The position numbers and the translations under genes are program-made. The notes below the pieces were generated by a model. That model had not been told where the DNA came from, made no database searches, and saw nothing but the letters and a program-made list of their open reading frames with translations. This document shows, one piece after another, positions 1-64,000 of a stretch of 64,000 bases of DNA. The stretch comes from Phenylobacterium sp. SCN 70-31. Lineage in GTDB: Bacteria; Pseudomonadota; Alphaproteobacteria; Caulobacterales; Caulobacteraceae. The DNA lies in NCBI RefSeq assembly GCF_001724605.1, contig NZ_MEEX01000007.1:1-64000 (forward strand), in the 5' to 3' direction. Within the stretch, counting starts at the first letter, position 1, and each line of letters starts with the position of its first letter.

Positions 1-14
1 TGATCTGCTCTTCC

Positions 15-389
15 GTGAACCTTGATCGCTTCATTCGTCCGTCCTTTGGTCGGGCGGACTCTAGCTATTCCTGGCTGAGTTTCAGGGGGTCACGTCAGTC
101 GATGCGCGCCCTCTATGTCATCATGGGCGAGGCGCTTGGTGCGGTGCCCGAGATCCAGAAGGACATCGCGCAGCTCAACGCAAGTATCCGGGGAACCGTC
201 GAAGGCATGATCGAGCGCGGCGTGCGGTCTGGTGCGTTCCGCAAGGACGTTGACCCGAAGGCAGCGTCGGTGCTGATCGTGGCCTCGCTGCGGGGAGTGG
301 CGATGCAAGTGCTCACCGACAGCAAGGCTGTCGACCTAAATCAGATCGTACCTCTCCTTAAGAGGCAGGTGCTGCTCAGCTTGCGCTAG
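15..389 (+). pseudogene. TetR-family regulator, C-terminal remnant
   Basis: The last ~96 residues (from about position 99) closely match the C-terminal ligand-binding half of the complete TetR regulator at 21519-22214: both run from SMRALYVIMGEALGAVPE to a final QVL-SL(R/K). Before that point the similarity stops abruptly and no helix-turn-helix is present. The frame is open to the left edge of the window, so the GTG at 15 is only the first visible start. The nucleotide match to the paralogue is clearly diverged, so this is an old duplication. Without the DNA-binding domain it cannot act as a normal repressor. I read it as a broken regulator, though a fusion to an upstream segment outside the window cannot be excluded. 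Confidence 0.6.
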
Positions 390-799
390 AACAGGGCGCC
401 CGGCGATCGAGCTTGCGACGTCCATTGCTCCGTCGCGATTTCGCCGGCGGTTCCACTCAGGTCCGCGAGTAGACGATCCAGGTGCGCCAGCTGCTCCGCA
501 AGCTCGGCCCTGCGCGGGATCAGCTTGTCTACTGCGTGGGCTGCCAACTGGTTGTCGCCTTCGACCGCGAGCGCTTCGCGGATGGCGCAGAGCGGTAGAC
601 CAGCGCCGCGAAGTCTCACGATCCAGAAGATCCGGCGCCGGGTCGCCGCATCGTAGTACCTGACATTGAATCGATCACGGCACGCCACGATCAGGCCCTC
701 AGCCTCGTATTGGCGCAGAGCTCGCGCGGTTACGCCGAAGAGGCGCATTGCGTCACCGATCTTCAGTCGCGGGAAGTGCTGCACGTTGGGTGATATCAT
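386..799 (-). CDS. MerR-family transcriptional regulator
   Basis: A 137-residue protein with an N-terminal MerR winged-helix (LKIGDAMRLFGVTARALRQYE, about residues 14-35), followed by the wing (VRYYDAATRRRIFWIVRLR) and a C-terminal dimerisation helix (RRAELAEQLAHLDRLLADL). No C-terminal cysteine cluster typical of metal sensors is seen, so the effector is unknown. It lies 27 bases downstream of the fbiC stop on the same strand and could be the last gene of the F420 operon. I chose ATG 799 over TTG 808 because an AGGGA sequence sits at suitable spacing. Family assignment is secure; the target genes are not known. Confidence 0.82.
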   Translation of the reverse strand: MISPNVQHFPRLKIGDAMRLFGVTARALRQYEAEGLIVACRDRFNVRYYDAATRRRIFWIVRLRGAGLPLCAIREALAVEGDNQLAAHAVDKLIPRRAELAEQLAHLDRLLADLSGTAGEIATEQWTSQARSPGALF

Positions 800-826
800 T
801 GCTGTCAATCCCTGGGCCCTGGTCCG

Positions 827-3151
827 TCAGTGCGCCGCCATCGCAGGCGCCTCGCGGGGTAACGGCTCGCCGTAGGTGGTGGTGCGCTGCCGAAGGATCC
901 GCCCGGCGGAGACCGCGGCACGTTCCAGATTCCCTTGACTAGTCTCCTGGCCATGCGCCGCGCCGGCCGCCCTGCTGATGGACTCGTTCATGAGCACCCC
1001 GCCCAGGTCGTTCACGCCGGCGGCCAGGCACGCGGCCGCGCCGTCCACCCCCAGCTTGACCCAGGAAGCCTGGATCGAGCCGATAGCTCCGTGCAGCACG
1101 ATGCGTGAGACCGCGTGCATGAGCACCGTCTCGCGCCAGGTCGGTCCCCGGCGGGCTTGGCCGCGAACGTAGACCGGCGACTGCATGTGTACGAAGGGCA
1201 GGGGGACGAACTCTGTGAATCCGCCGGTGCGCAGCTGCAGTGACCGTATCGCCAGCAGGTGCCGGGCCCAGTGCTTGGGCTGTTCGAGATGGCCGAACAT
1301 GATGGTCGAGGTGGTAGGCAGGCCAACTTCGTGAGCCGCGGCCACCACCGAAAGCCATTCGTCGGTAGTCACCTTGTCGGGGCAAATCTGCGCCCGCACC
1401 TCGTCGTCGAGGATCTCCGCAGCGGTGCCGGGGAGTGAGCCCAGGCCGTCGTCCCGGAGTCGGCGGAGGAAGTCGGATACGGAGACCCCGAGCGTCGCCG
1501 CGCCCTGGCTCACCTCCAGCGGAGAGAAGGCGTGCACGTGCATGTCCGGCTGCGCCCGCTTCACGGCCCGGAGGATGTCGACGTAGGTTTGTCCGGTGTA
1601 GCGCGGGTGGATGCCGCCCTGCAGGCAGACCTCCGTCGCGCCCTTGGCCCAAGCCTCGCTCGTTCGGGATGCGATCTCCTCTAGGTCGAGATCGTAGGGA
1701 CGGTCCCGGGCGCCAGACTTCGAGGACGTCTTGGAGAAGGCGCAGAAGCTGCAGCTGTAGCTGCAGATGTTGGTGTAGTTGATGTTGCGGTTGATGACGT
1801 AGGTGACGACGTCACCCCGGACGCTGCGGCGCAGCTCGTCGGCAGCCGCGACGACCGCGTTGGCCGCGGCCCCGCGGGCGGCGAACAACCGGACAATCGC
1901 TTCGCTGCTCAGGGTCTTGCCCGCGGCGGCGCTCCCAAGATCCCTGTCGAGCTCCAGGTGCGCGACAACTGCCGGCGCCTGGCCAAGCGGCCGGCCCGGC
2001 GTTCCGGGCGCGGGCCCGGCTACGCCCGGGCTCCAGGCGCAGTCGCGCGCCAGGCCTTCGCTGTCGGCGACGCGCACTATGGCTCGCGCCAACGTCGGAT
2101 GCAGCCACCGCCTGGGGTCCTGGACGAACCGCGGGTAGACCGTCAGGCGCTCGACCAGGGCGCGGCCGGCCGCGGTGCAGGCCGTAGCCAGCGCCTCGAT
2201 CTCGGGCCACGGCGCTTCCGGGTTCACGTGGTCGATGGTGACGGGCGAGATTCCCCCCCAGTCGTCCAGACCGGCGGCGATCAGCTCAGCCGCATGGCCT
2301 GGCGAGAGGTTCGGCGGCGCCTGCACGCTGACATCCGCGGGGAGAATTTGACGCGCGACGGCGATGGTCCAGAGTAGTTCCTCCAGGTCCGGCTCCGGAT
2401 GCGCCGCCATGCGGGTGCCCGGCTTGGCGCGGAAATTCTGCACGATCACCTCCTGCAGGTGCCCGTGACGGGCGTGCAGCTCGCGCAGGGCGACGAGGGA
2501 CTCGATGCGTTCGTCGCGGTTCTCGCCGATGCCGATCAGGAGGCCGCTCGTGAACGGTATCGCGGCTCGGCCGGCTGCGTCGATCGACGCGAGCCGGACG
2601 GCCGGATGCTTGTCGGGAGAGCCGAAGTGTGGACCGCCCCGCGCGGACAGTCGCTCCGACACACTCTCCAGCATCAGACCCATGGAGCCGGAGACTGCGC
2701 GCAGGCGCTTGTAGTCATCCTGCGTAAGCACGCCGGCGTTGATGTGCGGGATGAGCCCGGTCTCCACCAGCACGCGGCCGGCGACGTGCTCGAGATAGTC
2801 GACAGTCGTCGCGAACCCCAGCCTGTCCAAGGCCCGCCGCGCGGCGGCATAGCGCAGCTCGGGCTTGTCCCCGAGAGTGAACAGGGCCTCCTTGCAGCCG
2901 GCTGCAGAGCCTTGCCGTGCTATCTCGATAATCTCGTCGGGAGCAAGGAACGCGGCGCCGACGCCCCGGGGCGCCTTGGCGAAGGTGCAGTAGCCACAGA
3001 CGTCACGGCAGAGCTGGGTAAGCGGAATGAAGACTTTGCGCGAGTAGGTCATGCGCTCAGGACCGCGCGCATCGCGGATCCTGCGGCCCTCCGCCAGCAG
3101 TTCGGACAGGGGCGCGGACAATAGCCGGTCGCGCAGGGCAGGGTCAGTCAT
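827..3151 (-). CDS. fbiC: FO synthase, bifunctional CofG-CofH (FbiC)
   Basis: This enzyme makes the deazaflavin FO from 5-amino-6-ribitylaminouracil and tyrosine, the first committed step of coenzyme F420 synthesis. The 774-residue protein has two radical-SAM halves: a CofG half with CRDVCGYC (Cys48, Cys52, Cys55) and a CofH half with CSYSCSFC at roughly residues 460-470, both of the CX3CX2C type. The order CofG then CofH is that of actinobacterial FbiC. The start ATG 3151 was chosen because it overlaps the cofC stop by 8 bases; the longer open frame to 3304 would run inside cofC. It is the last gene of the fno-cofE/cofD/cofC/fbiC operon. Confidence 0.95.
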   Translation of the reverse strand: MTDPALRDRLLSAPLSELLAEGRRIRDARGPERMTYSRKVFIPLTQLCRDVCGYCTFAKAPRGVGAAFLAPDEIIEIARQGSAAGCKEALFTLGDKPELRYAAARRALDRLGFATTVDYLEHVAGRVLVETGLIPHINAGVLTQDDYKRLRAVSGSMGLMLESVSERLSARGGPHFGSPDKHPAVRLASIDAAGRAAIPFTSGLLIGIGENRDERIESLVALRELHARHGHLQEVIVQNFRAKPGTRMAAHPEPDLEELLWTIAVARQILPADVSVQAPPNLSPGHAAELIAAGLDDWGGISPVTIDHVNPEAPWPEIEALATACTAAGRALVERLTVYPRFVQDPRRWLHPTLARAIVRVADSEGLARDCAWSPGVAGPAPGTPGRPLGQAPAVVAHLELDRDLGSAAAGKTLSSEAIVRLFAARGAAANAVVAAADELRRSVRGDVVTYVINRNINYTNICSYSCSFCAFSKTSSKSGARDRPYDLDLEEIASRTSEAWAKGATEVCLQGGIHPRYTGQTYVDILRAVKRAQPDMHVHAFSPLEVSQGAATLGVSVSDFLRRLRDDGLGSLPGTAAEILDDEVRAQICPDKVTTDEWLSVVAAAHEVGLPTTSTIMFGHLEQPKHWARHLLAIRSLQLRTGGFTEFVPLPFVHMQSPVYVRGQARRGPTWRETVLMHAVSRIVLHGAIGSIQASWVKLGVDGAAACLAAGVNDLGGVLMNESISRAAGAAHGQETSQGNLERAAVSAGRILRQRTTTYGEPLPREAPAMAAH

Positions 3152-3806
3152 GGGAAGGCTTTCGTGGAGCAAGGAGAGACCGTGCGACCGTTGCAGTACA
3201 CCCGTGCGGGGCCGAGGCAACGACGAGGTCGAGATCCCCAGGGTGGTCGACATCGAAGCCCAGGCTGCCCGCGTGGGTGACGTGCAGATTGAAGCCGCCG
3301 GCATGGGCGGCAGCCTGGTGCCGCTGGAAGCTGTTCGGCCCGAACGCCAAGGGGAAGGGCAGATCGGCGGGGTGCACGACCGCTGCGGTCCCGCCGTCGA
3401 GGTCGGCGGGGGCTAGAACGATCTTGGGCTCGCCCGAGGCGAGCGCCAGCAATCGTTCGACGTCGTGCGCTGCGGCCAGCGGTAGGTCTCCGGGAAGGAA
3501 TGCGATCAGCTCGTTTCCATGTCGCGCCGTCAGTCGAGCGCGAGCCATCTCGAAGGCGCCGTTGAGATCGGAGGGAGCCGGTTCGAGGATGGCGGACGCG
3601 CCGGCGCGTTCCGCGGTACACGCGATGTCAGGGCTCTGCGTGACCACATGGAGGGTCCGCACCGAGCTGCAGCGGGAAAGGGCTTGCAGCATGTCGACGA
3701 GCATTGCCTGGACGAGGCCCTCGCGATCGCGCCCGTTGAGTCTGTCGGCGCACCGCGACTTGGCTGCGGTGCCGCCCCGCACGGCGATGACCACGTGAGC
3801 GTTCAT
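3144..3806 (-). CDS. cofC: 2-phospho-L-lactate (or PEP/3PG) guanylyltransferase CofC/FbiD
   Basis: This 220-residue nucleotidyltransferase activates a three-carbon phosphoacid with GTP to give the guanylated donor used by CofD. Visible family features are the N-terminal VIAVRGGTAAKSR loop, the FLPGDLPLA motif, the DGGTAAVV strand, FGPNSFQRH, and the C-terminal FDVDHPGDLDLV. Whether it uses 2-phospholactate, phosphoenolpyruvate or 3-phosphoglycerate cannot be read from the sequence by eye. It overlaps cofD by 4 bases and fbiC by 8 bases, so the three are translationally coupled. Confidence 0.9.
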   Translation of the reverse strand: MNAHVVIAVRGGTAAKSRCADRLNGRDREGLVQAMLVDMLQALSRCSSVRTLHVVTQSPDIACTAERAGASAILEPAPSDLNGAFEMARARLTARHGNELIAFLPGDLPLAAAHDVERLLALASGEPKIVLAPADLDGGTAAVVHPADLPFPLAFGPNSFQRHQAAAHAGGFNLHVTHAGSLGFDVDHPGDLDLVVASAPHGCTATVARSLLAPRKPSHD

Positions 3807-4762
3807 CGTTCCGCTCTGCGCTTCTGCGCCAACGCCTCGGCGAACGCCAAGCTCGCCTGGGCGACCCGGAGCCGGTCCTCGTCTGAGTTGAGCAAGTTCG
3901 GGATAGCGAGGGTCGCGACGTGGAGGGCCTCCGCAGCCTCAGAGTCTTCGGGGTCGACGACGAGACCGTCGAGCAGGCCGCGATAGTGTTCGGCTATCGC
4001 CGTGACGCCCGGTTCGAGGCCCATCTCGACCATGAGCTTCGCTGTCGGGCCCTTCACGGCGCGGCCGCCGATGATGGGCGAGATCGCGACGATCGGCGCG
4101 TCCAGGTCCTCCAATGCGCCTCGCACCCCTGGGATGGCCAAGATGGGATCGATGCTCAGGTAGGGGTTCGATGGGCAGAGGATCACCGTCGCAAGGTCGT
4201 CGCGGGCCAGGGCGGCCTCGAAGCCGGGCGAGGGCTTGGCCGCCGCGGCGCCTTCGAACCGAATTCCGTTCGCCACGGGGCGGCACTGGTCTCGAACGAA
4301 ATAGTGCTGGAAGGAAAGTTCGCCGTCGTCGGTCTGCACGATCGTCGCCACTGGGTCGTCAGACATCGGGATGATCGCGTGATCAATTCCAAGCGCCCGT
4401 GTCAGGGCGGCGGTGACTGTCGACAGGGCCTGGCCTTCCGAGAGGCGTCGGGTGCGCTCGACGTGCATCGCGAGGTCCTGATCACCGAGCTGGAACCAGT
4501 CCTCACCTCCCAGCCGCCGCAAGGAGGCCATGAACGCCCAGGTCTCGCCAGCGATTCCCCAGCCACGCTCCCGGTCCGAAAGCCCAGCGAGCGTATAGGC
4601 GACCGTGTCTATGTCGGGCGAGACGTGCAGCCCGAGGTGGACGAAGTCGTCCCCGGTGTTGACGACGATCGAAAGGTCGCCCGGAGCGATCGCCCGCGCG
4701 AGGCCGGCGGCGAGCTTGGCGCCGCCGACTCCGCCACAGAGGGCGAGCACATGGCGGCTCAT
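3803..4762 (-). CDS. cofD: 2-phospho-L-lactate transferase CofD/FbiA
   Basis: It transfers the phospholactyl-type group from the CofC product to FO, giving F420-0 or its dehydro form. The 319-residue protein starts with the glycine-rich LCGGVGGAKLAAGLA loop and has NTGDDF at about residues 35-40, the DPVATIVQT segment and the conserved LCPSNPYLSIDPIL motif near residue 195. Length and motif order fit CofD/FbiA. The start overlaps the upstream fno-cofE stop by 4 bases (ATGA) and the stop overlaps the cofC start. Confidence 0.95.
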   Translation of the reverse strand: MSRHVLALCGGVGGAKLAAGLARAIAPGDLSIVVNTGDDFVHLGLHVSPDIDTVAYTLAGLSDRERGWGIAGETWAFMASLRRLGGEDWFQLGDQDLAMHVERTRRLSEGQALSTVTAALTRALGIDHAIIPMSDDPVATIVQTDDGELSFQHYFVRDQCRPVANGIRFEGAAAAKPSPGFEAALARDDLATVILCPSNPYLSIDPILAIPGVRGALEDLDAPIVAISPIIGGRAVKGPTAKLMVEMGLEPGVTAIAEHYRGLLDGLVVDPEDSEAAEALHVATLAIPNLLNSDEDRLRVAQASLAFAEALAQKRRAER

Positions 4763-6168
4763 CGGAACAGATCCTGTTCCAGGGGCCTCAGCAGTTCGGA
4801 AACGCCCGTCTCGTCATCCGCCTCATAGGTGGCCCCGCGAACAATCGAAACCGGCGTCCCCTCCGCCGCCTCTCCAATGACAAGGGACGCCGCCGCTGCG
4901 ATCTCGTCGGCCACGGCCACCACGGTGGCCTTCAGTTCGCGACCGAAGAGGTCGACCTCGCCGCGGCGATCCCGAAGGGGCTTCATCCCCGCAACGCCGA
5001 TGGCGGTTCCCGTGGTGCCCATGCGCCAGGCGCGGCCAACGCTGTCGCTGACGATCACCGCGATCCGCGCCCCGGAAGACCTTTGCAGCGCTTCCCGGAG
5101 CCGGCGCGCGCTGGCGTCGGGGTCCTCGGGCCACAGCAACACCGAGCCCTCGCCGACATTCGAGGCGTCTATCCCGGCATTCGCCAGCACGTGACCCGTG
5201 CGATGCCGGGAAATCACCAGCCCAGGCGCGATCCTCATGATCTCCTGCGACTCGGAGACGATCAGCTCGACAAGGGGAGGCTCCTTGAGCGATCTGGCGG
5301 CAATGTCGTTCGCCTCGGCCCCGGGAGAGACGTCGATCAGCCTGACAGCGCGGCCTTCCACCTTTGAGACCACCTTCTGCGCAACGACGACGACGTCGCC
5401 ATCCTGCAGCCGCTCCCCCGCCGCTCCCAGGGCAATTTCGATAGCGCTCGCCAGATCATCGTCCTTGGCAAACAGGGGCAGCCCGGCCAGCGCCGTCACC
5501 TGTAGGCTTGCGGCCGACCGCGACTTGCCGGTGATGCGAACGCCGGCTTGGCCCAGCTTGTAGCGGCGGTTCAGCTGGATCAGGACGGACGTCAGCGCTT
5601 CTGTCGCCGCGGAATTCGCCAGCGGCCCGATGTGCCAACTGGTCAGGCCCAGGTCGCTGAGGATCGTGCGGACCGTCTCGACCGCTTCGCTCTCGTCGCC
5701 GGCCACCAGGACGTCGCCGTCCACGGCTCCTCCCGAGCCGAGCTTCTCCGCCCCGATATTCTGGAGCGCCGAAACCACCTTCACGCCAGGTCCGAGCAAC
5801 TGGGCCGCTTCGACAGCCGCGCAGCCGGCCGGGGGCAACTGGACCAGACCGACCTTGGGCGGGCGCAGGGGCACGGTGGCGTCGACCACCACCTTACCCT
5901 GAACCTCTTCGAGGACTTGCTTCAGTGTGTCGGCATGAGCTGCATAAGGCACGGTGAGGAAGACAATATCGGCGCGTGCTGCGGCCTCCCGCAGTCCGCT
6001 ACCGGTGACTTGGGCGTCCGGATGGTCACGCCGCAGTTCGGCCGCAAAGGCTTGGGCCTTGGCAGGATCGCGCGAGCCGATGTGGACTTCACGCCCGATC
6101 GCGGTGAGTCGCTTCGCCAGCGCTCCCCCCAGTGCGCCGGTGCCGCCCAGAATGGCCAGACTTTGCAA
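4759..6168 (-). CDS. Fusion: NADPH-dependent F420 reductase (Fno) + F420-0:gamma-glutamyl ligase (CofE)
   Basis: Residues 1 to about 215 form an Fno/NpdG-type Rossmann domain: LAILGGTGALGGALAKRL at the N-terminus, SRDPAKA as the NADP-phosphate site, FLTVPYAAHAD, and VSALQNIGAEKL. Residues about 221-469 form CofE: LPLFAKDDDLA, GDVVVVAQKVVSKVEGR, ASNVGEGSVLLWPEDPD and SDSVGRAWRMGTTGTAIGVAG. One polypeptide would therefore both add glutamates to F420-0 and reduce F420 with NADPH (or oxidise F420H2). There is no C-terminal nitroreductase domain as in mycobacterial FbiB. It is the first gene of the F420 operon and starts next to a divergent promoter region shared with the acyl-CoA ligase at 6368. 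Confidence 0.92.
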   Translation of the reverse strand: MQSLAILGGTGALGGALAKRLTAIGREVHIGSRDPAKAQAFAAELRRDHPDAQVTGSGLREAAARADIVFLTVPYAAHADTLKQVLEEVQGKVVVDATVPLRPPKVGLVQLPPAGCAAVEAAQLLGPGVKVVSALQNIGAEKLGSGGAVDGDVLVAGDESEAVETVRTILSDLGLTSWHIGPLANSAATEALTSVLIQLNRRYKLGQAGVRITGKSRSAASLQVTALAGLPLFAKDDDLASAIEIALGAAGERLQDGDVVVVAQKVVSKVEGRAVRLIDVSPGAEANDIAARSLKEPPLVELIVSESQEIMRIAPGLVISRHRTGHVLANAGIDASNVGEGSVLLWPEDPDASARRLREALQRSSGARIAVIVSDSVGRAWRMGTTGTAIGVAGMKPLRDRRGEVDLFGRELKATVVAVADEIAAAASLVIGEAAEGTPVSIVRGATYEADDETGVSELLRPLEQDLFR

Positions 6169-6224
6169 GGCGCGGGAACTCCTGGATACCGATGCGGCGC
6201 GTCGAACAGCAGCCTTATCATCGC

Positions 6225-6336
6225 GCCAACATAATAACTAATCAACCAATATGTTGTCGCGGCCGCTAGGCGCGGGCCATATCCTCGCGACCCCACTGTT
6301 CCGGCAACATATTGTCTTTTCCACCAACAAATGGTC
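6225..6336. promoter_or_regulatory. Divergent promoter region with candidate TetR-type operators
   Basis: This stretch between the F420 operon and the ligase/LLM operon contains CAATATGTTG at 6247-6256 and its exact reverse complement CAACATATTG at 6305-6314. Further CCAACATA (6227-6234) and CCAACAAAT (6324-6332) half-sites flank them. The 12-base core AACCAATATGTT (6244-6255) differs by one base from a site at 16150-16161. The related half-sites at 12868, 12891 and 13750 suggest one shared regulator. The TetR protein at 21519 is the nearest candidate; this link is an inference. Confidence 0.5.
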
Positions 6337-6367
6337 ATGTCGCACGGCGTCATCTGCAGGAGGCGGA

Positions 6368-8050
6368 GTGGACGGTCAGGCAACGATCGAGAACGCACCA
6401 CAGCTGTTGCGCCACCTGTGCGCCCGCTTTGGCGATCGAGCCGTGGCGATCGGCGGCGGCCGAGAGCTGACCTACCAGCAGGTGGAGGCCGAGTCCGGCA
6501 GGCTGGCCCGGGGCCTTTTGCTGGCGGGCGTGGGCAAGGGAACACGCATCGGGCTGCTGATGCCCAACTCGCCGGATTGGCTTGTCTGCTGGATGGCGGC
6601 GCTCCGCATCGGGGCGGTGCTGATCGGCGTGAGCACCTTCCTCCGCCCGAGGGAACTGGCCTGGCTTCTCAAGTTCGCCGACATCGACACGCTGCTGATG
6701 AAGGACGCCTACCTGCGGCACAACTACGTGGAGGAACTGGAACTGGCCTTACCCTCTCTCGCGACCGGTGAGGCGTCGCGGCCGCTCACCGTGCCGGAAG
6801 CGCCCTTCCTGCGCTCGGTATGGATCTGGGGCGGGGGACGCCCCGCATGGGCGCGGGGGACCGGGCCGGAGCTTCTGGCGCGGGGCGACGAGCTCGACCG
6901 CGAGTTCCTGGCCGAAGCGGAGTCGCAGGTGGCGCCGGCAGACCTTGGCGTCCTGATTTTCACCTCTGGAACCACCGCACATCCCAAGGGCGTGGCCCAC
7001 ACCCAGGGCGCGATCGTACGACGGCTGTTTGAGCTTGAACCCTTCAGCAGCCGGGCTGACGGGGAGCGGGTCGGCATTCTGACGCCCCTGTTCTGGATTG
7101 GGGGGCTCTACAGCGCCCTGAGCACCATGCTTGCGGGCGGCACGCTGGTGTTTCCCGATCGGCCAGATCCGGCCTACATGATCGACTTCATAACCCGCCA
7201 GAAACTGGACTACCTGACCGGCTGGGCGGGGCAGCTGAATGCCATCCGGCAACATCAGGACTTCACGCCCGCGGTCTTCGCAGGCTTGAAGTCGAGCGGC
7301 GTTCAGGCACGCTCCGGCCTGCTTCCGTCTGGGTCCGCCGCACCTCCGGAACGAACCCCCAGCATGCTCGGCATGACCGAGACCTTTGGCCCGCACAGCG
7401 GTGAGCACAGGGGGACCTTGTTGTCCGAAGATCGGCAGGGCTCCTTCGGACGCGGCATAGGCGCGTTCGAGCGCAAGGTCGTCGATCCGCAGACGGGCAT
7501 CGCCCTGGCTCCGGGCACGTCCGGCGAGCTGCTGATCCGCGGTCCCCTGATGATGGAGGGCTACTACAAGCGCGAGCGTCACGAGGTGTTCGAGCCGGAC
7601 GGATTCTTCCGCACCGGGGACCGCTGCCGCATCCTCCAGGATGGTCACCTCTTCTTCGAGGGCCGGCTCGGCGAAATGATCAAGACCAGCGGGGCAAACG
7701 TGGCGCCCGAAGAGGTGGAGCAAGTGCTCCTCGCCCAGCCGGAGGTGCGGGAGGCCTATGTCATTGGCAGGCCAGACCCCGCCATGGGCCAGGTGGTGGT
7801 CGCCCTTGTGGTTCCCGAAGGGGAGGTTGCGCCCGACGAGGCCGTGCTGCGCGCGCGGCTTGGTCGGGAGCTGTCCGCCTACAAGGTGCCCAAGCAGATC
7901 ACCTTCATCCGAGCCGAGGATGTGCCGCGCAGCACCGCCAGCGGCAAGGTCCAGAAAGTCAGGCTGTTGGAGCGGTTCGATCTTTCGGGGCGCACGCCAG
8001 CAGGCGCCCCCGTGGCGTCAACCTCAGAAATGGAAGCGGACGCACAATGA
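6368..8050 (+). CDS. AMP-forming acyl-CoA ligase (FadD-like)
   Basis: A 560-residue class I adenylate-forming enzyme that would activate a carboxylic acid to its CoA thioester. Visible motifs are the P-loop FTSGTTAHPKGVAHT, the GMTETFGPHSGE motif, GFFRTGDRC, KTSGANVAPEEVEQVL and the C-terminal catalytic-lysine motif STASGKVQK. I chose GTG 6368 because AGGAGG lies at 6358-6363 and because homology to the related ligase at 26871 begins there; the open frame extends back to 6251. It overlaps the LLM oxidoreductase by 4 bases, so the two are probably made together. The acid substrate is unknown. Confidence 0.88.
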   Translation: MDGQATIENAPQLLRHLCARFGDRAVAIGGGRELTYQQVEAESGRLARGLLLAGVGKGTRIGLLMPNSPDWLVCWMAALRIGAVLIGVSTFLRPRELAWLLKFADIDTLLMKDAYLRHNYVEELELALPSLATGEASRPLTVPEAPFLRSVWIWGGGRPAWARGTGPELLARGDELDREFLAEAESQVAPADLGVLIFTSGTTAHPKGVAHTQGAIVRRLFELEPFSSRADGERVGILTPLFWIGGLYSALSTMLAGGTLVFPDRPDPAYMIDFITRQKLDYLTGWAGQLNAIRQHQDFTPAVFAGLKSSGVQARSGLLPSGSAAPPERTPSMLGMTETFGPHSGEHRGTLLSEDRQGSFGRGIGAFERKVVDPQTGIALAPGTSGELLIRGPLMMEGYYKRERHEVFEPDGFFRTGDRCRILQDGHLFFEGRLGEMIKTSGANVAPEEVEQVLLAQPEVREAYVIGRPDPAMGQVVVALVVPEGEVAPDEAVLRARLGRELSAYKVPKQITFIRAEDVPRSTASGKVQKVRLLERFDLSGRTPAGAPVASTSEMEADAQ

Positions 8051-8895
8051 AGATCGGCATGCAGCTTCGGGTCGGACCTCGCAACTGGGTTTCCTACGCC
8101 CAGGCCGCTGAACAGGCCGGCTTCGAGTCGATCTGGATGCCTGAGCACCTGATCATGCCCGTCAAAATGTCGGGCAAGCCCGGTTCGGCGCACGAAGGCG
8201 AGCCCCCCATCTCTGGCGAAACACCCGCCTGGGACCCCTGGCTGCAAATCGCCTACCTAGCCGGTCAGACAAGCACCATCCGGTTCGGCACCAACGTGTT
8301 CAACATCGGACTGCGACACCCGTTCATAACGGCCCGCGCCCTGATGACGGCGGATCTGATCTCGAATGGTCGGGTCGAATTCGGGATCGGCGCGAGCTGG
8401 CTCGCGGAGGAGTGGCAGGCCATGGAGCTCCCGTTCGAGACCCGCGGGCGGCGCGTGAACGAGTCGATCCGCATTATCCAGCAGCTCTTTACGCAGGATG
8501 TCGTCGAGCATCAGGGCGAGTTCTTCAATTTCCAACCGGTCAGCTTCATGCCCAAGCCGGTGCAGGCGCCTTGGCCACCGTTCCACATCGGAGGGGATTC
8601 CATTCCGGCCATGCGCCGGGCGGTTCAGCTGGGCGATGGCTGGATGCCCATGGCGCAGACGCCGGACACCCTCGCCGGCAGCCTCGCCAAGCTCGCGCAG
8701 CTGCGAGAGGAGGCCGGTCGCGAGCGGCCCCTGCAGGTGACGATCTACAACATCGAGCCTGTGAGCGCTGAAGACCTCCAGCGGTATCGCGACATGGGCG
8801 TTGACCGGGTGCTCGTCGTGCCGCAGGGCCACCCCCGCGACGGAGTCGACTGGATCCGCCGGTTCGGGGACCAGGTACTCCCGGCCTTCGCCTAG
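8047..8895 (+). CDS. LLM-class F420-dependent (luciferase-like) oxidoreductase
   Basis: A 282-residue TIM-barrel protein of the bacterial luciferase-like superfamily. Family signatures include the start MKIGMQLRVGPRNWVSYAQ, AGFESIWMPEHL, the RFGTNVFNI strand, RVEFGIGASWLAEEW (typical of the F420-using branch), and PPFHIGGDSIPAMRRAVQLG with GDGWMP. The adjacent F420 synthesis operon supports F420H2 rather than FMN as cofactor, but sequence alone does not prove this. It is the only obvious F420-dependent catabolic enzyme in the window. It is translationally coupled (ATGA) to the ligase upstream and convergent with the CoA-transferase, only 3 bases away. Confidence 0.88.
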   Translation: MKIGMQLRVGPRNWVSYAQAAEQAGFESIWMPEHLIMPVKMSGKPGSAHEGEPPISGETPAWDPWLQIAYLAGQTSTIRFGTNVFNIGLRHPFITARALMTADLISNGRVEFGIGASWLAEEWQAMELPFETRGRRVNESIRIIQQLFTQDVVEHQGEFFNFQPVSFMPKPVQAPWPPFHIGGDSIPAMRRAVQLGDGWMPMAQTPDTLAGSLAKLAQLREEAGRERPLQVTIYNIEPVSAEDLQRYRDMGVDRVLVVPQGHPRDGVDWIRRFGDQVLPAFA

Positions 8896-8898
8896 CGG

Positions 8899-10122
8899 CT
8901 AAATCGCGCCTTCGCTCCGCAGCCGCGCGATCTCCAGGGCCGAGCGTCCCAGGAGCGCGCTCAGCACCAGGTCAGTGTGCTGACCGAGGCGGGGCGGGGC
9001 GACGAGGGGAGGGTCCGGAGCGTTTGACATCCGGATGGGGTTGGCAATCAGTTTCACCTCTCCGGCGGTCAGGTGCGCGGTGGAGACAGCCACCTTCCGA
9101 TGTCTTACCTGTTCGTCGGCGAACGCCTCACCGATTGAGTTGACGGGGGCGCACATGATTCCGTTGGCATGGAAGAGCTCCAGCCAGTAGCTCCGAGGGT
9201 GTTTCCCAAGGACCTGCTCCAAGACCCGCGTAAGTTCGTCGCGATGGTTGGAGCGGGCGGGGCGGGATCCGAAACGGGGGTCCTCGGCGAGTTCTGGCAT
9301 CCCGAGAAGGCCGGCGAGGCTCGCGAACATCGCGTCTGCCCCCGCGGTCAGCAGGATCTGCCCGTCCCCGCAGTGATAGAGTCCCCCGGGTTGATAGTTG
9401 GGGGTGCTCGAGCCATGGCGTTGCGCCACCACGCCCGACACCAGATAGGTCTGAGCGGGGACCAGCAGCGCGGCGATCTGGGCGTCGAGCAGCGCCAGAT
9501 CGATCTGCTGGCCCAGACCGCCGTTCAGGTCTCGGTGACGGAGCGCAGCAAGGATGCCCACGGCTGCGTACATTCCGCCGATGAAGTCGGACATCACCGT
9601 GCCCACCTTTTGGGGCGGGCCGTCGGGCTCCCCGGTGATGCTCATCAGACCGCTCATCGCCTGGAAGAGGCTGTCCAGACCTGGCCGCTGGGCGTAGGGC
9701 CCGGTCTGCCCGAACCCGGTAACCGAGCAATAGATCAGGCTCGGATTGACCTTACGGATGCTCGCATAGTCGAGGCCGTGTCGCGCGAGGTCCCCGGCCT
9801 TGAAGTTTTCCACGAGCACGTCCGAGACCGCGGCCAGCTCGCGCACGATCTGCTTGCCGGCGGTGGACGTGATGTCGACCGTCACCGACTGCTTGTTCCG
9901 GTTCACGGCGAGGAAGTAGGGGGAGTCGTCGTCAGCCCCGTCGCGGTCCTTCAGGAAGACCGGCCCGTTGGCGCGGATGTCGTCACCGGAGCCGGGCCGT
10001 TCCACCTTGATGACCTCGGCGCCCAGGTCGCCGAGCAGTTGTGTCGCCACTGGCGCGGCGACCATCCGGCCTAGGTCCAGCACCCTGACGCCGGTCAGAG
10101 GAAGAGGGCTCGCGCCAGCCAT
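8899..10122 (-). CDS. CaiB/BaiF family (class III) CoA-transferase
   Basis: A 407-residue class III CoA-transferase that would move CoA between acyl-CoA esters and free acids. It opens with LTGVRVLDLGRMVAAP and GDLGAEVIKVERPGSGDD, followed by NRNKQSVTVDI. The catalytic aspartate is Asp150 in PGLDSLFQAMSGLMS, then GTVMSDFIGGMYAAVGILAAL. It is the last gene of the minus-strand set MFS / SnoaL-like / SDR / CoA-transferase. It may recycle CoA from a late intermediate to the incoming substrate, complementing the ATP-driven ligases; this role is an inference. Confidence 0.92.
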   Translation of the reverse strand: MAGASPLPLTGVRVLDLGRMVAAPVATQLLGDLGAEVIKVERPGSGDDIRANGPVFLKDRDGADDDSPYFLAVNRNKQSVTVDITSTAGKQIVRELAAVSDVLVENFKAGDLARHGLDYASIRKVNPSLIYCSVTGFGQTGPYAQRPGLDSLFQAMSGLMSITGEPDGPPQKVGTVMSDFIGGMYAAVGILAALRHRDLNGGLGQQIDLALLDAQIAALLVPAQTYLVSGVVAQRHGSSTPNYQPGGLYHCGDGQILLTAGADAMFASLAGLLGMPELAEDPRFGSRPARSNHRDELTRVLEQVLGKHPRSYWLELFHANGIMCAPVNSIGEAFADEQVRHRKVAVSTAHLTAGEVKLIANPIRMSNAPDPPLVAPPRLGQHTDLVLSALLGRSALEIARLRSEGAI

Positions 10123-10165
10123 GGCAGCCTCCGTTGTTGCGTCCGCTGGCCTGGAGCCAGGCTCG

Positions 10166-11008
10166 CTATTCAGTCAGATAGAGGGTCCAGTCGTCACTGC
10201 TGTTACGCTTCCAGCCTCCGGCGGCGATGGTGCCGCCATCCACCGGCAGGGTGACGCCTGTAATGTAGGCGCCAAGATCCGAGGCGAGGAACACGGCCGC
10301 CCCCGCGCAATCGTCCACCGTGCCGCTACGACCCAGCGGCACATATCGCAGCCGCGCAGGATGGCCATGCGGCAGCCACCCCGGCAGCCTGCCGATCGGT
10401 GTGAGCGAGCCTGGCGTCGCGCACTGGTCCGGCGCGATGGCGTTGACCCGAATCCCGTCGGGTCCGAGCTCCAAGGCCATGCTCTGGGTGAAATTGATCA
10501 TAGCCGCCTTGCAGGCCGAATAGACAGCGAGGTTGGGGCCCGCCCGAAGGCCCTCGGCGCTCGTAATGTTGATGATCGACCCCCCGCTCTTGCCCCTCCG
10601 CATCAACGGGATTGCCGCGGCGGTCGCGGTGAACATGCTGACCAGATTTAGATCTAGGTGACGCTGGAGGCTGCGGTCGTCCATCTCCTCAAATCGCATA
10701 CGGCGCACGCCCCCGGCATTGTTGACGAGAACGTCGAGCCTGCCGAAACGCCGCTCGGCGTCGGCCACCGCGGCGCGAAGCCGCGCCTTGTCCATGACGT
10801 CAGTTTCTACGAACAGCGCCTGGCGACCTAGATCCTGGATCTCTTCGGCGGTCTCCCGCCCAGCCGTGGCGTCCTTGTCGACCAGCACGACATCGGCGCC
10901 GAATCGGGCGAAGCCGAGGGCAATACCCTTGCCGATGCCGCCGCCCCCGCCAGTGACGAAGGCGACCTTGTCGGTAAGCATCAGCTGGGAAGGATCGATC
11001 ATCGACAC
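10166..11008 (-). CDS. Short-chain dehydrogenase/reductase (SDR)
   Basis: A 280-residue classical SDR. The cofactor loop is VTGGGGGIGKG (residues 18-28), Asp44 after the second strand (VLVDKD) favours NAD(H), NNAG is at 97-100, and the catalytic set is Asn121, Ser150, Tyr163 and Lys167 (ITSAEG, YSACK). The C-terminal end GVTLPVDGGT is typical. A hydroxyacyl-CoA or ring hydroxyl dehydrogenase role fits the neighbourhood, but the substrate cannot be named. GTG 11008 or ATG 11002 may be the start. It lies 13 bases after the SnoaL-like gene and 43 bases before the CoA-transferase. Confidence 0.9.
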   Translation of the reverse strand: MSMIDPSQLMLTDKVAFVTGGGGGIGKGIALGFARFGADVVLVDKDATAGRETAEEIQDLGRQALFVETDVMDKARLRAAVADAERRFGRLDVLVNNAGGVRRMRFEEMDDRSLQRHLDLNLVSMFTATAAAIPLMRRGKSGGSIINITSAEGLRAGPNLAVYSACKAAMINFTQSMALELGPDGIRVNAIAPDQCATPGSLTPIGRLPGWLPHGHPARLRYVPLGRSGTVDDCAGAAVFLASDLGAYITGVTLPVDGGTIAAGGWKRNSSDDWTLYLTE

Positions 11009-11021
11009 GCGCCCAAGGGGT

Positions 11022-11474
11022 TCACGCGCGGCTCTGCGCTCTGGTGGCGAGGGTATGGCCTTGGTCAGAAACCCAGTCGATGCGGACCTCGCGCTCGGCG
11101 ATCAGCCAGCGGCCGTCGCGCTTCTCGAAGCTATCCACATACACGCCCATGTGGTCGGGCCCGATGTTGGTGAAGACGATGAAGTAGGTGCGCCCCCTGG
11201 CGGCGGTCTCGTTCTCGAAGGTCACGAGCGAGGTGGTCAGGTTGTGGCGCACGAACTCCATCTGCCGGTCAGGGCCCTCCGCGGCCCCTGTGCGCCGCCG
11301 CCCCAACCCTTCCTCGATCGCTGCGCGGCCCAGGAGGCGTTCGCGCCCCATGAGGGCTCCGTCCGGCGCAAACGTCGCGGCGAGATCGGCGAGCCGCCCG
11401 CGATCTCCGGCCATGTTGTAGGAGGCCAGCAGCACGCGGATCTCCTCGCGGGCGAGCAGTTCGTCGACGCTCAT
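11022..11474 (-). CDS. SnoaL-like / NTF2-fold protein
   Basis: A 150-residue protein of the SnoaL/ketosteroid-isomerase fold. It begins SVDELLAREEIRVLLASYNMAGDRGRLADLAATFAPDGAL, the standard first helices and strand, and continues with GRTYFIVFTNIGPDHMGVYVDSFEKRDGRWLIAEREVRIDW. Members are isomerases, dehydratases, cyclases or non-catalytic proteins. The fold is common in steroid and terpenoid pathways, but no specific activity can be assigned. The start at 11474 was chosen over the longer frame to 11531, since MSVDELLAREEI is the usual family N-terminus and the longer version overlaps the MFS gene. Confidence 0.85.
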   Translation of the reverse strand: MSVDELLAREEIRVLLASYNMAGDRGRLADLAATFAPDGALMGRERLLGRAAIEEGLGRRRTGAAEGPDRQMEFVRHNLTTSLVTFENETAARGRTYFIVFTNIGPDHMGVYVDSFEKRDGRWLIAEREVRIDWVSDQGHTLATRAQSRA

Positions 11475-11505
11475 AGGTCTTCTCCGCGAAAGCCGAAGCC
11501 GTGCC

Positions 11506-12831
11506 TCAGACGGGGGCGGCAGCCGCCCCACGCACCCGCCCGAGACTTCTGGCGGCGAGGTAATAGTGGAGCGAGGACCACAGCTTGGGCAGCACGACGA
11601 TGAACAGGGCGATCCGCAAGGAGTTCTCCGACCCGCGGGCGATCAGCCAGTCGCTCATCATGCCGACGGCCAGTGGGCCCAGCGCCAGTCCCAGTCCGCT
11701 GTGCGCGAAAAGGTAGACGGCGGAGGCCACCGCATGCATGCGGGGCCCGACAAGCGACTGGATCGTCGCAAAGCTGGGCCCGGCATAGGTCATCACCCCG
11801 ACCTGCGCGATGAACAGCATCGTCAGGAAGACCCAATAGGTCTGCGTCACGAAGGCGTAGGCGAGGCATGGCGCGCCGATGGCGGTCGCCAGGGCGACGA
11901 ATTGCAAGGCCCGACGGGGGTGGGACTTCCGCAATCGATCCCCGAGAAAGCCGCCGAGCACGGCGCCCACGGCGCCCGCGCCGCCGGTCACGAAGCCATA
12001 GCTGAAACCCACTTCCGCTGACGTGAGGCCGAAGGTGCGGATGATGTACGAGGGCGTGAAGGCATTCACCGCGCCGGACGTGAAGGACGAGAGCAGGGCG
12101 GCGATCATGAGGTGGATGAACGTCGGGTGCTTGAAGAGCGCGCGCAGCGTCTCCATCAAGCGCGCCGGTCTGACGCCGTCGTCCCCTTCAACTGGAGCCG
12201 ATCGAGTCCGCGCCGGCTCCCTGACAGTGAAGAAAATCAGCAGAGCCAGGATGACGCCGGGCACGCCGCACAGGAACATCGCCACGCGCCAGTTCGCAAT
12301 CTCGTTGATCCATCCTCCCAGGGCCAGGCCGCCAACGATGCCGATCTGTGCGCCGACGAAGTAGAATCCTAGCGCGCGCGCCCTGAACCGCGGCTTGAAG
12401 TAGTCGGCCAGCATGGAGTGGGCCGCCGGGCTCAGCGCCGCCTCACCGGCCGCTACGCCCACGCGCGACGCCGCGAGGTGCCAGAAGTTCTGAGCGAACC
12501 CACCCAGCGCCGTCACGCTGCTCCAAATGAATACTGCGCCAGCGATGAGTTTCTTGCGGGAGCCGCGATCCGCCAGCGTGGCGATGGGGATCGCCACAGT
12601 GGAATAGACAAGGGCGAACATGACGCCCGTCAGGAGGCCGATCTGGGTATCGCTCAGCGACAGGTCATGCTTGATCGACTCGACGAGGATGAACGGCAGC
12701 TTCCGGTCCAGAAAGCTCAGCGCGTAGGCGAGCACGAGGACTACCGCCACGTACCAGGCGTAGACGCCGGGGGGCTTTTCGGCTGCCGCAGCGTCGGCCG
12801 CCGCCGTGTCGTCGGCGCTGATTGTTGTCAC
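11506..12831 (-). CDS. MFS transporter (spinster-like)
   Basis: A 441-residue inner-membrane transporter with about 12 hydrophobic helices. The N-terminal half has YVAVVLVLAYALSFLDRKLP and ADRGSRKKLIAGAVFIWS (the loop 2-3 motif), then SPAAHSMLADYFKPRFRARALG, as in spinster-like MFS proteins often found with catabolic clusters. It probably imports the substrate of the cluster or exports an intermediate; direction and substrate are unknown. GTG 12831 is the likely start. It is the first gene of the minus-strand operon down to 8899 and diverges from the crotonase at 12942 across a region with two operator-like sites. Confidence 0.9.
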   Translation of the reverse strand: MTTISADDTAAADAAAAEKPPGVYAWYVAVVLVLAYALSFLDRKLPFILVESIKHDLSLSDTQIGLLTGVMFALVYSTVAIPIATLADRGSRKKLIAGAVFIWSSVTALGGFAQNFWHLAASRVGVAAGEAALSPAAHSMLADYFKPRFRARALGFYFVGAQIGIVGGLALGGWINEIANWRVAMFLCGVPGVILALLIFFTVREPARTRSAPVEGDDGVRPARLMETLRALFKHPTFIHLMIAALLSSFTSGAVNAFTPSYIIRTFGLTSAEVGFSYGFVTGGAGAVGAVLGGFLGDRLRKSHPRRALQFVALATAIGAPCLAYAFVTQTYWVFLTMLFIAQVGVMTYAGPSFATIQSLVGPRMHAVASAVYLFAHSGLGLALGPLAVGMMSDWLIARGSENSLRIALFIVVLPKLWSSLHYYLAARSLGRVRGAAAAPV

Positions 12832-12867
12832 TTGGTGACCCTTTCTCCGGAGCTTGCCGATCTTTGC

Positions 12868-12906
12868 GCCAACATACCTATTGGCTTTATGACCAACAAG
12901 TTGTCT
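12868..12906. promoter_or_regulatory. Candidate operators between MFS and crotonase genes
   Basis: Two symmetric elements lie in the 110-base divergent gap: GCCAA at 12868-12872 with TTGGC at 12881-12885 (8-base spacer), and GACCAACAAGTTGTC at 12891-12905 containing ACAA-G-TTGT at 12896-12904. Both share CCAACA half-sites with the sites at 6225-6336, 13750 and 16146. They are placed to control both divergent operons. Functional binding is inferred. Confidence 0.5.
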
Positions 12907-12941
12907 CTGGTCCAGAAGATCTGAGGGAGGGGGCCGACGCG

Positions 12942-13721
12942 ATGTCTATCGACTTCGAAATCACAGCCGCGGGCCTGGCGGTCGTCACCATCAACCGTCC
13001 CGAGCAGCGGAACGCCCTTGACGGCGCCCATTACCAAGCGCTGGCCGCAGCCTGGGCGCGTGTGCGTGACGATCGGGACATCCGGGTGGCCATCGTCACC
13101 GGCGCCGGCGACAAAGCTTTCTGCGCCGGCGGTGACATCAAGACGCATGCCGGACGGGACGTGGACGGCTCTGCCGGCTGGGGGAGTTCGGCGCACCCCA
13201 TGCTCAACAGGGGCATCGATCTGTGGAAGCCGGTGATCGCGGCGGTGAACGGCTATTGCCTAGGGGCGGGGCTGAACCTGATGCTGGCCACCGACATAAG
13301 GGTGGCTTGCGAGGCTGCCACCTTCGGCGCCTCTGAGGTGAAGCGTGGGCTGTTGCCGGGCGGCGGCGGCACCCAGCGGCTTGCGCAGCAACTGCCCCAT
13401 GCGATCGCCATGGAGATACTGCTCACCGGCCAGCCCGTCACGGCGGCGCAGGCCCTCGCTTTCGGGTTGATCAATAGGCTCGTGCCCACGTGGTCGGACG
13501 TGCTTCCCGCGGCGATGCGCTACGCGGAGCTCATCGCGGCAAACGCCCCGTTGGCCGTTCAGGCCAGCAAGGAGTTGGCGCTGCGGAGCCGCGACCTTCC
13601 GCTTGAGGCGGGTCTGAGGCTCGAGCAACTGGCTCTCAGGGCCGTGGCGGCCACCCAGGACGCGGCGGAGGGCAGGTCTGCGTTCATGGAGAAGCGACCG
13701 CCAACCTTTACCGGCCGCTAG
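12942..13721 (+). CDS. Enoyl-CoA hydratase/isomerase family protein (crotonase)
   Basis: A 259-residue crotonase: VVTINRPEQRNALDG, the oxyanion-hole motif AFCAGGDIK, and GYCLGAGLNLMLATDI with GLLPGGGGTQRL. Aligned to rat enoyl-CoA hydratase, the first catalytic Glu (Glu144) is an Asn here, while the second (Glu164) is kept in ASEVKRG, so it may be an isomerase or atypical hydratase. The ATG at 12942 has a purine-rich GAGGGAGG site just upstream; the frame extends further back but loses homology. It starts the plus-strand operon that continues with two dehydrogenases at 13815 and 15047. Confidence 0.88.
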   Translation: MSIDFEITAAGLAVVTINRPEQRNALDGAHYQALAAAWARVRDDRDIRVAIVTGAGDKAFCAGGDIKTHAGRDVDGSAGWGSSAHPMLNRGIDLWKPVIAAVNGYCLGAGLNLMLATDIRVACEAATFGASEVKRGLLPGGGGTQRLAQQLPHAIAMEILLTGQPVTAAQALAFGLINRLVPTWSDVLPAAMRYAELIAANAPLAVQASKELALRSRDLPLEAGLRLEQLALRAVAATQDAAEGRSAFMEKRPPTFTGR

Positions 13722-13749
13722 CTCAGCCGCCATGATATTAGATTGACAG

Positions 13750-13786
13750 CCAACAAATAATCTCAGACTTTCAGGCAGATTTGTTG
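13750..13786. promoter_or_regulatory. Inverted repeat, candidate operator upstream of the 13815 dehydrogenase
   Basis: CAACAAAT at 13751-13758 is mirrored exactly by ATTTGTTG at 13779-13786 in the 93-base gap between the crotonase and the dehydrogenase. The half-site matches the CAACA(A/T)A element seen in other promoters of this cluster, so an internal promoter with its own operator is plausible. Confidence 0.45.
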
Positions 13787-13814
13787 CGCGCGGGCCGATT
13801 GGGCGGGTGGCTGA

Positions 13815-15002
13815 ATGAACCTGGACTACAGCGCGGAGTACCTGTCCTTCCAGGAGGAGGTGCGTGGCTTCCTCGCGCGCGAGTGGCCGCTCAAGGCCGA
13901 AGAGGCCCAACTTCCTCGTGAGGACCAGGCAAGCCTGTTCCGACTTCGGGCCACGAAGCAGGGATACCTCTATCGCGGGATCCCGGTCCGCTACGGGGGC
14001 TCGGAACAAGCGGCCGACCCCCTCAAAGCGCGCATCATTTCCCAGGAGTTCAGCCGCGTCGGGGCTCCGCGCGAGCTCGAGCGCAATGGCGCCGGGCGCC
14101 TGGTGCCGACGCTGCTGCAATGGGGCAGCGACTGGCAGAAGGAGCACTTCGTTCCGCCGGCCATTCGTGGCGAGCATATTTGGTGCCAGGGGTATTCCGA
14201 GCCTGGCGCGGGATCCGACCTGGCCAGCCTGAGGACCCGGGCCGAGCTGGTGGGCGACCAGTGGGTGATCAACGGTCAGAAGATCTGGACCACCCGCGCG
14301 CATCTGGCCGACCACATGTTCATGCTGGTGCGGACGGAGCCAGACAAGCCCGGACGGGAGGGGCTCTCGTACCTGCTCGTGCCGATGAAGCAGCCCGGCA
14401 TCGAGGTCCGCCGTCTGCGCCAGGTCACCGGCGACGCCTCCTTCAACGAGGTGTTCTTCACCGACGCGAAGGCGCCCGCGGACTGGATCGTCGGCGAGCG
14501 GGGGCAGGGGTGGGAGGTGTCACGCACCACGCTGAAGTTCGAGCGTGACCAGATGGGCGGCCCGGAACAGGGGCTGGACCTGTTCCGCAAGATCGTCGGC
14601 CTCGCCAAGCGGACGACGCGCAACGGCGTGCGCGCCATCGAGGATCCCGAGGTGCGGCAGTGGCTGGTGGCCCTCGAAGGCCACGTCATGTCCTCCTACT
14701 GGTCGGGTCAGTACCAGTTCTCCCTGGGCGCGAAGGGCGAGTCCGCCGGGGTGCTCGACTACACCGGCAAGTTCCTGACGATGCATGTGATTGGCCTGGA
14801 GGCCGCCCGCATCGCGCAGGAGCTGATCGGCGACGACGCGCTGCTGCTGGCGCAGGTCACGGGCGCCAAGGCCCCGCTCGGGAACGAACGGTGGGTGAAC
14901 CACAACCTAGGGTCCCTGGCCGCAAACATGGGCGGCGGCACCTCGAACATCCAGCGCAACATAATCGCCGAGCGGGGCCTCGGTCTGCCGCGCGATGCGT
15001 GA
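13815..15002 (+). CDS. Acyl-CoA dehydrogenase, large (alpha-type) subunit
   Basis: A 395-residue flavoprotein of the acyl-CoA dehydrogenase family, making an alpha,beta double bond in an acyl-CoA. It has WCQGYSEPGAGSDLASLRTRA (FAD/substrate loop), NGQKIWTTRAHLADHMFMLVRT, NEVFFTDAKAP and the C-terminal GGGTSNIQRNIIAERGLGLPR. This set is typical of the alpha partner of heteromeric dehydrogenases. The beta-type gene follows 44 bases downstream at 15047, so an alpha2beta2 enzyme is likely, as known for steroid side-chain dehydrogenases. The acyl substrate is unknown. Confidence 0.88.
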   Translation: MNLDYSAEYLSFQEEVRGFLAREWPLKAEEAQLPREDQASLFRLRATKQGYLYRGIPVRYGGSEQAADPLKARIISQEFSRVGAPRELERNGAGRLVPTLLQWGSDWQKEHFVPPAIRGEHIWCQGYSEPGAGSDLASLRTRAELVGDQWVINGQKIWTTRAHLADHMFMLVRTEPDKPGREGLSYLLVPMKQPGIEVRRLRQVTGDASFNEVFFTDAKAPADWIVGERGQGWEVSRTTLKFERDQMGGPEQGLDLFRKIVGLAKRTTRNGVRAIEDPEVRQWLVALEGHVMSSYWSGQYQFSLGAKGESAGVLDYTGKFLTMHVIGLEAARIAQELIGDDALLLAQVTGAKAPLGNERWVNHNLGSLAANMGGGTSNIQRNIIAERGLGLPRDA

Positions 15003-15046
15003 CCGTCAATCCATTGCAGATGTCACAGCAGGACTGAGAGAAGAAT

Positions 15047-16135
15047 GTGGATTTCGATCTGAGTGACACGCAGAAGGCGCTGTACTCATCGGTGCGGCGG
15101 TTTTTCGAAACAGAGGCTCCGCCGTCCCGGCTGCTGAAGATCTACGATCGGGACGAGGGATTGGACCGCGACCTCTGGCGCAAGTCGGCGGACCTGGGGC
15201 TTGCCGGCCTGATCGTGCCGGAGGAACACGGCGGGGCGGGCCTGGAGCTTCTCGACCTGGCCGTGGTCACGGACGCCATGGGCTATTGCGCGGCGCCTGG
15301 ACCGTTGCTGGGTCATGCCCTGGTCGGGATGGCGTTGTCCCTGGGCGGCTCCGAAGAGCAGAAGGCGCGCTGGCTGCCCCGGTTGGCGAGCGGCGAGGTG
15401 GTGGCCAGCCTGGCGATCTCGGAACACGGCGAGCGCTGGCAGCCCGACCAATGGACGGCCGTGGCGACGGCCGGTCGGCTGACCGCCAGCAAGAAGAACG
15501 TGCTGTTCGCCGCGGACGCCGACCTCTTCCTGGTGGGCCTGGCGGGCGGCGGGCTGGCGCTGGTCGAGCAGGGCGCGCCTGGGCTGACGGTGCGGGAGGT
15601 CGACGGCATAGACCGGACCCGCCGTCTCGGCGCGCTCGGGTTCGTCGACACCCCTTGCGAACTGCTGCCCGAGGGGCTGGCAGTTGCCGAGCGGATCCGC
15701 GACGCCGCCCTGGTCCTGCTGGCCGCAGACGCCTACGGCGGCGCCCACCGTTCCGTCGAACTGATGACCAACTACGCCAATGAGCGGGTGCAGTTCGGCC
15801 GGACGATCGGCCACTTCCAGGGCGTGAAGCACCAGATCGCCGACGCCGCCGCGGAGGTGGAGCCAGCCCGGCAACTGGTCTGGTATGCGGCCTACACCTT
15901 CGATCATCGGCCGGACGAGGCGCCCCGCCTTGCGGCCCTGGCCAAGGCGCATCTCACCGACCGATACGTGAACACCACCCGTACGATGGTCCTGTTGCAC
16001 GGCGGCATTGGCTACACCTGGGAATTCCACTGCCAGTTCTGGCTGAAGCGCGCGATGTTCGACCGGACGTTCCTCGGCTCGCCGTCGGTGCATCGCGAGC
16101 GCGCGGCGGCCATGGCCGACTGGCAAATCAATTAA
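15047..16135 (+). CDS. Acyl-CoA dehydrogenase, small (beta-type) subunit
   Basis: A 362-residue acyl-CoA dehydrogenase-like protein, more divergent than its 13815 partner. It has MDFDLSDTQKALYSSVRRFF, GLAGLIVPEEHGGAGLELLDL, ERVQFGRTIGHFQGVKHQIAD and LLHGGIGYTWEFHCQFWLKRA. It lacks the standard middle-domain SEPGAGSD loop; ISEHGERWQPDQW stands in its place, as in beta subunits of heteromeric dehydrogenases. GTG 15047 is the start that gives the standard family N-terminus. Partner choice (13815 rather than the other alpha subunits) rests on adjacency. Confidence 0.85.
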   Translation: MDFDLSDTQKALYSSVRRFFETEAPPSRLLKIYDRDEGLDRDLWRKSADLGLAGLIVPEEHGGAGLELLDLAVVTDAMGYCAAPGPLLGHALVGMALSLGGSEEQKARWLPRLASGEVVASLAISEHGERWQPDQWTAVATAGRLTASKKNVLFAADADLFLVGLAGGGLALVEQGAPGLTVREVDGIDRTRRLGALGFVDTPCELLPEGLAVAERIRDAALVLLAADAYGGAHRSVELMTNYANERVQFGRTIGHFQGVKHQIADAAAEVEPARQLVWYAAYTFDHRPDEAPRLAALAKAHLTDRYVNTTRTMVLLHGGIGYTWEFHCQFWLKRAMFDRTFLGSPSVHRERAAAMADWQIN

Positions 16136-16145
16136 GTTGCTTGAC

Positions 16146-16162
16146 GACCAACCAATTTGTTC
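16146..16162. promoter_or_regulatory. Near-palindromic candidate operator upstream of 16266
   Basis: GACCAACCAATTTGTTC contains AACCAATTTGTT at 16150-16161, a palindrome except for one mismatched pair (AAC-N-AATT-N-GTT). It differs by one base from the core at 6244-6255. It lies 104 bases before the MaoC-type gene, in the promoter gap after the 15047 gene. Confidence 0.5.
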
Positions 16163-16265
16163 ACAGTCTTAACGCGTCGGTCCGCGCGCGTCCCGAGCCA
16201 AGCCTGGTTCGCCGCTGGGCCGCGGGTCCGCCCGCAAACTGACGAGCTCGACAAGGGGAAACGCC

Positions 16266-17516
16266 ATGAGTGACGCCGCAGCGCGCGACGAGGGAAAGCT
16301 CACCGACGCGTCGTTCGAGCGCGCTCGGCAGCGGCTGGGGATTCCCATTCGGCTTCCAAACCCACCCCACAACATGGAGATGACCTGGGACAACGCCCGG
16401 CGCTACGTCTTCGGTTATGGCGACGACAACCCGCTCTATTCCGATCCCGGATACGGCGAGCGCACCCGATGGAGCGGGCTGATCGGCGCGCCGAACATGG
16501 TCACCACCATGGGTGTCGACGCCGGCCCCAAGCCCACGCCGGAGCAGAAGGCGCTGATGAAGGGAGACCCCTGGGCGGGGCTGGGCTCGTACCAAGCGGT
16601 TATGGAATTCGAATGGTGGCGGCCCGTACGGCTGGGCGAGCGCCTCAAGAAGATGCGGGTGCCCGTCGGCGTGGTCGACAAACGCAGCTCCTTCGGGGGC
16701 CGCGCGGCCCACGTGACCAACGACATCCTCTACGCCACCGAGGACGACGAACTCGTCGCGGTGCAGCGCGGCACATGGATCAACGCCGAGCGGCATGCCT
16801 CGAGTGAACGCAAGAAGGAGCGCGAGACGGCCGAACCCTACACCGCCGAGCAATTGGCCGAGATCGACGCCTGCTACGAAGCGGAGACGCGGCGCGGCGC
16901 GGAGCCCCGCTACTTCGAAGACGTGCAGGTGGGCGACGTCCTGCCCACCAAGGTCAAAGGGCCGCTGCTGACAACCGACATCCTCCTGTGGCACCTGGGC
17001 TACGGGATGGGCATCACCCCGGTGGGCGCGTTCGGCATCTCCTACCGCGTCCGAAAGAAGGCCCCAGGGCTCTTTCCCGTGAACGATCTCAACATTCCCG
17101 ACACGGTGCAGCGATTGCACTGGGAGCCGGAGCGCGCCCGCCAGCTGGGCCTGCCGACCTCCTACGACTACGGCGCGATGCGGGAGGCTTGGCTGACCCA
17201 TATCGTCACCGATTGGATGGGCGATGAAGGCTGGCTGTGGAAGATCCGGTGCGAGCACCGCCGGTTCAACTTCATCGGTGACACCACCTGGATCACTGGC
17301 GAGGTCGTGGACAAGCGTCAGGAGGACGGCCGCAATGTCGTGCACGTCCAGCTGCAGTGCCGCAACCAGCGCGGCGTGACGACCTCGCCCGGTCACGCCG
17401 TCGTGCTACTCCCCTCCCGCGGGGCCCCTGTCGAGCTGCCCCCTCCGCCGGTGCGCACGATGGAAGAGATGGTCCGCTGGGACATCGAGCGGCTCGGGCG
17501 ACAGGCCGACGACTGA
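16266..17516 (+). CDS. Double-hotdog MaoC-type acyl-CoA hydratase
   Basis: A 416-residue protein with two hotdog domains. The N-terminal half is FAS1-like/MaoC-N (RYVFGYGDDNPLYSDPGYGERTRWSG, then GAPNMV). The C-terminal half (from about residue 215) opens RYFEDVQVGDVLPTKVKGPLLTTDILLWH. Such proteins hydrate enoyl-CoAs with bulky acyl groups. Two relatives occur in this window (23138 and 31252), with 40-50% identity by eye over conserved blocks such as the AW(L)THIVTDWMGDEGWLW segment. ATG 16266 follows an AAGGGGA site. It heads the operon that continues with the ligase at 17542 and two dehydrogenases. Confidence 0.87.
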   Translation: MSDAAARDEGKLTDASFERARQRLGIPIRLPNPPHNMEMTWDNARRYVFGYGDDNPLYSDPGYGERTRWSGLIGAPNMVTTMGVDAGPKPTPEQKALMKGDPWAGLGSYQAVMEFEWWRPVRLGERLKKMRVPVGVVDKRSSFGGRAAHVTNDILYATEDDELVAVQRGTWINAERHASSERKKERETAEPYTAEQLAEIDACYEAETRRGAEPRYFEDVQVGDVLPTKVKGPLLTTDILLWHLGYGMGITPVGAFGISYRVRKKAPGLFPVNDLNIPDTVQRLHWEPERARQLGLPTSYDYGAMREAWLTHIVTDWMGDEGWLWKIRCEHRRFNFIGDTTWITGEVVDKRQEDGRNVVHVQLQCRNQRGVTTSPGHAVVLLPSRGAPVELPPPPVRTMEEMVRWDIERLGRQADD

Positions 17517-17541
17517 GCAGGGCGAAGCGGAGGCTGACAAG

Positions 17542-19056
17542 ATGGAGATATGGGAGGGCATCGCCCAGCTGCTGGAAACCGAGCCCCACGGCCCCGCCGT
17601 CCAGTACGAGGGCAGTTGGTGGACCTGGGACGACATGCGCAGGATCGGCGACCGCATGCGCGCCATCCTCGATGCCGCCGATGTGGGTGCAAGCGAAGGC
17701 GTTGGCCTGGTGCTGCGTCAGCGGCCGCATTCATTCGGCGCCTACCTCGGCGTGTTGGGCGGGCGCCGCTGCGCGGTGATGATCACTCCAATCCAGCCCG
17801 ACCTGGCGATCTGCGCCGATGTGCGGGCTCTGCGCCTGCGCGCCGTCGTGGCGGACCGTCAGGACTGGCGACGCGACGGCTTTCGCGAGGCGGTCGCCGC
17901 GGCGGGCTCCATCGGAATCGAACTCACCGGCGATCGGACGGACCCAGTCCGGGTCGTCGAAGGCTTGGAGACCGTGGGCCCCGAGGCCCACTATCCACCG
18001 GCGCCCAATGTCGGCGCCGCCGTCCTGACCAGCGGGACGACCGGTCCGCCGAAACGGATTGCGGTGAGCTTCGACGAGTTCCGCGGGGAGTTCCCTGAGA
18101 ACCTCTGGCAACGAACGCGGCGCGGAGTTGCGATCACCGCTGTCCCCCTGGTGAGCATCGGTGGCGCCACCAGCATGGTGCAGAGCGTCTGGCGCGGCCG
18201 GGCTATCGCCCTGATGGAACGCTTCGACATCTGGAAGTGGGCCGAGCTCGTCCTCGAGCACAAGCCGCGCCACCTCGGCGCGCCGCCCGCCGCGTTGCGC
18301 ATGCTGCTCGACGCAAAGGTGCCCCCGGAATACCTCGCCAGCGGTGAGTTGTTCATCGCCGGCTCCGCGCCTGTCGACCTTGCCACCTCCGACGAGTTCG
18401 AGCGGGTCTATGGCGTCCTGGTCGTGCGCCGCTACGGCGCAACCGAATTCCTCGGCAACGCCATGGGCTTCGACCTCGACGCGTTGCACCTGGTGAAGGA
18501 GAAGCGCGGCAGCGTCGGCACGCCCAGACCGGGGATCAAGGCGCGCATCATCGACCCTGCCTCAGGGGATGAGCTGCCAGCCGGCGAAATCGGCGTCCTG
18601 CAGATCGACACGCCGCGCCGATCGGCGGACGCCCCGCCGGGCTGGATCACGACCAACGATCTCGCGAGGCGTGATGAGGACGGCTTCTACTGGATAGAGG
18701 GGCGCGCCGACGACGTGCTGATCCGAGGCGGCTTCAAGGTTTCCGCCGACGACGTCGGAGCTGTGCTGCGCGACCATCCGGCGGTCGCGGACGCCGCGGT
18801 CGTGGGGATCCCCGACCCGAGGCTCACGCAGGTCCCGATCGCCGCGGTGGTCCTAAAGCCTGCGCAGGCGACCTCTGCACAGGAACTGATGGATTGGGTC
18901 CGTGCGCGCAAGCCCGCCTACTATGTGCCAACCAAGGTGGTGTTCGTCGACGAGATCCCGCGCAACGCCATGCTGAAGGTCGTTCCAGGCCGCGTACGCG
19001 ACCTGGTGAACGCTCTGGAAGCCGCGGAGATCCCCGTCGGCGCGCCGACGTCCTAG
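17542..19056 (+). CDS. AMP-dependent acyl-CoA ligase, short 'LK' subgroup
   Basis: A 504-residue adenylate-forming enzyme with the P-loop AVLTSGTTGPPKRIAVS, RRYGATEFLGNAMG, TNDLARRDEDGFYWIEGRADDVLIRGGFKVSADDVG and a C-terminal IPRNAMLKVVPGRVRDL. The usual Gly-Lys of the last motif is Leu-Lys here; the lysine is kept. Two close relatives, at 29720 and 38924, have Met-Lys at that place. They form a subgroup distinct from the FadD-like enzymes at 6368 and 26871. The start ATG 17542 lies 25 bases after the MaoC-type gene. Acid substrate unknown. Confidence 0.86.
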   Translation: MEIWEGIAQLLETEPHGPAVQYEGSWWTWDDMRRIGDRMRAILDAADVGASEGVGLVLRQRPHSFGAYLGVLGGRRCAVMITPIQPDLAICADVRALRLRAVVADRQDWRRDGFREAVAAAGSIGIELTGDRTDPVRVVEGLETVGPEAHYPPAPNVGAAVLTSGTTGPPKRIAVSFDEFRGEFPENLWQRTRRGVAITAVPLVSIGGATSMVQSVWRGRAIALMERFDIWKWAELVLEHKPRHLGAPPAALRMLLDAKVPPEYLASGELFIAGSAPVDLATSDEFERVYGVLVVRRYGATEFLGNAMGFDLDALHLVKEKRGSVGTPRPGIKARIIDPASGDELPAGEIGVLQIDTPRRSADAPPGWITTNDLARRDEDGFYWIEGRADDVLIRGGFKVSADDVGAVLRDHPAVADAAVVGIPDPRLTQVPIAAVVLKPAQATSAQELMDWVRARKPAYYVPTKVVFVDEIPRNAMLKVVPGRVRDLVNALEAAEIPVGAPTS

Positions 19057-19098
19057 GCCGATTGGAGGCACGCGGGCTGACCGTCCTGCTTGAACAAC

Positions 19099-20247
19099 AT
19101 GCGATACACCTGGAGTGAAGAGCAGCGACTGCTGCGGGACACCGTCGAACGTTACGTCATCGAGAACCTCGGCTTCGCCGCGCGGCGGGACAAACCGCAG
19201 ACGCCGCGCGCCGCCTGGCGGGACATGGCCAGCCTTGGCCTCCTGGGCGTAGCCTTCGACGAACGTTACGGCGGCGGAGGCGGCTCCCCCCTGGACACCG
19301 TGTTGGTCATGGAGGCCTTCGGGCGCGGACCCGTGGTGGAACCCTATGTCTCGACCGTCGTCCTGGGGGGCGGGGTGCTCCGGCATGCGGGGGACGAGGC
19401 GCTCAAGGCGGAGCTGATCCCGAAGCTGATCGCCGGCGACACCCTGTTCTCATTCGCCTACGCCGAGCCCAGATCGCGCTTCAACCTCGCCAATGTCGAG
19501 CTGCGGGCGCAGACCGTCGGCAACGGGTACGAGCTGAGCGGGCAGAAGATCGTCGTCTATGGCGGGCCCGAGGCGGACGTCTTGTTCGTGTCGGCGCGGA
19601 CCGCCGGAGACACGCGCGATCGCGACGGGATTTCGCTGTTCATGGTTCCTGCCGACGCCGCTGGAGTGTCGCGTCAGGACTATCAGACCATGGACGGGCT
19701 CACCGCGTCGGAGATCGCCTTCGACAGGGTGCGCGTGCCGGCCGAAGCGATCGTCGGGGAGCCGGGCGGCGCGCTTCCGACAATCGAGCGGGTGATCGAC
19801 GACGCCATCGTGGCGGTCTGCGCGGAGGCGGTGGGCGCGATGTCGGCCCTGAACGAACGCTGCGTCGAATACTGCAAAACCCGGGTGGCCTTCGGCCAGC
19901 CGATATCGAAGTTCCAGGTCGTGCAGCACCGCCTCGTGGACATGCACGTCGCCTACGAGCAGGTCGCCGCACTGACCCTGCGGGCCGCCCTTGCCCTGGA
20001 TCAGGACCCGGTCTCGCGCGGACGTGCGGTGGCGGCGGCCAAGGTCCAGCTCGGCCAGGACGCCGTGTTCGTAGGAAAGAACGGCGTCCAGCTGCATGGG
20101 GCGATCGGCATGACCGAGGACCTCGACGTGGGCCATTTCTTCAAACGGATCACCATGATCAATTCGCTGTTCGGCCCCGTCGAACATCAGCTGCGCCGCT
20201 ATCGCGAGCTGCGCGGCCACAACGAGGGCGCTGCACGTGGACATTGA
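19099..20247 (+). CDS. Acyl-CoA dehydrogenase, beta-type subunit
   Basis: A 382-residue dehydrogenase-family protein: MRYTWSEEQRLLRDTVERYV, GLLGVAFDERYGGGGGSPLD, FAYAEPRSRFNLANVELRA, TRVAFGQPISKFQVVQHRLVDMHV and LHGAIGMTEDLDVGHFFKRI. ATG 19099 is preferred to TTG 19090. The gene overlaps the next dehydrogenase (20237) by 11 bases, which strongly suggests a joint enzyme. It is related to the minus-strand protein at 24268, with which it shares GIGMTE(D/E) and the same overall length. Confidence 0.86.
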   Translation: MRYTWSEEQRLLRDTVERYVIENLGFAARRDKPQTPRAAWRDMASLGLLGVAFDERYGGGGGSPLDTVLVMEAFGRGPVVEPYVSTVVLGGGVLRHAGDEALKAELIPKLIAGDTLFSFAYAEPRSRFNLANVELRAQTVGNGYELSGQKIVVYGGPEADVLFVSARTAGDTRDRDGISLFMVPADAAGVSRQDYQTMDGLTASEIAFDRVRVPAEAIVGEPGGALPTIERVIDDAIVAVCAEAVGAMSALNERCVEYCKTRVAFGQPISKFQVVQHRLVDMHVAYEQVAALTLRAALALDQDPVSRGRAVAAAKVQLGQDAVFVGKNGVQLHGAIGMTEDLDVGHFFKRITMINSLFGPVEHQLRRYRELRGHNEGAARGH

Positions 20248-21457
20248 ACAGCTCGATCCGACGCCCGAGGACTACGCCTTCCGCGACGAGGTGCGGCGGT
20301 TCTACGACCAGAACCTGACGGATGAACACCGCCGCGCCGCACTGCTGACGACGTGGGCCCTGGCCGAGTTCGAGTATGGCCGCTCGTGGCAGAAAATCCT
20401 GTACGCACGCGGCTGGGGGGCTCCGAACTGGCCCGTTGAGTATGGCGGGGCCGGGTGGTCGCCAAAGCAGCGGCTGATCTGGGAGATGGAGTCGCAGCGC
20501 GCGCGGCCGCCTGAGATCATGCGGATGGGCAAGAACCTCGTCGCCCCTTGCATCATGACCTTCGGGACGGACGAGCAGAAGGCCTACTTCCTGCCGCGCA
20601 TCATCTCGGGCGAGGACTGGTGGGCGCAGGGCTACTCCGAACCGGGAGCTGGGTCGGACCTGGCCAGCCTGCAACTCCAGGCGACGTCGGACGGCGACGA
20701 CTACATCCTCAACGGGTCGAAAATTTGGACAACCTTCGCCCAGTTCGCGAACCGCATCTTCTGCCTGGTGCGGACCGCCAAGATGCAAAAGAAGCAGGAG
20801 GGCATCACCTTCCTGCTGATCGACATGGATTCGCCGGGGATCGAGCTGCGGCCGATCTACACGATCGCCGGCGAGCATGAGTTCAACCAGGTGTTCTTCA
20901 CCGACGTCCGCGTGCCTAAGAGCCGCCGGCTCGGCGAGGAGAACGCCGGCTGGAGCGTGGCCCGCCATCTACTGCTCTACGAACACTCGGCAGGCCTGCT
21001 CCGGATGGTCACGGAACTGCGCTGGCGGGTGCGGTGGCTCAACGAGCTGGTCGGCCTGGAGGCGGACGGTTACGGCGGGTCGCTCCGGGACGATCCAGAT
21101 TTCTCCCGGCGACTGTCGCTGCTGGAGATCGCGGTGGAGGCTGCCGACTTCGCGGCCGCGCAGCTGATCGCCGACGCCAAGCCCGGCGCGCCGCCCGATG
21201 CGACGGGAGAGCTGCTCAACATCCGCAACCGCGAGACGGCGCAAGCGCTCACCGAACTGGGCGCGGAAGCCGTCGGCTACTATGGGGCCCCCGACCAGCG
21301 CGGGGCCCGTAAGGTGGTCACCGACGTCCCCGTGGTGGGGCCGCCCCATGTCCTCCTGCCGATGCCGTTCTACCTGGCGCAGCGGGCCAACACGATCGCC
21401 GGCGGGACGCCGGAGATCCACCGCAACAACGTCGCCAAGCACCTATTGGGTCTCTGA
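20237..21457 (+). CDS. Acyl-CoA dehydrogenase, alpha-type subunit
   Basis: A 406-residue alpha-type dehydrogenase with WAQGYSEPGAGSDLASLQLQA, NGSKIWTTFAQFANRIFCLVRT, NQVFFTDVRVPKSRRLGEENAGW and the C-terminal ANTIAGGTPEIHRNNVAKHLLGL, which supports FAD and active-site contacts. GTG 20237 starts inside the preceding dehydrogenase. It is related to the protein at 25431. A hairpin follows the stop, so the operon 16266-21457 may end here. Confidence 0.88.
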   Translation: MDIEQLDPTPEDYAFRDEVRRFYDQNLTDEHRRAALLTTWALAEFEYGRSWQKILYARGWGAPNWPVEYGGAGWSPKQRLIWEMESQRARPPEIMRMGKNLVAPCIMTFGTDEQKAYFLPRIISGEDWWAQGYSEPGAGSDLASLQLQATSDGDDYILNGSKIWTTFAQFANRIFCLVRTAKMQKKQEGITFLLIDMDSPGIELRPIYTIAGEHEFNQVFFTDVRVPKSRRLGEENAGWSVARHLLLYEHSAGLLRMVTELRWRVRWLNELVGLEADGYGGSLRDDPDFSRRLSLLEIAVEAADFAAAQLIADAKPGAPPDATGELLNIRNRETAQALTELGAEAVGYYGAPDQRGARKVVTDVPVVGPPHVLLPMPFYLAQRANTIAGGTPEIHRNNVAKHLLGL

Positions 21458-21465
21458 GGGTCGCT

Positions 21466-21491
21466 TGGGAGGCGCGGCGCGCGCCTTCCCA
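21466..21491 (+). terminator. GC-rich hairpin, possible terminator
   Basis: TGGGAGGCGCG (21466-21476) can pair with CGCGCCTTCCCA (21480-21491) with one bulged base and a 3-base loop. It lies 8 bases after the 20237 stop. There is no clear T-run behind it, so it may be a weak or factor-assisted terminator. Confidence 0.35.
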
Positions 21492-21518
21492 GACTCATTG
21501 TAACCTGAAAGGATATGA

Positions 21519-22214
21519 ATGCATCGGAAGGCGAGCATCCCGGCGGGGAAGCGTGCTCGCTGGGTCTCGTCAGCAAAGTTCGGCGGCGCAATGTCAGAAA
21601 CCAGGATCCGGCGCCAGCGCACGCAGGAAGAGCGGAAGGCCGAGTCGGAACGCAAGATCATCCGGGCTGCGATCGACCTCTTCGCACGCCAAGGCTACAT
21701 GCGCACGACAATCAACCAGGTGGGCAAGGCCGCCGGGTACACCGGCGGGCTGGTGAGCCACCGGTTCGGGTCGAAGGAGGCCCTGCTGAAGGCGGTCGTG
21801 CAGCGCATGTCGTCGCGCTACCTGCACGACCAGCTTCGCCCGACGATCGACCTGGACAGCGCCGAACGCTCCGTCGAGAAGCACATCGAGACGTTCTTCA
21901 AGGAACTCGCCACCCGAGAAAAGTCCATGCGGGCGCTCTACGTGATCATGGGGGAGGCCCTGGGCGCCGTGCCCGAGGTTCAGAAGGACATCGCCGAGCT
22001 CAACAAGGGGATCCGCGGCGAGCTCGAGGCGCTGATCGAGCGCGGCGTGAAGGCCGGCGCGTTCCGCAAGGACCTCGACGTCAAGTCCGCCGCGGTGCTC
22101 CTGCTGGCGGTGCTGAGAGGCGTGGCGATCCAGGTCCTTACCGACAAACAGGCCGTGGACATCGACGCCCTGCTGCCGCTGGTGCAGCGCCAGGTCCTGG
22201 CAAGCCTGAAATAG
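21519..22214 (+). CDS. TetR-family transcriptional regulator
   Basis: A 231-residue TetR regulator. The helix-turn-helix is IIRAAIDLFARQGYMRTTINQVGKAAGYTGGLVSHRFGSKEALL, about residues 45-90, and the C-terminal half is an effector domain. ATG 21519 has AAAGGA at 21508-21513; an internal ATG at 21591 (MSETRIRRQRT) is also possible. It sits among dehydrogenase and crotonase genes and is the best candidate for binding the repeated AACCAAT(A/T)TGTT-type sites upstream. Members in such clusters usually respond to an acyl-CoA. A remnant of a paralogue lies at 15-389. Confidence 0.9.
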   Translation: MHRKASIPAGKRARWVSSAKFGGAMSETRIRRQRTQEERKAESERKIIRAAIDLFARQGYMRTTINQVGKAAGYTGGLVSHRFGSKEALLKAVVQRMSSRYLHDQLRPTIDLDSAERSVEKHIETFFKELATREKSMRALYVIMGEALGAVPEVQKDIAELNKGIRGELEALIERGVKAGAFRKDLDVKSAAVLLLAVLRGVAIQVLTDKQAVDIDALLPLVQRQVLASLK

Positions 22215-22358
22215 CCGTCGACCGATCCCGGCTTATCCGCCTTCGAGATAGATCGCGCCTACTGGCGACCTAGACCACCGTGTCGATCCGCGACACCGTC
22301 GCCGCTCACTTCAGCCTCCGCGGGCGGCTGCGGTCGACGAACGGGCGAGAGGGACGCA

Positions 22359-23135
22359 GTGGTCAGCGAATTCACACAGGTCATACTGCAGATCGACGGG
22401 CCGCGGGCGACGCTGCTGTTCAATCGCCCTGAACGGGTGAACGCCCTCACGCAGACGCTCATCAACGAGGCGCTGCGCGCCAGCGAGCACGTGGCCGGAC
22501 TGAAGGATGTCCGGGTGCTGGTGGTGCAGGGCGTGGGCCGGGCATTCTCTTCGGGCGTGGACTACAAGGCCGCCGCGGATCCAGGCTACAGCAAAGAGGC
22601 GCTGTCGGGGGAGGCAAGGCGGCTACTCCACACCTGGCAGACGATGCCGCAGGTGACGATCGCCGCTGTCCGCGGCGCCTGCTACGCGGGCGGCCTGTCG
22701 CTGGCGGTGGGCCTCGACCTCCTGCTTTGCAGTGAGGACGCTCAGTTCTGCGACAACCACGCCACCCTGGGCCTGCACTCGACGTGGGGCATGACGCAAC
22801 GGCTGCCGCGGCTGATCGGCGTGCAACGCGCCCGTGAGATGTCCTTCACGGCCCGCCGCGTGAGCGGCCGCGAGGCCCTGGACCTGGGTCTAGTGCTGGA
22901 CGCCGTGCCGGTCGAAGAGCTGGACGCTCGGGTGGACGCGCTGGCCAACGCGATCATCGCCGTCAGCCCGGGCTCGGTCGCCGCCTACAAGGACCTGTAC
23001 CGCCTGTCGCAGAATCTCAGCCTCGATGAGGGCGTGCTCCACGAGGCCACCGCCAGGTACCGCATCGAGGACCGCAAGGCCCGGCAGGCGACTACCTTCC
23101 GCGGGGCTGGCGGCCACGCGCCGAAGCCCACCTGA
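22359..23135 (+). CDS. Enoyl-CoA hydratase/isomerase family protein (atypical)
   Basis: A 258-residue crotonase with LLFNRPERVNALTQTL, the oxyanion motif GRAFSSGVDYKAA and the helix start GACYAGGLSLAVGLDLLL. Aligned to rat hydratase, the two catalytic glutamates are replaced by Ser (AGGLSLA) and His (FCDNHATLG), so ordinary hydratase chemistry is doubtful; isomerase, lyase or hydrolase activity is possible. GTG 22359 has GAGAGGGA just upstream. It converges with the minus-strand MaoC-type gene, 2 bases away. Confidence 0.85.
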   Translation: MVSEFTQVILQIDGPRATLLFNRPERVNALTQTLINEALRASEHVAGLKDVRVLVVQGVGRAFSSGVDYKAAADPGYSKEALSGEARRLLHTWQTMPQVTIAAVRGACYAGGLSLAVGLDLLLCSEDAQFCDNHATLGLHSTWGMTQRLPRLIGVQRAREMSFTARRVSGREALDLGLVLDAVPVEELDARVDALANAIIAVSPGSVAAYKDLYRLSQNLSLDEGVLHEATARYRIEDRKARQATTFRGAGGHAPKPT

Positions 23136-23137
23136 GC

Positions 23138-24271
23138 CTATTCGGCGCGGCGGGGAAGCCTCACTACGCCGGTCGCGGCCGCCGTCGCCTCGTCGAGCTG
23201 GTTTGTGGCCGTGAGCTCGATGGTCGCCGTGTCCGCGTCCACGGCTGTCACCGCGCCCCGGATCCAAGTCACGTCGCCCAGGATGTTCGGCTTCAGCAGC
23301 TTAACGTCCATGGACTGCAGAAAGCCGTCGTCGCCCGCCCAGTCCGTAAAGGCGTGTGAGAGCCAGCAGACCCGCGTGCCGCCCCAGTCGTAGCCGTCCG
23401 GCATGCCGCTGGCCCGCGCCAGGGCGCGGTCCCAGTGCGGGGCCTCGATAGTGTCCGGGACCCCGGTTTCGGGATGGACCATCCCCGAACCCGGCCGCTC
23501 GGCGAGATAGCGGGCTCCGATCCGATTGGAGAGGATCAACGGACAGCCCGCGCCCATGAGGAAGCCGATCAGGCCGGTGACGGTCAGGGGTCCCTTGAGT
23601 AGCGGGCCAACGGTATCACCGACCTTGACGTCCTCGACGAACCGCGGTTCGGCGCCCCTGCGCGCCGTTGTCTCCCACTCGTACTGCTCCAGGAAGCGCG
23701 CCCGGTCCGCGGCGGTGTAACGGGTCTCCGGCCGCTCCAGATAGGAGCCGCGGCTGCGGATCTGGTCGCGCTCGAAGCGGCGAATGAAGTGGTCGCAACT
23801 CGCGACGACCTCGCCCCCGTCGGCGATCATGTTGATGCGCTCGACCTGCGTGACCGACTGACCCCCGAAGCGGCTGGGCACCAGTATGACGTCCGCGAGT
23901 CCGCTTTCCCCGTAGATGGTCTCGCCTTCGAGCACCCGGCGGTTCCAGCGCCAGTTCTCCGCGGACCACACGCCCATGACGCCCGGCAGATACCGCTCGA
24001 TGGCGATGGTCCCGCCGTGCAGACGGGGACCGCGCAAGTGGCTGTAGAGGTAGCATGGCGGCGTGACAAAGCGGCCGTCGACGCGCCTGGCCTCGTCCCA
24101 CCACAGGGGATTGTCGTCGCCGATCCCGAGCGCGAAATGCTCGATGCTGTCGCGGGTCACCGTGCGGTTCCAGCCCGGCACCCGGTGCATTATCCCGATT
24201 TCGGCACGCATCTGGGCGATCCCCGCCGCAGTGATCTTGCCGTGCTCCCAATCGACCTCGGTCGTGCTCAC
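23138..24271 (-). CDS. Double-hotdog MaoC-type acyl-CoA hydratase
   Basis: A 377-residue relative of the proteins at 16266 and 31252. N-terminal hotdog: RDSIEHFALGIGDDNPLWWDEARR, then FGGQSVTQVERINMI. C-terminal hotdog: PRFVEDVKVGDTVGPLLKGPLTVTGLIGFLMGAG, and CWLSHAFTDWAGDDGFL. It is probably the last gene of the minus-strand operon 26621-23138 and hydrates the product of the two dehydrogenases before it. GTG 24271 overlaps the upstream dehydrogenase stop by 4 bases. Confidence 0.87.
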   Translation of the reverse strand: MSTTEVDWEHGKITAAGIAQMRAEIGIMHRVPGWNRTVTRDSIEHFALGIGDDNPLWWDEARRVDGRFVTPPCYLYSHLRGPRLHGGTIAIERYLPGVMGVWSAENWRWNRRVLEGETIYGESGLADVILVPSRFGGQSVTQVERINMIADGGEVVASCDHFIRRFERDQIRSRGSYLERPETRYTAADRARFLEQYEWETTARRGAEPRFVEDVKVGDTVGPLLKGPLTVTGLIGFLMGAGCPLILSNRIGARYLAERPGSGMVHPETGVPDTIEAPHWDRALARASGMPDGYDWGGTRVCWLSHAFTDWAGDDGFLQSMDVKLLKPNILGDVTWIRGAVTAVDADTATIELTATNQLDEATAAATGVVRLPRRAE

Positions 24272-25410
24272 TGGCGTTGCGCCTCAATCAGGGGTGAACG
24301 GGCTTCGAAGCGGCCGAAATGGTGTGCGAGATCGCCGTAGGTCTTCTCGATCACCAGTAGCCGCCGATAGTAGTGGCCGACGGGATATTCCTCGGTCATG
24401 CCGATGCCGCCGTGCAGCTGGATGCCCTGGGCGCCGACCTCGAGGCCGGCCTGGCAGACGCGGATCTTCGCCGCCGACACCCCCTTTTGCCGCTCGTCGG
24501 CGGGCAGCGTGAGGCTCTGCAGGCCCTTGTAGATCATCGCCCGGGCGTACTCGCATTCCACGTGCATCTCGGCCATGCGGTGCTGCAGCGCCTGGAAGGA
24601 CCCGAGCGTCTTGCCGAATTGCTTGCGGGTCCGCAGATGAACCGCGGTGAGCTCGATGACCGCCTCCATGCATCCCACTGCCTCGGCGCACAGCGCGACG
24701 GTGGCGCGGTCGAGGGCTTCATCCAGGATCGCCGCGGCCGACATCGGCCCGCCCGCCAGGTCCACCGCCGCGGTCCGGTCGAAGCTGAGGTCGGCGACCT
24801 CACAGCCATCGACTGTCGAGTAGGTCCGGCGGGCGCAGCTGTCGCCGTGCATGGTGACAAGGTAGAGGCCGAGATCGCCCGGGTTGCCCTCTGGCGGCAC
24901 GGCCGCCACGATGACCATGTCGGCCTCGCCGCCCCCGCGGACCAGGATCTTCCGGCCCGTCAGCTCCGTGCAGCCTTCCGACGTCAGGCCGGCCACCACG
25001 CCTCCGGCCGCGCCCGCGTAACGCGCTCCGGGCTCGAGCACGGCGACGGCGATGACGATCTCGCCAGCGCCGAGGCCGCGGAGAAGGTCGTCCCGCAGCT
25101 GCGTCGAGGGCATGGCTTGCAGAAGGCTTCCGGCGAGCACGATGCTGTCGACGAAAGGCTCCAAGGCGAGCACGCGGCCGAGCTCCTCGCACAGGAGCGC
25201 GATCTCCACCGGACCCGCGCCGCTGCCGCCCAACTCCTCGTCCAGCGACATGGCCAGCCAGCCCATATTGGCGAACTGGGTCCAGAGCTCGCCGCCCATC
25301 CCGCGGTCGCCGAGGCGCTGGCGTCGGACGTCGAAGCTGTACTGCTCGCGCAGGAAGCGCCGCGCGCTGTCCCGCAGCAGCAACTGTTCTTCGGTCAGGC
25401 TCAGGTTCAT
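24268..25410 (-). CDS. Acyl-CoA dehydrogenase, beta-type subunit
   Basis: A 380-residue dehydrogenase beginning MNLSLTEEQLLLRDSARRFL. It contains GWLAMSLDEELGGSGAGPVE, LRTRKQFGKTLGSFQALQHRMAEMHV and IQLHGGIGMTEEYPVGHYYRRL. ATG 25410 has CAGGAG upstream; a GTG at 25434 would overlap the previous stop by 4 bases and add 8 residues. It pairs with the dehydrogenase at 25431 and is a relative of the 19099 protein. The region in place of the usual SEPGAGSD loop reads AVLEPGARYAGAAGG. Confidence 0.87.
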   Translation of the reverse strand: MNLSLTEEQLLLRDSARRFLREQYSFDVRRQRLGDRGMGGELWTQFANMGWLAMSLDEELGGSGAGPVEIALLCEELGRVLALEPFVDSIVLAGSLLQAMPSTQLRDDLLRGLGAGEIVIAVAVLEPGARYAGAAGGVVAGLTSEGCTELTGRKILVRGGGEADMVIVAAVPPEGNPGDLGLYLVTMHGDSCARRTYSTVDGCEVADLSFDRTAAVDLAGGPMSAAAILDEALDRATVALCAEAVGCMEAVIELTAVHLRTRKQFGKTLGSFQALQHRMAEMHVECEYARAMIYKGLQSLTLPADERQKGVSAAKIRVCQAGLEVGAQGIQLHGGIGMTEEYPVGHYYRRLLVIEKTYGDLAHHFGRFEARSPLIEAQRQ

Positions 25411-25430
25411 GCGGCGGGGCTCCTGGACCG

Positions 25431-26621
25431 TCACAGGCCGAACATCTGCTTGGCGACGATGCCGCGCTGCACTTCGTAGGCGCCGCCTGCGATGGTCAGC
25501 GCCCGGCGGTAGAGGTGGGTGGTCATGGCGCCTGGCGCGTCCGGGTCGGCGAAGCCGTAGTTGTGGTCGGCGTTGTGCGGATAGCCCTCGTCGGAGAACT
25601 GCGGCAGGGCCTCAGGGCCGAGGAGGTCGACGACGAGCTCGGCCACCCGCTGGGCCAGGGCCGAGCCGCGCAGCTTCAGCGCCGAGGCTCCGGCCATCTC
25701 CCGGGCGTCGGCCGTGAGCACCCTGAGGACCGCCCACTCCAGGGCGATGGTGTCCACCTCGAGCTGGGCGAGGCGTCGCCGGAACTGCGTGACGGCCGTC
25801 GGATCGAGACCTGGCGCGAGCCTGACCAGCAGCCGGCGGGCCCGCCGTAGACCGGCCTTCATGCGGTCGAGCCCGGCGGCGGACGTCCGCTCGTTGGTCA
25901 GCACGAACTTGGCGTAGCTCCAGGCCTGGCCTTCCTCTCCGACCCGCCGGTCGGCGGGGACCACCACGTCGTCGAAGAACACCTCGTTGAGGTGATGCTC
26001 TCCGTCGATCGACCAGATCGGGCGCACCGTGATCCCCGGCGACTTCATGTCGACGAGCAGGAACGAGAGGCCGTTCTGCCGCTTCTCCTCGGCCGACGTC
26101 CGCGCCAGGCAGAACATGAAGTCGGCGTGGTGCGCCTCGGTCGTCCAGATCTTTCCGCCGTTGAGCACATAGGCGTCGCCATGCGGCTCGGCCCGGGTCT
26201 GCAAGGACGCCAGGTCGGAGCCGGCGTTCGGCTCGGAGAAGCCCTGGCACCAGAACTCCGCCCCGGCGAGGATCGGCGGCAGGAAGCGCGCCCGCTGCTC
26301 GGGCGTTCCAAAGGTGTAGATCAGCGGGCCGGCAAGGTTGCGGCCAAAGCTCAGGATCGTGGGCGCGTCGGCGGCGCCGAACTCCTCATCGAACAGGTAG
26401 CGTTGGATCGGCGTCAGGCCCAGGCCGCCGTGCTCCCGGGGCCACTCGGGCGCCACCCAACCCTTGCGTCCCAGGATCTGCGTCCACCGGCGATGGTCGT
26501 CGTCGCGGATGTGGAACCCCTGGCGGTGCCGTTCCCGCAGCTCGGCCGGCAACTCGGCGCGCAGGAATTCACGCACCTCGTCGCGAAACCTGCAATCATC
26601 CTGAGAAAGGGAGAAATCCAT
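25431..26621 (-). CDS. Acyl-CoA dehydrogenase, alpha-type subunit
   Basis: A 396-residue dehydrogenase: MDFSLSQDDCRFRDEVREFL, WCQGFSEPNAGSDLASLQTRA, NGGKIWTTEAHHADFMFCLART, NEVFFDDVVVPADRRVGEEGQAW and the C-terminal LTIAGGAYEVQRGIVAKQMFGL. In that last motif the more usual GGTSEI/QRN is GGAYEVQRG. The start ATG 26621 matches the family N-terminus; the open frame runs upstream to 26966 without homology and across the divergent gap. It is the first gene of the minus-strand operon 26621-23138. Confidence 0.88.
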   Translation of the reverse strand: MDFSLSQDDCRFRDEVREFLRAELPAELRERHRQGFHIRDDDHRRWTQILGRKGWVAPEWPREHGGLGLTPIQRYLFDEEFGAADAPTILSFGRNLAGPLIYTFGTPEQRARFLPPILAGAEFWCQGFSEPNAGSDLASLQTRAEPHGDAYVLNGGKIWTTEAHHADFMFCLARTSAEEKRQNGLSFLLVDMKSPGITVRPIWSIDGEHHLNEVFFDDVVVPADRRVGEEGQAWSYAKFVLTNERTSAAGLDRMKAGLRRARRLLVRLAPGLDPTAVTQFRRRLAQLEVDTIALEWAVLRVLTADAREMAGASALKLRGSALAQRVAELVVDLLGPEALPQFSDEGYPHNADHNYGFADPDAPGAMTTHLYRRALTIAGGAYEVQRGIVAKQMFGL

Positions 26622-26756
26622 TCCGTCCGCCTGCGGGGAAGCATGATCGAGGCTGCCGCGCCGGGCGCAGGCCACGGCATTACGCTGGCGGGGCAGGGGG
26701 CAAGCATCAAGCCCGCTCTCGGCGCCATTCTGATCACTCGCGCATAAGTCGACCGA

Positions 26757-26798
26757 AATCCGGCCATTAGCCGGGCGGCAATCGGCTTTTGCCGGATT
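26757..26798. promoter_or_regulatory. Nested inverted repeats in a divergent promoter gap
   Basis: AATCCGGC at 26757-26764 is mirrored by GCCGGATT at 26791-26798, and inside it CGGCAA at 26776-26781 is mirrored by TTGCCG at 26789-26794. This lies in the 249-base gap between the divergent dehydrogenase (minus) and ligase (plus) genes. It could be an operator or a stem-loop. The CAACA element of the other promoters is not seen here; the rest of the gap shows nothing I recognise. Confidence 0.35.
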
Positions 26799-26870
26799 CT
26801 TTCGTCCGTTAGCATCCAGGCACGCCGCCGCGCGATCGTCGGGCGGCAGCCTCGGAGCAGAAGTAGTCGA

Positions 26871-28532
26871 ATGTCGGACCCAGGCAACGAACGGGAGTAC
26901 TGGTCGCGGCCTCCGCCCTTCACGGCCACGCTGCCCAACATGTTCCGCCGGACGCTCGAGCAGCACGCGGGCAAGGTCGCCTTCGTCCAGGGGGAACGCA
27001 GGCTGACTTATGCGGAGATCGACACCCGCGCGACCGGCCTTGCGAAGTCGCTCCTGGCTGCAGGCGTAGGCAAGGGCGCGAGGGTCGGGATCCTGCTCCC
27101 CAATTCACCGGAGTGGCTGATCGCGTTCATGGCGGTGACCCGGATCGGCGCCCTGGCGGTGCTGATCTCCACCATGTACCAGCGCCGGGAGCTGGAATGG
27201 CTGCTGCGCAACGCCGACGTGGCGGTGTTGCTGATGGCCGACCGCTATCTCAATCACGACTACGTCGCGCGACTCGAGGAGATCGCGCCGGAACTGAAGG
27301 GCCAACTTGCAAGCGAGCGGCTCGCCACGCCGGCGTTGCCCCACCTGCGCAGGGTCTATGTCTACGGGGATACGGCGCCACGCTGGGCGGCGCCGGCCGA
27401 AGCGGACGCGGAGGCGTCGAGAATCAGCGATGAGTTGCTTCGCAACGTCGAGGACAGCGTCACGCCCGCCGACCTCTCGCTCGTGATGTACACCTCAGGC
27501 AGCACATCCGATCCGAAGGGGGTGCTGCACACCCACGGCTCGACCGTGAACCGGCTCTACAGCGTTCGCGGCTGGCTCAGGCCCACTTCCGACGACCGCA
27601 ACCTGATCGTCGGGCCGTTCTTCTGGGCGGGCCGCTTCAACGCCCTGCTGCAAACTGTCGGCACGGGCGCGACGGCCATCTGTCCCGCGACGCCGAAGCT
27701 CGACGACACAGTGGCCACCTTCCTCAGGGAGCGGCCGACGCGCGTCGCGGCGCAGGACGTCCTCATGCGCGAGATCCGCCAGCATCCGAGCATCGCCGAA
27801 GGCGGGCTGGATCCGGAGTTGGCCCGGGTGCTCGAGCGGTTCGACGAAAATGGCGAGATTTGTCCGCCGGAACGCAAGAACAGTGGCCTGGGGATGACCG
27901 AGACGGCCGGTCAGCACAGCTTCGAGGTGGGCGGGGTGCTGCCCGCCGCGAAGGCCGGGGCTTGCGGTCGGGCGGCCGCGGATTTCGAACGGCGGATCAT
28001 CGATCCGGCTACCGGCGCGGTGCTGGGCCCCAACGAGGTCGGAGAGCTGTGCGTGCGCAGCCCCAACATGATGGTCGGCATGTACAACAAGGAGCGCTGG
28101 GAGGTCTTCGAGCCGGACGGCTTCTACCGCACCGGCGACCTGTGCCGGATCGACGACGACGGCTTTCTCTATTTCGTCGGCCGCAACAACGAGATGATCA
28201 AGACCTCGGGGGCCAACGTCTCGCCCACCGAAGTCGAGAAGGTCATCGAGGCGCTGCCTGAAGTGCAGGAGGTCGGCGTCTTCTCGCTGCCCGGCGAAGG
28301 CCACGACCAGAAGGTCGCCGCGGTGGTCGTCCTGAACTCTGGTCAGACACTGGACGCAGACGCTATCCGCGGGCGCATCCGCACGGAACTGGCCGCCTTC
28401 AAGATCCCCAAGGTGATCCATTTCCGGCGTTTCGAGGACCTTCCGCGAACCGGCAGCGGCAAGCTTCACAAGCAGCGTTTTCGTGCTGAGTTGCTGGCCG
28501 CGGCCGCGGCTGAGACCACGGCCGACGCCTAG
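26871..28532 (+). CDS. AMP-forming acyl-CoA ligase (FadD-like)
   Basis: A 553-residue adenylate-forming ligase with MYTSGSTSDPKGVLHTHGS (P-loop), GMTETAGQHSFE, GFYRTGDLCRIDDDGFLYFVGRNNEMIKTSGANVSPTEVEKV and the canonical lysine motif LPRTGSGKLHKQRFRAEL. It is a paralogue of the 6368 ligase, sharing the YL(N/R)H(D/N)YV segment and the GMTET(F/A)G(P/Q)HS motif. ATG 26871 gives the expected N-terminus. It is followed by the LysR gene on the same strand and diverges from the dehydrogenase operon to the left. Substrate not assignable. Confidence 0.9.
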   Translation: MSDPGNEREYWSRPPPFTATLPNMFRRTLEQHAGKVAFVQGERRLTYAEIDTRATGLAKSLLAAGVGKGARVGILLPNSPEWLIAFMAVTRIGALAVLISTMYQRRELEWLLRNADVAVLLMADRYLNHDYVARLEEIAPELKGQLASERLATPALPHLRRVYVYGDTAPRWAAPAEADAEASRISDELLRNVEDSVTPADLSLVMYTSGSTSDPKGVLHTHGSTVNRLYSVRGWLRPTSDDRNLIVGPFFWAGRFNALLQTVGTGATAICPATPKLDDTVATFLRERPTRVAAQDVLMREIRQHPSIAEGGLDPELARVLERFDENGEICPPERKNSGLGMTETAGQHSFEVGGVLPAAKAGACGRAAADFERRIIDPATGAVLGPNEVGELCVRSPNMMVGMYNKERWEVFEPDGFYRTGDLCRIDDDGFLYFVGRNNEMIKTSGANVSPTEVEKVIEALPEVQEVGVFSLPGEGHDQKVAAVVVLNSGQTLDADAIRGRIRTELAAFKIPKVIHFRRFEDLPRTGSGKLHKQRFRAELLAAAAAETTADA

Positions 28533-28617
28533 GAAATATTGACTTTGCTGGGGCCCAGTCGTGATAGTCCCATCAAATGTCATGGTGTGAGCGAGCGATC
28601 CGTCTCGTTAGAATGAG

Positions 28618-29643
28618 ATGATCCTGGACAACCGAGCCGTGCTCGCGTTCCTCTCGTTGTCCCGTACGCTGTCGTTCACCAAGACGGCGGTCGAGCTCAG
28701 CCTGACCCAGCCGCGGCTCTCCTACATCATACGCCGGTTCGAATCCGAACTCGGCTTCGACCTGTTCATCCGCACCACCCGCAGAGTGGAGCTGACAGCG
28801 GCCGGCGAGCAGTTCCGCGAGGTGGCCTTGAAGGTCGAAGCCTCGCTGCAGGAGGCCGACGCGCTGGTGCGGCAAATGCGGGGCGAGAGCCGGGTCCGGC
28901 TGCGGGTGGCGGCTCCGATCTATACGAACCGCGTCGCGGTGCGGCTGCAGATCCTAGGGGAGTTCACGGCCAAGCATCCCCGCGTCGTGCTGGAGGTCTC
29001 CTACGGGAGCACACGGGAAAAGCTGAACGAACTGCGGCGAGGCGACGTCGACGTGGTGTTCGCCACCGACCCGCCGCCGTTGGCCGGCCTGGAGTCCATG
29101 GTGGTGGCTCGTTCCACCACCTGCGTCGTGATGCCCCCGAACCATCGCCTTGCGATGATGGAGACCGTGCCGATCGAGGCCCTCAAGGGCGAGGTGCTGG
29201 TCTGCATGCAGCGAGCCAATCTCGGAAAGGCGTACTTCGAACGGCAATACGGGCCGGCGTTGCGGGCTGGAGCCGAGCTGCTCGAGGCGCCGGAATCCGA
29301 TCCGTACGCGCAGATGCATTTCACCAACGCGCGCGGCGCCGTGCTGATGTCGTACCGCTGGCAGAAAGGCATGGACCGCGCGGTGGGCGACATGGTCACC
29401 CGGCCGTTGGTCGGCGGGCCGCCGGGATGCGAACTGCACCTGGTGCGGCGCAGCACGCTGCACAGCCTCGCGCTGGAATGGTTCTGGGCGGTCGGGCGCG
29501 CCTACGAGCTTCAACCGCTCCCAGAAGCTGCGACGGGCGAGGCAGCCTCGGCGGACGGCCAATTGCGCGCCGGATCTGGGCGGCGCCGCGAAGCTCTACA
29601 GTTAGGTGGCACGCCCGGCCGACCCATAGTGAAACGCGGATAA
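28618..29643 (+). CDS. LysR-family transcriptional regulator
   Basis: A 341-residue LysR-type regulator. The N-terminal winged helix is AVLAFLSLSRTLSFTKTAVELSLTQPRLSYIIRRFESELGFDLF, followed by a linker helix and an effector-binding domain from about residue 95 (RLRVAAPIYTNRVAVRLQ). The last ~35 residues are low-complexity and beyond the usual family end. The gene lies between two ligase genes and may control one of them, but no T-N11-A site was convincingly located. Confidence 0.88.
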   Translation: MILDNRAVLAFLSLSRTLSFTKTAVELSLTQPRLSYIIRRFESELGFDLFIRTTRRVELTAAGEQFREVALKVEASLQEADALVRQMRGESRVRLRVAAPIYTNRVAVRLQILGEFTAKHPRVVLEVSYGSTREKLNELRRGDVDVVFATDPPPLAGLESMVVARSTTCVVMPPNHRLAMMETVPIEALKGEVLVCMQRANLGKAYFERQYGPALRAGAELLEAPESDPYAQMHFTNARGAVLMSYRWQKGMDRAVGDMVTRPLVGGPPGCELHLVRRSTLHSLALEWFWAVGRAYELQPLPEAATGEAASADGQLRAGSGRRREALQLGGTPGRPIVKRG

Positions 29644-29719
29644 ATCCCCGGAAACCCGGATTGGATCGCAGGCGCCTTACCATCTAGCTTCGGGTTACGG
29701 TTCCCGGGTCAGGATCACG

Positions 29720-31255
29720 ATGGTCACGCTGCAAGACCGCTTCAAGGGCATGCTCGCCGTCGATCCGCAGGCGCCGGCGATCGAATTCCGCGGCTCGTGG
29801 CTCAGCTGGGGCGACCTCGCCGACGTCGCCAAGGGAATCAACGAGGCGCTGCAGGATATCGGCGTTCCCACCAGCCAGGCGGTCGGCTGCGCCATCCGAA
29901 ATTCGGGCGAGCACGCGGCGGCGATCATCGCTTTCCTGGCCGGCGACCACAGCCTGCTCACCATCAACCCGCTGTTCCCGGACGAGACCCTGGCCGCCGA
30001 TCTCGCGAAGCTGCGGCCGGCGGTCGTGATCGCCGACGGCCAGGACTGGGACCGCGCGGGCTTCAAGGCGGCGGTGGGGGCCATCGGCGCCGCCGGTCTG
30101 GAGCTCACGCACGACCGCGCGCAACCAATTCGCTCTGTACCCGGCCTGGAGAGGCCTACCTCAGGCGACCGGTTTGAGGGCGACCCGGACGTCGCCATCT
30201 ACATGCTCACCTCGGGAACTACCGGTGCCCCGAAGCGGGTCGCCATCGGGCGGGCCCGCATCCTCGCCAACATCAAGGGCGCGTTGCGCTACCAGAAGAA
30301 CCCCGCCGCGATCACCGATCCGCCGGCGCTGCGCTCCGCGGCGGTGATCGTCGACAACCCCCTGGTCCACATGTCGGGCATATGGGGCCTGCTGAACGCG
30401 ATCGCCGGCGGATTCCGCGTCTGCCTGCTTGAGAAGTTCAACGTGGACGAGTGGCGCTCGGCCGTCGCGCGGCACAGGCCGAAGATCGCCAACCTGACGC
30501 CCAGCAGCCTGCGCATGGTGCTTGACGCAGGGGTAACCCGAGAGGAGCTGTCGAGCCTGACAGCGCTGAAATCCGGGACGGCGGCGCTCAGCCCCGACCT
30601 TATCGACGAGGCCCTCGATCGCTGGGGCGTGCCCGTCCTGCAGACCTACGGGGCCACGGAATTCACCAATGTCGCCGGCTGGTCCGTCGGCGAGTTCCGC
30701 GAGCACTATGCGACGCACAAGGGCGCGGTCGGGATCGTGAACCCCGACTATGAAGCCCGCATCGTAGATGCCCAGTCCGGCGAGCCTGTTCCCTTCGGAA
30801 CCGAGGGTGTGCTGGAGCTGCGTGGCGCCCATGTCGCCGGCGACCAGTGGCTGCGGACCACCGACCGTGCCGTTCTCGACGCGGATCGGTTCCTGTGGAT
30901 CAAGGGCCGCGTCGACAACGTCATCATCCGCGGCGGCTTCAAAGTGCATGGCGAGGATGTGCAGCGCACGCTGGAGCAACATCCGTCCGTGCGGGAAGCC
31001 TGCGTCGTGGGGGTGCCCGACGAGCGGCTGGGCAACGTTCCTGTGGCGGCCGTCGTGTTGCAGGCGGGCGCTGACCTCACGGAAGAGGGGCTGAAGGCCT
31101 GGGCCCGCGAGCAACTCCTTCCCTATCAGGTGCCCACGGCGTTCCGGTTCGTCGCCGACCTGCCCCGAACCCAGAGCATGAAACCGATGCTGCCGGCGGT
31201 GCGCGAGCTGTTCGCCGCCCCCCGCGCCACACAATCCGAGGACAGCTCAAGATGA
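29720..31255 (+). CDS. AMP-dependent acyl-CoA ligase, short 'MK' subgroup
   Basis: A 511-residue ligase related to those at 17542 and 38924. P-loop: YMLTSGTTGAPKRVAIG. Others: QTYGATEFTNVAGWSVGEF, RTTDRAVLDADRFLWIKGRVDNVIIRGGFKVHGEDVQ, and C-terminal LPRTQSMKPMLPAVREL, where Met replaces the usual Gly before the catalytic lysine. ATG 29720 is the start. It overlaps the MaoC-type gene at 31252 by 4 bases and leads the operon 29720-35585. Confidence 0.87.
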   Translation: MVTLQDRFKGMLAVDPQAPAIEFRGSWLSWGDLADVAKGINEALQDIGVPTSQAVGCAIRNSGEHAAAIIAFLAGDHSLLTINPLFPDETLAADLAKLRPAVVIADGQDWDRAGFKAAVGAIGAAGLELTHDRAQPIRSVPGLERPTSGDRFEGDPDVAIYMLTSGTTGAPKRVAIGRARILANIKGALRYQKNPAAITDPPALRSAAVIVDNPLVHMSGIWGLLNAIAGGFRVCLLEKFNVDEWRSAVARHRPKIANLTPSSLRMVLDAGVTREELSSLTALKSGTAALSPDLIDEALDRWGVPVLQTYGATEFTNVAGWSVGEFREHYATHKGAVGIVNPDYEARIVDAQSGEPVPFGTEGVLELRGAHVAGDQWLRTTDRAVLDADRFLWIKGRVDNVIIRGGFKVHGEDVQRTLEQHPSVREACVVGVPDERLGNVPVAAVVLQAGADLTEEGLKAWAREQLLPYQVPTAFRFVADLPRTQSMKPMLPAVRELFAAPRATQSEDSSR

Positions 31256-32505
31256 GCACTGAAGTCACCGACCGCGTCGAAGAGGCCACCAGCGCGACCT
31301 TCCGGGACGAAGACGTCGAGCTGACACGCTCCCTTATCGGCAAGGAGTTCGCAAGCCCTGCGCGGGAGCAGTGGACGGAAGCGTCCCATGACACCATGCG
31401 CGCGTATTCCCGCGCGGCAGGGGACGACAATCCGCTCTTCTGCGACCGTGAGTACGGCAAACGCACGAGATGGAGCGGGCAGATCGCTGCTCCGTTCATG
31501 GTGCGCGCGATAAACAATCCCCTGCGCGGAGAAAAGCCGCCCCGGCAGGCCTCCTTCCGCGGCATTCACCAGTTCGTGTCGGGCCAGACGATCGACTGGT
31601 ACCTGCCGATCCGCGAGGGTGACAAACTCTTCAAGTTCGGCGGCATCGAGGGCCTGACCCCGAAGGAGTCGAGCTTCGCGGGCCGGTCGCTGATCAAGGT
31701 CGACCGGTGGACGCACATCAACCAGAGAGGCGAGGTCGTGGCGGTTTCGCGCCCGTTGATGGTGATGACCGAGCGCAAGGCTGCGCGGGAACGCAAGAAG
31801 CTGGCCGACCTAGAGCTGGCCAACTACTCGCCGGAGGACATCGCCCGCCACGACGCCATCTACGCCGCAGAGCAGCCGCGCTATGGCGAGCCGCGCTACT
31901 GGGAGGACGTCGAGGTCGGGGACCGCATCGGCCCGGCCGGCGGCGGGCCGCTCACCATGACCGACATCATCTTCTGGCACGCCGGCGGCGTCGGCTTCCG
32001 GTTCAATCCGGGGTCCGGTCGCATGGCCTACAAGAACCGCCAACGCATGCCGGCCTTCTATGTGCCCAACGACCAGGGCGTTCCCGACATCGCCCAGCGC
32101 GTGCACTGGGACAGCAGCTGGGCCCGGGCCATCGGCGCCCCGAGCGCCTACGACTACTCGGTCATGCGCGAGGCCTGGCTGGCCCACGTGCTGACCGACT
32201 GGATGGGCGACGACGGCTGGATGTGCCACATGCATGCTGAGGTTCGAAAGTTCAACTATATCGGCGACCTGCACGTCTTCACCGGGCAGGTGATGAAGAA
32301 GCGCCACGAGGACGGTCGCGCGATCGTCGACGTCCGCGTGGCGGGCGTGAACCAGCGCGGCGAGGAGTCCTGTCACGCCGTGGCGGCAATTGCTCTGCCC
32401 AGTCGCGACCATGGGCCGGTGCAGCTGCCGCAGCCGCCCGCGGACCTGGCCCGCCGGGCTCTCGAGTTCATGATCGAGCACAATCGTCGCACGCATGGGG
32501 AGTGA
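31252..32505 (+). CDS. Double-hotdog MaoC-type acyl-CoA hydratase
   Basis: A 417-residue protein, the closest relative of the 16266 protein. N-terminal hotdog: AYSRAAGDDNPLFCDREYGKRTRWSGQIAAPFMV. C-terminal hotdog: PRYWEDVEVGDRIGPAGGGPLTMTDIIFWHAGGVGF and REAWLAHVLTDWMGDDGWM. It is coupled at both ends: 4-base overlap with the ligase before it and 11-base overlap with the fused dehydrogenase after it. Presumed to hydrate a bulky enoyl-CoA. Confidence 0.88.
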   Translation: MSTEVTDRVEEATSATFRDEDVELTRSLIGKEFASPAREQWTEASHDTMRAYSRAAGDDNPLFCDREYGKRTRWSGQIAAPFMVRAINNPLRGEKPPRQASFRGIHQFVSGQTIDWYLPIREGDKLFKFGGIEGLTPKESSFAGRSLIKVDRWTHINQRGEVVAVSRPLMVMTERKAARERKKLADLELANYSPEDIARHDAIYAAEQPRYGEPRYWEDVEVGDRIGPAGGGPLTMTDIIFWHAGGVGFRFNPGSGRMAYKNRQRMPAFYVPNDQGVPDIAQRVHWDSSWARAIGAPSAYDYSVMREAWLAHVLTDWMGDDGWMCHMHAEVRKFNYIGDLHVFTGQVMKKRHEDGRAIVDVRVAGVNQRGEESCHAVAAIALPSRDHGPVQLPQPPADLARRALEFMIEHNRRTHGE

Positions 32506-34780
32506 CCCGCGCGTCGAGACCTGGGCGGACCCGGCGGCTACGGATGATCTGCGAGACATCGTTCGCGTCCTTGAAAAGCTGACGCCAGATCGCAGCGCCG
32601 CGCGGCGAGCCGCGGAGGGCGGAGCTGCTGTCGACCGGGCGCTTTGGGACAAGTTGGCCAAGCTGGGCCTGCTCTGCGGCGTCCTGCCGGAAGGGCTCGG
32701 CGGCGCCGACGCAGGGCTGGCGACGGAGGCCGCGGTGGCCGAGGCGCTGGCGGGGAAAGTGGCGCCCATTCCGCTCATCTCCGTGTTCCTCGCCACGCAC
32801 ATCTTCGCGGCGGGCGAGGGGGAGGCGGCTCAGGCTCTGGCGCGGACCCTAGCGTCCGGCGCGTGCATCGTCGGGGCGGCGCTTTCAGCCGAACGCGGCG
32901 TCGACGTCGGCCTGTCGCTCGTCGAGGCGGGGAGCAACCATCGCATCAGCGGCGTCATCCCCGATGTGATGGACGGCGCGGCGCTCGACATCGTGCTCGT
33001 GCCGGTGGCTGGGAGATGGTGGGCGATCGATACCGGGGCGGACGGCGTTGAGCGGCTGGAGTTGAGCGGACTTGATCCCACCCGTCGGATGGCCAGCCTG
33101 TCGCTGCGCGACGCCGCATGTGTCGCCGTCTCGAGCGCGGATCCGGAGGCAATCCTCAGCGTGGCCTGGACGCTGCTCGCCGCGGAGGCGGTCGGCGTCG
33201 CGAGGGCCGCGCTCGACCTTACGTCGCGATACTGCCTGGATCGTCGCCAGTTCGGTGAGCAAATCGGGCGGTTCCAGGCCATCAAGCATAAGCTCGCCGA
33301 TGCGCTGGTGGACGTGGAGAACGCCCGCTCCGCCCTGGAGGGCGCCCTGCGTTCGGTGCGCGACGACTTCCCCGACCCGCGCGCCTCCCGCGTGGCCAAG
33401 ATCGTCGCGACGAGCGCCGCCGCCCGGGTCGTGTCGGAAGCCGTGCAGATCCACGGCGCCATCGGCAACACCTGGGACCACGACCTTCACCTGCTGCTTC
33501 GGCGGGCCAAGTCCGTGCAGCTGATGCTGGGCTCCGGGGACAGGCACCTGGACGTCCTCGGCGCCGAGCTCACCCAGCCTTCCGAAGCCGGGCTGCGACG
33601 GGCCCCGGAGGGCCCCGGCAGCGAGCTCTCGCTGGACGAGCGCGACCGGGACTTCATCGAAGAGCTGCGCGACTGGCTGGACGCGCATGCGACGGGCGAG
33701 CGACTGGGCGAGCTGAGAAGCCGCGCCATACCGGCGCTGAGGGAGTGGCAGGCCACGATGGCGGATGCCGGCTGGGCAGGCATCCACTGGCCGCTGGAAT
33801 ACGGGGGACGCTCGGCGAGCTTCCTGCAGCAGGTGCTCTATCACTCCGAGCTGGCCCGGCGCGGGTTGCCGCCGCTGGTCGGCAACCGCGGTCTCAGCCT
33901 GGTCGGGCCGACCCTGATCGCGCATGGCGCTCCGGAGCAGAGGGACCGCTTCCTGGCCGCGTCGCGGCGGGCGGACATCCTCTGGGCCAGCGGGCTTTCA
34001 GAGCCGGGAGCCGGCTCCGACCTGGCTTCGCTGCAGACCCGCGCCGTCGTCGACGGCGACACCCTGGTCGTGACCGGGCAGAAGACGTGGACGTCCGGGG
34101 CGCATTACTCGGAGTGGATGTACACGCTCGTGCGTACGGGGGCTTCGATCCCGAAGCACGCTGGCATCAGTTGCGTCCTTATCCCGCTCGCTGCGCCTGG
34201 CGTCACCGTCTGCCCGATCCGCCGCATGAACGGGGAGGCCGGCTTCAACGAGGTGTTCCTCGACGAGGTGCGCATACCCACCGGCAACATGGTGGGTGAG
34301 CTGGATCAGGGCTGGAAGGTCGCGAAGACGTCGCTGGCGCACGAACACTCCACCGTATTCCTGGGCGCCCAGTTCCGTCAGAGCTTGCTCGTCGAGCGCA
34401 CCATCGCGCAGCTGGGCCGACGCGAAGCTGCGTACGGCGTCGACCACGGTCTGCGGCGAAGGGCGGCCCAGGCCTGGATCAACACCCAGCTGCTGCGCCT
34501 GCATGGCCTGCGAAACATGGTCAGGATCCTGGATAGCGGCCAGCCGGGCGCCGAGGGATCGGTGCTGAAACTGTTCGGCCAGGAGGAGGAGAAGCGCCTC
34601 TATGAACTCGCCCTGGACGTCCACGGAGTCGAGGGCCTCACCGCCGGGCGGCCCGGCAAAGCCTACCTGGGGTCGCGCGCCGCCACCGTCGGGGGCGGGA
34701 CGAGCGAGATCCACCGCAACAAGATCGCGGAACGTGTCCTAGGCATGCCGCGCGATCCATGGGCCGACGATTGGGCGTGA
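32495..34780 (+). CDS. Fused acyl-CoA dehydrogenase (beta-alpha single chain)
   Basis: A 761-residue protein carrying two complete acyl-CoA dehydrogenase units. Residues 1 to about 365 resemble the beta-type partners (CLDRRQFGEQIGRFQAIKHKLAD, QIHGAIGNTWDHDLHLLLRRA). Residues about 380-761 are alpha-type (WASGLSEPGAGSDLASLQTRA, NEVFLDEVRIPTGNMVGELDQGW, and terminal GGGTSEIHRNKIAERVLGMPRDP). Other pairs in the window are separate genes, so this one is equivalent to a heteromer joined in one chain. Mycobacterial FadE34 (ChsE3) is a known fused example. It lies between the MaoC-type gene and a crotonase. Confidence 0.92.
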   Translation: MGSDPRVETWADPAATDDLRDIVRVLEKLTPDRSAARRAAEGGAAVDRALWDKLAKLGLLCGVLPEGLGGADAGLATEAAVAEALAGKVAPIPLISVFLATHIFAAGEGEAAQALARTLASGACIVGAALSAERGVDVGLSLVEAGSNHRISGVIPDVMDGAALDIVLVPVAGRWWAIDTGADGVERLELSGLDPTRRMASLSLRDAACVAVSSADPEAILSVAWTLLAAEAVGVARAALDLTSRYCLDRRQFGEQIGRFQAIKHKLADALVDVENARSALEGALRSVRDDFPDPRASRVAKIVATSAAARVVSEAVQIHGAIGNTWDHDLHLLLRRAKSVQLMLGSGDRHLDVLGAELTQPSEAGLRRAPEGPGSELSLDERDRDFIEELRDWLDAHATGERLGELRSRAIPALREWQATMADAGWAGIHWPLEYGGRSASFLQQVLYHSELARRGLPPLVGNRGLSLVGPTLIAHGAPEQRDRFLAASRRADILWASGLSEPGAGSDLASLQTRAVVDGDTLVVTGQKTWTSGAHYSEWMYTLVRTGASIPKHAGISCVLIPLAAPGVTVCPIRRMNGEAGFNEVFLDEVRIPTGNMVGELDQGWKVAKTSLAHEHSTVFLGAQFRQSLLVERTIAQLGRREAAYGVDHGLRRRAAQAWINTQLLRLHGLRNMVRILDSGQPGAEGSVLKLFGQEEEKRLYELALDVHGVEGLTAGRPGKAYLGSRAATVGGGTSEIHRNKIAERVLGMPRDPWADDWA

Positions 34781-34793
34781 AGGAGACAGAGTG

Positions 34794-35585
34794 ATGTACG
34801 AGGACCTGCGCGTGGAACGTCGCGGCACGGTGGGCTGGGTGCTCATCGACCGCAAGGATGGGCGCAACAGCCTCAGGCCCCAGACGCTGCGAGAGCTTTG
34901 CGGGGCGATCGACGAGCTGACCCTCGCCCCCGAGGTCCGCGCCATCGTGCTGGCCGCCGAAGGCAAGCACTTCAGCGCCGGGGCCGACTTCAGCTTCCTC
35001 GAGGAGCTGACGCGCACGCCCAGCATGACCATCAAGGAGCAGATCTACGGCCTCTTCCAAGGCGCGGCACGACGCCTGTTCCACTGCCCGAAGCCGGTGG
35101 TGGCGGCGGTGCACGGCGCGGCCGTCACGGTGGCTTGTGAGTTGTCGCTCGCCTGCGACTTCCGGATCGTCGCGCCCTCGGCAAGCTTCCAGGAAAGCTG
35201 GATCAAGCTCGGGATCCTGCCGCCGCTGGGGGGCCTCTATCTGCTGCCGCGCCTCGTCGGACTGGGCCGGGCGTCGGAGATGGCGCTGGGCGGACGTCCC
35301 GTGGGCGGGGAGGAGGCCGTGCGCATCGGCCTTGCGTCGGAACTGGTCGATACCGAGGAGACGCTCCACGAGCGGGCGCAGGTCTTCGCGCAGTCGCTGG
35401 CCGACCTGCCGCCGCTGGCCTACCGGGCCGCCAAGGAAGCGATGCACCGCGGGCTGGATTCCAGCATGGAGAGTGAGTGGTCGGCCAATGTGCTGGGCCA
35501 GGCGCTGTTGCTCGGGACCCAAGACTTCCGGGAGGGGCTTGCGGCCGCGAAGGAACGCCGTGCGGGCCTGTTCACGGGGATCTGA
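34794..35585 (+). CDS. Enoyl-CoA hydratase/isomerase family protein
   Basis: A 263-residue crotonase: VLIDRKDGRNSLRPQTL, AEGKHFSAGADFSFLEEL (oxyanion hole) and VTVACELSLACDFRIVAPSASFQESW. Aligned to rat hydratase, the first catalytic Glu is kept (ACELS), but the second position is Trp (FQESW). ATG 34794 follows AAGGAGA with good spacing; a GTG at 34791 is also in frame. It is the last coupled gene of the 29720-35585 operon. The next 160 bases show no gene. Confidence 0.86.
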   Translation: MYEDLRVERRGTVGWVLIDRKDGRNSLRPQTLRELCGAIDELTLAPEVRAIVLAAEGKHFSAGADFSFLEELTRTPSMTIKEQIYGLFQGAARRLFHCPKPVVAAVHGAAVTVACELSLACDFRIVAPSASFQESWIKLGILPPLGGLYLLPRLVGLGRASEMALGGRPVGGEEAVRIGLASELVDTEETLHERAQVFAQSLADLPPLAYRAAKEAMHRGLDSSMESEWSANVLGQALLLGTQDFREGLAAAKERRAGLFTGI

Positions 35586-35747
35586 TGGCGTTGGCGCCCA
35601 ATGCCGATCGAGGCCAGGATTTAGTCGTGGCCGGACATAATCCTGGCGACGGCGGGCTTGATGCCGCGCCGCGCCGACGTCCACTTAAGGACGCGCATCT
35701 GGCCGACACCGCGCGGTGACTGAGCCACTGACCCAAGGAGACTCCCG

Positions 35748-36413
35748 GTGGGCGAGGACATCTACTTCTACGATCCAGCGCAAGGCCATGGCCTCAAGCA
35801 CAACCCGCTGACCGCTATCGTCGCGCCGCGACCGATCGGATGGATATCCACTGCGGACGACGACGGAACGCCCAACCTGGCGCCCTACAGCTTCTTCAAC
35901 GTCCTAAGCGTCACTCCGCCGATCCTGGCGTTCGCCAACGCCAAGCTCAGCGACAGCCTTATCAACGTCCAAAAGAACGGCGAATTCGTCTTCAACCTCA
36001 GCACCGAGTCTATGGCGGCGGAGATGAACGACAGCTCCGTGGAGGAGCCCTACGGCGTGGACGAGATGGCGCGCGTTGGCTTGACGGCGGCTCCGTCCCG
36101 GATGGTGAAGCCGCCGCGGGTCGGCGGCGTGCCGGCCGCTATGGAATGCAAGCTGCTGCAGATCATTCACCTCCACGATCTCGATGGCAAAGCGACAAGC
36201 ACGCACGTCGTCATTGGCCAGGTCGTGGGGGTCCATATCGACCGCGCATTCCTGAATGACGGCGTCTTCGATACTGTGGCGGCCCGTCCCCTTGCCCGAT
36301 GCGGCTATCGTTCCCACTACGCCGTCGTGCGCGAGTTGCTGCATCTGCCACGTCCGGGGCAGCGAGCCTACCGTTCCGGAATGGCTGCTAGCGAGACGCC
36401 ACCAGCAGGGTGA
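35748..36413 (+). CDS. Flavin reductase-like, FMN-binding split-barrel protein
   Basis: A 221-residue protein of the flavin-reductase-like split-barrel family: HNPLTAIVAPRPIGWISTADDDGTPNLAPYSFFNVLS (residues 18-54) is the flavin-binding signature, then NGEFVFNLST. Such proteins supply reduced flavin to a partner monooxygenase or act as small oxidoreductases. No two-component monooxygenase is visible in the window apart from the LLM-class enzyme at 8047, so the partner is unknown. GTG 35748 follows AAGGAGA. It is separated from the upstream crotonase by about 160 bases and may have its own promoter. Confidence 0.83.
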   Translation: MGEDIYFYDPAQGHGLKHNPLTAIVAPRPIGWISTADDDGTPNLAPYSFFNVLSVTPPILAFANAKLSDSLINVQKNGEFVFNLSTESMAAEMNDSSVEEPYGVDEMARVGLTAAPSRMVKPPRVGGVPAAMECKLLQIIHLHDLDGKATSTHVVIGQVVGVHIDRAFLNDGVFDTVAARPLARCGYRSHYAVVRELLHLPRPGQRAYRSGMAASETPPAG

Positions 36414-36728
36414 GCGGTCTACGGCGCCGAAGCATCCACAACGTGCGGGAGACCTCCGACAACCGCCAGACGAGACGACGCCGCCAGTTATCGTCGCTGA
36501 ATATAAGCCACTTAAAACGAATATGAATCAGCATGCGGCCCCAAGAGCTTTTGGGTTGCCATTTATTGATTAGCCAGCCAACATCGTGAAAGTCGTGATG
36601 CTCGGTTAGACCCTGATCTGGGTCGGTATCAGGATGGGCTCGTCGGTGGACGGAAGTGGCCGCGACAGTCGCGATTGAACGGGTTCCGGGGCCCGGACAC
36701 TCAAGAAAACAGAATTGGGGAGGTTTAG
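36414..36728. other. Intergenic region, AT-richer, no gene recognised
   Basis: A 315-base gap before the TonB receptor. It is AT-richer than the flanking operon (for example around 36490-36590), which fits a promoter region or transferred DNA. A single CCAACAT half-site occurs at 36578-36584. A GGGGAGG sequence just before 36729 serves as ribosome binding site. I see no RNA gene or terminator that I can defend. Confidence 0.4.
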
Positions 36729-38852
36729 ATGCGCCATTTGTCTCAGGGGCTTCTGGTGGTGACGGCGGCGCTTGGCGCGCCGGCCTTGGGCTACGCCCAG
36801 CCGGCGGCTGTGGCGTCCAGTGAACTCCAGGAAGTGATTGTCACGGCGCAAAAGCGTGTGCAGCGCCTTCAGGACGTGCCGATCCCCGTAAGCGTCCTCG
36901 GGCAGCAGCAAATGGAAGAGCAGGGCGTGGAGGGCACAGCCGACCTCACCCGGGTTGTTCCTGGCCTGCTGTTTGTTCAGAATACTGCATACGCCCAGCC
37001 GTCGATCCGTGGCATCGGTAGCCGCTCCACCGCATCCGGAGACTCTGCGAGCGTCGCCCTCTACCTTGACGGGGTGCCCCTCGTGGGCCCGCAAGCGGGC
37101 ATTTTCAACTTCGGATACCTGGAACGCATTGAGGTCTTGAAGGGACCCCAGGGCACGCTCTTTGGCAGAAACGCCACGGGAGGGGCCATCAATATCATCA
37201 CAAGAACGCCGGCGCCTGAGCTGTTCGCTGAAGCAGAGCTCGGCTACGGAAGCTTTGAAATGGTGACGGCAAAAGCTTACGTCACCGGGCCGCTGACGAG
37301 TACAGTGCGCGCCGACTTCCAGGCCTTTTACGAGGCCGATAGCGGATATATGAAAAATATCGTCACCGGAAGTAACCTCGACTCCGCTGATGACTACGGG
37401 TTCCGGACAAAGCTCCTGTGGGAGGCCTCGGAAAAGCTTAGCTTTACAGCCACCGCCGACTATGTCTGGGACTCGAACCACACCGCCTACGCCTATGTAG
37501 CCGTGAACGGCAACATTGCGCAGCGGCGCCTCACCCCCGGAGTGCTATTTGGTCGTGAGGGTGACTACGAAATCGCTCCCAGCTTCGATCCCTCTGTAAA
37601 AACGCTGCAGAAGGGGGGCTCGCTCATTGCCGATCTGGACCTCGGGTTCGCGACCCTGAAGTCGATCTCCGGGTTCCGCCATATGCGCTCTCAGAGCGTC
37701 ATCGACTCGGACGTAACACCAATTCCCAGGCAGACGACCCTCGTCCGAGCCAGGGGGCAGACCTGGAGCCAGGAGTTCATCGCCGCCTCGACCTCGGAGG
37801 GTCCGCTCCAATGGGTCACCGGACTGTTCCTCTTCAAGGACAAGAATGAGCGTCTGCCGCAGACCTCTTATGCAAACGGAGTGGCCACGTCGGTCCTCAA
37901 CGCGGCCGTTACAACCGAAGCTTACGCGCCGTATGGCGAGCTTACCTTCAAGGCGAATGATCGCCTGACTTTAATCGGCGGCCTGAGGTACAGCTACGAG
38001 AAGAAGCACTTGGTGAATGCGAGTTTTGGAGCGCTGAGGAGGAATGTGTCGGAAAGTTGGGATGATATCGACTACCGTCTAACCGCGCAGTATTTCTTCA
38101 ACCCGGACCTGAATGTGTATCTCACGCGGAGCACCGGATTTAAGAGCGGTTCCTACAACGCCACCTCGTTCACGGATCCAGCAGTTTTCCCCGAAACGGT
38201 GGATGCCTGGACGGCCGGTGCGAAATTCGCGCGGCGGGGACTAACGCTCAGCATGGACGCCTTCCACTATGACTGGAAGGACATTCAAATCCAGCGGACG
38301 ACCGACCCCACCACGGGGGCGAACTTTCTCCAGAATGCTGCCAGGGCGAAGATCAAAGGTGTTGAGTTCGAGGGGCACGCCGCTCTGACGGACCACCTGG
38401 ACGCGAACGTTGGCTTGACCCTCATGAAGGGCACCTACACCGATTTCCCGGATGCCAGCGTCCTCATTCCAATCCCCGGCGGCGGTAACAGAAACGCAAC
38501 GATGGATGCTTCGGGGAACCCGGTTTACAGAACGCCGGAACAAACCCTCAACGCTGGCCTCAGCTACACGAACAACGTTTTTGGTGGCGTAATAAAAGCT
38601 ACGGGGTCGGTTTACTACAATAGTGGATTCTCGTGGGAGCCATCCAACAGGATGCGGCAGCCTGCTTTTACACTGATCAACGGGCGCGTGTCGTGGTCCC
38701 CGGAGAGCGAGCGATTCACTGTAACTGTCTGGGGGGAGAACCTGACAGACGAATATTACTATAACAACGTCAACGTATCGACGGGTGGTGATACCGGGAA
38801 CGTCGCGCCGCCTCGCCGCGTCGGAATAACGTTCTCGATGAAGACCAATTGA
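36729..38852 (+). CDS. TonB-dependent outer-membrane receptor
   Basis: A 707-residue receptor. A signal peptide (MRHLSQGLLVVTAALGAPA to about residue 24, GYAQ) is followed by the TonB box EVIVTAQKR, the plug domain (DVPIPVSVLGQQQMEEQG, PSIRGIGSR, ERIEVLKGPQGTLFGRNATGGAINIIT) and a beta-barrel ending in aromatic-rich strands (NLTDEYYYNNVNV, GITFSMKTN). It probably imports a large hydrophobic or bulky substrate for the adjacent catabolic genes. Its codons use more A/T at wobble positions than neighbouring genes: a 60-base line from 38581 has 29 G/C, against 44 in the line from 34021. Confidence 0.92.
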   Translation: MRHLSQGLLVVTAALGAPALGYAQPAAVASSELQEVIVTAQKRVQRLQDVPIPVSVLGQQQMEEQGVEGTADLTRVVPGLLFVQNTAYAQPSIRGIGSRSTASGDSASVALYLDGVPLVGPQAGIFNFGYLERIEVLKGPQGTLFGRNATGGAINIITRTPAPELFAEAELGYGSFEMVTAKAYVTGPLTSTVRADFQAFYEADSGYMKNIVTGSNLDSADDYGFRTKLLWEASEKLSFTATADYVWDSNHTAYAYVAVNGNIAQRRLTPGVLFGREGDYEIAPSFDPSVKTLQKGGSLIADLDLGFATLKSISGFRHMRSQSVIDSDVTPIPRQTTLVRARGQTWSQEFIAASTSEGPLQWVTGLFLFKDKNERLPQTSYANGVATSVLNAAVTTEAYAPYGELTFKANDRLTLIGGLRYSYEKKHLVNASFGALRRNVSESWDDIDYRLTAQYFFNPDLNVYLTRSTGFKSGSYNATSFTDPAVFPETVDAWTAGAKFARRGLTLSMDAFHYDWKDIQIQRTTDPTTGANFLQNAARAKIKGVEFEGHAALTDHLDANVGLTLMKGTYTDFPDASVLIPIPGGGNRNATMDASGNPVYRTPEQTLNAGLSYTNNVFGGVIKATGSVYYNSGFSWEPSNRMRQPAFTLINGRVSWSPESERFTVTVWGENLTDEYYYNNVNVSTGGDTGNVAPPRRVGITFSMKTN

Positions 38853-38923
38853 CCCAGGCTCGCGGCGTCCAACCGGGCGCCGCGAGCTCCGGCTCGGCCG
38901 CCCGGCGGCGACGCTTGGTGCAG

Positions 38924-40426
38924 ATGAACCAGACCGTGTCATCGATCAGGGGCCGGACGGCTCGAGTGCTGGGATTGTCTCCGGACTCTGGAGCGGTCGA
39001 GTACGAAAGCGAATGGACAAGCTGGGCTGCGCTCGCGTCAGCGGCGACGTCCATCGAGGCGCATCTGAGCCAGGCGGGCGTCGGGCCGCACTCCCCGGTC
39101 GGATGGGTCGCGCGCAACCGGCCCGCGGCGGTCGCGGTTTTCGTCGCGCTCCTGCTGGCAGGTCGTCCGATCGCCCCCTTGCGGCCGAACCAATCCCCGA
39201 GCGGATTCTGCGACGAGATCCGCATCCAGAGGCTCCAGGCCGTGATCGGCGACGATCAGGATTGGGGGATCGATGGTGTCGTCGGCGCTGCTCGGGAAGC
39301 AGGTAGCGCAGGTATCCGCATCAGCGGCGCGGCGAGCTTCACCGTTGATCTAGTCGACGGCCTGACGGCGATCGGTCCGGGTCCTCATAGGCCGGACGCG
39401 CCGGGCATGGTAATCGAGAGACTGTCGAGCGGCACCACCGGCCCGCCCAAACGAATTCCGGTTAGCGCAGACGTGTTGCTCCCCGCCCTCCGATCCGCCG
39501 AGGCTGCGGCGTCCGGAATGGAGCGACCGCTGACCCTGAAGGGGTCGCCGGGCATCATCCTGTCCCCGTTCACCCATGCCGGAGGTATTTTCCGGCTGCT
39601 ACTGTCGATATACCAAGCCCGGCCGATGGTCCTGTTCGACCGTTTCACCGTCGACGCCTGGGCCGACGCAGTGCGGCGCCACAAGCCGAAGTCGGCGAAC
39701 CTGGTCCCCGCGATGATCCGGATGATCCTGGCTTCCGACCTGCCGCGAGGGGCGCTGGCGAGCCTGAAGGCCGTGCACAGCAGCACCGCGCCCCTGGACG
39801 TGCAGACCCAGGTGGAGTTCGAGGCGCGGTTCGGGGTGCCGGTTCTGATCGACTATGGCGCCGCCGAGTTCATCGGCGGTGTCGCCGGCTGGTCCTTGAG
39901 CGACCACACGCGCTTTGCCCATCTGAAGCGCGGGAGCGTCGGCCGGCCGCGGCCAGACGTGCAGATGCGGGTGGTCGACGCTCAGAACGGAAACTCGATG
40001 GATGTCGGCCAAACCGGCCAGCTGGAGCTCAAGTGCCCGCGGTTTGCACGCGAGTTGGTCCGCACGACGGATCTAGCGTCGCTGGACGCCGACGGGTTCC
40101 TCTATATCCATGGACGGGTGGACGACGCGATAAACCGCGGCGGGTTCAAGGTTCTTCCCGATGATGTCGTCGCGGTCCTGCGCCAGTTTCCCGGCGTGGG
40201 CGACGCCGCGGTCGTGGGCGTGCCGGACGAACGGCTTGGCCAAGTCCCTCTCGCTGTCATCGAGGCGCAAGGCGAGAGACCCGACGTCGAGGCTCTCAAG
40301 GCGTTCGCCCGCGAGCGCCTGGCCGCCTACCAGGTGCCTGTGGAGTTCCGCTTCGTCAACGCCTTGCCGCGGACGACCACCATGAAGGTGAGCCGTCCAG
40401 AGCTGAAGGCGATGCTCGGCCTGTGA
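38924..40426 (+). CDS. AMP-dependent acyl-CoA ligase, short 'MK' subgroup
   Basis: A 500-residue ligase related to those at 17542 and 29720. P-loop: ERLSSGTTGPPKRIPVS. Others: IDYGAAEFIGGVAGWSLSD, RTTDLASLDADGFLYIHGRVDDAINRGGFKVLPDDV, and C-terminal LPRTTTMKVSRPELKAML with Met-Lys instead of Gly-Lys. In GAAEF the usual Thr of the YGATE motif is Ala. The start ATG 38924 aligns with the paralogues; an upstream TTG at 38849 would overlap the TonB gene by 4 bases. It probably belongs to an operon with that receptor and the crotonase that follows. Confidence 0.85.
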   Translation: MNQTVSSIRGRTARVLGLSPDSGAVEYESEWTSWAALASAATSIEAHLSQAGVGPHSPVGWVARNRPAAVAVFVALLLAGRPIAPLRPNQSPSGFCDEIRIQRLQAVIGDDQDWGIDGVVGAAREAGSAGIRISGAASFTVDLVDGLTAIGPGPHRPDAPGMVIERLSSGTTGPPKRIPVSADVLLPALRSAEAAASGMERPLTLKGSPGIILSPFTHAGGIFRLLLSIYQARPMVLFDRFTVDAWADAVRRHKPKSANLVPAMIRMILASDLPRGALASLKAVHSSTAPLDVQTQVEFEARFGVPVLIDYGAAEFIGGVAGWSLSDHTRFAHLKRGSVGRPRPDVQMRVVDAQNGNSMDVGQTGQLELKCPRFARELVRTTDLASLDADGFLYIHGRVDDAINRGGFKVLPDDVVAVLRQFPGVGDAAVVGVPDERLGQVPLAVIEAQGERPDVEALKAFARERLAAYQVPVEFRFVNALPRTTTMKVSRPELKAMLGL

Positions 40427-40440
40427 AGGAGATCACGCCC

Positions 40441-41223
40441 GTGCCGTACGAAACGATCCTCGTGGAAGTGGCCGACGGTGTGGCCACCGTCACCCTGAAC
40501 CGGCCGCGACAGATGAACAGCTTCAATCGCGTCATGGCGCAGGAGTTTCGACAGCTGTGGGAGAGCGTCCGGGAGGATCCGGAGATTCGGGCGATCGTCC
40601 TGCGCAGCGCGGGCGGGCGCGCCTTCTCGACGGGTGTCGATGTGAAGGAAGGCTGGCGTGCGCCGGGTGCGCGCGAGATGCCGTTCGAGATGGACGATCC
40701 CGGCGAGTGGCTAGGGCCGAAGAGCAACAAGGTGTGGAAGCCGATGATCGTCGCCGTCTCGGGAATGGCGGCCGGCGGCGCCTTCTACTGGCTGAACGAG
40801 GCCGACATAATCATCTGCTCGGAGGACGCCACGTTCTTCGACCCCCATGTGACCTTCGGCATGGTCTCCGCAGTGGAGCCGGTCGGGGCCATGGCGCGCA
40901 TCCCCCTCTCGGAAATCCAGCGCATGGTGCTGCTGGGCAATCACGAACGCATCAGCGCTCAGACGGCGCTGCGCATCAGCCTGGTCACCGAGATTACCTC
41001 ATCCGACGACCTCTGGGCGCGGGCCGCCGAGCTGGCCGGCCTGATCGCGGACAAGCATCCGGTGGCGATCCAGGGAACCGTCCGGGCGATCTGGGAGTCC
41101 CAGGGCGTGCCGCGAACAATCGCGGTCGCCAACGCCCTGAAGTACACCCAGATTGGCAATCCGATCTCGACCGCCGCCATCGATCGCTCGAGTATGACCA
41201 CTCCAGACTGGTCTCTGCGATGA
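40441..41223 (+). CDS. Enoyl-CoA hydratase/isomerase family protein (atypical)
   Basis: A 260-residue crotonase: VATVTLNRPRQMNSFNRVM, the oxyanion motif GRAFSTGVDVKEGW, and MAAGGAFYWLNEADIIICSEDATFFDPHVTFGM. Both catalytic-glutamate positions of rat hydratase are changed (Tyr and His). The HVTFG motif and long AFYWLNEAD helix set it apart from the other crotonases here. GTG 40441 has GGAG at 40428-40431; GTG 40423 would overlap the ligase stop by 4 bases. It is the last catabolic gene before the mobile-element scar. Confidence 0.83.
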   Translation: MPYETILVEVADGVATVTLNRPRQMNSFNRVMAQEFRQLWESVREDPEIRAIVLRSAGGRAFSTGVDVKEGWRAPGAREMPFEMDDPGEWLGPKSNKVWKPMIVAVSGMAAGGAFYWLNEADIIICSEDATFFDPHVTFGMVSAVEPVGAMARIPLSEIQRMVLLGNHERISAQTALRISLVTEITSSDDLWARAAELAGLIADKHPVAIQGTVRAIWESQGVPRTIAVANALKYTQIGNPISTAAIDRSSMTTPDWSLR

Positions 41224-41440
41224 GGCTGTCGCTAGCACAGGGCGGGGCCGTGGGCCGTGCGGCGTAGGTGCTCGGGAATGCAGGTGCGAAAATGCGGCGG
41301 CCTTCGCCACGCCCGCCGCCTGAGGCGCTCTATCGACCGCCGATGCGCGCGTCACACGGGACAGCCGTGACTTCTCAGGACCTGGCGCAGTCTCGGCTGC
41401 GCTCCTCGGATGAATCCTGCAGGTCCGCCGCCCGCTAAGC
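41224..41440. other. Intergenic region, no gene recognised
   Basis: A GC-rich stretch of about 220 bases after the last crotonase. I see no supported coding or RNA gene here. It leads into the repeats and tRNA remnant at 41441-41516. Confidence 0.4.
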
Positions 41441-41460
41441 GTTGGTATTTCTGTTGGTAT
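41441..41460. repeat. Tandem GTTGGTAT repeats, possible integrase arm sites
   Basis: GTTGGTAT occurs at 41441-41448 and again at 41453-41460, a 12-base period. Short direct repeats of this kind near a tRNA-derived attachment core are what one expects of integrase arm-binding sites. They lie to the left of the core at 41493, so they would belong to the element on that side. Confidence 0.45.
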
Positions 41461-41492
41461 CGTCCAGATAGGGGGAGTTGTTCTCTAGCGAA

Positions 41493-41516
41493 GTTCGAGT
41501 CCTGCCGGGCCCACCA
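41493..41516 (+). other. tRNA 3'-end remnant, candidate attachment site (att)
   Basis: The 24 bases from GTTCGAGTC to GCCCACCA have the exact form of a tRNA 3' end: the T-loop TTCGAGT, the 3' side of the T-stem CCTGC, the acceptor strand CGGGCCC, discriminator A and CCA. The bases before it do not pair as a T-stem, so the rest of the tRNA is missing. This is the usual product of integration into a tRNA gene, with the intact copy at the other end of the element. The parent tRNA would start GGGCCCG; its amino acid is not determined. Confidence 0.65.
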
Positions 41517-41630
41517 GCAGCGCTTTTTCAGGGGCGTTCACAAGGGTTCCGAGTGTTCGCATAAACCATTAGAAACACTTAGAAAAATATCACGAAATCG
41601 TGTGGTTCCGGTTCGCCGGGCGGGGATCAT

Positions 41631-42290
41631 TTCCAGAAACCGACAGGATCGATGCTGTGGCGCTTTGCCTATCGCTTCGACGAGCGGCAGAAGGTTCTGG
41701 CACTGGGCGCATATCCCGATGTGTCGCTCCGTCAGGCTCGCAGAGCGGCGGATGATGCACGCGATCTTCTCGAAGACGGCCGCGACCCTTGCGCCGAACG
41801 CAAGAGCGCCAAGGCCAAGATGCTGGCGGCCGACAGCAAGTTTCGTGTCGTTGCCGATGAGTGGTTCGCGGCCCGCAAAATCAAGTGGGTCGAAACCTAC
41901 TCAGATCGCCTGAGGTCTCGCCTGGACAACGACCTGATGCCGGACTTGGGGGGCAGGTTGCTCGCTGCGATCGCGCCGGTCGACATCCTCGCTTGCATTC
42001 GCAAGGTTGAAGGACGCGGCGCCCCCGAAATGGCCCGGCGCTTCTTTCAGTTGGCAGCAGCATGTTCCGATACGGGGGCGCAACCGGTCGATGCCCGCGC
42101 AATCCGGCTGCCGGTATCACCGGGGCGTTAGAGGCCCCAAAGCCGGTGAAGCATCGACCGTCGCTCAAGCCGGGTGAGCTTCCGGAGTTCATGCGGCGTC
42201 TTGCGGCCTATGACGGCAACGAACGCATGCGGCTCGGTCTTGAGTTGGTCGCCGACGTCATCGACGCGCTGGGCGCGATCGGGATTGGCG
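41631..42290 (+). pseudogene. Tyrosine-recombinase (P4-type) integrase remnant, frameshifted
   Basis: The frame from about 41640 reads PTGSMLWRFAYRFDERQK, LALGAYPDVSLRQARRAADDARDLL and DGRDPCAERK, the arm-binding domain of P4-type integrases, and continues through VVADEWFAARKIKWVETYSDRL to GAPEMARRFFQLAAACSD. At about 42060 the homology jumps to another frame (MFRYGGATGRCPRNPAAGITGAL, then PKPVKHRPSLKPGELPEFMRRL). It ends near 42290. The N-terminus and the whole catalytic Arg-His-Arg-Tyr region are missing, so it is inactive. It lies 115 bases after the tRNA 3' remnant. Confidence 0.8.
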
Positions 42291-42472
42291 AGGCTCATCG
42301 GCGTCATGGCCCGAGACCGGACCTCCCGGCCAAGACCGGGTCCGGCGCAAAGGCCTCCCCCCGCTCGTCGATCGCGCCGCCGGCGAGACAGATTTGTGAA
42401 GGGTGGGTAGAGGCCCGGCGGGTTCCATCGGTCTCAGCCTTGTGCGGATGTTGCTTAGCAAGGGGATCGAGC

Positions 42473-43510
42473 TTGCATTCACCGGTATCGCGCCTTGCAG
42501 CCGGCCTGGGCCGGTTGCTCGGCCTGACCCTACTGCTGGCTGTCGCCGGTTGTTCGACGGAGCGGCCTCTCGTGGTCTACACCGCCGCCGAGGCGGATCA
42601 GCTCACCAAGTATGAGCGCGCGTTCAAGCGGGCGCACCCAGAGATCGACTTGGTGTGGGTGCGAGACTCGACTGGCGTCCTTACCGCGAAGCTCCTGGCC
42701 GAACGCAAGGCGCCCCGCGCCGACGCCATCTTCGCGCTCGCGGCCACATCCATGGCCCAGGTCGATTCCGCGGGCGGGCTGGCGCCCTACAGTCCAAAGA
42801 ACATAGGCCGGATCGATCCCATGTTCCGGGATTCGCGGGCCATACCCCATTGGACGGGCACGGCGGTTCTGACGGCGGCGATTTGCGTCAACACGATCGA
42901 GGCGAAGAGGCGTGGCCTGCCGATCCCGAACACATGGGAAGACCTCGCCAACCCGATCTACAAGGACGCCATTTCGATGCCGAACCCCGCATCATCGGGC
43001 GTTGGGCTGCTGACGGTGGCGGGTTGGCTGCAGGGCCTTGGCGAGGCGGAGGCCTGGGCTTTCATGGACCGGCTGGACCGCAACGTGGTCAGCTATGCCC
43101 ATTCCGGCTCGAAGCCATGCAAAGACGCGGCCCGCGGGGAGGTTCCGATCGGGATCTCCTTCGACTTCCGCGCCGTGAAGACTCAATCCGAGGGCGCTCC
43201 GATCGTGATCGTGGTGCCGACGAGGATGGTGGGCTGGGACATGGAGGCATCGGGCGTCGTCGCAGGGGCCCGGCATCCCGAAGCGGCTCGCGCCTTCGTC
43301 GACTGGGCGATGTCGGACGAGGCGATGAGCCTCTACGCTGAAAGCTTCGCGATCGTCGGTGTCGCCAATGCCTCCAAGCCTGCGCCGTCCCTGCCACCGG
43401 ACCTGGCCAACCGCCTTGCCCCGATGGACGTGGCCTGGACAGCGAACAACCGCATGCGGGTGCTCTCGGAATGGGTCCGCCGCTACGAGGGACGGGCGGC
43501 ACGCCAATGA
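42473..43510 (+). CDS. ABC transporter substrate-binding lipoprotein (Fe/AEP-type family)
   Basis: A 345-residue periplasmic binding protein. The N-terminus LGLTLLLAVAGC is a lipoprotein signal with a lipobox Cys at about residue 27, then PLVVYTAAEADQLTKYERAFKRAHPEIDLVWVRDSTGVL as in the FbpA/2-aminoethylphosphonate binding family. The TTG at 42473 follows AGGGGA; the open frame extends upstream into the integrase remnant and is not real there. Its ATGA overlap with the ATPase gene, and the link to eutBC, suggest ethanolamine or a related amine as substrate. A hairpin-forming sequence lies at 42317-42345 in the gap before it. Confidence 0.85.
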   Translation: MHSPVSRLAAGLGRLLGLTLLLAVAGCSTERPLVVYTAAEADQLTKYERAFKRAHPEIDLVWVRDSTGVLTAKLLAERKAPRADAIFALAATSMAQVDSAGGLAPYSPKNIGRIDPMFRDSRAIPHWTGTAVLTAAICVNTIEAKRRGLPIPNTWEDLANPIYKDAISMPNPASSGVGLLTVAGWLQGLGEAEAWAFMDRLDRNVVSYAHSGSKPCKDAARGEVPIGISFDFRAVKTQSEGAPIVIVVPTRMVGWDMEASGVVAGARHPEAARAFVDWAMSDEAMSLYAESFAIVGVANASKPAPSLPPDLANRLAPMDVAWTANNRMRVLSEWVRRYEGRAARQ

Positions 43511-44574
43511 ATCCGCCGCCTACGACCCTCTCTATCCGGGGACTCTCAAAGCGCTTCGGCTCGTCGGTCGCGCTCGATGACGTGGACCTGGATATTCCCG
43601 GCGGCGCCTTCGCTTGCCTGATCGGGCCATCAGGATGCGGCAAGACCACCTGCCTGCGCCTCTTGGCGGGACTCGAAGCACCGTCCAGCGGCGTCATTCT
43701 GAATGGCGGGCGCGATGTTACGCACCTACCGCCTGCGCACCGCAGCGTGGGGATGATCTTCCAGTCCTATGCCCTATTTCCGAACATGACCGTCTCCGAC
43801 AACGTGCTGTTCGGCATGAAACGTCGCGAGGCTGGACGCTTGCGGCGGGCCGGCGAGTTGTTGGACCTGGTAGGTCTCGCGCATCTGGCGGGGCGCTATC
43901 CGACACAGCTCTCCGGCGGACAGCAGCAGCGAGTCGCGATCGCCCGCGCCCTGGGCGCGGAACCCCGTGTCCTGCTTCTGGACGAACCACTCTCGGCGCT
44001 GGATCCGCAGGTCCGTGAGCACCTGCGCGGCGAGTTACGCGCGCTGCAGCGACGAATGGGGATCACCACGGTCATGGTCACCCACGACCAGACGGAAGCC
44101 CTCGCGATCGCCGATCAGATCACAGTGCTGCGCGACGGGCGGGTCGAGCAGACAGGGGCGCCCATCGAACTTTACGACCGGCCGTCGAGCGCTTTCGTAG
44201 GCGGGTTCCTGGGCGCGATGAACCACTGGCCGGGGCGGGTTGTCGCGGACGGCTGTATCGGGTTCGCAGGGGGAGGGGTCCTGGCCGCGTCGACGCAAGG
44301 CTGGACCGTTGGTGACAGGGTCAGCGTCGGCGTCAGGCCCGAGGGACTTCGAATCGCAACTGGCGCGTCCCGTTCCGGCCTGCCGGGGCGGGTGGTCTCG
44401 CGCGAATTCCTGGGGCCCGTCATGCGGTTGAAGATCATGTTGGAAGGCGCGGCCGGGCATGCGTTGGCGGACGTCGCAACGCACACCTGCATTCCGCCCG
44501 AAGGCGACATGATCGTGCTGCAGGCCCAGCCCGCGGAGGTGAAGCTGTTTCCGGATGTCATCCGTGACGCTTAG
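43507..44574 (+). CDS. ABC transporter ATP-binding protein
   Basis: A 355-residue ATPase: Walker A GPSGCGKTT (residues 40-48), signature LSGGQQQR, Walker B VLLLDEPLSALD and the switch VTHDQTEAL, then a TOBE-type C-terminal domain (VSVGVRPEGLRIATG). It powers the importer formed with the lipoprotein (42473) and the two-domain permease (44555). The start ATG 43507 overlaps the previous stop by 4 bases, and the permease start lies 20 bases inside this gene. Confidence 0.95.
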   Translation: MNPPPTTLSIRGLSKRFGSSVALDDVDLDIPGGAFACLIGPSGCGKTTCLRLLAGLEAPSSGVILNGGRDVTHLPPAHRSVGMIFQSYALFPNMTVSDNVLFGMKRREAGRLRRAGELLDLVGLAHLAGRYPTQLSGGQQQRVAIARALGAEPRVLLLDEPLSALDPQVREHLRGELRALQRRMGITTVMVTHDQTEALAIADQITVLRDGRVEQTGAPIELYDRPSSAFVGGFLGAMNHWPGRVVADGCIGFAGGGVLAASTQGWTVGDRVSVGVRPEGLRIATGASRSGLPGRVVSREFLGPVMRLKIMLEGAAGHALADVATHTCIPPEGDMIVLQAQPAEVKLFPDVIRDA

Positions 44575-46294
44575 ATCTGGATTGCGGGCGCCCAGCCCGA
44601 TCGCCGCCGCCGTCCCGGCCGGCATCGCGTGCGCTGTCGCGGCGCTGGTCCTGCTGGCGCCCCTCGCGACCCTCGCGCTACGCTCGCTGAGCGGGCCTGA
44701 TGGCGCGCTGACCCTCGCGAACTACGGTCGCTACCTGGCGACACCCACGCTGCGCGAGTCCGTGATGAACACAGGCCTCCTTGGCGGGGCCACTACGCTG
44801 ATCGTGCTGCCGCTGGCCTTCCTGTTCGCGTTCGGGATCGAGCGGACGAACATGCGGTTCAAGGGCGTCATGAGCGCCCTGTGCCTGTTCCCCGTGCTCA
44901 CGCCATCGCTGTTGCCCGCCATGGGGCTGGTCTATCTGTTCGGCCATCAGGGCCTGCTCACGCCCCTGCTCGGCGGCAACGTGATCTACGGTGCGCATGG
45001 TGTCCTGATCTCCGAGATCGTCGCAGCGTTCCCCCACGCGGTGATCATGCTGCGCGCCGCCCTTTCGATGGCGGACGCTCGCCTCTACGAGCAGGCGGAG
45101 ATTCTGGGCGCCGGACCCTGGCGCCGGTTCCGTGCTGTCACGCTGCCCTCGGTTCGCTACGGGTTGGTCGGCGCCGGCATCGTGGTGTTCACGCGGGCCA
45201 TAACCGACATCGGCGCGCCGGCCGTCCTGGGCGGTGACTTCGGCGTCCTGGCCCTGGACATCTATAAGCAGGTACTGGGCCAACAGAACTTCGAGATGGG
45301 CTCGGTCGTGGCCATGCTGCTCCTCGCGCCCAGCCTCGTCCTCGTCGGTGTGGAGCGGCTGGCCTCGAGCCGCCAGGCGGCGATGGTCTCTGGAAAGTCG
45401 ACGGCCCGCCATCCGCCCCGACACGTCTTGCGCGACGTTGCATTCACCACCTACGGCGCCGCCGTGACCCTCGCCTTGGCCAGTCTGCTTCTGACCTGCC
45501 AGATGGCCGCGCTCGCGCGCATGTGGCCCTATGATCTGTCGTTCAGTTTCGCAAGCTACGACCTGGAGCGGTACGACGGTGGCTGGCGCGCGCTGCGGAA
45601 TTCGATAGGACTGGCCACCGCCGTGGCCGTGTCCGGCGCCCTTGCCGCCTTCACGGGAGCCTACGTCGCGCAACGCACCCGCCCCGCCCCGGCGCTGCGC
45701 GGCCTGTTTGTGCTGCTGGCGCTGCTGCCGGCCGCCACGCCCGGCCTCGCGTTGGGTCTCGCCTACGCCCTGTTCTTCGGCGATCCGGCCAATCCCTTCC
45801 ACCTGATTTACGGCACCTTCGCGATCTTGCTGGTCGCCACGGTGATCCACTTCTACTCCGTGGCTCACCTGACGTCGGTCTCGGCGCTGAACGCGCTGGA
45901 TGTCGAGTTCGAGCCGGCTGCGGCGGTGCTGGGGCGCGGGGCGCTGCATACCGTCGTGCGCGTCATCGCCCCGTTGAGTGCGGTTCCGCTCCTGGAAATC
46001 GCCCTCTATCTGTTCGTCAATGCCATGACGACGGTCTCGGCCGCCGTGTTCCTCTACCCGACGGACTTCAAGCTCGCCTCTGTGTCGATCCTCAACATGG
46101 ATGACGCTGGCGACATGGCGCCCGCCGCCGCGATGGGCATGATGATCCTCTACGTAAACCTTGGAGTGCGCCTCCTGGCCCAGGGGGCGGGCTCGCGGCT
46201 ACGACACGCCGGAAACGTCCTGGCGGCGCCAACCGCGCGGGCTCTGGCCGGGCCCGCCAGCGACCCTGTTCAGGCATCAGGCGCCGCAACATGA
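44555..46294 (+). CDS. ABC transporter permease, two-domain
   Basis: A 579-residue integral membrane protein made of two permease units of about 280 residues in one chain, as in FbpB- and AEP-type importers. The first unit has the EAA-like loop EQAEILGAGPWRRFRAVTLPSVR; the second has ALNALDVEFEPAAAVLGRGALHTVVRVIAPL at the matching place. About 12 hydrophobic segments are visible. It overlaps the ATPase gene by 20 bases and eutB by 4 bases, so importer and lyase should be made together. Confidence 0.92.
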   Translation: MSSVTLRSGLRAPSPIAAAVPAGIACAVAALVLLAPLATLALRSLSGPDGALTLANYGRYLATPTLRESVMNTGLLGGATTLIVLPLAFLFAFGIERTNMRFKGVMSALCLFPVLTPSLLPAMGLVYLFGHQGLLTPLLGGNVIYGAHGVLISEIVAAFPHAVIMLRAALSMADARLYEQAEILGAGPWRRFRAVTLPSVRYGLVGAGIVVFTRAITDIGAPAVLGGDFGVLALDIYKQVLGQQNFEMGSVVAMLLLAPSLVLVGVERLASSRQAAMVSGKSTARHPPRHVLRDVAFTTYGAAVTLALASLLLTCQMAALARMWPYDLSFSFASYDLERYDGGWRALRNSIGLATAVAVSGALAAFTGAYVAQRTRPAPALRGLFVLLALLPAATPGLALGLAYALFFGDPANPFHLIYGTFAILLVATVIHFYSVAHLTSVSALNALDVEFEPAAAVLGRGALHTVVRVIAPLSAVPLLEIALYLFVNAMTTVSAAVFLYPTDFKLASVSILNMDDAGDMAPAAAMGMMILYVNLGVRLLAQGAGSRLRHAGNVLAAPTARALAGPASDPVQASGAAT

Positions 46295-47667
46295 GTTACC
46301 GGCACGCCGTCTCCGGCGTCACCTATGCCTTCGATGGTCTGGCGGATGTCATGGCCAAAGCCTCGCCCCTGCGGTCGGGCGATGTGCTGGCGGGCGTGGC
46401 CGCTTCGAGCGCCCAGCAGCATGTCGCGGCGAAGATGGTGCTGGCTGATACGCCGCTGAAGGCCTTCCTCGCCGAACCCTTGGTTCCCTACGAGACGGAC
46501 GACGTCACGCGGCTGATCCTGGACGGGCACGACATGGCGGCGTTCGCGCCGGTCTCGGCATTGACCGTCGGGGAGTTTCGGGACTGGCTTCTCTCGCCGA
46601 TCGCGACATCGGAGACCCTGGCCGACGTCGCCGCGGGCCTGACGCCCGAGATGGCGGCGGCCGTCAGCAAGATAATGCGCAACCAGGACCTGATCCTCGC
46701 GGCGTCCAAGATCCGCGTGACGACGCGGTTCCGCAACACGATTGGCCTGCCGGGCACGATGGCGGTGCGGTTGCAGCCCAATCACCCGACCGATGACCCC
46801 GTGGGGATCGCCGCCTCGATCGTGGACGGCCTGCTCTATGGTTGCGGTGATGCGGTCATCGGCCTCAACCCGGCGAGTGACAACCTGACGCTTCTCGGGG
46901 ATCTCGTGCGCCGCATGGACGACCTGATCCAGGGCTTCGACATCCCGACCCAGTCGTGCGTACTCACCCACCTTACCACGACCATCCAACTCATCGAACG
47001 CGGCGCTCCGGTGGACCTCGTATTCCAGTCCATCGCTGGGACGCAGGCGGCCAACGCCAGCTTCGGGGTGACGCTGTCGCTGCTCCGTGAGGGTCTGGAC
47101 GCCGGCCGCTCGCTAGGTCGCGGCGTGCTCGGCGACAACCTGATGTACTTCGAGACCGGACAGGGCTCCGCGTTGTCGGCGGGCGCTCACCACGGCGTCG
47201 ATCAGCAGACCCTCGAAGCGCGGGCCTATGGCGTCGCTCGCGCCTTTGCGCCTCTGCTCGTGAACACGGTCGTGGGCTTCATTGGGCCGGAGTATCTGTA
47301 CGACGGGAAGCAGATAATCCGTGCCGGCCTCGAGGACCATTTCTGCGGCAAGCTCCTTGGCGCGCCGCTCGGGGTCGACGTCTGTTACACCAATCACGCC
47401 GAGGCGGACCAGGACGACATGGACACGCTCCTGACCCTGCTGGCTGCGGCAGGAGTGACGTTCGTCATGGGTGTTCCTGGCGCAGACGATGTCATGCTCA
47501 ACTATCAGTCGACCTCCTTCCATGACGCGCTCTATGTCCGTGAACTGCTCGGGCTGAAGCGGTCACCGGAGTTCGAGGCCTGGCTTCAGGCGATGGCGAT
47601 CACCGGCCGTGACGGGCGCCTCGCCGAGCTGCAGGCGGGCCACCCACTGCTGGCGTTGGCCGGATGA
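46291..47667 (+). CDS. eutB: Ethanolamine ammonia-lyase, large subunit (EutB)
   Basis: A 458-residue TIM-barrel subunit of the adenosylcobalamin-dependent lyase that splits ethanolamine into acetaldehyde and ammonia. Length matches EutB of enterobacteria. Recognisable blocks are DEVTRLILD-like DDVTRLILDGHD, GLPGTMAVRLQPNHPTDDP, GLLYGCGDAVIGLNPA, QSCVLTHLTTTIQLIERGAPVDLVFQSIAGTQAANASFG and GVDVCYTNHAEADQDDMD. It is coupled by 4-base overlaps to the permease and eutC. No eutA reactivase or microcompartment gene is seen in the window. Confidence 0.95.
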   Translation: MSYRHAVSGVTYAFDGLADVMAKASPLRSGDVLAGVAASSAQQHVAAKMVLADTPLKAFLAEPLVPYETDDVTRLILDGHDMAAFAPVSALTVGEFRDWLLSPIATSETLADVAAGLTPEMAAAVSKIMRNQDLILAASKIRVTTRFRNTIGLPGTMAVRLQPNHPTDDPVGIAASIVDGLLYGCGDAVIGLNPASDNLTLLGDLVRRMDDLIQGFDIPTQSCVLTHLTTTIQLIERGAPVDLVFQSIAGTQAANASFGVTLSLLREGLDAGRSLGRGVLGDNLMYFETGQGSALSAGAHHGVDQQTLEARAYGVARAFAPLLVNTVVGFIGPEYLYDGKQIIRAGLEDHFCGKLLGAPLGVDVCYTNHAEADQDDMDTLLTLLAAAGVTFVMGVPGADDVMLNYQSTSFHDALYVRELLGLKRSPEFEAWLQAMAITGRDGRLAELQAGHPLLALAG

Positions 47668-48518
47668 GCCCGCCGACCCGGCCAGATCCGTGGCGCGGCC
47701 TGCGCAGCCTCACGCCGGCGCGAATCGCGCTGGGGCGGGTCGGGGCGAGCCTACCGACTGCGGAGGCCCTGGATTTCGCTCTCGCCCATGCCCGGGCGCG
47801 CGATGCGGTGCACGCGCCTTACGACGCGGCGCGGCTGGCCGACGACATCAGGATGATGGGCCTCTCTCCGATCGAGGTGGAAAGCGCGGCCGGAGATCGC
47901 GCCACCTACCTGCGTCGGCCGGACCTCGGGCGGCGCCTCTCCGCCGATAGCATCAGCCGTCTTTCCGCCCGAGCCGCTCATGACGTGGCGGTCGTAGTAG
48001 CCGACGGGTTGTCGTGCACCGCGGTCCACGCCCACGGCCCGCCCATGGTCGCCGCGATCCAAGCCGGCCTTGCCGCTGCAGGCCTGAGCCTGGCTCCCGT
48101 CGTGCTCGCGCATCAGGCGCGGGTCGCGCTCGGCGATGAGGTCGGGGAGCGCCTGGGCGTGCGCCTGGTGCTGGTGCTCATCGGCGAGCGCCCCGGCTTG
48201 TCCTCGCCTGACAGTCTTGGCGCTTACATCACGTTCGGCCCAAAGGTGGGTCGTTTCGACGGCGAACGGAACTGTGTCTCCAATATCCGGTCCGAGGGAC
48301 TGAGCCATGAGGCTGCCGCCTTCAAGATCTTGTGGATCGTGCGTGAAGCCCTGCGGCTCGGGCTGACGGGGGTCGCCCTGAAGGATGAGAGCGACCTGGA
48401 GGCCTTGGCGGCGCCGGCCTACGAACGCCCCGTCCGGGGACCAGCGCCCGCGAACAGGGCTGACCCGGCAGAAAATATCCGCGGCACTGGAGGATCGGAG
48501 CCGCTGGCCGGTCCTTAG
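47664..48518 (+). CDS. eutC: Ethanolamine ammonia-lyase, small subunit (EutC)
   Basis: A 284-residue small subunit: TPARIALGRVGASLPTAEALDFALAHARARDAVHAP, VVVADGLSCTAVHAHGPPM, LVLIGERPGLSSPDSLGAYITFGPKVGRFDGERNCVSNIR and GLSHEAAAFKILWIV. These residues help bind cobalamin and pair with EutB. ATG 47664 overlaps the eutB stop by 4 bases. The last ~30 residues are low-complexity and longer than in many homologues. Confidence 0.95.
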   Translation: MSPPTRPDPWRGLRSLTPARIALGRVGASLPTAEALDFALAHARARDAVHAPYDAARLADDIRMMGLSPIEVESAAGDRATYLRRPDLGRRLSADSISRLSARAAHDVAVVVADGLSCTAVHAHGPPMVAAIQAGLAAAGLSLAPVVLAHQARVALGDEVGERLGVRLVLVLIGERPGLSSPDSLGAYITFGPKVGRFDGERNCVSNIRSEGLSHEAAAFKILWIVREALRLGLTGVALKDESDLEALAAPAYERPVRGPAPANRADPAENIRGTGGSEPLAGP

Positions 48519-48590
48519 CTCAGTGAGCGCCGCGCCGGCGTGACAGGAGTCGCCTATGCCCACCTTCCTCCTGAACGGCTAGGGTCCGGC

Positions 48591-49466
48591 ATGTTCCCAT
48601 CCTCCGGTCTCGGCCCGCTGGAAGAGTTCGAAAGCTTCCTCGTCGAGCTCAACGCATTGTCCGCCGCGGCGATCCTGCCGCTGTTCCGCACTGAGAACGG
48701 CCTGTACGATAAGGGGTCCATGAGATTTGACCCGGTGACCGAGGCGGATCGGGGGGGCGAGCGGGTTATCCGCGAGGCGATCGCTCGGCGCTTTCCTGGC
48801 CACGGTGTCATAGGGGAGGAGTTCGGTGAGGACCGGCCAGACGCCGAGTTCGTGTGGGTGTTGGATCCGATCGACGGCACCCGGGCCTTCATTGCCGGCT
48901 TGCCGGTATGGACCACCCTGATCGGTCTGCGATGGCAGGGCGCGCCGCTGTTCGGTTCGATTGGGCAGCCCAACCTGGGTGAGGTGTTCCTGGGCTCGGC
49001 GACGGGCGCAAAGCTGGTGCGCGGCGGCGAAACTCAACAGCTTCGCGTGCGGCGCTGCGCCGACCTGAGCGCGGCGACCGTCGCCACGACCGACACCGGG
49101 GTGTTCGCCCCGCAGGAGCGCGCCGCCTGGGCTCGACTGCGCGCCGCCGCCCGGCTGGTGCGCATGGGATGTGACGCCTACGCCTATGCGATGGTCGCCG
49201 CGGGAACGATCGATCTCGTCGTCGAGGCCAGCCTGAAGTGTTGGGACATCGAGCCCGCCATGCCGATCCTGATGGGCGCCGGCGGCATCGTCACGGATTG
49301 GGGTGGGCGCCCCGTGGGAGCCTCGGGGGGGCAGGTGGCGATCGCGGGTGACCCGCGATGCCTGGCAGAGGCGTTGACGCTGTTGGAGCCCGCGGCGTCG
49401 TCAGGAGGAGGCGCGGCAGTCCCGTCGCATCTGCGCCATAGCGGGCAGGGGGCTGTCGGCGCATGA
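48591..49466 (+). CDS. Inositol monophosphatase-family phosphatase (HisN-like)
   Basis: A 291-residue phosphatase of the Mg-dependent inositol monophosphatase family. Motifs are GEEFGE (first metal site), WVLDPIDGTRAF (metal/catalytic site) and CWDIEPAMPIL with GGIVTDWGG near the C-terminus. HisN-type histidinol phosphatases look like this, but the substrate is uncertain. The start is unclear: ATG 48591 gives MFPSSGLGPLEEF, and a GTG at 48540 is in frame. It lies 72 bases after eutC and may be cotranscribed. Confidence 0.85.
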   Translation: MFPSSGLGPLEEFESFLVELNALSAAAILPLFRTENGLYDKGSMRFDPVTEADRGGERVIREAIARRFPGHGVIGEEFGEDRPDAEFVWVLDPIDGTRAFIAGLPVWTTLIGLRWQGAPLFGSIGQPNLGEVFLGSATGAKLVRGGETQQLRVRRCADLSAATVATTDTGVFAPQERAAWARLRAAARLVRMGCDAYAYAMVAAGTIDLVVEASLKCWDIEPAMPILMGAGGIVTDWGGRPVGASGGQVAIAGDPRCLAEALTLLEPAASSGGGAAVPSHLRHSGQGAVGA

Positions 49467-49576
49467 TCTTCCGGTCGCGCGGGCGCTCGGCGCCTTCTCC
49501 ACGGAGGGACGTCGCCGGACCGGTGACTGCGGGGCGGGCTGAGGCTATAGCGGGCGCTCATGTTTGACGGCGGAAG

Positions 49577-50188
49577 ATGTCGCCTCTCCTGAAAGCATTC
49601 ATGGCCCATGAGCGCGGCATAAAGCGATATCTTCGCAAGTTCTCGCTCGGGGCTGGCGCCGAGGAAGACCTGGCGCAGGAGACGTTCCTGCGTGCGTTTG
49701 CCGCCGAGGGCGAGAATGAGATCACGTCGCACAAGGCGTTTTTCTACCGGATCGCGAGAAATCTAGCCCTCAACGAGCGCGCCAAGCACGCGTCGCAACT
49801 CACGGACCGGATCGAGGACATGGGCGGGGAAGGGGGATTCGCGGAGGAACACGGGGTGACGGCGGAGGCGGGGCTCTATGGGCGTCAAAAGATGACGGCG
49901 TTCGCCGAGGCCGTCTCCAGCCTGCCCCCTCAGTGTCGGCGCGTGTTTCTGCTGCGCAAGGTGCGCGGCCTATCCCAGAAGGAGGTCGCCGCGGAGTTGG
50001 GCATTTCCGCCAGCACTGTGGAGAAGCATGTCGCCCTCGGCCTCGTCAAGTGTGCGGAATACATGCGTCAGCGGGGCCATCTGGTGGGGCGAGATGACGG
50101 CGTGGGGGCCCCCGCGCACGGGGCGGACGCCCCGCTGCAGAAACTCGCGGGACGAACCTCCCGCCGCGGGGGCGCGCGCGATGCCTGA
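49577..50188 (+). CDS. ECF sigma factor (FecI-like)
   Basis: A 203-residue extracytoplasmic-function sigma factor: region 2 with GAEEDLAQETFLRAFAAEG and ITSHKAFFYRIARNLALNERAK, region 4 with LPPQCRRVFLLRKVRGLSQKEVAAELGISASTVEKHVA. It overlaps the FecR-type gene by 8 bases and is followed by a STN-containing TonB receptor, the usual order of FecI/FecR surface-signalling systems. It probably drives transcription of that receptor. Confidence 0.93.
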   Translation: MSPLLKAFMAHERGIKRYLRKFSLGAGAEEDLAQETFLRAFAAEGENEITSHKAFFYRIARNLALNERAKHASQLTDRIEDMGGEGGFAEEHGVTAEAGLYGRQKMTAFAEAVSSLPPQCRRVFLLRKVRGLSQKEVAAELGISASTVEKHVALGLVKCAEYMRQRGHLVGRDDGVGAPAHGADAPLQKLAGRTSRRGGARDA

Positions 50189-51206
50189 ACGCCACAATGT
50201 CCTTCCGTTCGTCGATCTCGCCGAGATCGAGGCCCAGGCTGCGGCTTGGCTCGCGCGGCTCGACTGCGACGACGCCAGCGAGGCCGATGCAGCAGCCTAC
50301 GCCGCTTGGCGGGCGCAAAGCGCCAGCCATCGAGAAGCCGCCGACCGGCTCGCTGGACTCTGGGCGGAGATGGACGTTCTTGGCCAGATCGCCAGTATGG
50401 CGGGCGCCACGCCGCAGCGCGCTCGCAGGTCCTTGGGAGGTCGATGGCCCAGCGCGGTTCATCCGGCGCTTGCCGCTGCCGCCGGGCTCCTGCTGGCCGT
50501 GATTGTCGCGGGTTCTTGGTATGTCGCGCCACGGTCTTACTCGACCGGGGTCGGTCAGCAGCGGGTAATCAACCTGAGCGACGGATCGACGATCCAACTC
50601 AACACCGATAGCCGCGCCGAAGTCCGCTACACTTTCGATGCTCGCACCATCCGCCTCATTCGGGGGGAGGCTTTCTTTGACGTCGCGCCGAGCAAGCGCC
50701 GCCCCTTCCTCGTCTACGCTGGCCGGGGTGTGGTTCGGGCGGTCGGTACGGCCTTCGCGGTGCGGCTTCACGGCCCGGCTGTCGAAGTGACCGTGACCAA
50801 GGGTGTCGTGGAGCTCACATCCGCTTCGCCCGGCCGGCCCGGAGCCGGTCCGCCGCCGTCGCGAGCCATGCTGTCGGCGACTGCGACCGAGGCCAAGGCC
50901 GGGACGCTCGCGGGCTCACAGGTCACGGAAACTCAGCTCGCCTCGGAAGCGGCGGGCGAACGGTTGGCGTGGCGCGGCGGAATGCTGGCCTTCACCGGCC
51001 AGGCCCTGCCTGAAGTCGTCGCCGAGATGAGCCGTTACACCGATGTGAGCATCGACGCGTCCGACCCGGGGCTGCGGGACGTGCGTGTCGCGGCATACTT
51101 CAAGATCGGTGAGATCGAACCGATGCTGGAGGCGTTCAGGGCCGGGCTGGGCGTGCGCGTGGAGCGGATCGACGCCAAGCGCGTGCGCCTGCACGCGGCC
51201 TCCTAG
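50181..51206 (+). CDS. FecR-type anti-sigma factor/sigma regulator
   Basis: A 341-residue FecR-family protein. An N-terminal DUF4880-like cytoplasmic part (AAAWLARLDCDDASEADAAAYAAWRAQSASHREAADRL) binds the sigma factor, a single membrane segment lies at about residues 95-115, and a periplasmic FecR domain follows (YSTGVGQQRVINLSDGSTIQLNTDSRAEVRY, ... GEAFFDVAPSKRRPFLVYAGRGVVRAVGTAFAVR). ATG 50181 overlaps the sigma gene by 8 bases; the longer frame from 50028 has no homology. It relays a signal from the receptor at 51363. Confidence 0.93.
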   Translation: MPERHNVLPFVDLAEIEAQAAAWLARLDCDDASEADAAAYAAWRAQSASHREAADRLAGLWAEMDVLGQIASMAGATPQRARRSLGGRWPSAVHPALAAAAGLLLAVIVAGSWYVAPRSYSTGVGQQRVINLSDGSTIQLNTDSRAEVRYTFDARTIRLIRGEAFFDVAPSKRRPFLVYAGRGVVRAVGTAFAVRLHGPAVEVTVTKGVVELTSASPGRPGAGPPPSRAMLSATATEAKAGTLAGSQVTETQLASEAAGERLAWRGGMLAFTGQALPEVVAEMSRYTDVSIDASDPGLRDVRVAAYFKIGEIEPMLEAFRAGLGVRVERIDAKRVRLHAAS

Positions 51207-51362
51207 CGTAGAGCGTCGCCCGCTTTGTCTGCGCCCGACAAGATCGGTCGCCGGCCCTGCCGGGAAGGCCATCCTCATGTCGGTTGCTTGGGCTCGAGAC
51301 GCGCAAAAAAAAATCCTATTCTAAATGGAGGATCGATTTCGCTCACCGGTCATCTACCAGTA

Positions 51363-54050
51363 GTGGGTGGGCGATCTCAATATGAGAGCTGTCTTACTGA
51401 AGATAGAAGGGGAAATCGGAGGCGAGCATTTGTCTTGGCATTGGGCGTATTTCTATATGTGGTGATCGTGCCTTCTATCGCCTGTGCAAAAGATATTGAG
51501 TGCGATCTCGATACTGTCGGAGGTCGACTGGGCGGGGCGCTCATCGAACTGGCCACGCAATGCAAGACGCCGTTTCTCTATCCAATTGAGCTGGCGGATA
51601 CAGGCGGCGTGCGTCCCTTGCGGGGGCGCTACACCGTGCCTGAAGCGCTTTCGCTCATGCTTCAGGGCACGTCCCTCACTGGCGAACTGACGAGTAGCGG
51701 GGTCATCACGATCACGCGCTCGAAGTCCATTCAGGAGGGCAAGGTGGATTCGGGACGGAAAGCATCGCTGTTGAGCGGCGCCTCGGCGCTTCTGGTGGCT
51801 TGGTTCGGCGCGAGCGGCGCCTACGCAGACGAAGCTGAGCCCACCTCTGTCGACGAGGTCATCGTGACCGCGACCCGCAGCAACGTGTCGTTGTCCAAGG
51901 TGCCTCTCAGCGTGGCGGCCTACACACAGGAACGGATCGACCGGCAGGGCGTGAAGTCGGTTGCGGACATCGCGCGCCTCACGCCGGGACTCGTCTTCAC
52001 GCAGGGCTCCACCGTCTCGACGCACGGCCGCTCGCGGATATCCATTCGCGGCATCAGCTCCACAACGGGAGCCGCGACGACGGGCGTCTATCTCGATGAG
52101 TCGCCCATCCAGGTCCGCAACGCGGGCTTCACGAGCACCAACGTCTACCCCGAGACCTTCGACCTCGAACGGATCGAGGTCCTGCGAGGGCCCCAGGGGA
52201 CGCTGTTCGGCGCGGGCTCACAGGGCGGTACGGTTCGCTTCATCACGCCACAGCCCAGTCTGACGCGCTTTCAGGTCTACGCGCGGAGCGAAGCTTCGGT
52301 CATTCAGGGCGGCGATCCAGGCGCCGAGTTGGGCGTGGCGGTCGGCGGGCCGATCGTGACCGATCAACTTGGTTTCCGCGCGAGCGTGTTCTACCGGCAC
52401 ACGGGCGGCTACATGGATCGTGTCGATCCGTTCACCGGCAATATCGTCGATCGGAACTCGAACCGCGACAGCGCGCTGGTCGTTCGCGTGGGTGTGATCT
52501 GGGCGCCAACTGAAAATCTCAAGATCACATCGTCGGTCTATGCTCAGGATCTCGAGGCGAACAACGGCGCGCCCTTCTGGGTCTCGCTGTCCGAGCCGAG
52601 CGAGCAGAAGTTCAAGAGCGCCAACCTGCTCAGCTCGCCCAGTCGTGACCGGTTGATACTTCCGGCAGTCAATATCGAATACGACCTCGGCGGCGCAACC
52701 CTGATCTCGAACACGTCCTTCTTCCAGCGGGACGTGGACAATTTTCCCGACTACTCGCAGTGGCAGCACAACATCTCGATCGGAAATCCTTACGTGAAGA
52801 GTCCGCAGGACTATTCGCGCGGGATCTACGAGAGCAAGCAGACGTCCTACGCCCAGGAGTTCCGGATCCAGTCCGCTGAAGGCGAAGGCCGGCTGAAGTG
52901 GGTGGCGGGCGTGTTCTGGGGCTGGTCGCGGCAGAGCGACTGGGAGCAGGTCTCGTCGCCGAACTTCGCGAACTACTACCTGGCCGAGACCGGCGTCAGT
53001 TACCTCAGACGCTATGGTATCCCGCTAGCGAAATACGACTCCACCTACACTGATCTGATGACGACCCACGACAAGCAGATCGCGGCGTTCGGACAGCTCG
53101 ACTTCAAGGTCACGCCGCAACTCACGGCGACTCTGGGCGCGCGAGCGTCCAAGGTGAAGTACGACTTCTCCAACATCAACGCCGGGCCGCTCGGCGGTAC
53201 GGGCCTGAGCAGCGGCCGGCAATCCGAGACGCCGATCGCCCCGAAAGTCGGCCTCTCCTACCAGATCAACGAAGGGAACATGGCCTACTTCAGCGCCGCC
53301 AAGGGCTTCCGGCCCGGCGGCGCGCAGAAGCCAGCGCCGACAGCCTGTCTGCCGAGCCTCCAGGAGCTTGGCCTTACCGAGGCGCCATCGACGTTTGATG
53401 CCGATACGGTCTGGAGCTACGAGGTGGGTAGCAAGAACCGACTCTTCGCGAACCGACTGCAGGTGGAAGCCAGCGCGTTTCGGGTCGACTGGACGAACCG
53501 GCAGAGCGTCATCCCCCTGGCGTCCTGCGGCCAGACCTTCACGGCGAACATCGGCAAGGTGCGAAGCGAAGGCTTCGATCTGAGCTTCCAAGTCCAGGCG
53601 ACCTCGAACCTCTCGCTGAGCGGCGCGGTCGGATATGTGAACGCGCGGTATGTGGAGGACATCGTCTCCGGCGGCCGCTTCATCGCCAAGAAAGGGACGC
53701 CGATCGGTGACCGCCGTTGGTCGGCGAGCGTCTCGGGCGAATATACGTTCAGCGTGCTCGACCACGACGCCTATGTGCGTGCGGACTACCAGTATCAGAG
53801 CCACCAGCCCGAGCGCGATCCGACCATCTACGGCTACGATGGTACGCTGCCTGACCTGAAGTCCACCGATATCGCGAACCTCCGGACCGGGGTGAAGGTC
53901 AAGGGCGCTGAGGTCGCTGTGTTCATCCGCAACGTGCTGAACGCCCACGACTATCTGAGCTACGGCCACGATAGCGCTAGGTCGCCCGTGTTCTACGCGA
54001 AGACCTACACGCCCAGGACGTTCGGGATCTCCGCCCTCTACTCCTATTGA
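51363..54050 (+). CDS. STN-domain TonB-dependent receptor (transducer type)
   Basis: The open frame encodes a short secretin/TonB N-terminal domain (STN; CKTPFLYPIELADTGG to LMLQGTSLTGELTSSGVITITR), then TonB box EVIVTATRS, plug (RISIRGISSTTG, ERIEVLRGPQGTLFGAGSQGGTVRFIT) and a barrel ending FGISALYSY. The start is unresolved: no ATG is usable, and GTG 51363 gives an Arg-rich n-region before AFVLALGVFLYVVIVPSIACA. A second signal-like segment follows the STN domain, preceded by AGGAGG (51733-51738) and GTG 51744. The receptor could thus start at 51744 as a protein of 768 residues. STN plus the adjacent sigma/FecR pair supports signal transduction. Confidence 0.85.
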   Translation: MGGRSQYESCLTEDRRGNRRRAFVLALGVFLYVVIVPSIACAKDIECDLDTVGGRLGGALIELATQCKTPFLYPIELADTGGVRPLRGRYTVPEALSLMLQGTSLTGELTSSGVITITRSKSIQEGKVDSGRKASLLSGASALLVAWFGASGAYADEAEPTSVDEVIVTATRSNVSLSKVPLSVAAYTQERIDRQGVKSVADIARLTPGLVFTQGSTVSTHGRSRISIRGISSTTGAATTGVYLDESPIQVRNAGFTSTNVYPETFDLERIEVLRGPQGTLFGAGSQGGTVRFITPQPSLTRFQVYARSEASVIQGGDPGAELGVAVGGPIVTDQLGFRASVFYRHTGGYMDRVDPFTGNIVDRNSNRDSALVVRVGVIWAPTENLKITSSVYAQDLEANNGAPFWVSLSEPSEQKFKSANLLSSPSRDRLILPAVNIEYDLGGATLISNTSFFQRDVDNFPDYSQWQHNISIGNPYVKSPQDYSRGIYESKQTSYAQEFRIQSAEGEGRLKWVAGVFWGWSRQSDWEQVSSPNFANYYLAETGVSYLRRYGIPLAKYDSTYTDLMTTHDKQIAAFGQLDFKVTPQLTATLGARASKVKYDFSNINAGPLGGTGLSSGRQSETPIAPKVGLSYQINEGNMAYFSAAKGFRPGGAQKPAPTACLPSLQELGLTEAPSTFDADTVWSYEVGSKNRLFANRLQVEASAFRVDWTNRQSVIPLASCGQTFTANIGKVRSEGFDLSFQVQATSNLSLSGAVGYVNARYVEDIVSGGRFIAKKGTPIGDRRWSASVSGEYTFSVLDHDAYVRADYQYQSHQPERDPTIYGYDGTLPDLKSTDIANLRTGVKVKGAEVAVFIRNVLNAHDYLSYGHDSARSPVFYAKTYTPRTFGISALYSY

Positions 54051-54181
54051 CCGGCACGGCGTTCGGCTCTCTCCGGCGCCGTCCCACGGCATCCGCCCCG
54101 GCGGCGCGCCTTCAGCGGCCGCCGGGGCGACACTTGTCCGTCGCAGCGGCGGGCTCGTTCCAGACCAGCAAGGACAGAAGC

Positions 54182-55402
54182 ATGCAGGATGTTCCCAATC
54201 CCCGGCGGCGCACGACGCTCAAGGCCATGGCCGCCAGCGCCGCGGCGCTGGCGATGGCTCCCCGCCCGTCGCTTGCCGGAGCCGTGACGGCGGCGGACAT
54301 CGACGCCTCCAGGCTCCTCTTCCTGCGAGGCGAGGAACAGGTCTTCACGTTCCGCAACATGGACAAGGTGTTCGCCACGCGGCCCATCCGCGCCGGGACG
54401 TCGGTCTACGGGATGCCCCGCGCATCGAGCGAACTCGACGTGTCGTATCGGTATCTGGACGATACCTGGAACACCTCCCGTTTCATGGAATCTAACCGCG
54501 TCGCGGGCCTGATCGTGGTCCAAAAGGGGCGCATCCTCTTGGAGCGGTATGGGCTCGGGAACGACGAGACCTCGAAGTGGACGTCGTTCTCGGTCGCCAA
54601 ATCGATCACCTCCACGCTGGTCGGAGCCGCGCTTCACGACGGCCACATCAAGAGTGTGAATGAGGAGATCTCGCGTTACCTGCCGTCTCTGAAGTCGTCG
54701 CCCCTTGCGAAGGTGACGATCCGCGACCTCCTGCGGATGTCGTCGGGCATGAAGTGGAATGAGAACTACCTCGACCCCACGTCCGACATCAACAAACACA
54801 TCGCCACGTTCGCGGCCCGCAACCGGCCCGGCGAGCTGCTGCGTCACATGGCGTCGCTGCCTCAGGTCGATCCGCCTGGCTCGGTCTTCCAGTACAAGAC
54901 CGGTGACTCGCACCTCATCGCCGAGGTTCTCGCCGCCGCCATAGGTGGTCCCCTTTCGCCCTACTTCTCCGACCGTATCTGGGCGCCTTTTGGCATGGAG
55001 AAGGACGGCTATTGGCTCCTCACGGCGACAGACGGCCTCGAATGGGGGGGCGCCAACATCAGCGCAACGCTCCGAGACTACGCGCGCTTCGGCCAGTTCT
55101 TCCTGGGTGGCGGTGTCGCCAAGGGGCGCCAGGTCTTGCCGGACAACTGGCTTTCCGAAGCGACGAATCGGTCGGCGCCGCGTGTCACTGACGGCCGCAA
55201 CCCGTTCTATGGCTACCAGTGGTGGGGCGGACCGGGCGACAAGGCGTTTCACGCCCGTGGCGTGTTCGGCCAGCAGATCTTCATCGACCCCGAGAAGAGT
55301 CTGGTCGTGGCGATCCACAGCGCCTGGAACGCGCCGAGCGACCCGGACAGGAAGGCGGCCGCGATCGCCTATCTTGAAGCGGTTCAGGACATGCTCGCCT
55401 AG
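54182..55402 (+). CDS. Tat-exported serine hydrolase, beta-lactamase (class C) family
   Basis: A 406-residue serine hydrolase. The N-terminus PNPRRRTTLKAMAASAAAL carries a twin-arginine signal. The nucleophile motif is Ser137-Val-Ala-Lys140 (SFSVAKS), followed by YKTGDSHLIAEVL at the Tyr position and GVFGQQIFIDPE near the C-terminal motif. Such proteins hydrolyse amides or esters (esterases, 6-aminohexanoate-type hydrolases); a lactamase role is unlikely to be the main one. ATG 54182 follows AAGGACAGAAGC. It sits between the receptor and the phospholipase. Confidence 0.85.
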   Translation: MQDVPNPRRRTTLKAMAASAAALAMAPRPSLAGAVTAADIDASRLLFLRGEEQVFTFRNMDKVFATRPIRAGTSVYGMPRASSELDVSYRYLDDTWNTSRFMESNRVAGLIVVQKGRILLERYGLGNDETSKWTSFSVAKSITSTLVGAALHDGHIKSVNEEISRYLPSLKSSPLAKVTIRDLLRMSSGMKWNENYLDPTSDINKHIATFAARNRPGELLRHMASLPQVDPPGSVFQYKTGDSHLIAEVLAAAIGGPLSPYFSDRIWAPFGMEKDGYWLLTATDGLEWGGANISATLRDYARFGQFFLGGGVAKGRQVLPDNWLSEATNRSAPRVTDGRNPFYGYQWWGGPGDKAFHARGVFGQQIFIDPEKSLVVAIHSAWNAPSDPDRKAAAIAYLEAVQDMLA

Positions 55403-55453
55403 CTGTGCAAACCTTCCCGGCGCAGGGTCGCCGGGGCTTGAAAGAGACGTCCC

Positions 55454-57574
55454 ATGAACGCACCCGATCGTCGCCACGTGCTCCTCGCGGGACTGGCCGC
55501 CGGCGTCGCTCAGCATCCGTCGATCGCGCGCGCGCTGTCGATCGAGGCGCGCGTGCGAACCGGGACGATCCGCGACGTCGAGCACGTCGTGATCTTCATG
55601 CAGGAGAACCGCGCCTTCGATCACTACTTCGGGACTCTCGCCGGGGTTCGCGGCTTCGGGGACCGCTTCCCGATACCCGCGCCAGACATCGCCGGGCGTT
55701 CCCCAGCCAACATCTGGGTGCAGGCCTCTAGCGCGGAGGGCGACGAACCGCGTCTGGTGTCGCCCTTTGCTTTGAACACGACCCGATCCTTCGAGCACAT
55801 GCGTGTGGAAGGAACACCGCACCTCTGGCCCGACGCCCAAGGCGCCTGGAACGAAGGCCGTATGGACCGCTGGCCGGTGTTCAAGACTGAGAGGTCAATG
55901 GGCTACTACGAGCGCCAGGATATCCCCTTCCAGTTTGCGCTCGCCGAAGCCTTCACCCTTTGCGACGCCTATCACTGCTCGCTCCAGATGGGGACGAACC
56001 CGAACCGGCTGCTCCTCTGGACGGGGACGAATGACCCGCTGGGCCGCGAGGGCGGACCGGTGCTCGCCAACACCAATGACCGCTTCGCAGAAGATGGCGG
56101 CGGCGCGCGGCCCTACACGTGGAAGACCTACGTCGAGCGGCTACACGAGGCCGGCGTTACCTGGCGCATCTACCAGGACATGGCCGACAACTTCACCGAC
56201 AACCCGCTCGTCGGCTTCAAGGTGTTCCGCGACGCGCATGCGGGGATGGCGGGTTCCGACCGACGCCTGCTTGAGGCGGGGCTGAGCACCTACAAGCTGG
56301 ATCGGCTTCGAGAGGATGTGTTGGGGGGGCGGTTGCCGCAGGTCAGCTATATCATCGCCCCTGCTGCGGCCTCCGAGCATCCGCTGCCCTCGAGCCCAGC
56401 TCAGGGCGCCGATTTCACCGCCAAGGTGCTGGAAGCCCTGACCGCCGATCCGGAGGTGTGGAGCAAGACGGTCCTGTTCCTGATGTTCGACGAGAACGAC
56501 GGGTTCTTCGATCACGTCCCGCCGCCTAGCCCGCCGTCGCGCGATACTGCGGGCCGCGAGATCGGAAGCTCGACCGTCGATACCCTTGGTGAACACCATC
56601 TTGTCTCGAGCCCCTCTGACGGAAAGGCCGACCGGCCAGAGTTGATGGGACGCCCGTACGGCCTGGGACCTAGAGTTCCGATGTATGTGATCTCGCCATG
56701 GTCGCGGGGCGGATGGGTGAACTCGCAGGTCTTCGACCACACCTCGGTCATCCGGTTCCTTGAGGCGCGCTTCGGCGTCCATGAGCCCAACATCTCGGCA
56801 TGGCGACGCGCGGTCTGCGGAGACCTGACCTCGACGCTCGATTTTCGAACGCCGAACGTCGCGGCCTTCCCGACGCTGCCCGACACGACCTACCTGGCGG
56901 CCCGAGCGGCGGCGCTGCCGAAGAGGGCCACACCGCCGACGCCGGCCACGCTGGGGGCGCCGGTTCAAGCCCGCGGCGTGCGCCCTTCGAGGTCCCTGCC
57001 TTATGCTCCCGAAGTCAGCATGGTCTCGAACCCGACGCAGGCGACACTGCATATGAAGAACCTCGGCGCTGCGGCCGTCGTTCTTCATGTCTACGACCGC
57101 CTGCACCTGAATCAGATCCCTCGGCGTTACACCATCGGGGGTGGCGCGAGCCTGGAAGATTCGTGGGATTTGTCGGCTGATGCGGGAGCGTATGACCTTT
57201 GGATCCTAGGCCCCAACGGCTTCCACCGGCATTTCGTGGGACGCGGCGCTGACGCGCTTTCCGTCGAGGCGGAGGGTGACCCGTCGATGGCAAGAATTGT
57301 GCTCATGGTCCGAAACCTGGGCGACGGCCCGACGCGCCTTGATGTGACGCCGAGCGCCTACGGACCCGCGCTGCCGCCCTGGCGGCCGACCATTGCGCCG
57401 GGTGAGTCGGTGCGGCGGGCCTGGCGCCTGGAGAGAACTGGGGGGTGGTACGATTTCGCCGTCGTGGTGGCCGGACAAGCCGGTTGGGCGCGCCGTCTTG
57501 CGGGGCGGATCGAGACAGGCCGTGACACCATCAGCGATCCGGCCCTAGGCGGCCCGGCACTTTTGTGGCGATAA
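55454..57574 (+). CDS. Phosphocholine-type phospholipase C (Tat-exported)
   Basis: A 706-residue phospholipase C of the bacterial phosphocholine-specific family. The N-terminus DRRHVLLAGLAAG is a Tat-like signal. Catalytic domain motifs include VEHVVIFMQENRAFDHYFGTL, FALAEAFTLCDAYHCSLQMGTNPNRL, LFLMFDENDGFFDHVPPP and GPRVPMYVISPWSRGGWVNSQVFDHTSVIRFLE. Two C-terminal DUF756-type repeats follow (about residues 530-610 and 620-700). It releases phospho-head groups such as phosphocholine or phosphoethanolamine from lipids, which may feed the importer and EutBC enzymes nearby. Confidence 0.93.
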   Translation: MNAPDRRHVLLAGLAAGVAQHPSIARALSIEARVRTGTIRDVEHVVIFMQENRAFDHYFGTLAGVRGFGDRFPIPAPDIAGRSPANIWVQASSAEGDEPRLVSPFALNTTRSFEHMRVEGTPHLWPDAQGAWNEGRMDRWPVFKTERSMGYYERQDIPFQFALAEAFTLCDAYHCSLQMGTNPNRLLLWTGTNDPLGREGGPVLANTNDRFAEDGGGARPYTWKTYVERLHEAGVTWRIYQDMADNFTDNPLVGFKVFRDAHAGMAGSDRRLLEAGLSTYKLDRLREDVLGGRLPQVSYIIAPAAASEHPLPSSPAQGADFTAKVLEALTADPEVWSKTVLFLMFDENDGFFDHVPPPSPPSRDTAGREIGSSTVDTLGEHHLVSSPSDGKADRPELMGRPYGLGPRVPMYVISPWSRGGWVNSQVFDHTSVIRFLEARFGVHEPNISAWRRAVCGDLTSTLDFRTPNVAAFPTLPDTTYLAARAAALPKRATPPTPATLGAPVQARGVRPSRSLPYAPEVSMVSNPTQATLHMKNLGAAAVVLHVYDRLHLNQIPRRYTIGGGASLEDSWDLSADAGAYDLWILGPNGFHRHFVGRGADALSVEAEGDPSMARIVLMVRNLGDGPTRLDVTPSAYGPALPPWRPTIAPGESVRRAWRLERTGGWYDFAVVVAGQAGWARRLAGRIETGRDTISDPALGGPALLWR

Positions 57575-57993
57575 AGCCGAGGCCCTCCGAGGGGCGGACT
57601 ACGTCCCACTCTCGAGTTCTACCCAGGTCCCTGGCATGTGGGCAAAGTGGATTTCGAAGTGGAATGACTGCTGGCGCGTCGGTCAACCCACGTCACCATC
57701 AGAAGAAATGTTCGGCCCAGGTCTATGAACGAGGCCATATCATAAACATTCATCGATGCGACCCCATACGTGCGAGCCTACGACCGCTTCTGACGTCCCT
57801 CAAAGGCTCACCTCAAAGGCTCCCCTAAAGCTTCTCCTGGGGACCGCGCCCGAGGCGCGCCCCGGTCGACCGCGGCGCGACGCGTCAGGACGATCCCAAG
57901 GTCGCGGTCGTCCGACGCCGCCCCACCTGCGCCCCGGCAAGGACGAAATTCATCTTTTTCGTCAATCCTGCCGGACGCGCGCCGGCTTGGCGG
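57575..57993. other. Intergenic region with a 12-base direct repeat
   Basis: A 419-base gap between convergent genes (plcC-type and mprF). CCTCAAAGGCTC occurs at 57798-57809 and 57811-57822, one base apart, followed by a degenerate third copy (CCCTAAAGCTTC). AT-richer stretches lie near 57735-57755. I find no coding or RNA gene I can support, and no clear terminator. Confidence 0.4.
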
Positions 57994-60510
57994 CTATGCG
58001 GACGAAGCTCGAGCCCGGCGCCGCCCGATCAGCCGGGTCGCATCCAGCAGAGCTGCGGCGACGCTGGCCGGCGGCGCGGCGATGTAGCGTGGCGTCCAGA
58101 CCGGATCGAACTTGGCCTTGAAGGCGCGCAGACCCTCGAAGCCGTAGTAGCGCCCGCCGCGCCGGGCGATCTCGGCTCCGATCTTGTGCCAGAGCGGCGC
58201 CAGCTGGTGATGCGCCAGCCCACTGAGCGGCGCCATGCCCAGGTTGAACCAGGCGTAGCCTTCCGCCCTGGCCCACAGCATCAGCTCGATGAACAGGAAA
58301 TCCATCACCCCGTGCGGGGCGTCGGGCGGATGGCGCATGAGATCTATGGAGGCCTCCACCTTGCCCCCGGTCCAGATGTTCGCGAACGCGATCACCCGAT
58401 CTTCGAACCGGACCAGCGCCAGCGGTTCTTCCGCCAAGGTCGCAGCGTCGAATCGCCCCAGCGAGAAACCCTTCTCCGCGCCCCCATGCGTCGCCAGCCA
58501 GGCGTCCGAGATCGCCCGCAATTCGGCGATGCGATCGGCGCTGTGAGGTGGATACGCCACCTCGAACGTCAGGCCCTCGCGAACCGCGCGGCGATGGGCC
58601 TGGCGCAGCTTCGCCCGGGCCGCCCCCTCGAGGCTGAAATCCGCCAGCGGCGTCCGCGCCTCTTCGCCGAGCTTCACAAGCGACAGGCCGAGGTCCAGGT
58701 AGGCGATCATCCAGCGGGGGCTCGCGTGATAGAAGACCGGCCGCGCCGCGGCGCGGTCCGCCATCTCCTTGAAGCGCCAGAGCAGCTGGCCCGCTGCTTC
58801 CGGATTTCCGACCGGATCGCCCATGGCGATGAAGCTTCGGCCCTCCGCGCCATACTGGATGAAGGCCGCCCCGTCGTCCGAGCGCAGAATCGCCTTGTCT
58901 CCCGTCAGCGCCAGTCGCGCCGTAGTGTCCGGCTCGGCCTCCACCAGCGGGCGGATGGCGGCGAGCACGTCCGGACCCGCGGGCGCCGCATGGGGCGCGG
59001 CCGAGCGCGCCAGGGTCGCGACGCCGATCACCAGCAGCAGGCCACCAAGGAGAGCCGTTCCCCGCAGGAAGCGACCTATGTTGGCGTGATAACCCGTATG
59101 CGCCCAGAACGCCGCCTCATACGGCGTGTTGTCATAGATCCACAGGCCGAGCGCGACAGCGCCCACCACCACGAGGGAGACGGCGGCGAGCCACCAGGGC
59201 AGCAGGCGGTCGAGATCCCACGCGCCACGGCGCACGAACGCTCGTCGTGACGCCAAGGTGAGCACCCCGAACAACAGGGCGAAGATGGCCGGCCCGACAT
59301 CGAGTCCGCGGAACAGGGCTGTCGACGCGCCCAGGAAGGCCGCCGACGCGGCGATCGGCGCCGCGTTCGCATGACGCCGGAACAGCAGCAGGAAGGACCC
59401 CATCAACGCCAGGCCAGACGCGATCGACAGCAGGTGGCAGGTTTCGAGGACCGCGGACGGGACGCTGGCCTGAAGCACGTGAAGCCGCGCCGGATCGATA
59501 CGCCCTACGCCGGTCAGGATCAGGATCGCGCCGAGGACGAAGGCGGCGGAAGCCAGGACAAGCGGGGCCGCGCCGCGCCACCAGATGGCGAAGGTCCGCC
59601 GCAAGGGGGTGACGGCGATGATCACCATCGCCCCGATCAGCAATGGCAGCAGGTAGTAGATCAGCCGATAGCCCAGCAGCGCTGCGATCAGAGGCGCTCG
59701 CGCTAGTTCCGGCATCAGAGCCAGGACGGCCCCCTCGAAAACCCCCGCGCCGCCGGGAACGCTGGAGATGAGCCCCGCAACGGTCGCGACGGCATAGGCG
59801 CCTGCGAACATCGGAAACCCGACATCCGTCAGCAGGATCCAAACGACAAACGCCGTGGCGATGTTGTCGACAAAGCCAAGGGCGACCTGACCCGCCGCCA
59901 TGAGCGGCGGTGGCAGCGTGAGCTCGTGAGCGCCGAGCCGGATCGCGCCACGCAGGAACCCGCAGGCCACGACGTAGGCGAGGGGCGATGCGATCAGCAG
60001 GCCTCCGAGGATCTGCGCGCCGGCGGGGTGAAGATGGGGAAGCCCCGGAAGGATGGGGTGCGCCACAAGGGCGAGTCCGGCGAACAGCGCCATCCCGAAG
60101 GCGAAGGAAAGGCTGCAGAAGACGCTGGTCTGGGCCGCCGCCGCGACCGAGCTGTGGTCCTTGTAGAGGCGCGCACGAACGATCCCGCCGACCACCACGG
60201 CGAATCCAATGACGTGACCCAGGGCGTTGGCGCAGAAGGAGCCGACCAGCACGCGCCCGAACGGGACCCTGGCGCCCGACCAGCGCAGGCCCAGCCATTC
60301 CGTGGCGGCGAGCAGTCCGAAACTGACTGCGGTCGCCCCCAACGCTGCGGCCAGGCGCAGCGGCCCCCAGCCGATGGCCTCAGCCGCCACTTCCCGGGGA
60401 CGCACCGCGGCCAGTTCGCGCCAGAGAATCCAGACTGCAGCGATCAGGAGCGCGGCGGGCAGCAGACGCGCGGCCCACCGCGCATAGGGTTCAAGGGCGC
60501 GTAGGCTCAT
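57994..60510 (-). CDS. mprF: Bifunctional phosphatidylglycerol lysyltransferase/flippase MprF
   Basis: An 838-residue inner-membrane protein. The N-terminal ~500 residues hold about 14 hydrophobic segments of the flippase/UPF0104 type (e.g. SVFCSLSFAFGMALFAGLALVAHP, GLISSVPGGAGVFEGAVLALMPE). The C-terminal DUF2156 domain has GDKAILRSDDGAAFIQYG, FIAMGDPVGNP, VFYHASPRWMIAYLDLGLSLVKLGEEA, LRQAHRRA and the terminal FEGLRAFKAKFDPVWTPRYIA. It adds lysine (or another amino acid) to phosphatidylglycerol and flips it, lowering surface negative charge. The neighbouring two-component system and the probable VirJ/AcvB gene suggest a coordinated envelope function. Confidence 0.95.
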   Translation of the reverse strand: MSLRALEPYARWAARLLPAALLIAAVWILWRELAAVRPREVAAEAIGWGPLRLAAALGATAVSFGLLAATEWLGLRWSGARVPFGRVLVGSFCANALGHVIGFAVVVGGIVRARLYKDHSSVAAAAQTSVFCSLSFAFGMALFAGLALVAHPILPGLPHLHPAGAQILGGLLIASPLAYVVACGFLRGAIRLGAHELTLPPPLMAAGQVALGFVDNIATAFVVWILLTDVGFPMFAGAYAVATVAGLISSVPGGAGVFEGAVLALMPELARAPLIAALLGYRLIYYLLPLLIGAMVIIAVTPLRRTFAIWWRGAAPLVLASAAFVLGAILILTGVGRIDPARLHVLQASVPSAVLETCHLLSIASGLALMGSFLLLFRRHANAAPIAASAAFLGASTALFRGLDVGPAIFALLFGVLTLASRRAFVRRGAWDLDRLLPWWLAAVSLVVVGAVALGLWIYDNTPYEAAFWAHTGYHANIGRFLRGTALLGGLLLVIGVATLARSAAPHAAPAGPDVLAAIRPLVEAEPDTTARLALTGDKAILRSDDGAAFIQYGAEGRSFIAMGDPVGNPEAAGQLLWRFKEMADRAAARPVFYHASPRWMIAYLDLGLSLVKLGEEARTPLADFSLEGAARAKLRQAHRRAVREGLTFEVAYPPHSADRIAELRAISDAWLATHGGAEKGFSLGRFDAATLAEEPLALVRFEDRVIAFANIWTGGKVEASIDLMRHPPDAPHGVMDFLFIELMLWARAEGYAWFNLGMAPLSGLAHHQLAPLWHKIGAEIARRGGRYYGFEGLRAFKAKFDPVWTPRYIAAPPASVAAALLDATRLIGRRRARASSA

Positions 60511-60669
60511 CGCGGACGGCGCTCCGTCTCATGGGCGCAGCGGGACGGCTACGCCACGGGATCGCAAGCTCGGCGCGCCCGAGGTCGCTGTCAAACGAGG
60601 CAAGCCGGGGGTGGCCCGCCAGGCCCGCCCAGAGAGGACCTGAGACGGGACGGTACGCCCTCAAGGCGC

Positions 60670-61065
60670 CTAGGGCCGCGTCTTCTGCGCGGCGACTTCA
60701 GCCGGCGACAACTTGCGGATCTGCGTCACGGGGTAGCGTTGCGGTCCGAGGCTGCTGGGCACGATCACCGTGGCGTCGAGGCCCGAACAGATCCACGAGC
60801 CGCCGGTCGATTGCAGCGCGATGCGCTGCGACCAGTCGATGTCGGGCGAGCGGGCGAACAGGGTCAGGCGATAGACGTCCCGCGGGCCGACGGTGACGTC
60901 CACGTTCTGGTCATCCACGCGCGAGAAGCCGCTGACGCTTTGGGTCGGGAAGCACTGGTCGGCGGGATGCGCCTTGGCGGCGGAGACCGCCGGTTGGGCC
61001 GCAAGGGCCGAGGAACCCAGACCGAGCGCGGCCAAACAGACCGCCGAGACGATGAGGCGACGCAT
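60670..61065 (-). CDS. Secreted DUF6491-type protein
   Basis: A 131-residue exported protein with a clear signal peptide (MRRLIVSAVCLAALGLGSSALA). The mature part has CFPTQSVSGFSRVDDQNVDVTVGPRDVYRLTLFARSPDIDWSQRIALQS, then GGSWICSGLDATVIVPSSLGPQRYPVTQIRKLSPAEVA, the pattern of the DUF6491 family known from alphaproteobacteria. Two cysteines could form a disulfide. Function is unknown. ATG 61065 follows AAGGAGATCACC; the longer frame to 61482 has no homology. Confidence 0.82.
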   Translation of the reverse strand: MRRLIVSAVCLAALGLGSSALAAQPAVSAAKAHPADQCFPTQSVSGFSRVDDQNVDVTVGPRDVYRLTLFARSPDIDWSQRIALQSTGGSWICSGLDATVIVPSSLGPQRYPVTQIRKLSPAEVAAQKTRP

Positions 61066-61308
61066 GGTGATCTCCTTGGTCTTCAATCCGCCGCACGTGT
61101 TTGTGCGGCGTACGCCAGACGACACGCGACCGCTCACAGGAGCCCATGCGCCCATCTTACAAGGCCGACAATCATGATTCCGGAAGGTCGACCCGGCGGT
61201 TGGCGATCTCGCAGAAATGTAAGGATGGGGGCGGGACGGCTGTAGGCCTCGCGCCGTCTCCTGGTTCTCACCGGCACAGAGAACCCCGGTGAAAAGAGGA
61301 GACTTCAG

Positions 61309-61530
61309 ATGCGTAACCTGCTCGTTCCGGTGGCCGTCGCTGCGTCCCTGATGCTCGGGTCGAGCGCCTTCGCGGCGACCACCACCGCCCCCGCCGCGCC
61401 CGCGCCCGCCAAGTCCGCTCCCGCCGCGCACGCCAACAAGCGCGAGGCCTGCGAAGCGAGTTGGAAGACCCAGAAGACCCATACGGGTTCGCGCGCCGCG
61501 TACATGAAGGCCTGCGTCGCGAAGGGCTGA
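61309..61530 (+). CDS. Small secreted PsiF-like protein
   Basis: A 73-residue protein with a signal peptide ending near SSAFA (residues 18-22), an Ala/Pro-rich linker, and a short helical end NKREACEASWKTQKTHTGSRAAYMKACVAKG with two cysteines. The spacing of C-x4-W ... YMKAC resembles a PsiF repeat. Function unknown. GAGGAGAC just upstream is a good ribosome site. Its promoter region (61066-61308) is shared with the divergent DUF6491 gene. Confidence 0.75.
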   Translation: MRNLLVPVAVAASLMLGSSAFAATTTAPAAPAPAKSAPAAHANKREACEASWKTQKTHTGSRAAYMKACVAKG

Positions 61531-61626
61531 CCTGCCCGAAACACCGGTCAGTCCGTTCCCTCAGCCACAGGCAGGCGGCCGTCTCTCCCGTTCGCGGGCA
61601 GGCTCGGCCCTGAAGGAGTCTCCGCC

Positions 61627-62309
61627 ATGAGCCGGCGCATTCTCATCGTCGAGGACGACGCCGAAACGGCGGACTATCTGGCCAAGAGCCTTCGACAGGA
61701 CGGCTTCACGGTCGAGCATGTGGCCGACGGCCGCGATGGCCTGATCATGGGGTCGGGATCGGACTTCGACCTCATCGTCACGGATCGGATGCTGCCCACG
61801 ATGGACGGGCTGAGCGTGGTCAAGGCGTTGCGCGCCGCCGGGGTGGAGACCCCGGTCCTGATCCTGAGCGCCCTGGCTCAGATCGATGAGCGGGTCAAAG
61901 GCCTGCGCGCCGGTGGCGACGACTACATCACCAAGCCCTTCGCCTATTCGGAGGTGGTCGCGCGGATCGAGAATCTCCTGCGCCGTCGTCCAGGCAAGGC
62001 GGTGGAGACCGAACTCCGGTGCGGAGACCTGAGCGTCGATCTCCTGTCTCGCCGGGTGACCCGCGGCGGCAGGTCCGTCGACTTGCTGCCGCGCGAGTTC
62101 AAGCTCTTGGAGTACCTGCTCCGCCACAAGGACAAGGTGGTCACGCGCACCATGTTGCTGGAGCAGGTCTGGGACTACCGTTTCGACCCCCACCCAGCGT
62201 CGTGGACACCCACATCAGCCGCCTCCGCAAGAAGATCGACGAAGGCTTCGACCCGCCGCTTCTCCATACGCTGCGAGGGACGGGCTATCGGCTGTCCGAG
62301 CGCCCGTGA
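61627..62309 (+). CDS. OmpR-type response regulator, apparent frameshift near the C-terminus
   Basis: The receiver domain has the acidic pair Glu9-Asp10-Asp11, phosphoacceptor Asp53 (VTDRMLP) and DDYITKPFAYSE; the DNA-binding domain starts near residue 130 and reads LLPREFKLLEYLLRHKDKVVTRTMLLEQVWDYRFDPHP. At about 62192-62196 the frame shifts: the next frame continues SVVDTHISRLRKKIDEGF and GTGYRLSERP to a TGA at 62307-62309, exactly where the kinase GTG 62306 overlaps by 4 bases. One missing C in the CCC run would explain it. In the unshifted frame the protein runs on nonsensically to 62421. Confidence 0.85.
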
Positions 62310-63670
62310 CCCCCCGGGCAAGCGCGACGCGACTGCGTCCGCGCTGGATCGCGCTGGCCCTCGTCGTCACCGCCGTGGCGGCGCTCGCGGCGGGAGTCGG
62401 ACTGATCGACACCGTCGGTGAGAGGATGATCGCCAGTCGCCAGCGCGAAGTCGCCGAGTCGGCGCGCGACTACTTCGTGGCCTTCGCGCATGTGGAAGGT
62501 CTGGCGCCCCTGGCGCGCGCCCTGGACCGGCGGGAGCACGCCTATCGCACGGAAGGCTTCCGCTATGCCGTCTTCGCCCACGACGGCCAACTGCTGGGCG
62601 GCGCGGACCTCCTGCCCTGGTCGCAGCTTCCCGAGTCGGGCCTCAGCCAGACCAAGGTCGAGATCGCGGGCCGATCATCGCGCTGGGGCGTGCTCGTCCA
62701 GCCGATCGCGACCGGCGGAACCCTGGTCGTCTACGAGGATCTCGGCGAACGGGCGCGCTTTCGCCAGGCGCTCGCCCTCGGCGCCACACTGTCCCTCGCC
62801 ATCGTCGTCGGTGGGCTACTTGTCGTCAGCCTCTGGATCACCCGCCTGATCTACAATCGCGCGGAGGCCATCGCCCGCACGGCCGGAGAGATCGCCGCGG
62901 GGCGGACCTCGGCGCGGGCCCCCGTGCAGGCCGACGGCGACGTGTTCGACAGGCTGGGGAGCGCCCTCAATGTGATGCTCGATCGCAATGAAGAGCTGAT
63001 GACCGGGTTGCAGATGGTGACCGACAGCCTGGCGCACGATCTCCGCTCGCCCCTCACCCGCATGAAAGGCGCTCTGTCGCGGGCGCTCGAGGCGGAGACC
63101 GGCGAGGCCGAACGGATCGAACTCATCGGCCAGGCATGGGACCAGGCGGATCAGGTCCTCTCCACCGCCGGCGCGTTGCTCGATATCGCGCGCGCCGAAA
63201 GCGGGGCCTCACGCGAGATGTTCCGGGCGATCGACCTCGGCGCCCTGCTGGACGAGGTCACAGAACTCTTCGCCCCTGTGGTGGAAGATGCGGGCCAGAC
63301 CCTGATCGTCCATCCGCCTGCGACTGGCGAAACCATGGTCGGCCATGAGATCCTGCTGCGCCAGGCGATCGGCAACCTGATCCACAACGCCGCTCGCTAC
63401 GCCGGCGATGGCGCGCGGGTGGAAGTGACCCTGGAGTCCGGCGTCGATCGGGTCCGTTGCATCGTCGCCGACAGCGGCCCCGGCATCGCCGAAGCCGATC
63501 GCAGCCGCGTGGTCGAACGCTTCATCCGCCTCGACGCCGCACGGACCACCGCAGGCTCGGGTCTGGGCCTCGCCATCGCAGCGGCCTGCGCCAAGCTTCA
63601 TCGGGGGCGGCTGTTGCTGGAAGACAATGCGCCCGGCCTGCGCGTCGTTCTGGAACTGAGCCGGGCCTGA
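62306..63670 (+). CDS. Sensor histidine kinase
   Basis: A 454-residue membrane kinase. Two membrane segments (about residues 14-32 and 158-178) enclose a periplasmic sensor, then HAMP-like ITRLIYNRAEAIARTAGEIAAGR, an H-box LAHDLRSPLTRMK with His244, N-box NLIHNAARYA, G1 DSGPGIA and G2 GSGLGLAIAAA. It should phosphorylate the response regulator encoded just upstream, with which it shares a 4-base overlap (GTGA). Its target genes may include the flanking envelope genes; this is an inference. Confidence 0.93.
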   Translation: MTPRASATRLRPRWIALALVVTAVAALAAGVGLIDTVGERMIASRQREVAESARDYFVAFAHVEGLAPLARALDRREHAYRTEGFRYAVFAHDGQLLGGADLLPWSQLPESGLSQTKVEIAGRSSRWGVLVQPIATGGTLVVYEDLGERARFRQALALGATLSLAIVVGGLLVVSLWITRLIYNRAEAIARTAGEIAAGRTSARAPVQADGDVFDRLGSALNVMLDRNEELMTGLQMVTDSLAHDLRSPLTRMKGALSRALEAETGEAERIELIGQAWDQADQVLSTAGALLDIARAESGASREMFRAIDLGALLDEVTELFAPVVEDAGQTLIVHPPATGETMVGHEILLRQAIGNLIHNAARYAGDGARVEVTLESGVDRVRCIVADSGPGIAEADRSRVVERFIRLDAARTTAGSGLGLAIAAACAKLHRGRLLLEDNAPGLRVVLELSRA

Positions 63671-63776
63671 GCCGGCCAAACTCACAAATCCGTAAAATTG
63701 CTGACGCGGCGCTACAGGCTCGGGGGCGGACGAAGGTCTGGCGCGAACCGTCCGCGCCATGCTTTTGGGGTCCGAC

Positions 63777-64000
63777 ATGTTCCTGCGACGCATCCTGCTG
63801 GTCGGCGGCGCCGCTGCGGTGCTGGTGACGTCGGCCGCCGCCGGCTTTCGCGCCGCGCCGGTCGCCGCCGCACCGGTCGCCGCCGCGCCGGCCTCCGCCC
63901 ATGCCGCCGCCGCGCCCGCCATCCCCCCGTCGGCCGGGCCGGTGACGGAAAAGAGCTATCGGTTCGGCGCCGCCGGACCTGTGACCGTCTACCGGACCAG
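63777..64000 (+). CDS. Probable VirJ/AcvB-family protein, N-terminal part (cut by window end)
   Basis: The first 74 codons of a gene that runs off the window. It has a signal peptide (MFLRRILLVGGAAAVLVTSAAAGF) and an Ala/Pro-rich linker with repeated VAAAP, then EKSYRFGAAGPVTVYRT, which resembles the start of the VirJ/AcvB domain (RFGDVTVYRP-like). AcvB proteins hydrolyse lysyl-phosphatidylglycerol and often accompany mprF/lpiA genes, as here. An in-frame ATG at 63759 would add 6 residues. Assignment is tentative because only the N-terminus is visible. Confidence 0.55.
   Translation, partial: MFLRRILLVGGAAAVLVTSAAAGFRAAPVAAAPVAAAPASAHAAAAPAIPPSAGPVTEKSYRFGAAGPVTVYRT

What the first reader, a model, noticed from the sequence alone, without database searches (positions are those of the whole stretch)
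4759..6168. Fno-CofE fusion joins F420 reduction and glutamylation in one protein
The protein carries an Fno-type NADPH domain (LAILGGTGALGGALAKRL) followed by a complete CofE ligase. Cofactor making and cofactor reduction are normally separate genes; joining them implies co-location of F420 maturation and redox cycling. It heads the operon.
Basis: partly seen in the sequence, partly recalled or inferred. Interest (0 to 1): 0.72.

Follow-up and report, generated by a model that had tools for sequence, protein, structure and literature searches.

The report
Fused F420 reductase and glutamate ligase
One bacterial protein combines the enzyme that finishes the rare redox cofactor F420 with the enzyme that charges it with electrons; the fusion is real and recurs in related bacteria, but it looks like a simple joining of two neighbouring genes rather than a new mechanism.

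Summary
Window 4759-6168 (minus strand) is one uninterrupted 469-codon frame. Residues 4-212 pass the curated cut-off for NADPH-dependent F420 reductase (npdG/Fno) and residues 223-469 that for F420-0:glutamate ligase (CofE). It heads an operon fno-cofE / cofD / cofC / fbiC. It is not an assembly error: among the loci held I found 11 distinct stop-free fusions, nine in one group (eight of them in one family, three genera) and two in other lineages. In most relatives that have both genes, they lie side by side in this order (42 of 49 genomes, fused ones included), so the fusion joins neighbours. In its own group it is mixed with unfused kin, one of which keeps a short Fno stub before CofE. AlphaFold gives two confident domains and a soft linker at residues 211-220. 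In each of 11 fused genomes the fused copy is the only strong npdG match. It is probably a working bifunctional enzyme with largely independent domains; nothing here supports substrate channelling. New domain architecture, known chemistry.

The parts
4759..6168 (-). fno-cofE fusion gene, 469 aa, TTG start with AGGAG 10 nt upstream
   Evidence: upstream sequence
5527..6168 (-). Fno/NpdG domain, residues 1-214 (T10, S32, R33, K37 of the NADPH site kept)
   Evidence: TIGR01915; alignment to 5n2i and 1jax; Foldseek
5506..5526 (-). linker, residues 215-221 (model block 211-220 mean pLDDT 69)
4762..5505 (-). CofE domain, residues 222-469 (D334, D375, G378, R379, R461 kept)
   Evidence: TIGR01916; alignment to 7uld/2phn; Foldseek
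3803..4762 (-). cofD, 4-base overlap with the fusion gene
   Evidence: TIGR01819 292.1 bits
3144..3806 (-). cofC; the marker residue for 3-phosphoglycerate use is Gly, so PEP or 2-phospholactate type
   Evidence: TIGR03552 130.4 bits; PMC8764529 (passages)
827..3304 (-). fbiC (CofG-CofH fusion); ORF open to 3304, real start probably near 3154 (inferred)
   Evidence: NF006687 1125.3 bits
6169..6367 (.). divergent intergenic region: inverted repeat with arms 6247-6259 and 6302-6314 (possible operator) and one promoter-like match on the minus strand, 6260-6231
   Evidence: the 10-mer count is reached in 13 of 100 shuffles with one mismatch allowed, so weak
6251..8050 (+). divergent acyl-CoA ligase; a GTG start at 6368 behind AGGAGG is more likely than 6251 (inferred)
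   Evidence: sequence
8047..8895 (+). F420-type luciferase-like oxidoreductase, TIGR03619, a likely user of the cofactor
   Evidence: 218.5 bits against cut-off 166.9

Best explanation
The gene makes one bifunctional protein. Its C-terminal CofE domain adds glutamates to F420-0 with GTP, the last step of F420 synthesis; its N-terminal Fno domain moves hydride from NADPH to F420. It arose by loss of the stop and start between two genes that already lay next to each other in the operon, probably once in the ancestor of this group of F420 operons, and separately in at least two other lineages. The domains are joined by a short flexible linker and most likely work independently; what the fusion gives is equal and simultaneous production of the cell's only CofE and its only recognised npdG-type reductase. 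Shown here: single frame, domain membership, homologous fusions, operon, single copies in the own genome, most binding residues. Inferred: both activities, independence of the domains, direction F420 to F420H2, single origin in the group.
For: Domain scores above curated cut-offs. Of 128 loci that hold both genes in this order, 18 are stop-free, 86 are in the same frame with at least one stop and 24 in another frame (loci include duplicates and were largely picked for similarity over both halves). Adjacent in this order in 42 of 49 genomes with both matches (hand count). Model mean pLDDT 95 with a linker block of 69; each half matches its own solved structures (7uld/2phn TM 0.91; 5n2i 0.88-0.89, 1jax 0.91). 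dN/dS (NG86) below 1 in both halves in all 36 pairs of nine fusions; closest pair Fno 0.18, CofE 0.26 (many dS values near or above 1). Own genome: no other CofE and only a 68-residue weak match on the Fno side at E 0.001. In 11 fused genomes the fused copy is the only npdG match at E 1e-10, except G009, which has one more at 50 bits. Fgd (TIGR03554) above cut-off in 0 of 15 genomes; none of the 14 control genomes passes it either, so there is no positive control.
Against: No activity was measured. The npdG margin is narrow (153.3 against 149.8), and G009's fused half is just under the cut-off (146.5). In the group, fused halves score 146-170 bits; three stand-alone npdG of the genus score 186-199, but the separate one of G120 scores 165, so this follows lineage rather than fusion. 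The start codon is TTG. A single origin in the group is not what the tree alone says: the nine fused CofE sequences are not one clade (AU p 0.011; group named after a first tree had been seen), so either repeated fusion or one fusion with repeated break-up fits. The shared linker start ITG[KR]x[KR] is weak support for one origin, since unfused Fno also end in ITG.
Confidence: 0.78

Rival explanations
1. The Fno domain is a second F420-binding site that holds the cofactor near CofE and lets it add a longer glutamate tail, as the second domain of mycobacterial FbiB is said to do.
For: PMC10861534 (passage) states that FbiB needs both of its domains to add multiple glutamates, while single-domain CofE makes predominantly F420-2. 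Fno binds the same molecule, and the two domains are tethered by a short linker.
Against: CofE is unfused in most relatives. The linker is variable, and unfused sequences are mixed into the group. I know of no tail lengths for these bacteria and made no separate search for them.
Confidence: 0.1
2. Fusion gives direct hand-over (channelling) of new F420 from CofE to Fno, so that the cofactor leaves already reduced; this is the first reader's implied meaning.
For: Physical linkage in one chain; adjacency of the genes in many Pseudomonadota and Anaerolineae loci.
Against: Fno must reduce F420 again and again, so a one-time hand-over gains little (inference). Linker soft and variable. Unfused kin in one genus. 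For the FbiC fusion, diffusion between domains is reported (PMC8498797, passage).
Confidence: 0.06
3. The Fno half also (or mainly) reduces dehydro-F420-0, taking the place of a missing FbiE, so that the protein is a functional counterpart of FbiB.
For: CofC lacks the 3-phosphoglycerate marker residue. No FbiE-type match in the own genome at E 0.001, a level at which 11 of 14 control genomes show one. Of 65 CofE-positive genomes none passes the FbiE cut-off, 2 have a clear match beside cofE and 11 a weaker one. If PEP is the precursor, a reductase is missing. FbiB is also a CofE fused to a reductase (PMC8498797).
Against: Fno is known for hydride transfer to the deazaflavin ring, not to an enol side chain. 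The two genomes with a clear FbiE-type gene also have npdG next to cofE. 2-phospholactate as precursor would need no reductase. Fno seems needed for F420 reduction itself, since no Fgd passes cut-off.
Confidence: 0.04
4. The frame is an annotation or sequencing artefact, or the product is cut or re-initiated into two proteins.
For: TTG start; a GTG lies near the CofE start.
Against: Eleven distinct homologous stop-free fusions from different assemblies; no ribosome-binding sequence seen before that GTG (read by eye).
Confidence: 0.02

Closest known systems
Fno / NpdG, NADPH:F420 oxidoreductase (1JAX/1JAY, 5N2I; TIGR01915)
   Same: Same fold, NADPH-binding loop and F420 family; passes the equivalog cut-off
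   Different: Stand-alone protein in the described cases I saw; here the N-terminal half of a larger protein
CofE, F420-0:gamma-glutamyl ligase (2PHN, 7ULD; TIGR01916)
   Same: Full-length ligase domain, most of the checked metal- and F420-site residues kept
   Different: Preceded by an Fno domain; A. fulgidus CofE is a single-domain protein
FbiB (CofE fused to an FMN-dependent nitroreductase domain)
   Same: CofE fused to a redox domain in the same pathway
   Different: Other redox fold, opposite order (FbiB: ligase first), no nitroreductase domain here
FbiC (CofG-CofH fusion)
   Same: Fusion of two F420 genes; one is present in this operon
   Different: Joins two synthesis activities; here synthesis is joined to use

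Membership tests
Fno/NpdG | Score above the curated TIGR01915 cut-off | tested here: met
   153.3 against 149.8 bits, (narrow margin)
Fno/NpdG | NADPH loop GGTGxxG and the SR(x)3[KR] 2'-phosphate site | tested here: met
   T10, S32, R33, K37 align to T28, S50, R51, R55 of 5n2i (counted by hand); R55S as a coenzyme-specificity mutant from PMC5817062 (passage), roles of the other three recalled
Fno/NpdG | NADPH:F420 hydride transfer | not testable with these tools
   needs an assay
CofE | Score above the curated TIGR01916 cut-off, full length | tested here: met
   292.5 against 180.65 bits, model 2-244 of 244
CofE | F420-contact residues named for A. fulgidus CofE: R234, G153-C155, F92 | tested here: inconclusive
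   Counted by hand on the alignment, names: R234 = R461, G153 = G378 and R154 = R379 kept; C155 is A380; F92 is G316 (G or N in the five fusions aligned)
CofE | GTP-dependent glutamate addition | not testable with these tools
   needs an assay
FbiB | C-terminal nitroreductase (FbiE) domain | tested here: not met
   no such domain in the protein; TIGR03553 0 matches at E 0.001 in the genome
3PG-F420 pathway | Ser/Thr at CofC position 162 (M. rhizoxinica numbering) | tested here: not met
   Gly in the window; 78 Gly, 6 Asn, 4 not aligned, 0 Ser/Thr among 88 loci, duplicates included

The most novel reading that the evidence does not exclude
Fno-CofE is an independent counterpart of FbiB: a second F420-binding redox domain tethered to CofE that changes how the tail is built (longer or more uniform tails) and, in bacteria without a clear FbiE, might even supply the missing reduction of dehydro-F420-0.
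Probability: 0.1. Interest if true: 0.68.

Novelty: new variant of a known kind. Interest (0 to 1): 0.4.

Why it matters
F420 synthesis already has two well-known fusions, FbiC and FbiB. This adds a third, mainly in Alphaproteobacteria, that joins synthesis to use. It gives natural constructs for F420 production and recycling in one protein, and a within-genus comparison (fused, split, Fno lost) for asking what enzyme fusion is good for. It also exposes an open point: these bacteria have a PEP/2-phospholactate-type CofC but mostly no clear FbiE.

Tried and rejected
Assembly error or frameshift at the junction: rejected by 11 distinct homologous fusions. G333 looked fused from its open-frame length, but the DNA has a TGA between the genes: rejected; it was the only such candidate I noticed, and a fusion split into two matches in a genome whose locus was not fetched could have been missed. 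3PG-F420 route: not supported. FbiE in the own genome: none. Fgd as a second F420 reductase: none above cut-off in 15 genomes, without a positive control; other F420 reductases (Adf, other luciferase-like ones) were not tested. Plasmid records: 76 match and 28 cover at least 80% of the query; 15 of the 30 rows listed carry both a cofE and an npdG annotation, the rest one, neither or no annotation, and none was checked at the DNA level. Phylum draw: 4 of 398 genomes matched at E 1e-40, only the own one over the whole length. Rfam and tRNA scans of the window: nothing. Whether the dimers of the two domains fit together could not be modelled (single chains only). Papers: the Ney 2017 and Kumar 2017 papers are not held, so a mention of the fusion there is not excluded. 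Searches for a published Fno-CofE fusion: (listings only) and all eight 'fusion' places in the 2021 review: none found. Searches looked for active-site papers.

Full report
What is there. The minus-strand frame at 4759-6168 encodes 469 residues without a stop. Its first half is an Fno/NpdG domain and its second half a complete CofE, both above NCBI's curated cut-offs: 153.3 against 149.8 bits and 292.5 against 180.65; Pfam agrees. The start is TTG with AGGAG ten bases upstream. cofD overlaps the stop by four bases; cofC and fbiC follow, a complete F420 operon with the fusion gene first. A MerR-type regulator gene lies behind fbiC (386-808). Divergently there is an acyl-CoA ligase and an F420-type luciferase-like oxidoreductase (TIGR03619, 218.5 bits), and beyond them acyl-CoA genes.

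Is it real? In the genus, 12 of 101 genomes have a match at E 1e-10 and four of these are stop-free over the whole length: the own one and G009, G063, G108 at 73, 69 and 65% identity. In the family draw 20 of 299 match at E 1e-40 and seven are stop-free over the whole length: three of the same genus, and G875, G980, G1029 and G1061 of two other genera; most genomes of genus and family have no match at all, so the operon is patchy. In the class draw 78 of 385 match at E 1e-10; the own genome and G325 are stop-free over the whole length. Of the best 80 loci of the GTDB contig scan (401 relatives found, 80 kept; its patterns sit in the Fno half), eight are stop-free. In the class of the genome titled Lambdaproteobacteria 15 of 52 match at E 1e-40 and one is seen fused, the genome the search was centred on. 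After removing duplicates by hand the 18 are 11 distinct proteins: L001, L003, L006, L007, L050, L052, L053, L133, L134 in the main group, L022 in another alphaproteobacterial family, and L067. The 128 also hold duplicates among the unfused, and many were picked because they resemble both halves at once, so these are counts of loci, not rates among species. The name Caulobacteraceae rests on record titles (Caulobacterales, Phenylobacterium, Caulobacter) of contigs that match the genus and family genomes; L053 is titled Hydrogenophilaceae.

How it arose. By hand count, 58 genomes have a CofE match at E 1e-36 or better; 42 have Fno and CofE side by side in this order (two of them fused), 2 side by side in the other order, 5 apart, and 9 show CofE only (4 candidates per genome were scored there, so a missing Fno may be a limit of the search). 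The pair also occurs in Beta- and Gammaproteobacteria and Anaerolineae loci, mostly with fewer than 100 bases between the matched parts. So the fusion is a small step from a conserved gene pair. In the careful CofE tree the main group (13 rows) is strongly supported (100/99), and L022 and L067 lie outside it. Inside the group four unfused sequences are mixed with the nine fused ones; holding the nine together is rejected (AU p 0.011), with the warning that I chose the group after a first tree. One of the four, G123, starts with MAGVAIVGGTGAS directly before its CofE, the start of an Fno domain whose rest is gone; another, G120, has the two genes overlapping as TAATG. The other two, G025 and G088, have CofE without an Fno remnant and an npdG 9-10 kb away. 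The nine fusions share the linker start ITG[KR]x[KR], weak evidence because unfused Fno also end in ITG. I read this as one fusion with repeated break-up, but repeated fusion is not excluded; a deletion like G123's could also start from an unfused pair.

Does it work? T10, S32, R33 and K37 match the NADPH site of T. fusca Fno (R55S from a passage of PMC5817062, the rest recalled). In CofE, D334, D375, G378, R379 and R461 match A. fulgidus residues (my count); R234 and G153-C155 are named as F420 contacts in PMC10861534 (passages), the metal role of the two aspartates is recalled; C155 and F92 are not kept. dN/dS is below 1 in both halves for all 36 pairs of nine fusions, though many dS values are near or above 1. 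The AlphaFold model has mean pLDDT 95, pTM 0.77, and 69 in the block 211-220. Foldseek finds CofE and Fno structures for the two halves. The own genome has no second CofE. Each of 15 genomes searched has one strong npdG match; in the 11 fused ones it is the fused copy, and G009 has one further match at 50 bits. The fused halves of the group score 146-170 bits, stand-alone ones of G025, G088 and G123 186-199, the separate one of G120 165. G025, G088 and G123, whose CofE has no intact Fno partner beside it, each carry one other npdG. No Fgd passes cut-off in the same 15, nor in the 14 controls. The fused protein is therefore the only predicted source of F420H2 of these two kinds; other F420 reductases were not tested.

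What it means. The simplest reading is a two-headed enzyme with independent heads. The review of 2021 reports that the fused domains of FbiC appear to work independently, by diffusion (PMC8498797; I read passages and sections 27 and 32). Unfused kin in one genus and a variable linker speak against a tight functional need. The more interesting reading is an analogy to FbiB, in which, according to PMC10861534 (passage), both domains are needed for multiple glutamate additions. A side result fits it loosely: CofC lacks the 3PG marker in all 84 of 88 loci where the position aligned (marker from PMC8764529, passages and outline), yet none of 65 CofE-positive genomes passes the FbiE model's cut-off (249.55 bits). 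Two have a clear match (146 and 148 bits) directly beside cofE, 11 have weaker nitroreductase matches at E 1e-10, and 52 have none at that level. The 65 were the own genome, 20 others of the genus and family, and 44 of the 57 other CofE-positive genomes (13 left out). How the side chain is made in these bacteria is open.

Literature. None of the listings shows a paper on this fusion by title, and the review's eight 'fusion' places concern FbiC, FbiB and fusion events in general. The library lacks most subscription journals and two obvious papers, so 'not in print' is limited to these searches.

Noticed in passing
window 6247-6259 and 6302-6314: Inverted repeat (CAATATGTTGTCG / CGGCAACATATTG) in the divergent region between the F420 operon and the acyl-CoA ligase; perhaps an operator. 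The 10-mer count is reached in 13 of 100 shuffles with one mismatch allowed, so weak.
   Followed up: partly
window 3144-3806 and 88 related loci: CofC has Gly at the position that is Ser/Thr in 3-phosphoglycerate users, and 63 of 65 CofE-positive genomes searched lack a clear FbiE-type match; the source of the reduced side chain is unclear.
   Followed up: partly
G369:C10:9714-10277 and G449:C132:10769-11332 (L137, L138): FbiE-type gene (148 and 146 bits, below the family cut-off) directly beside cofE in one alphaproteobacterial genus, the only clear matches among 65 genomes.
   Followed up: no
L008 (G123:C48), start of CofE: CofE that begins with a short Fno stub (MAGVAIVGGTGAS): a scar of domain loss.
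   Followed up: yes
L053 (JACAEE010000161.1): Contig titled Hydrogenophilaceae bacterium carries a fusion that groups inside the Caulobacteraceae set; mislabelled bin or gene transfer.
   Followed up: no
window 6251-34780: Long run of acyl-CoA ligases, acyl-CoA dehydrogenases, CoA transferase, SDR and similar genes next to an F420-type oxidoreductase; looks like a degradation cluster that may use F420. Genes beyond 15 kb were read from ORF translations by eye only.
   Followed up: partly
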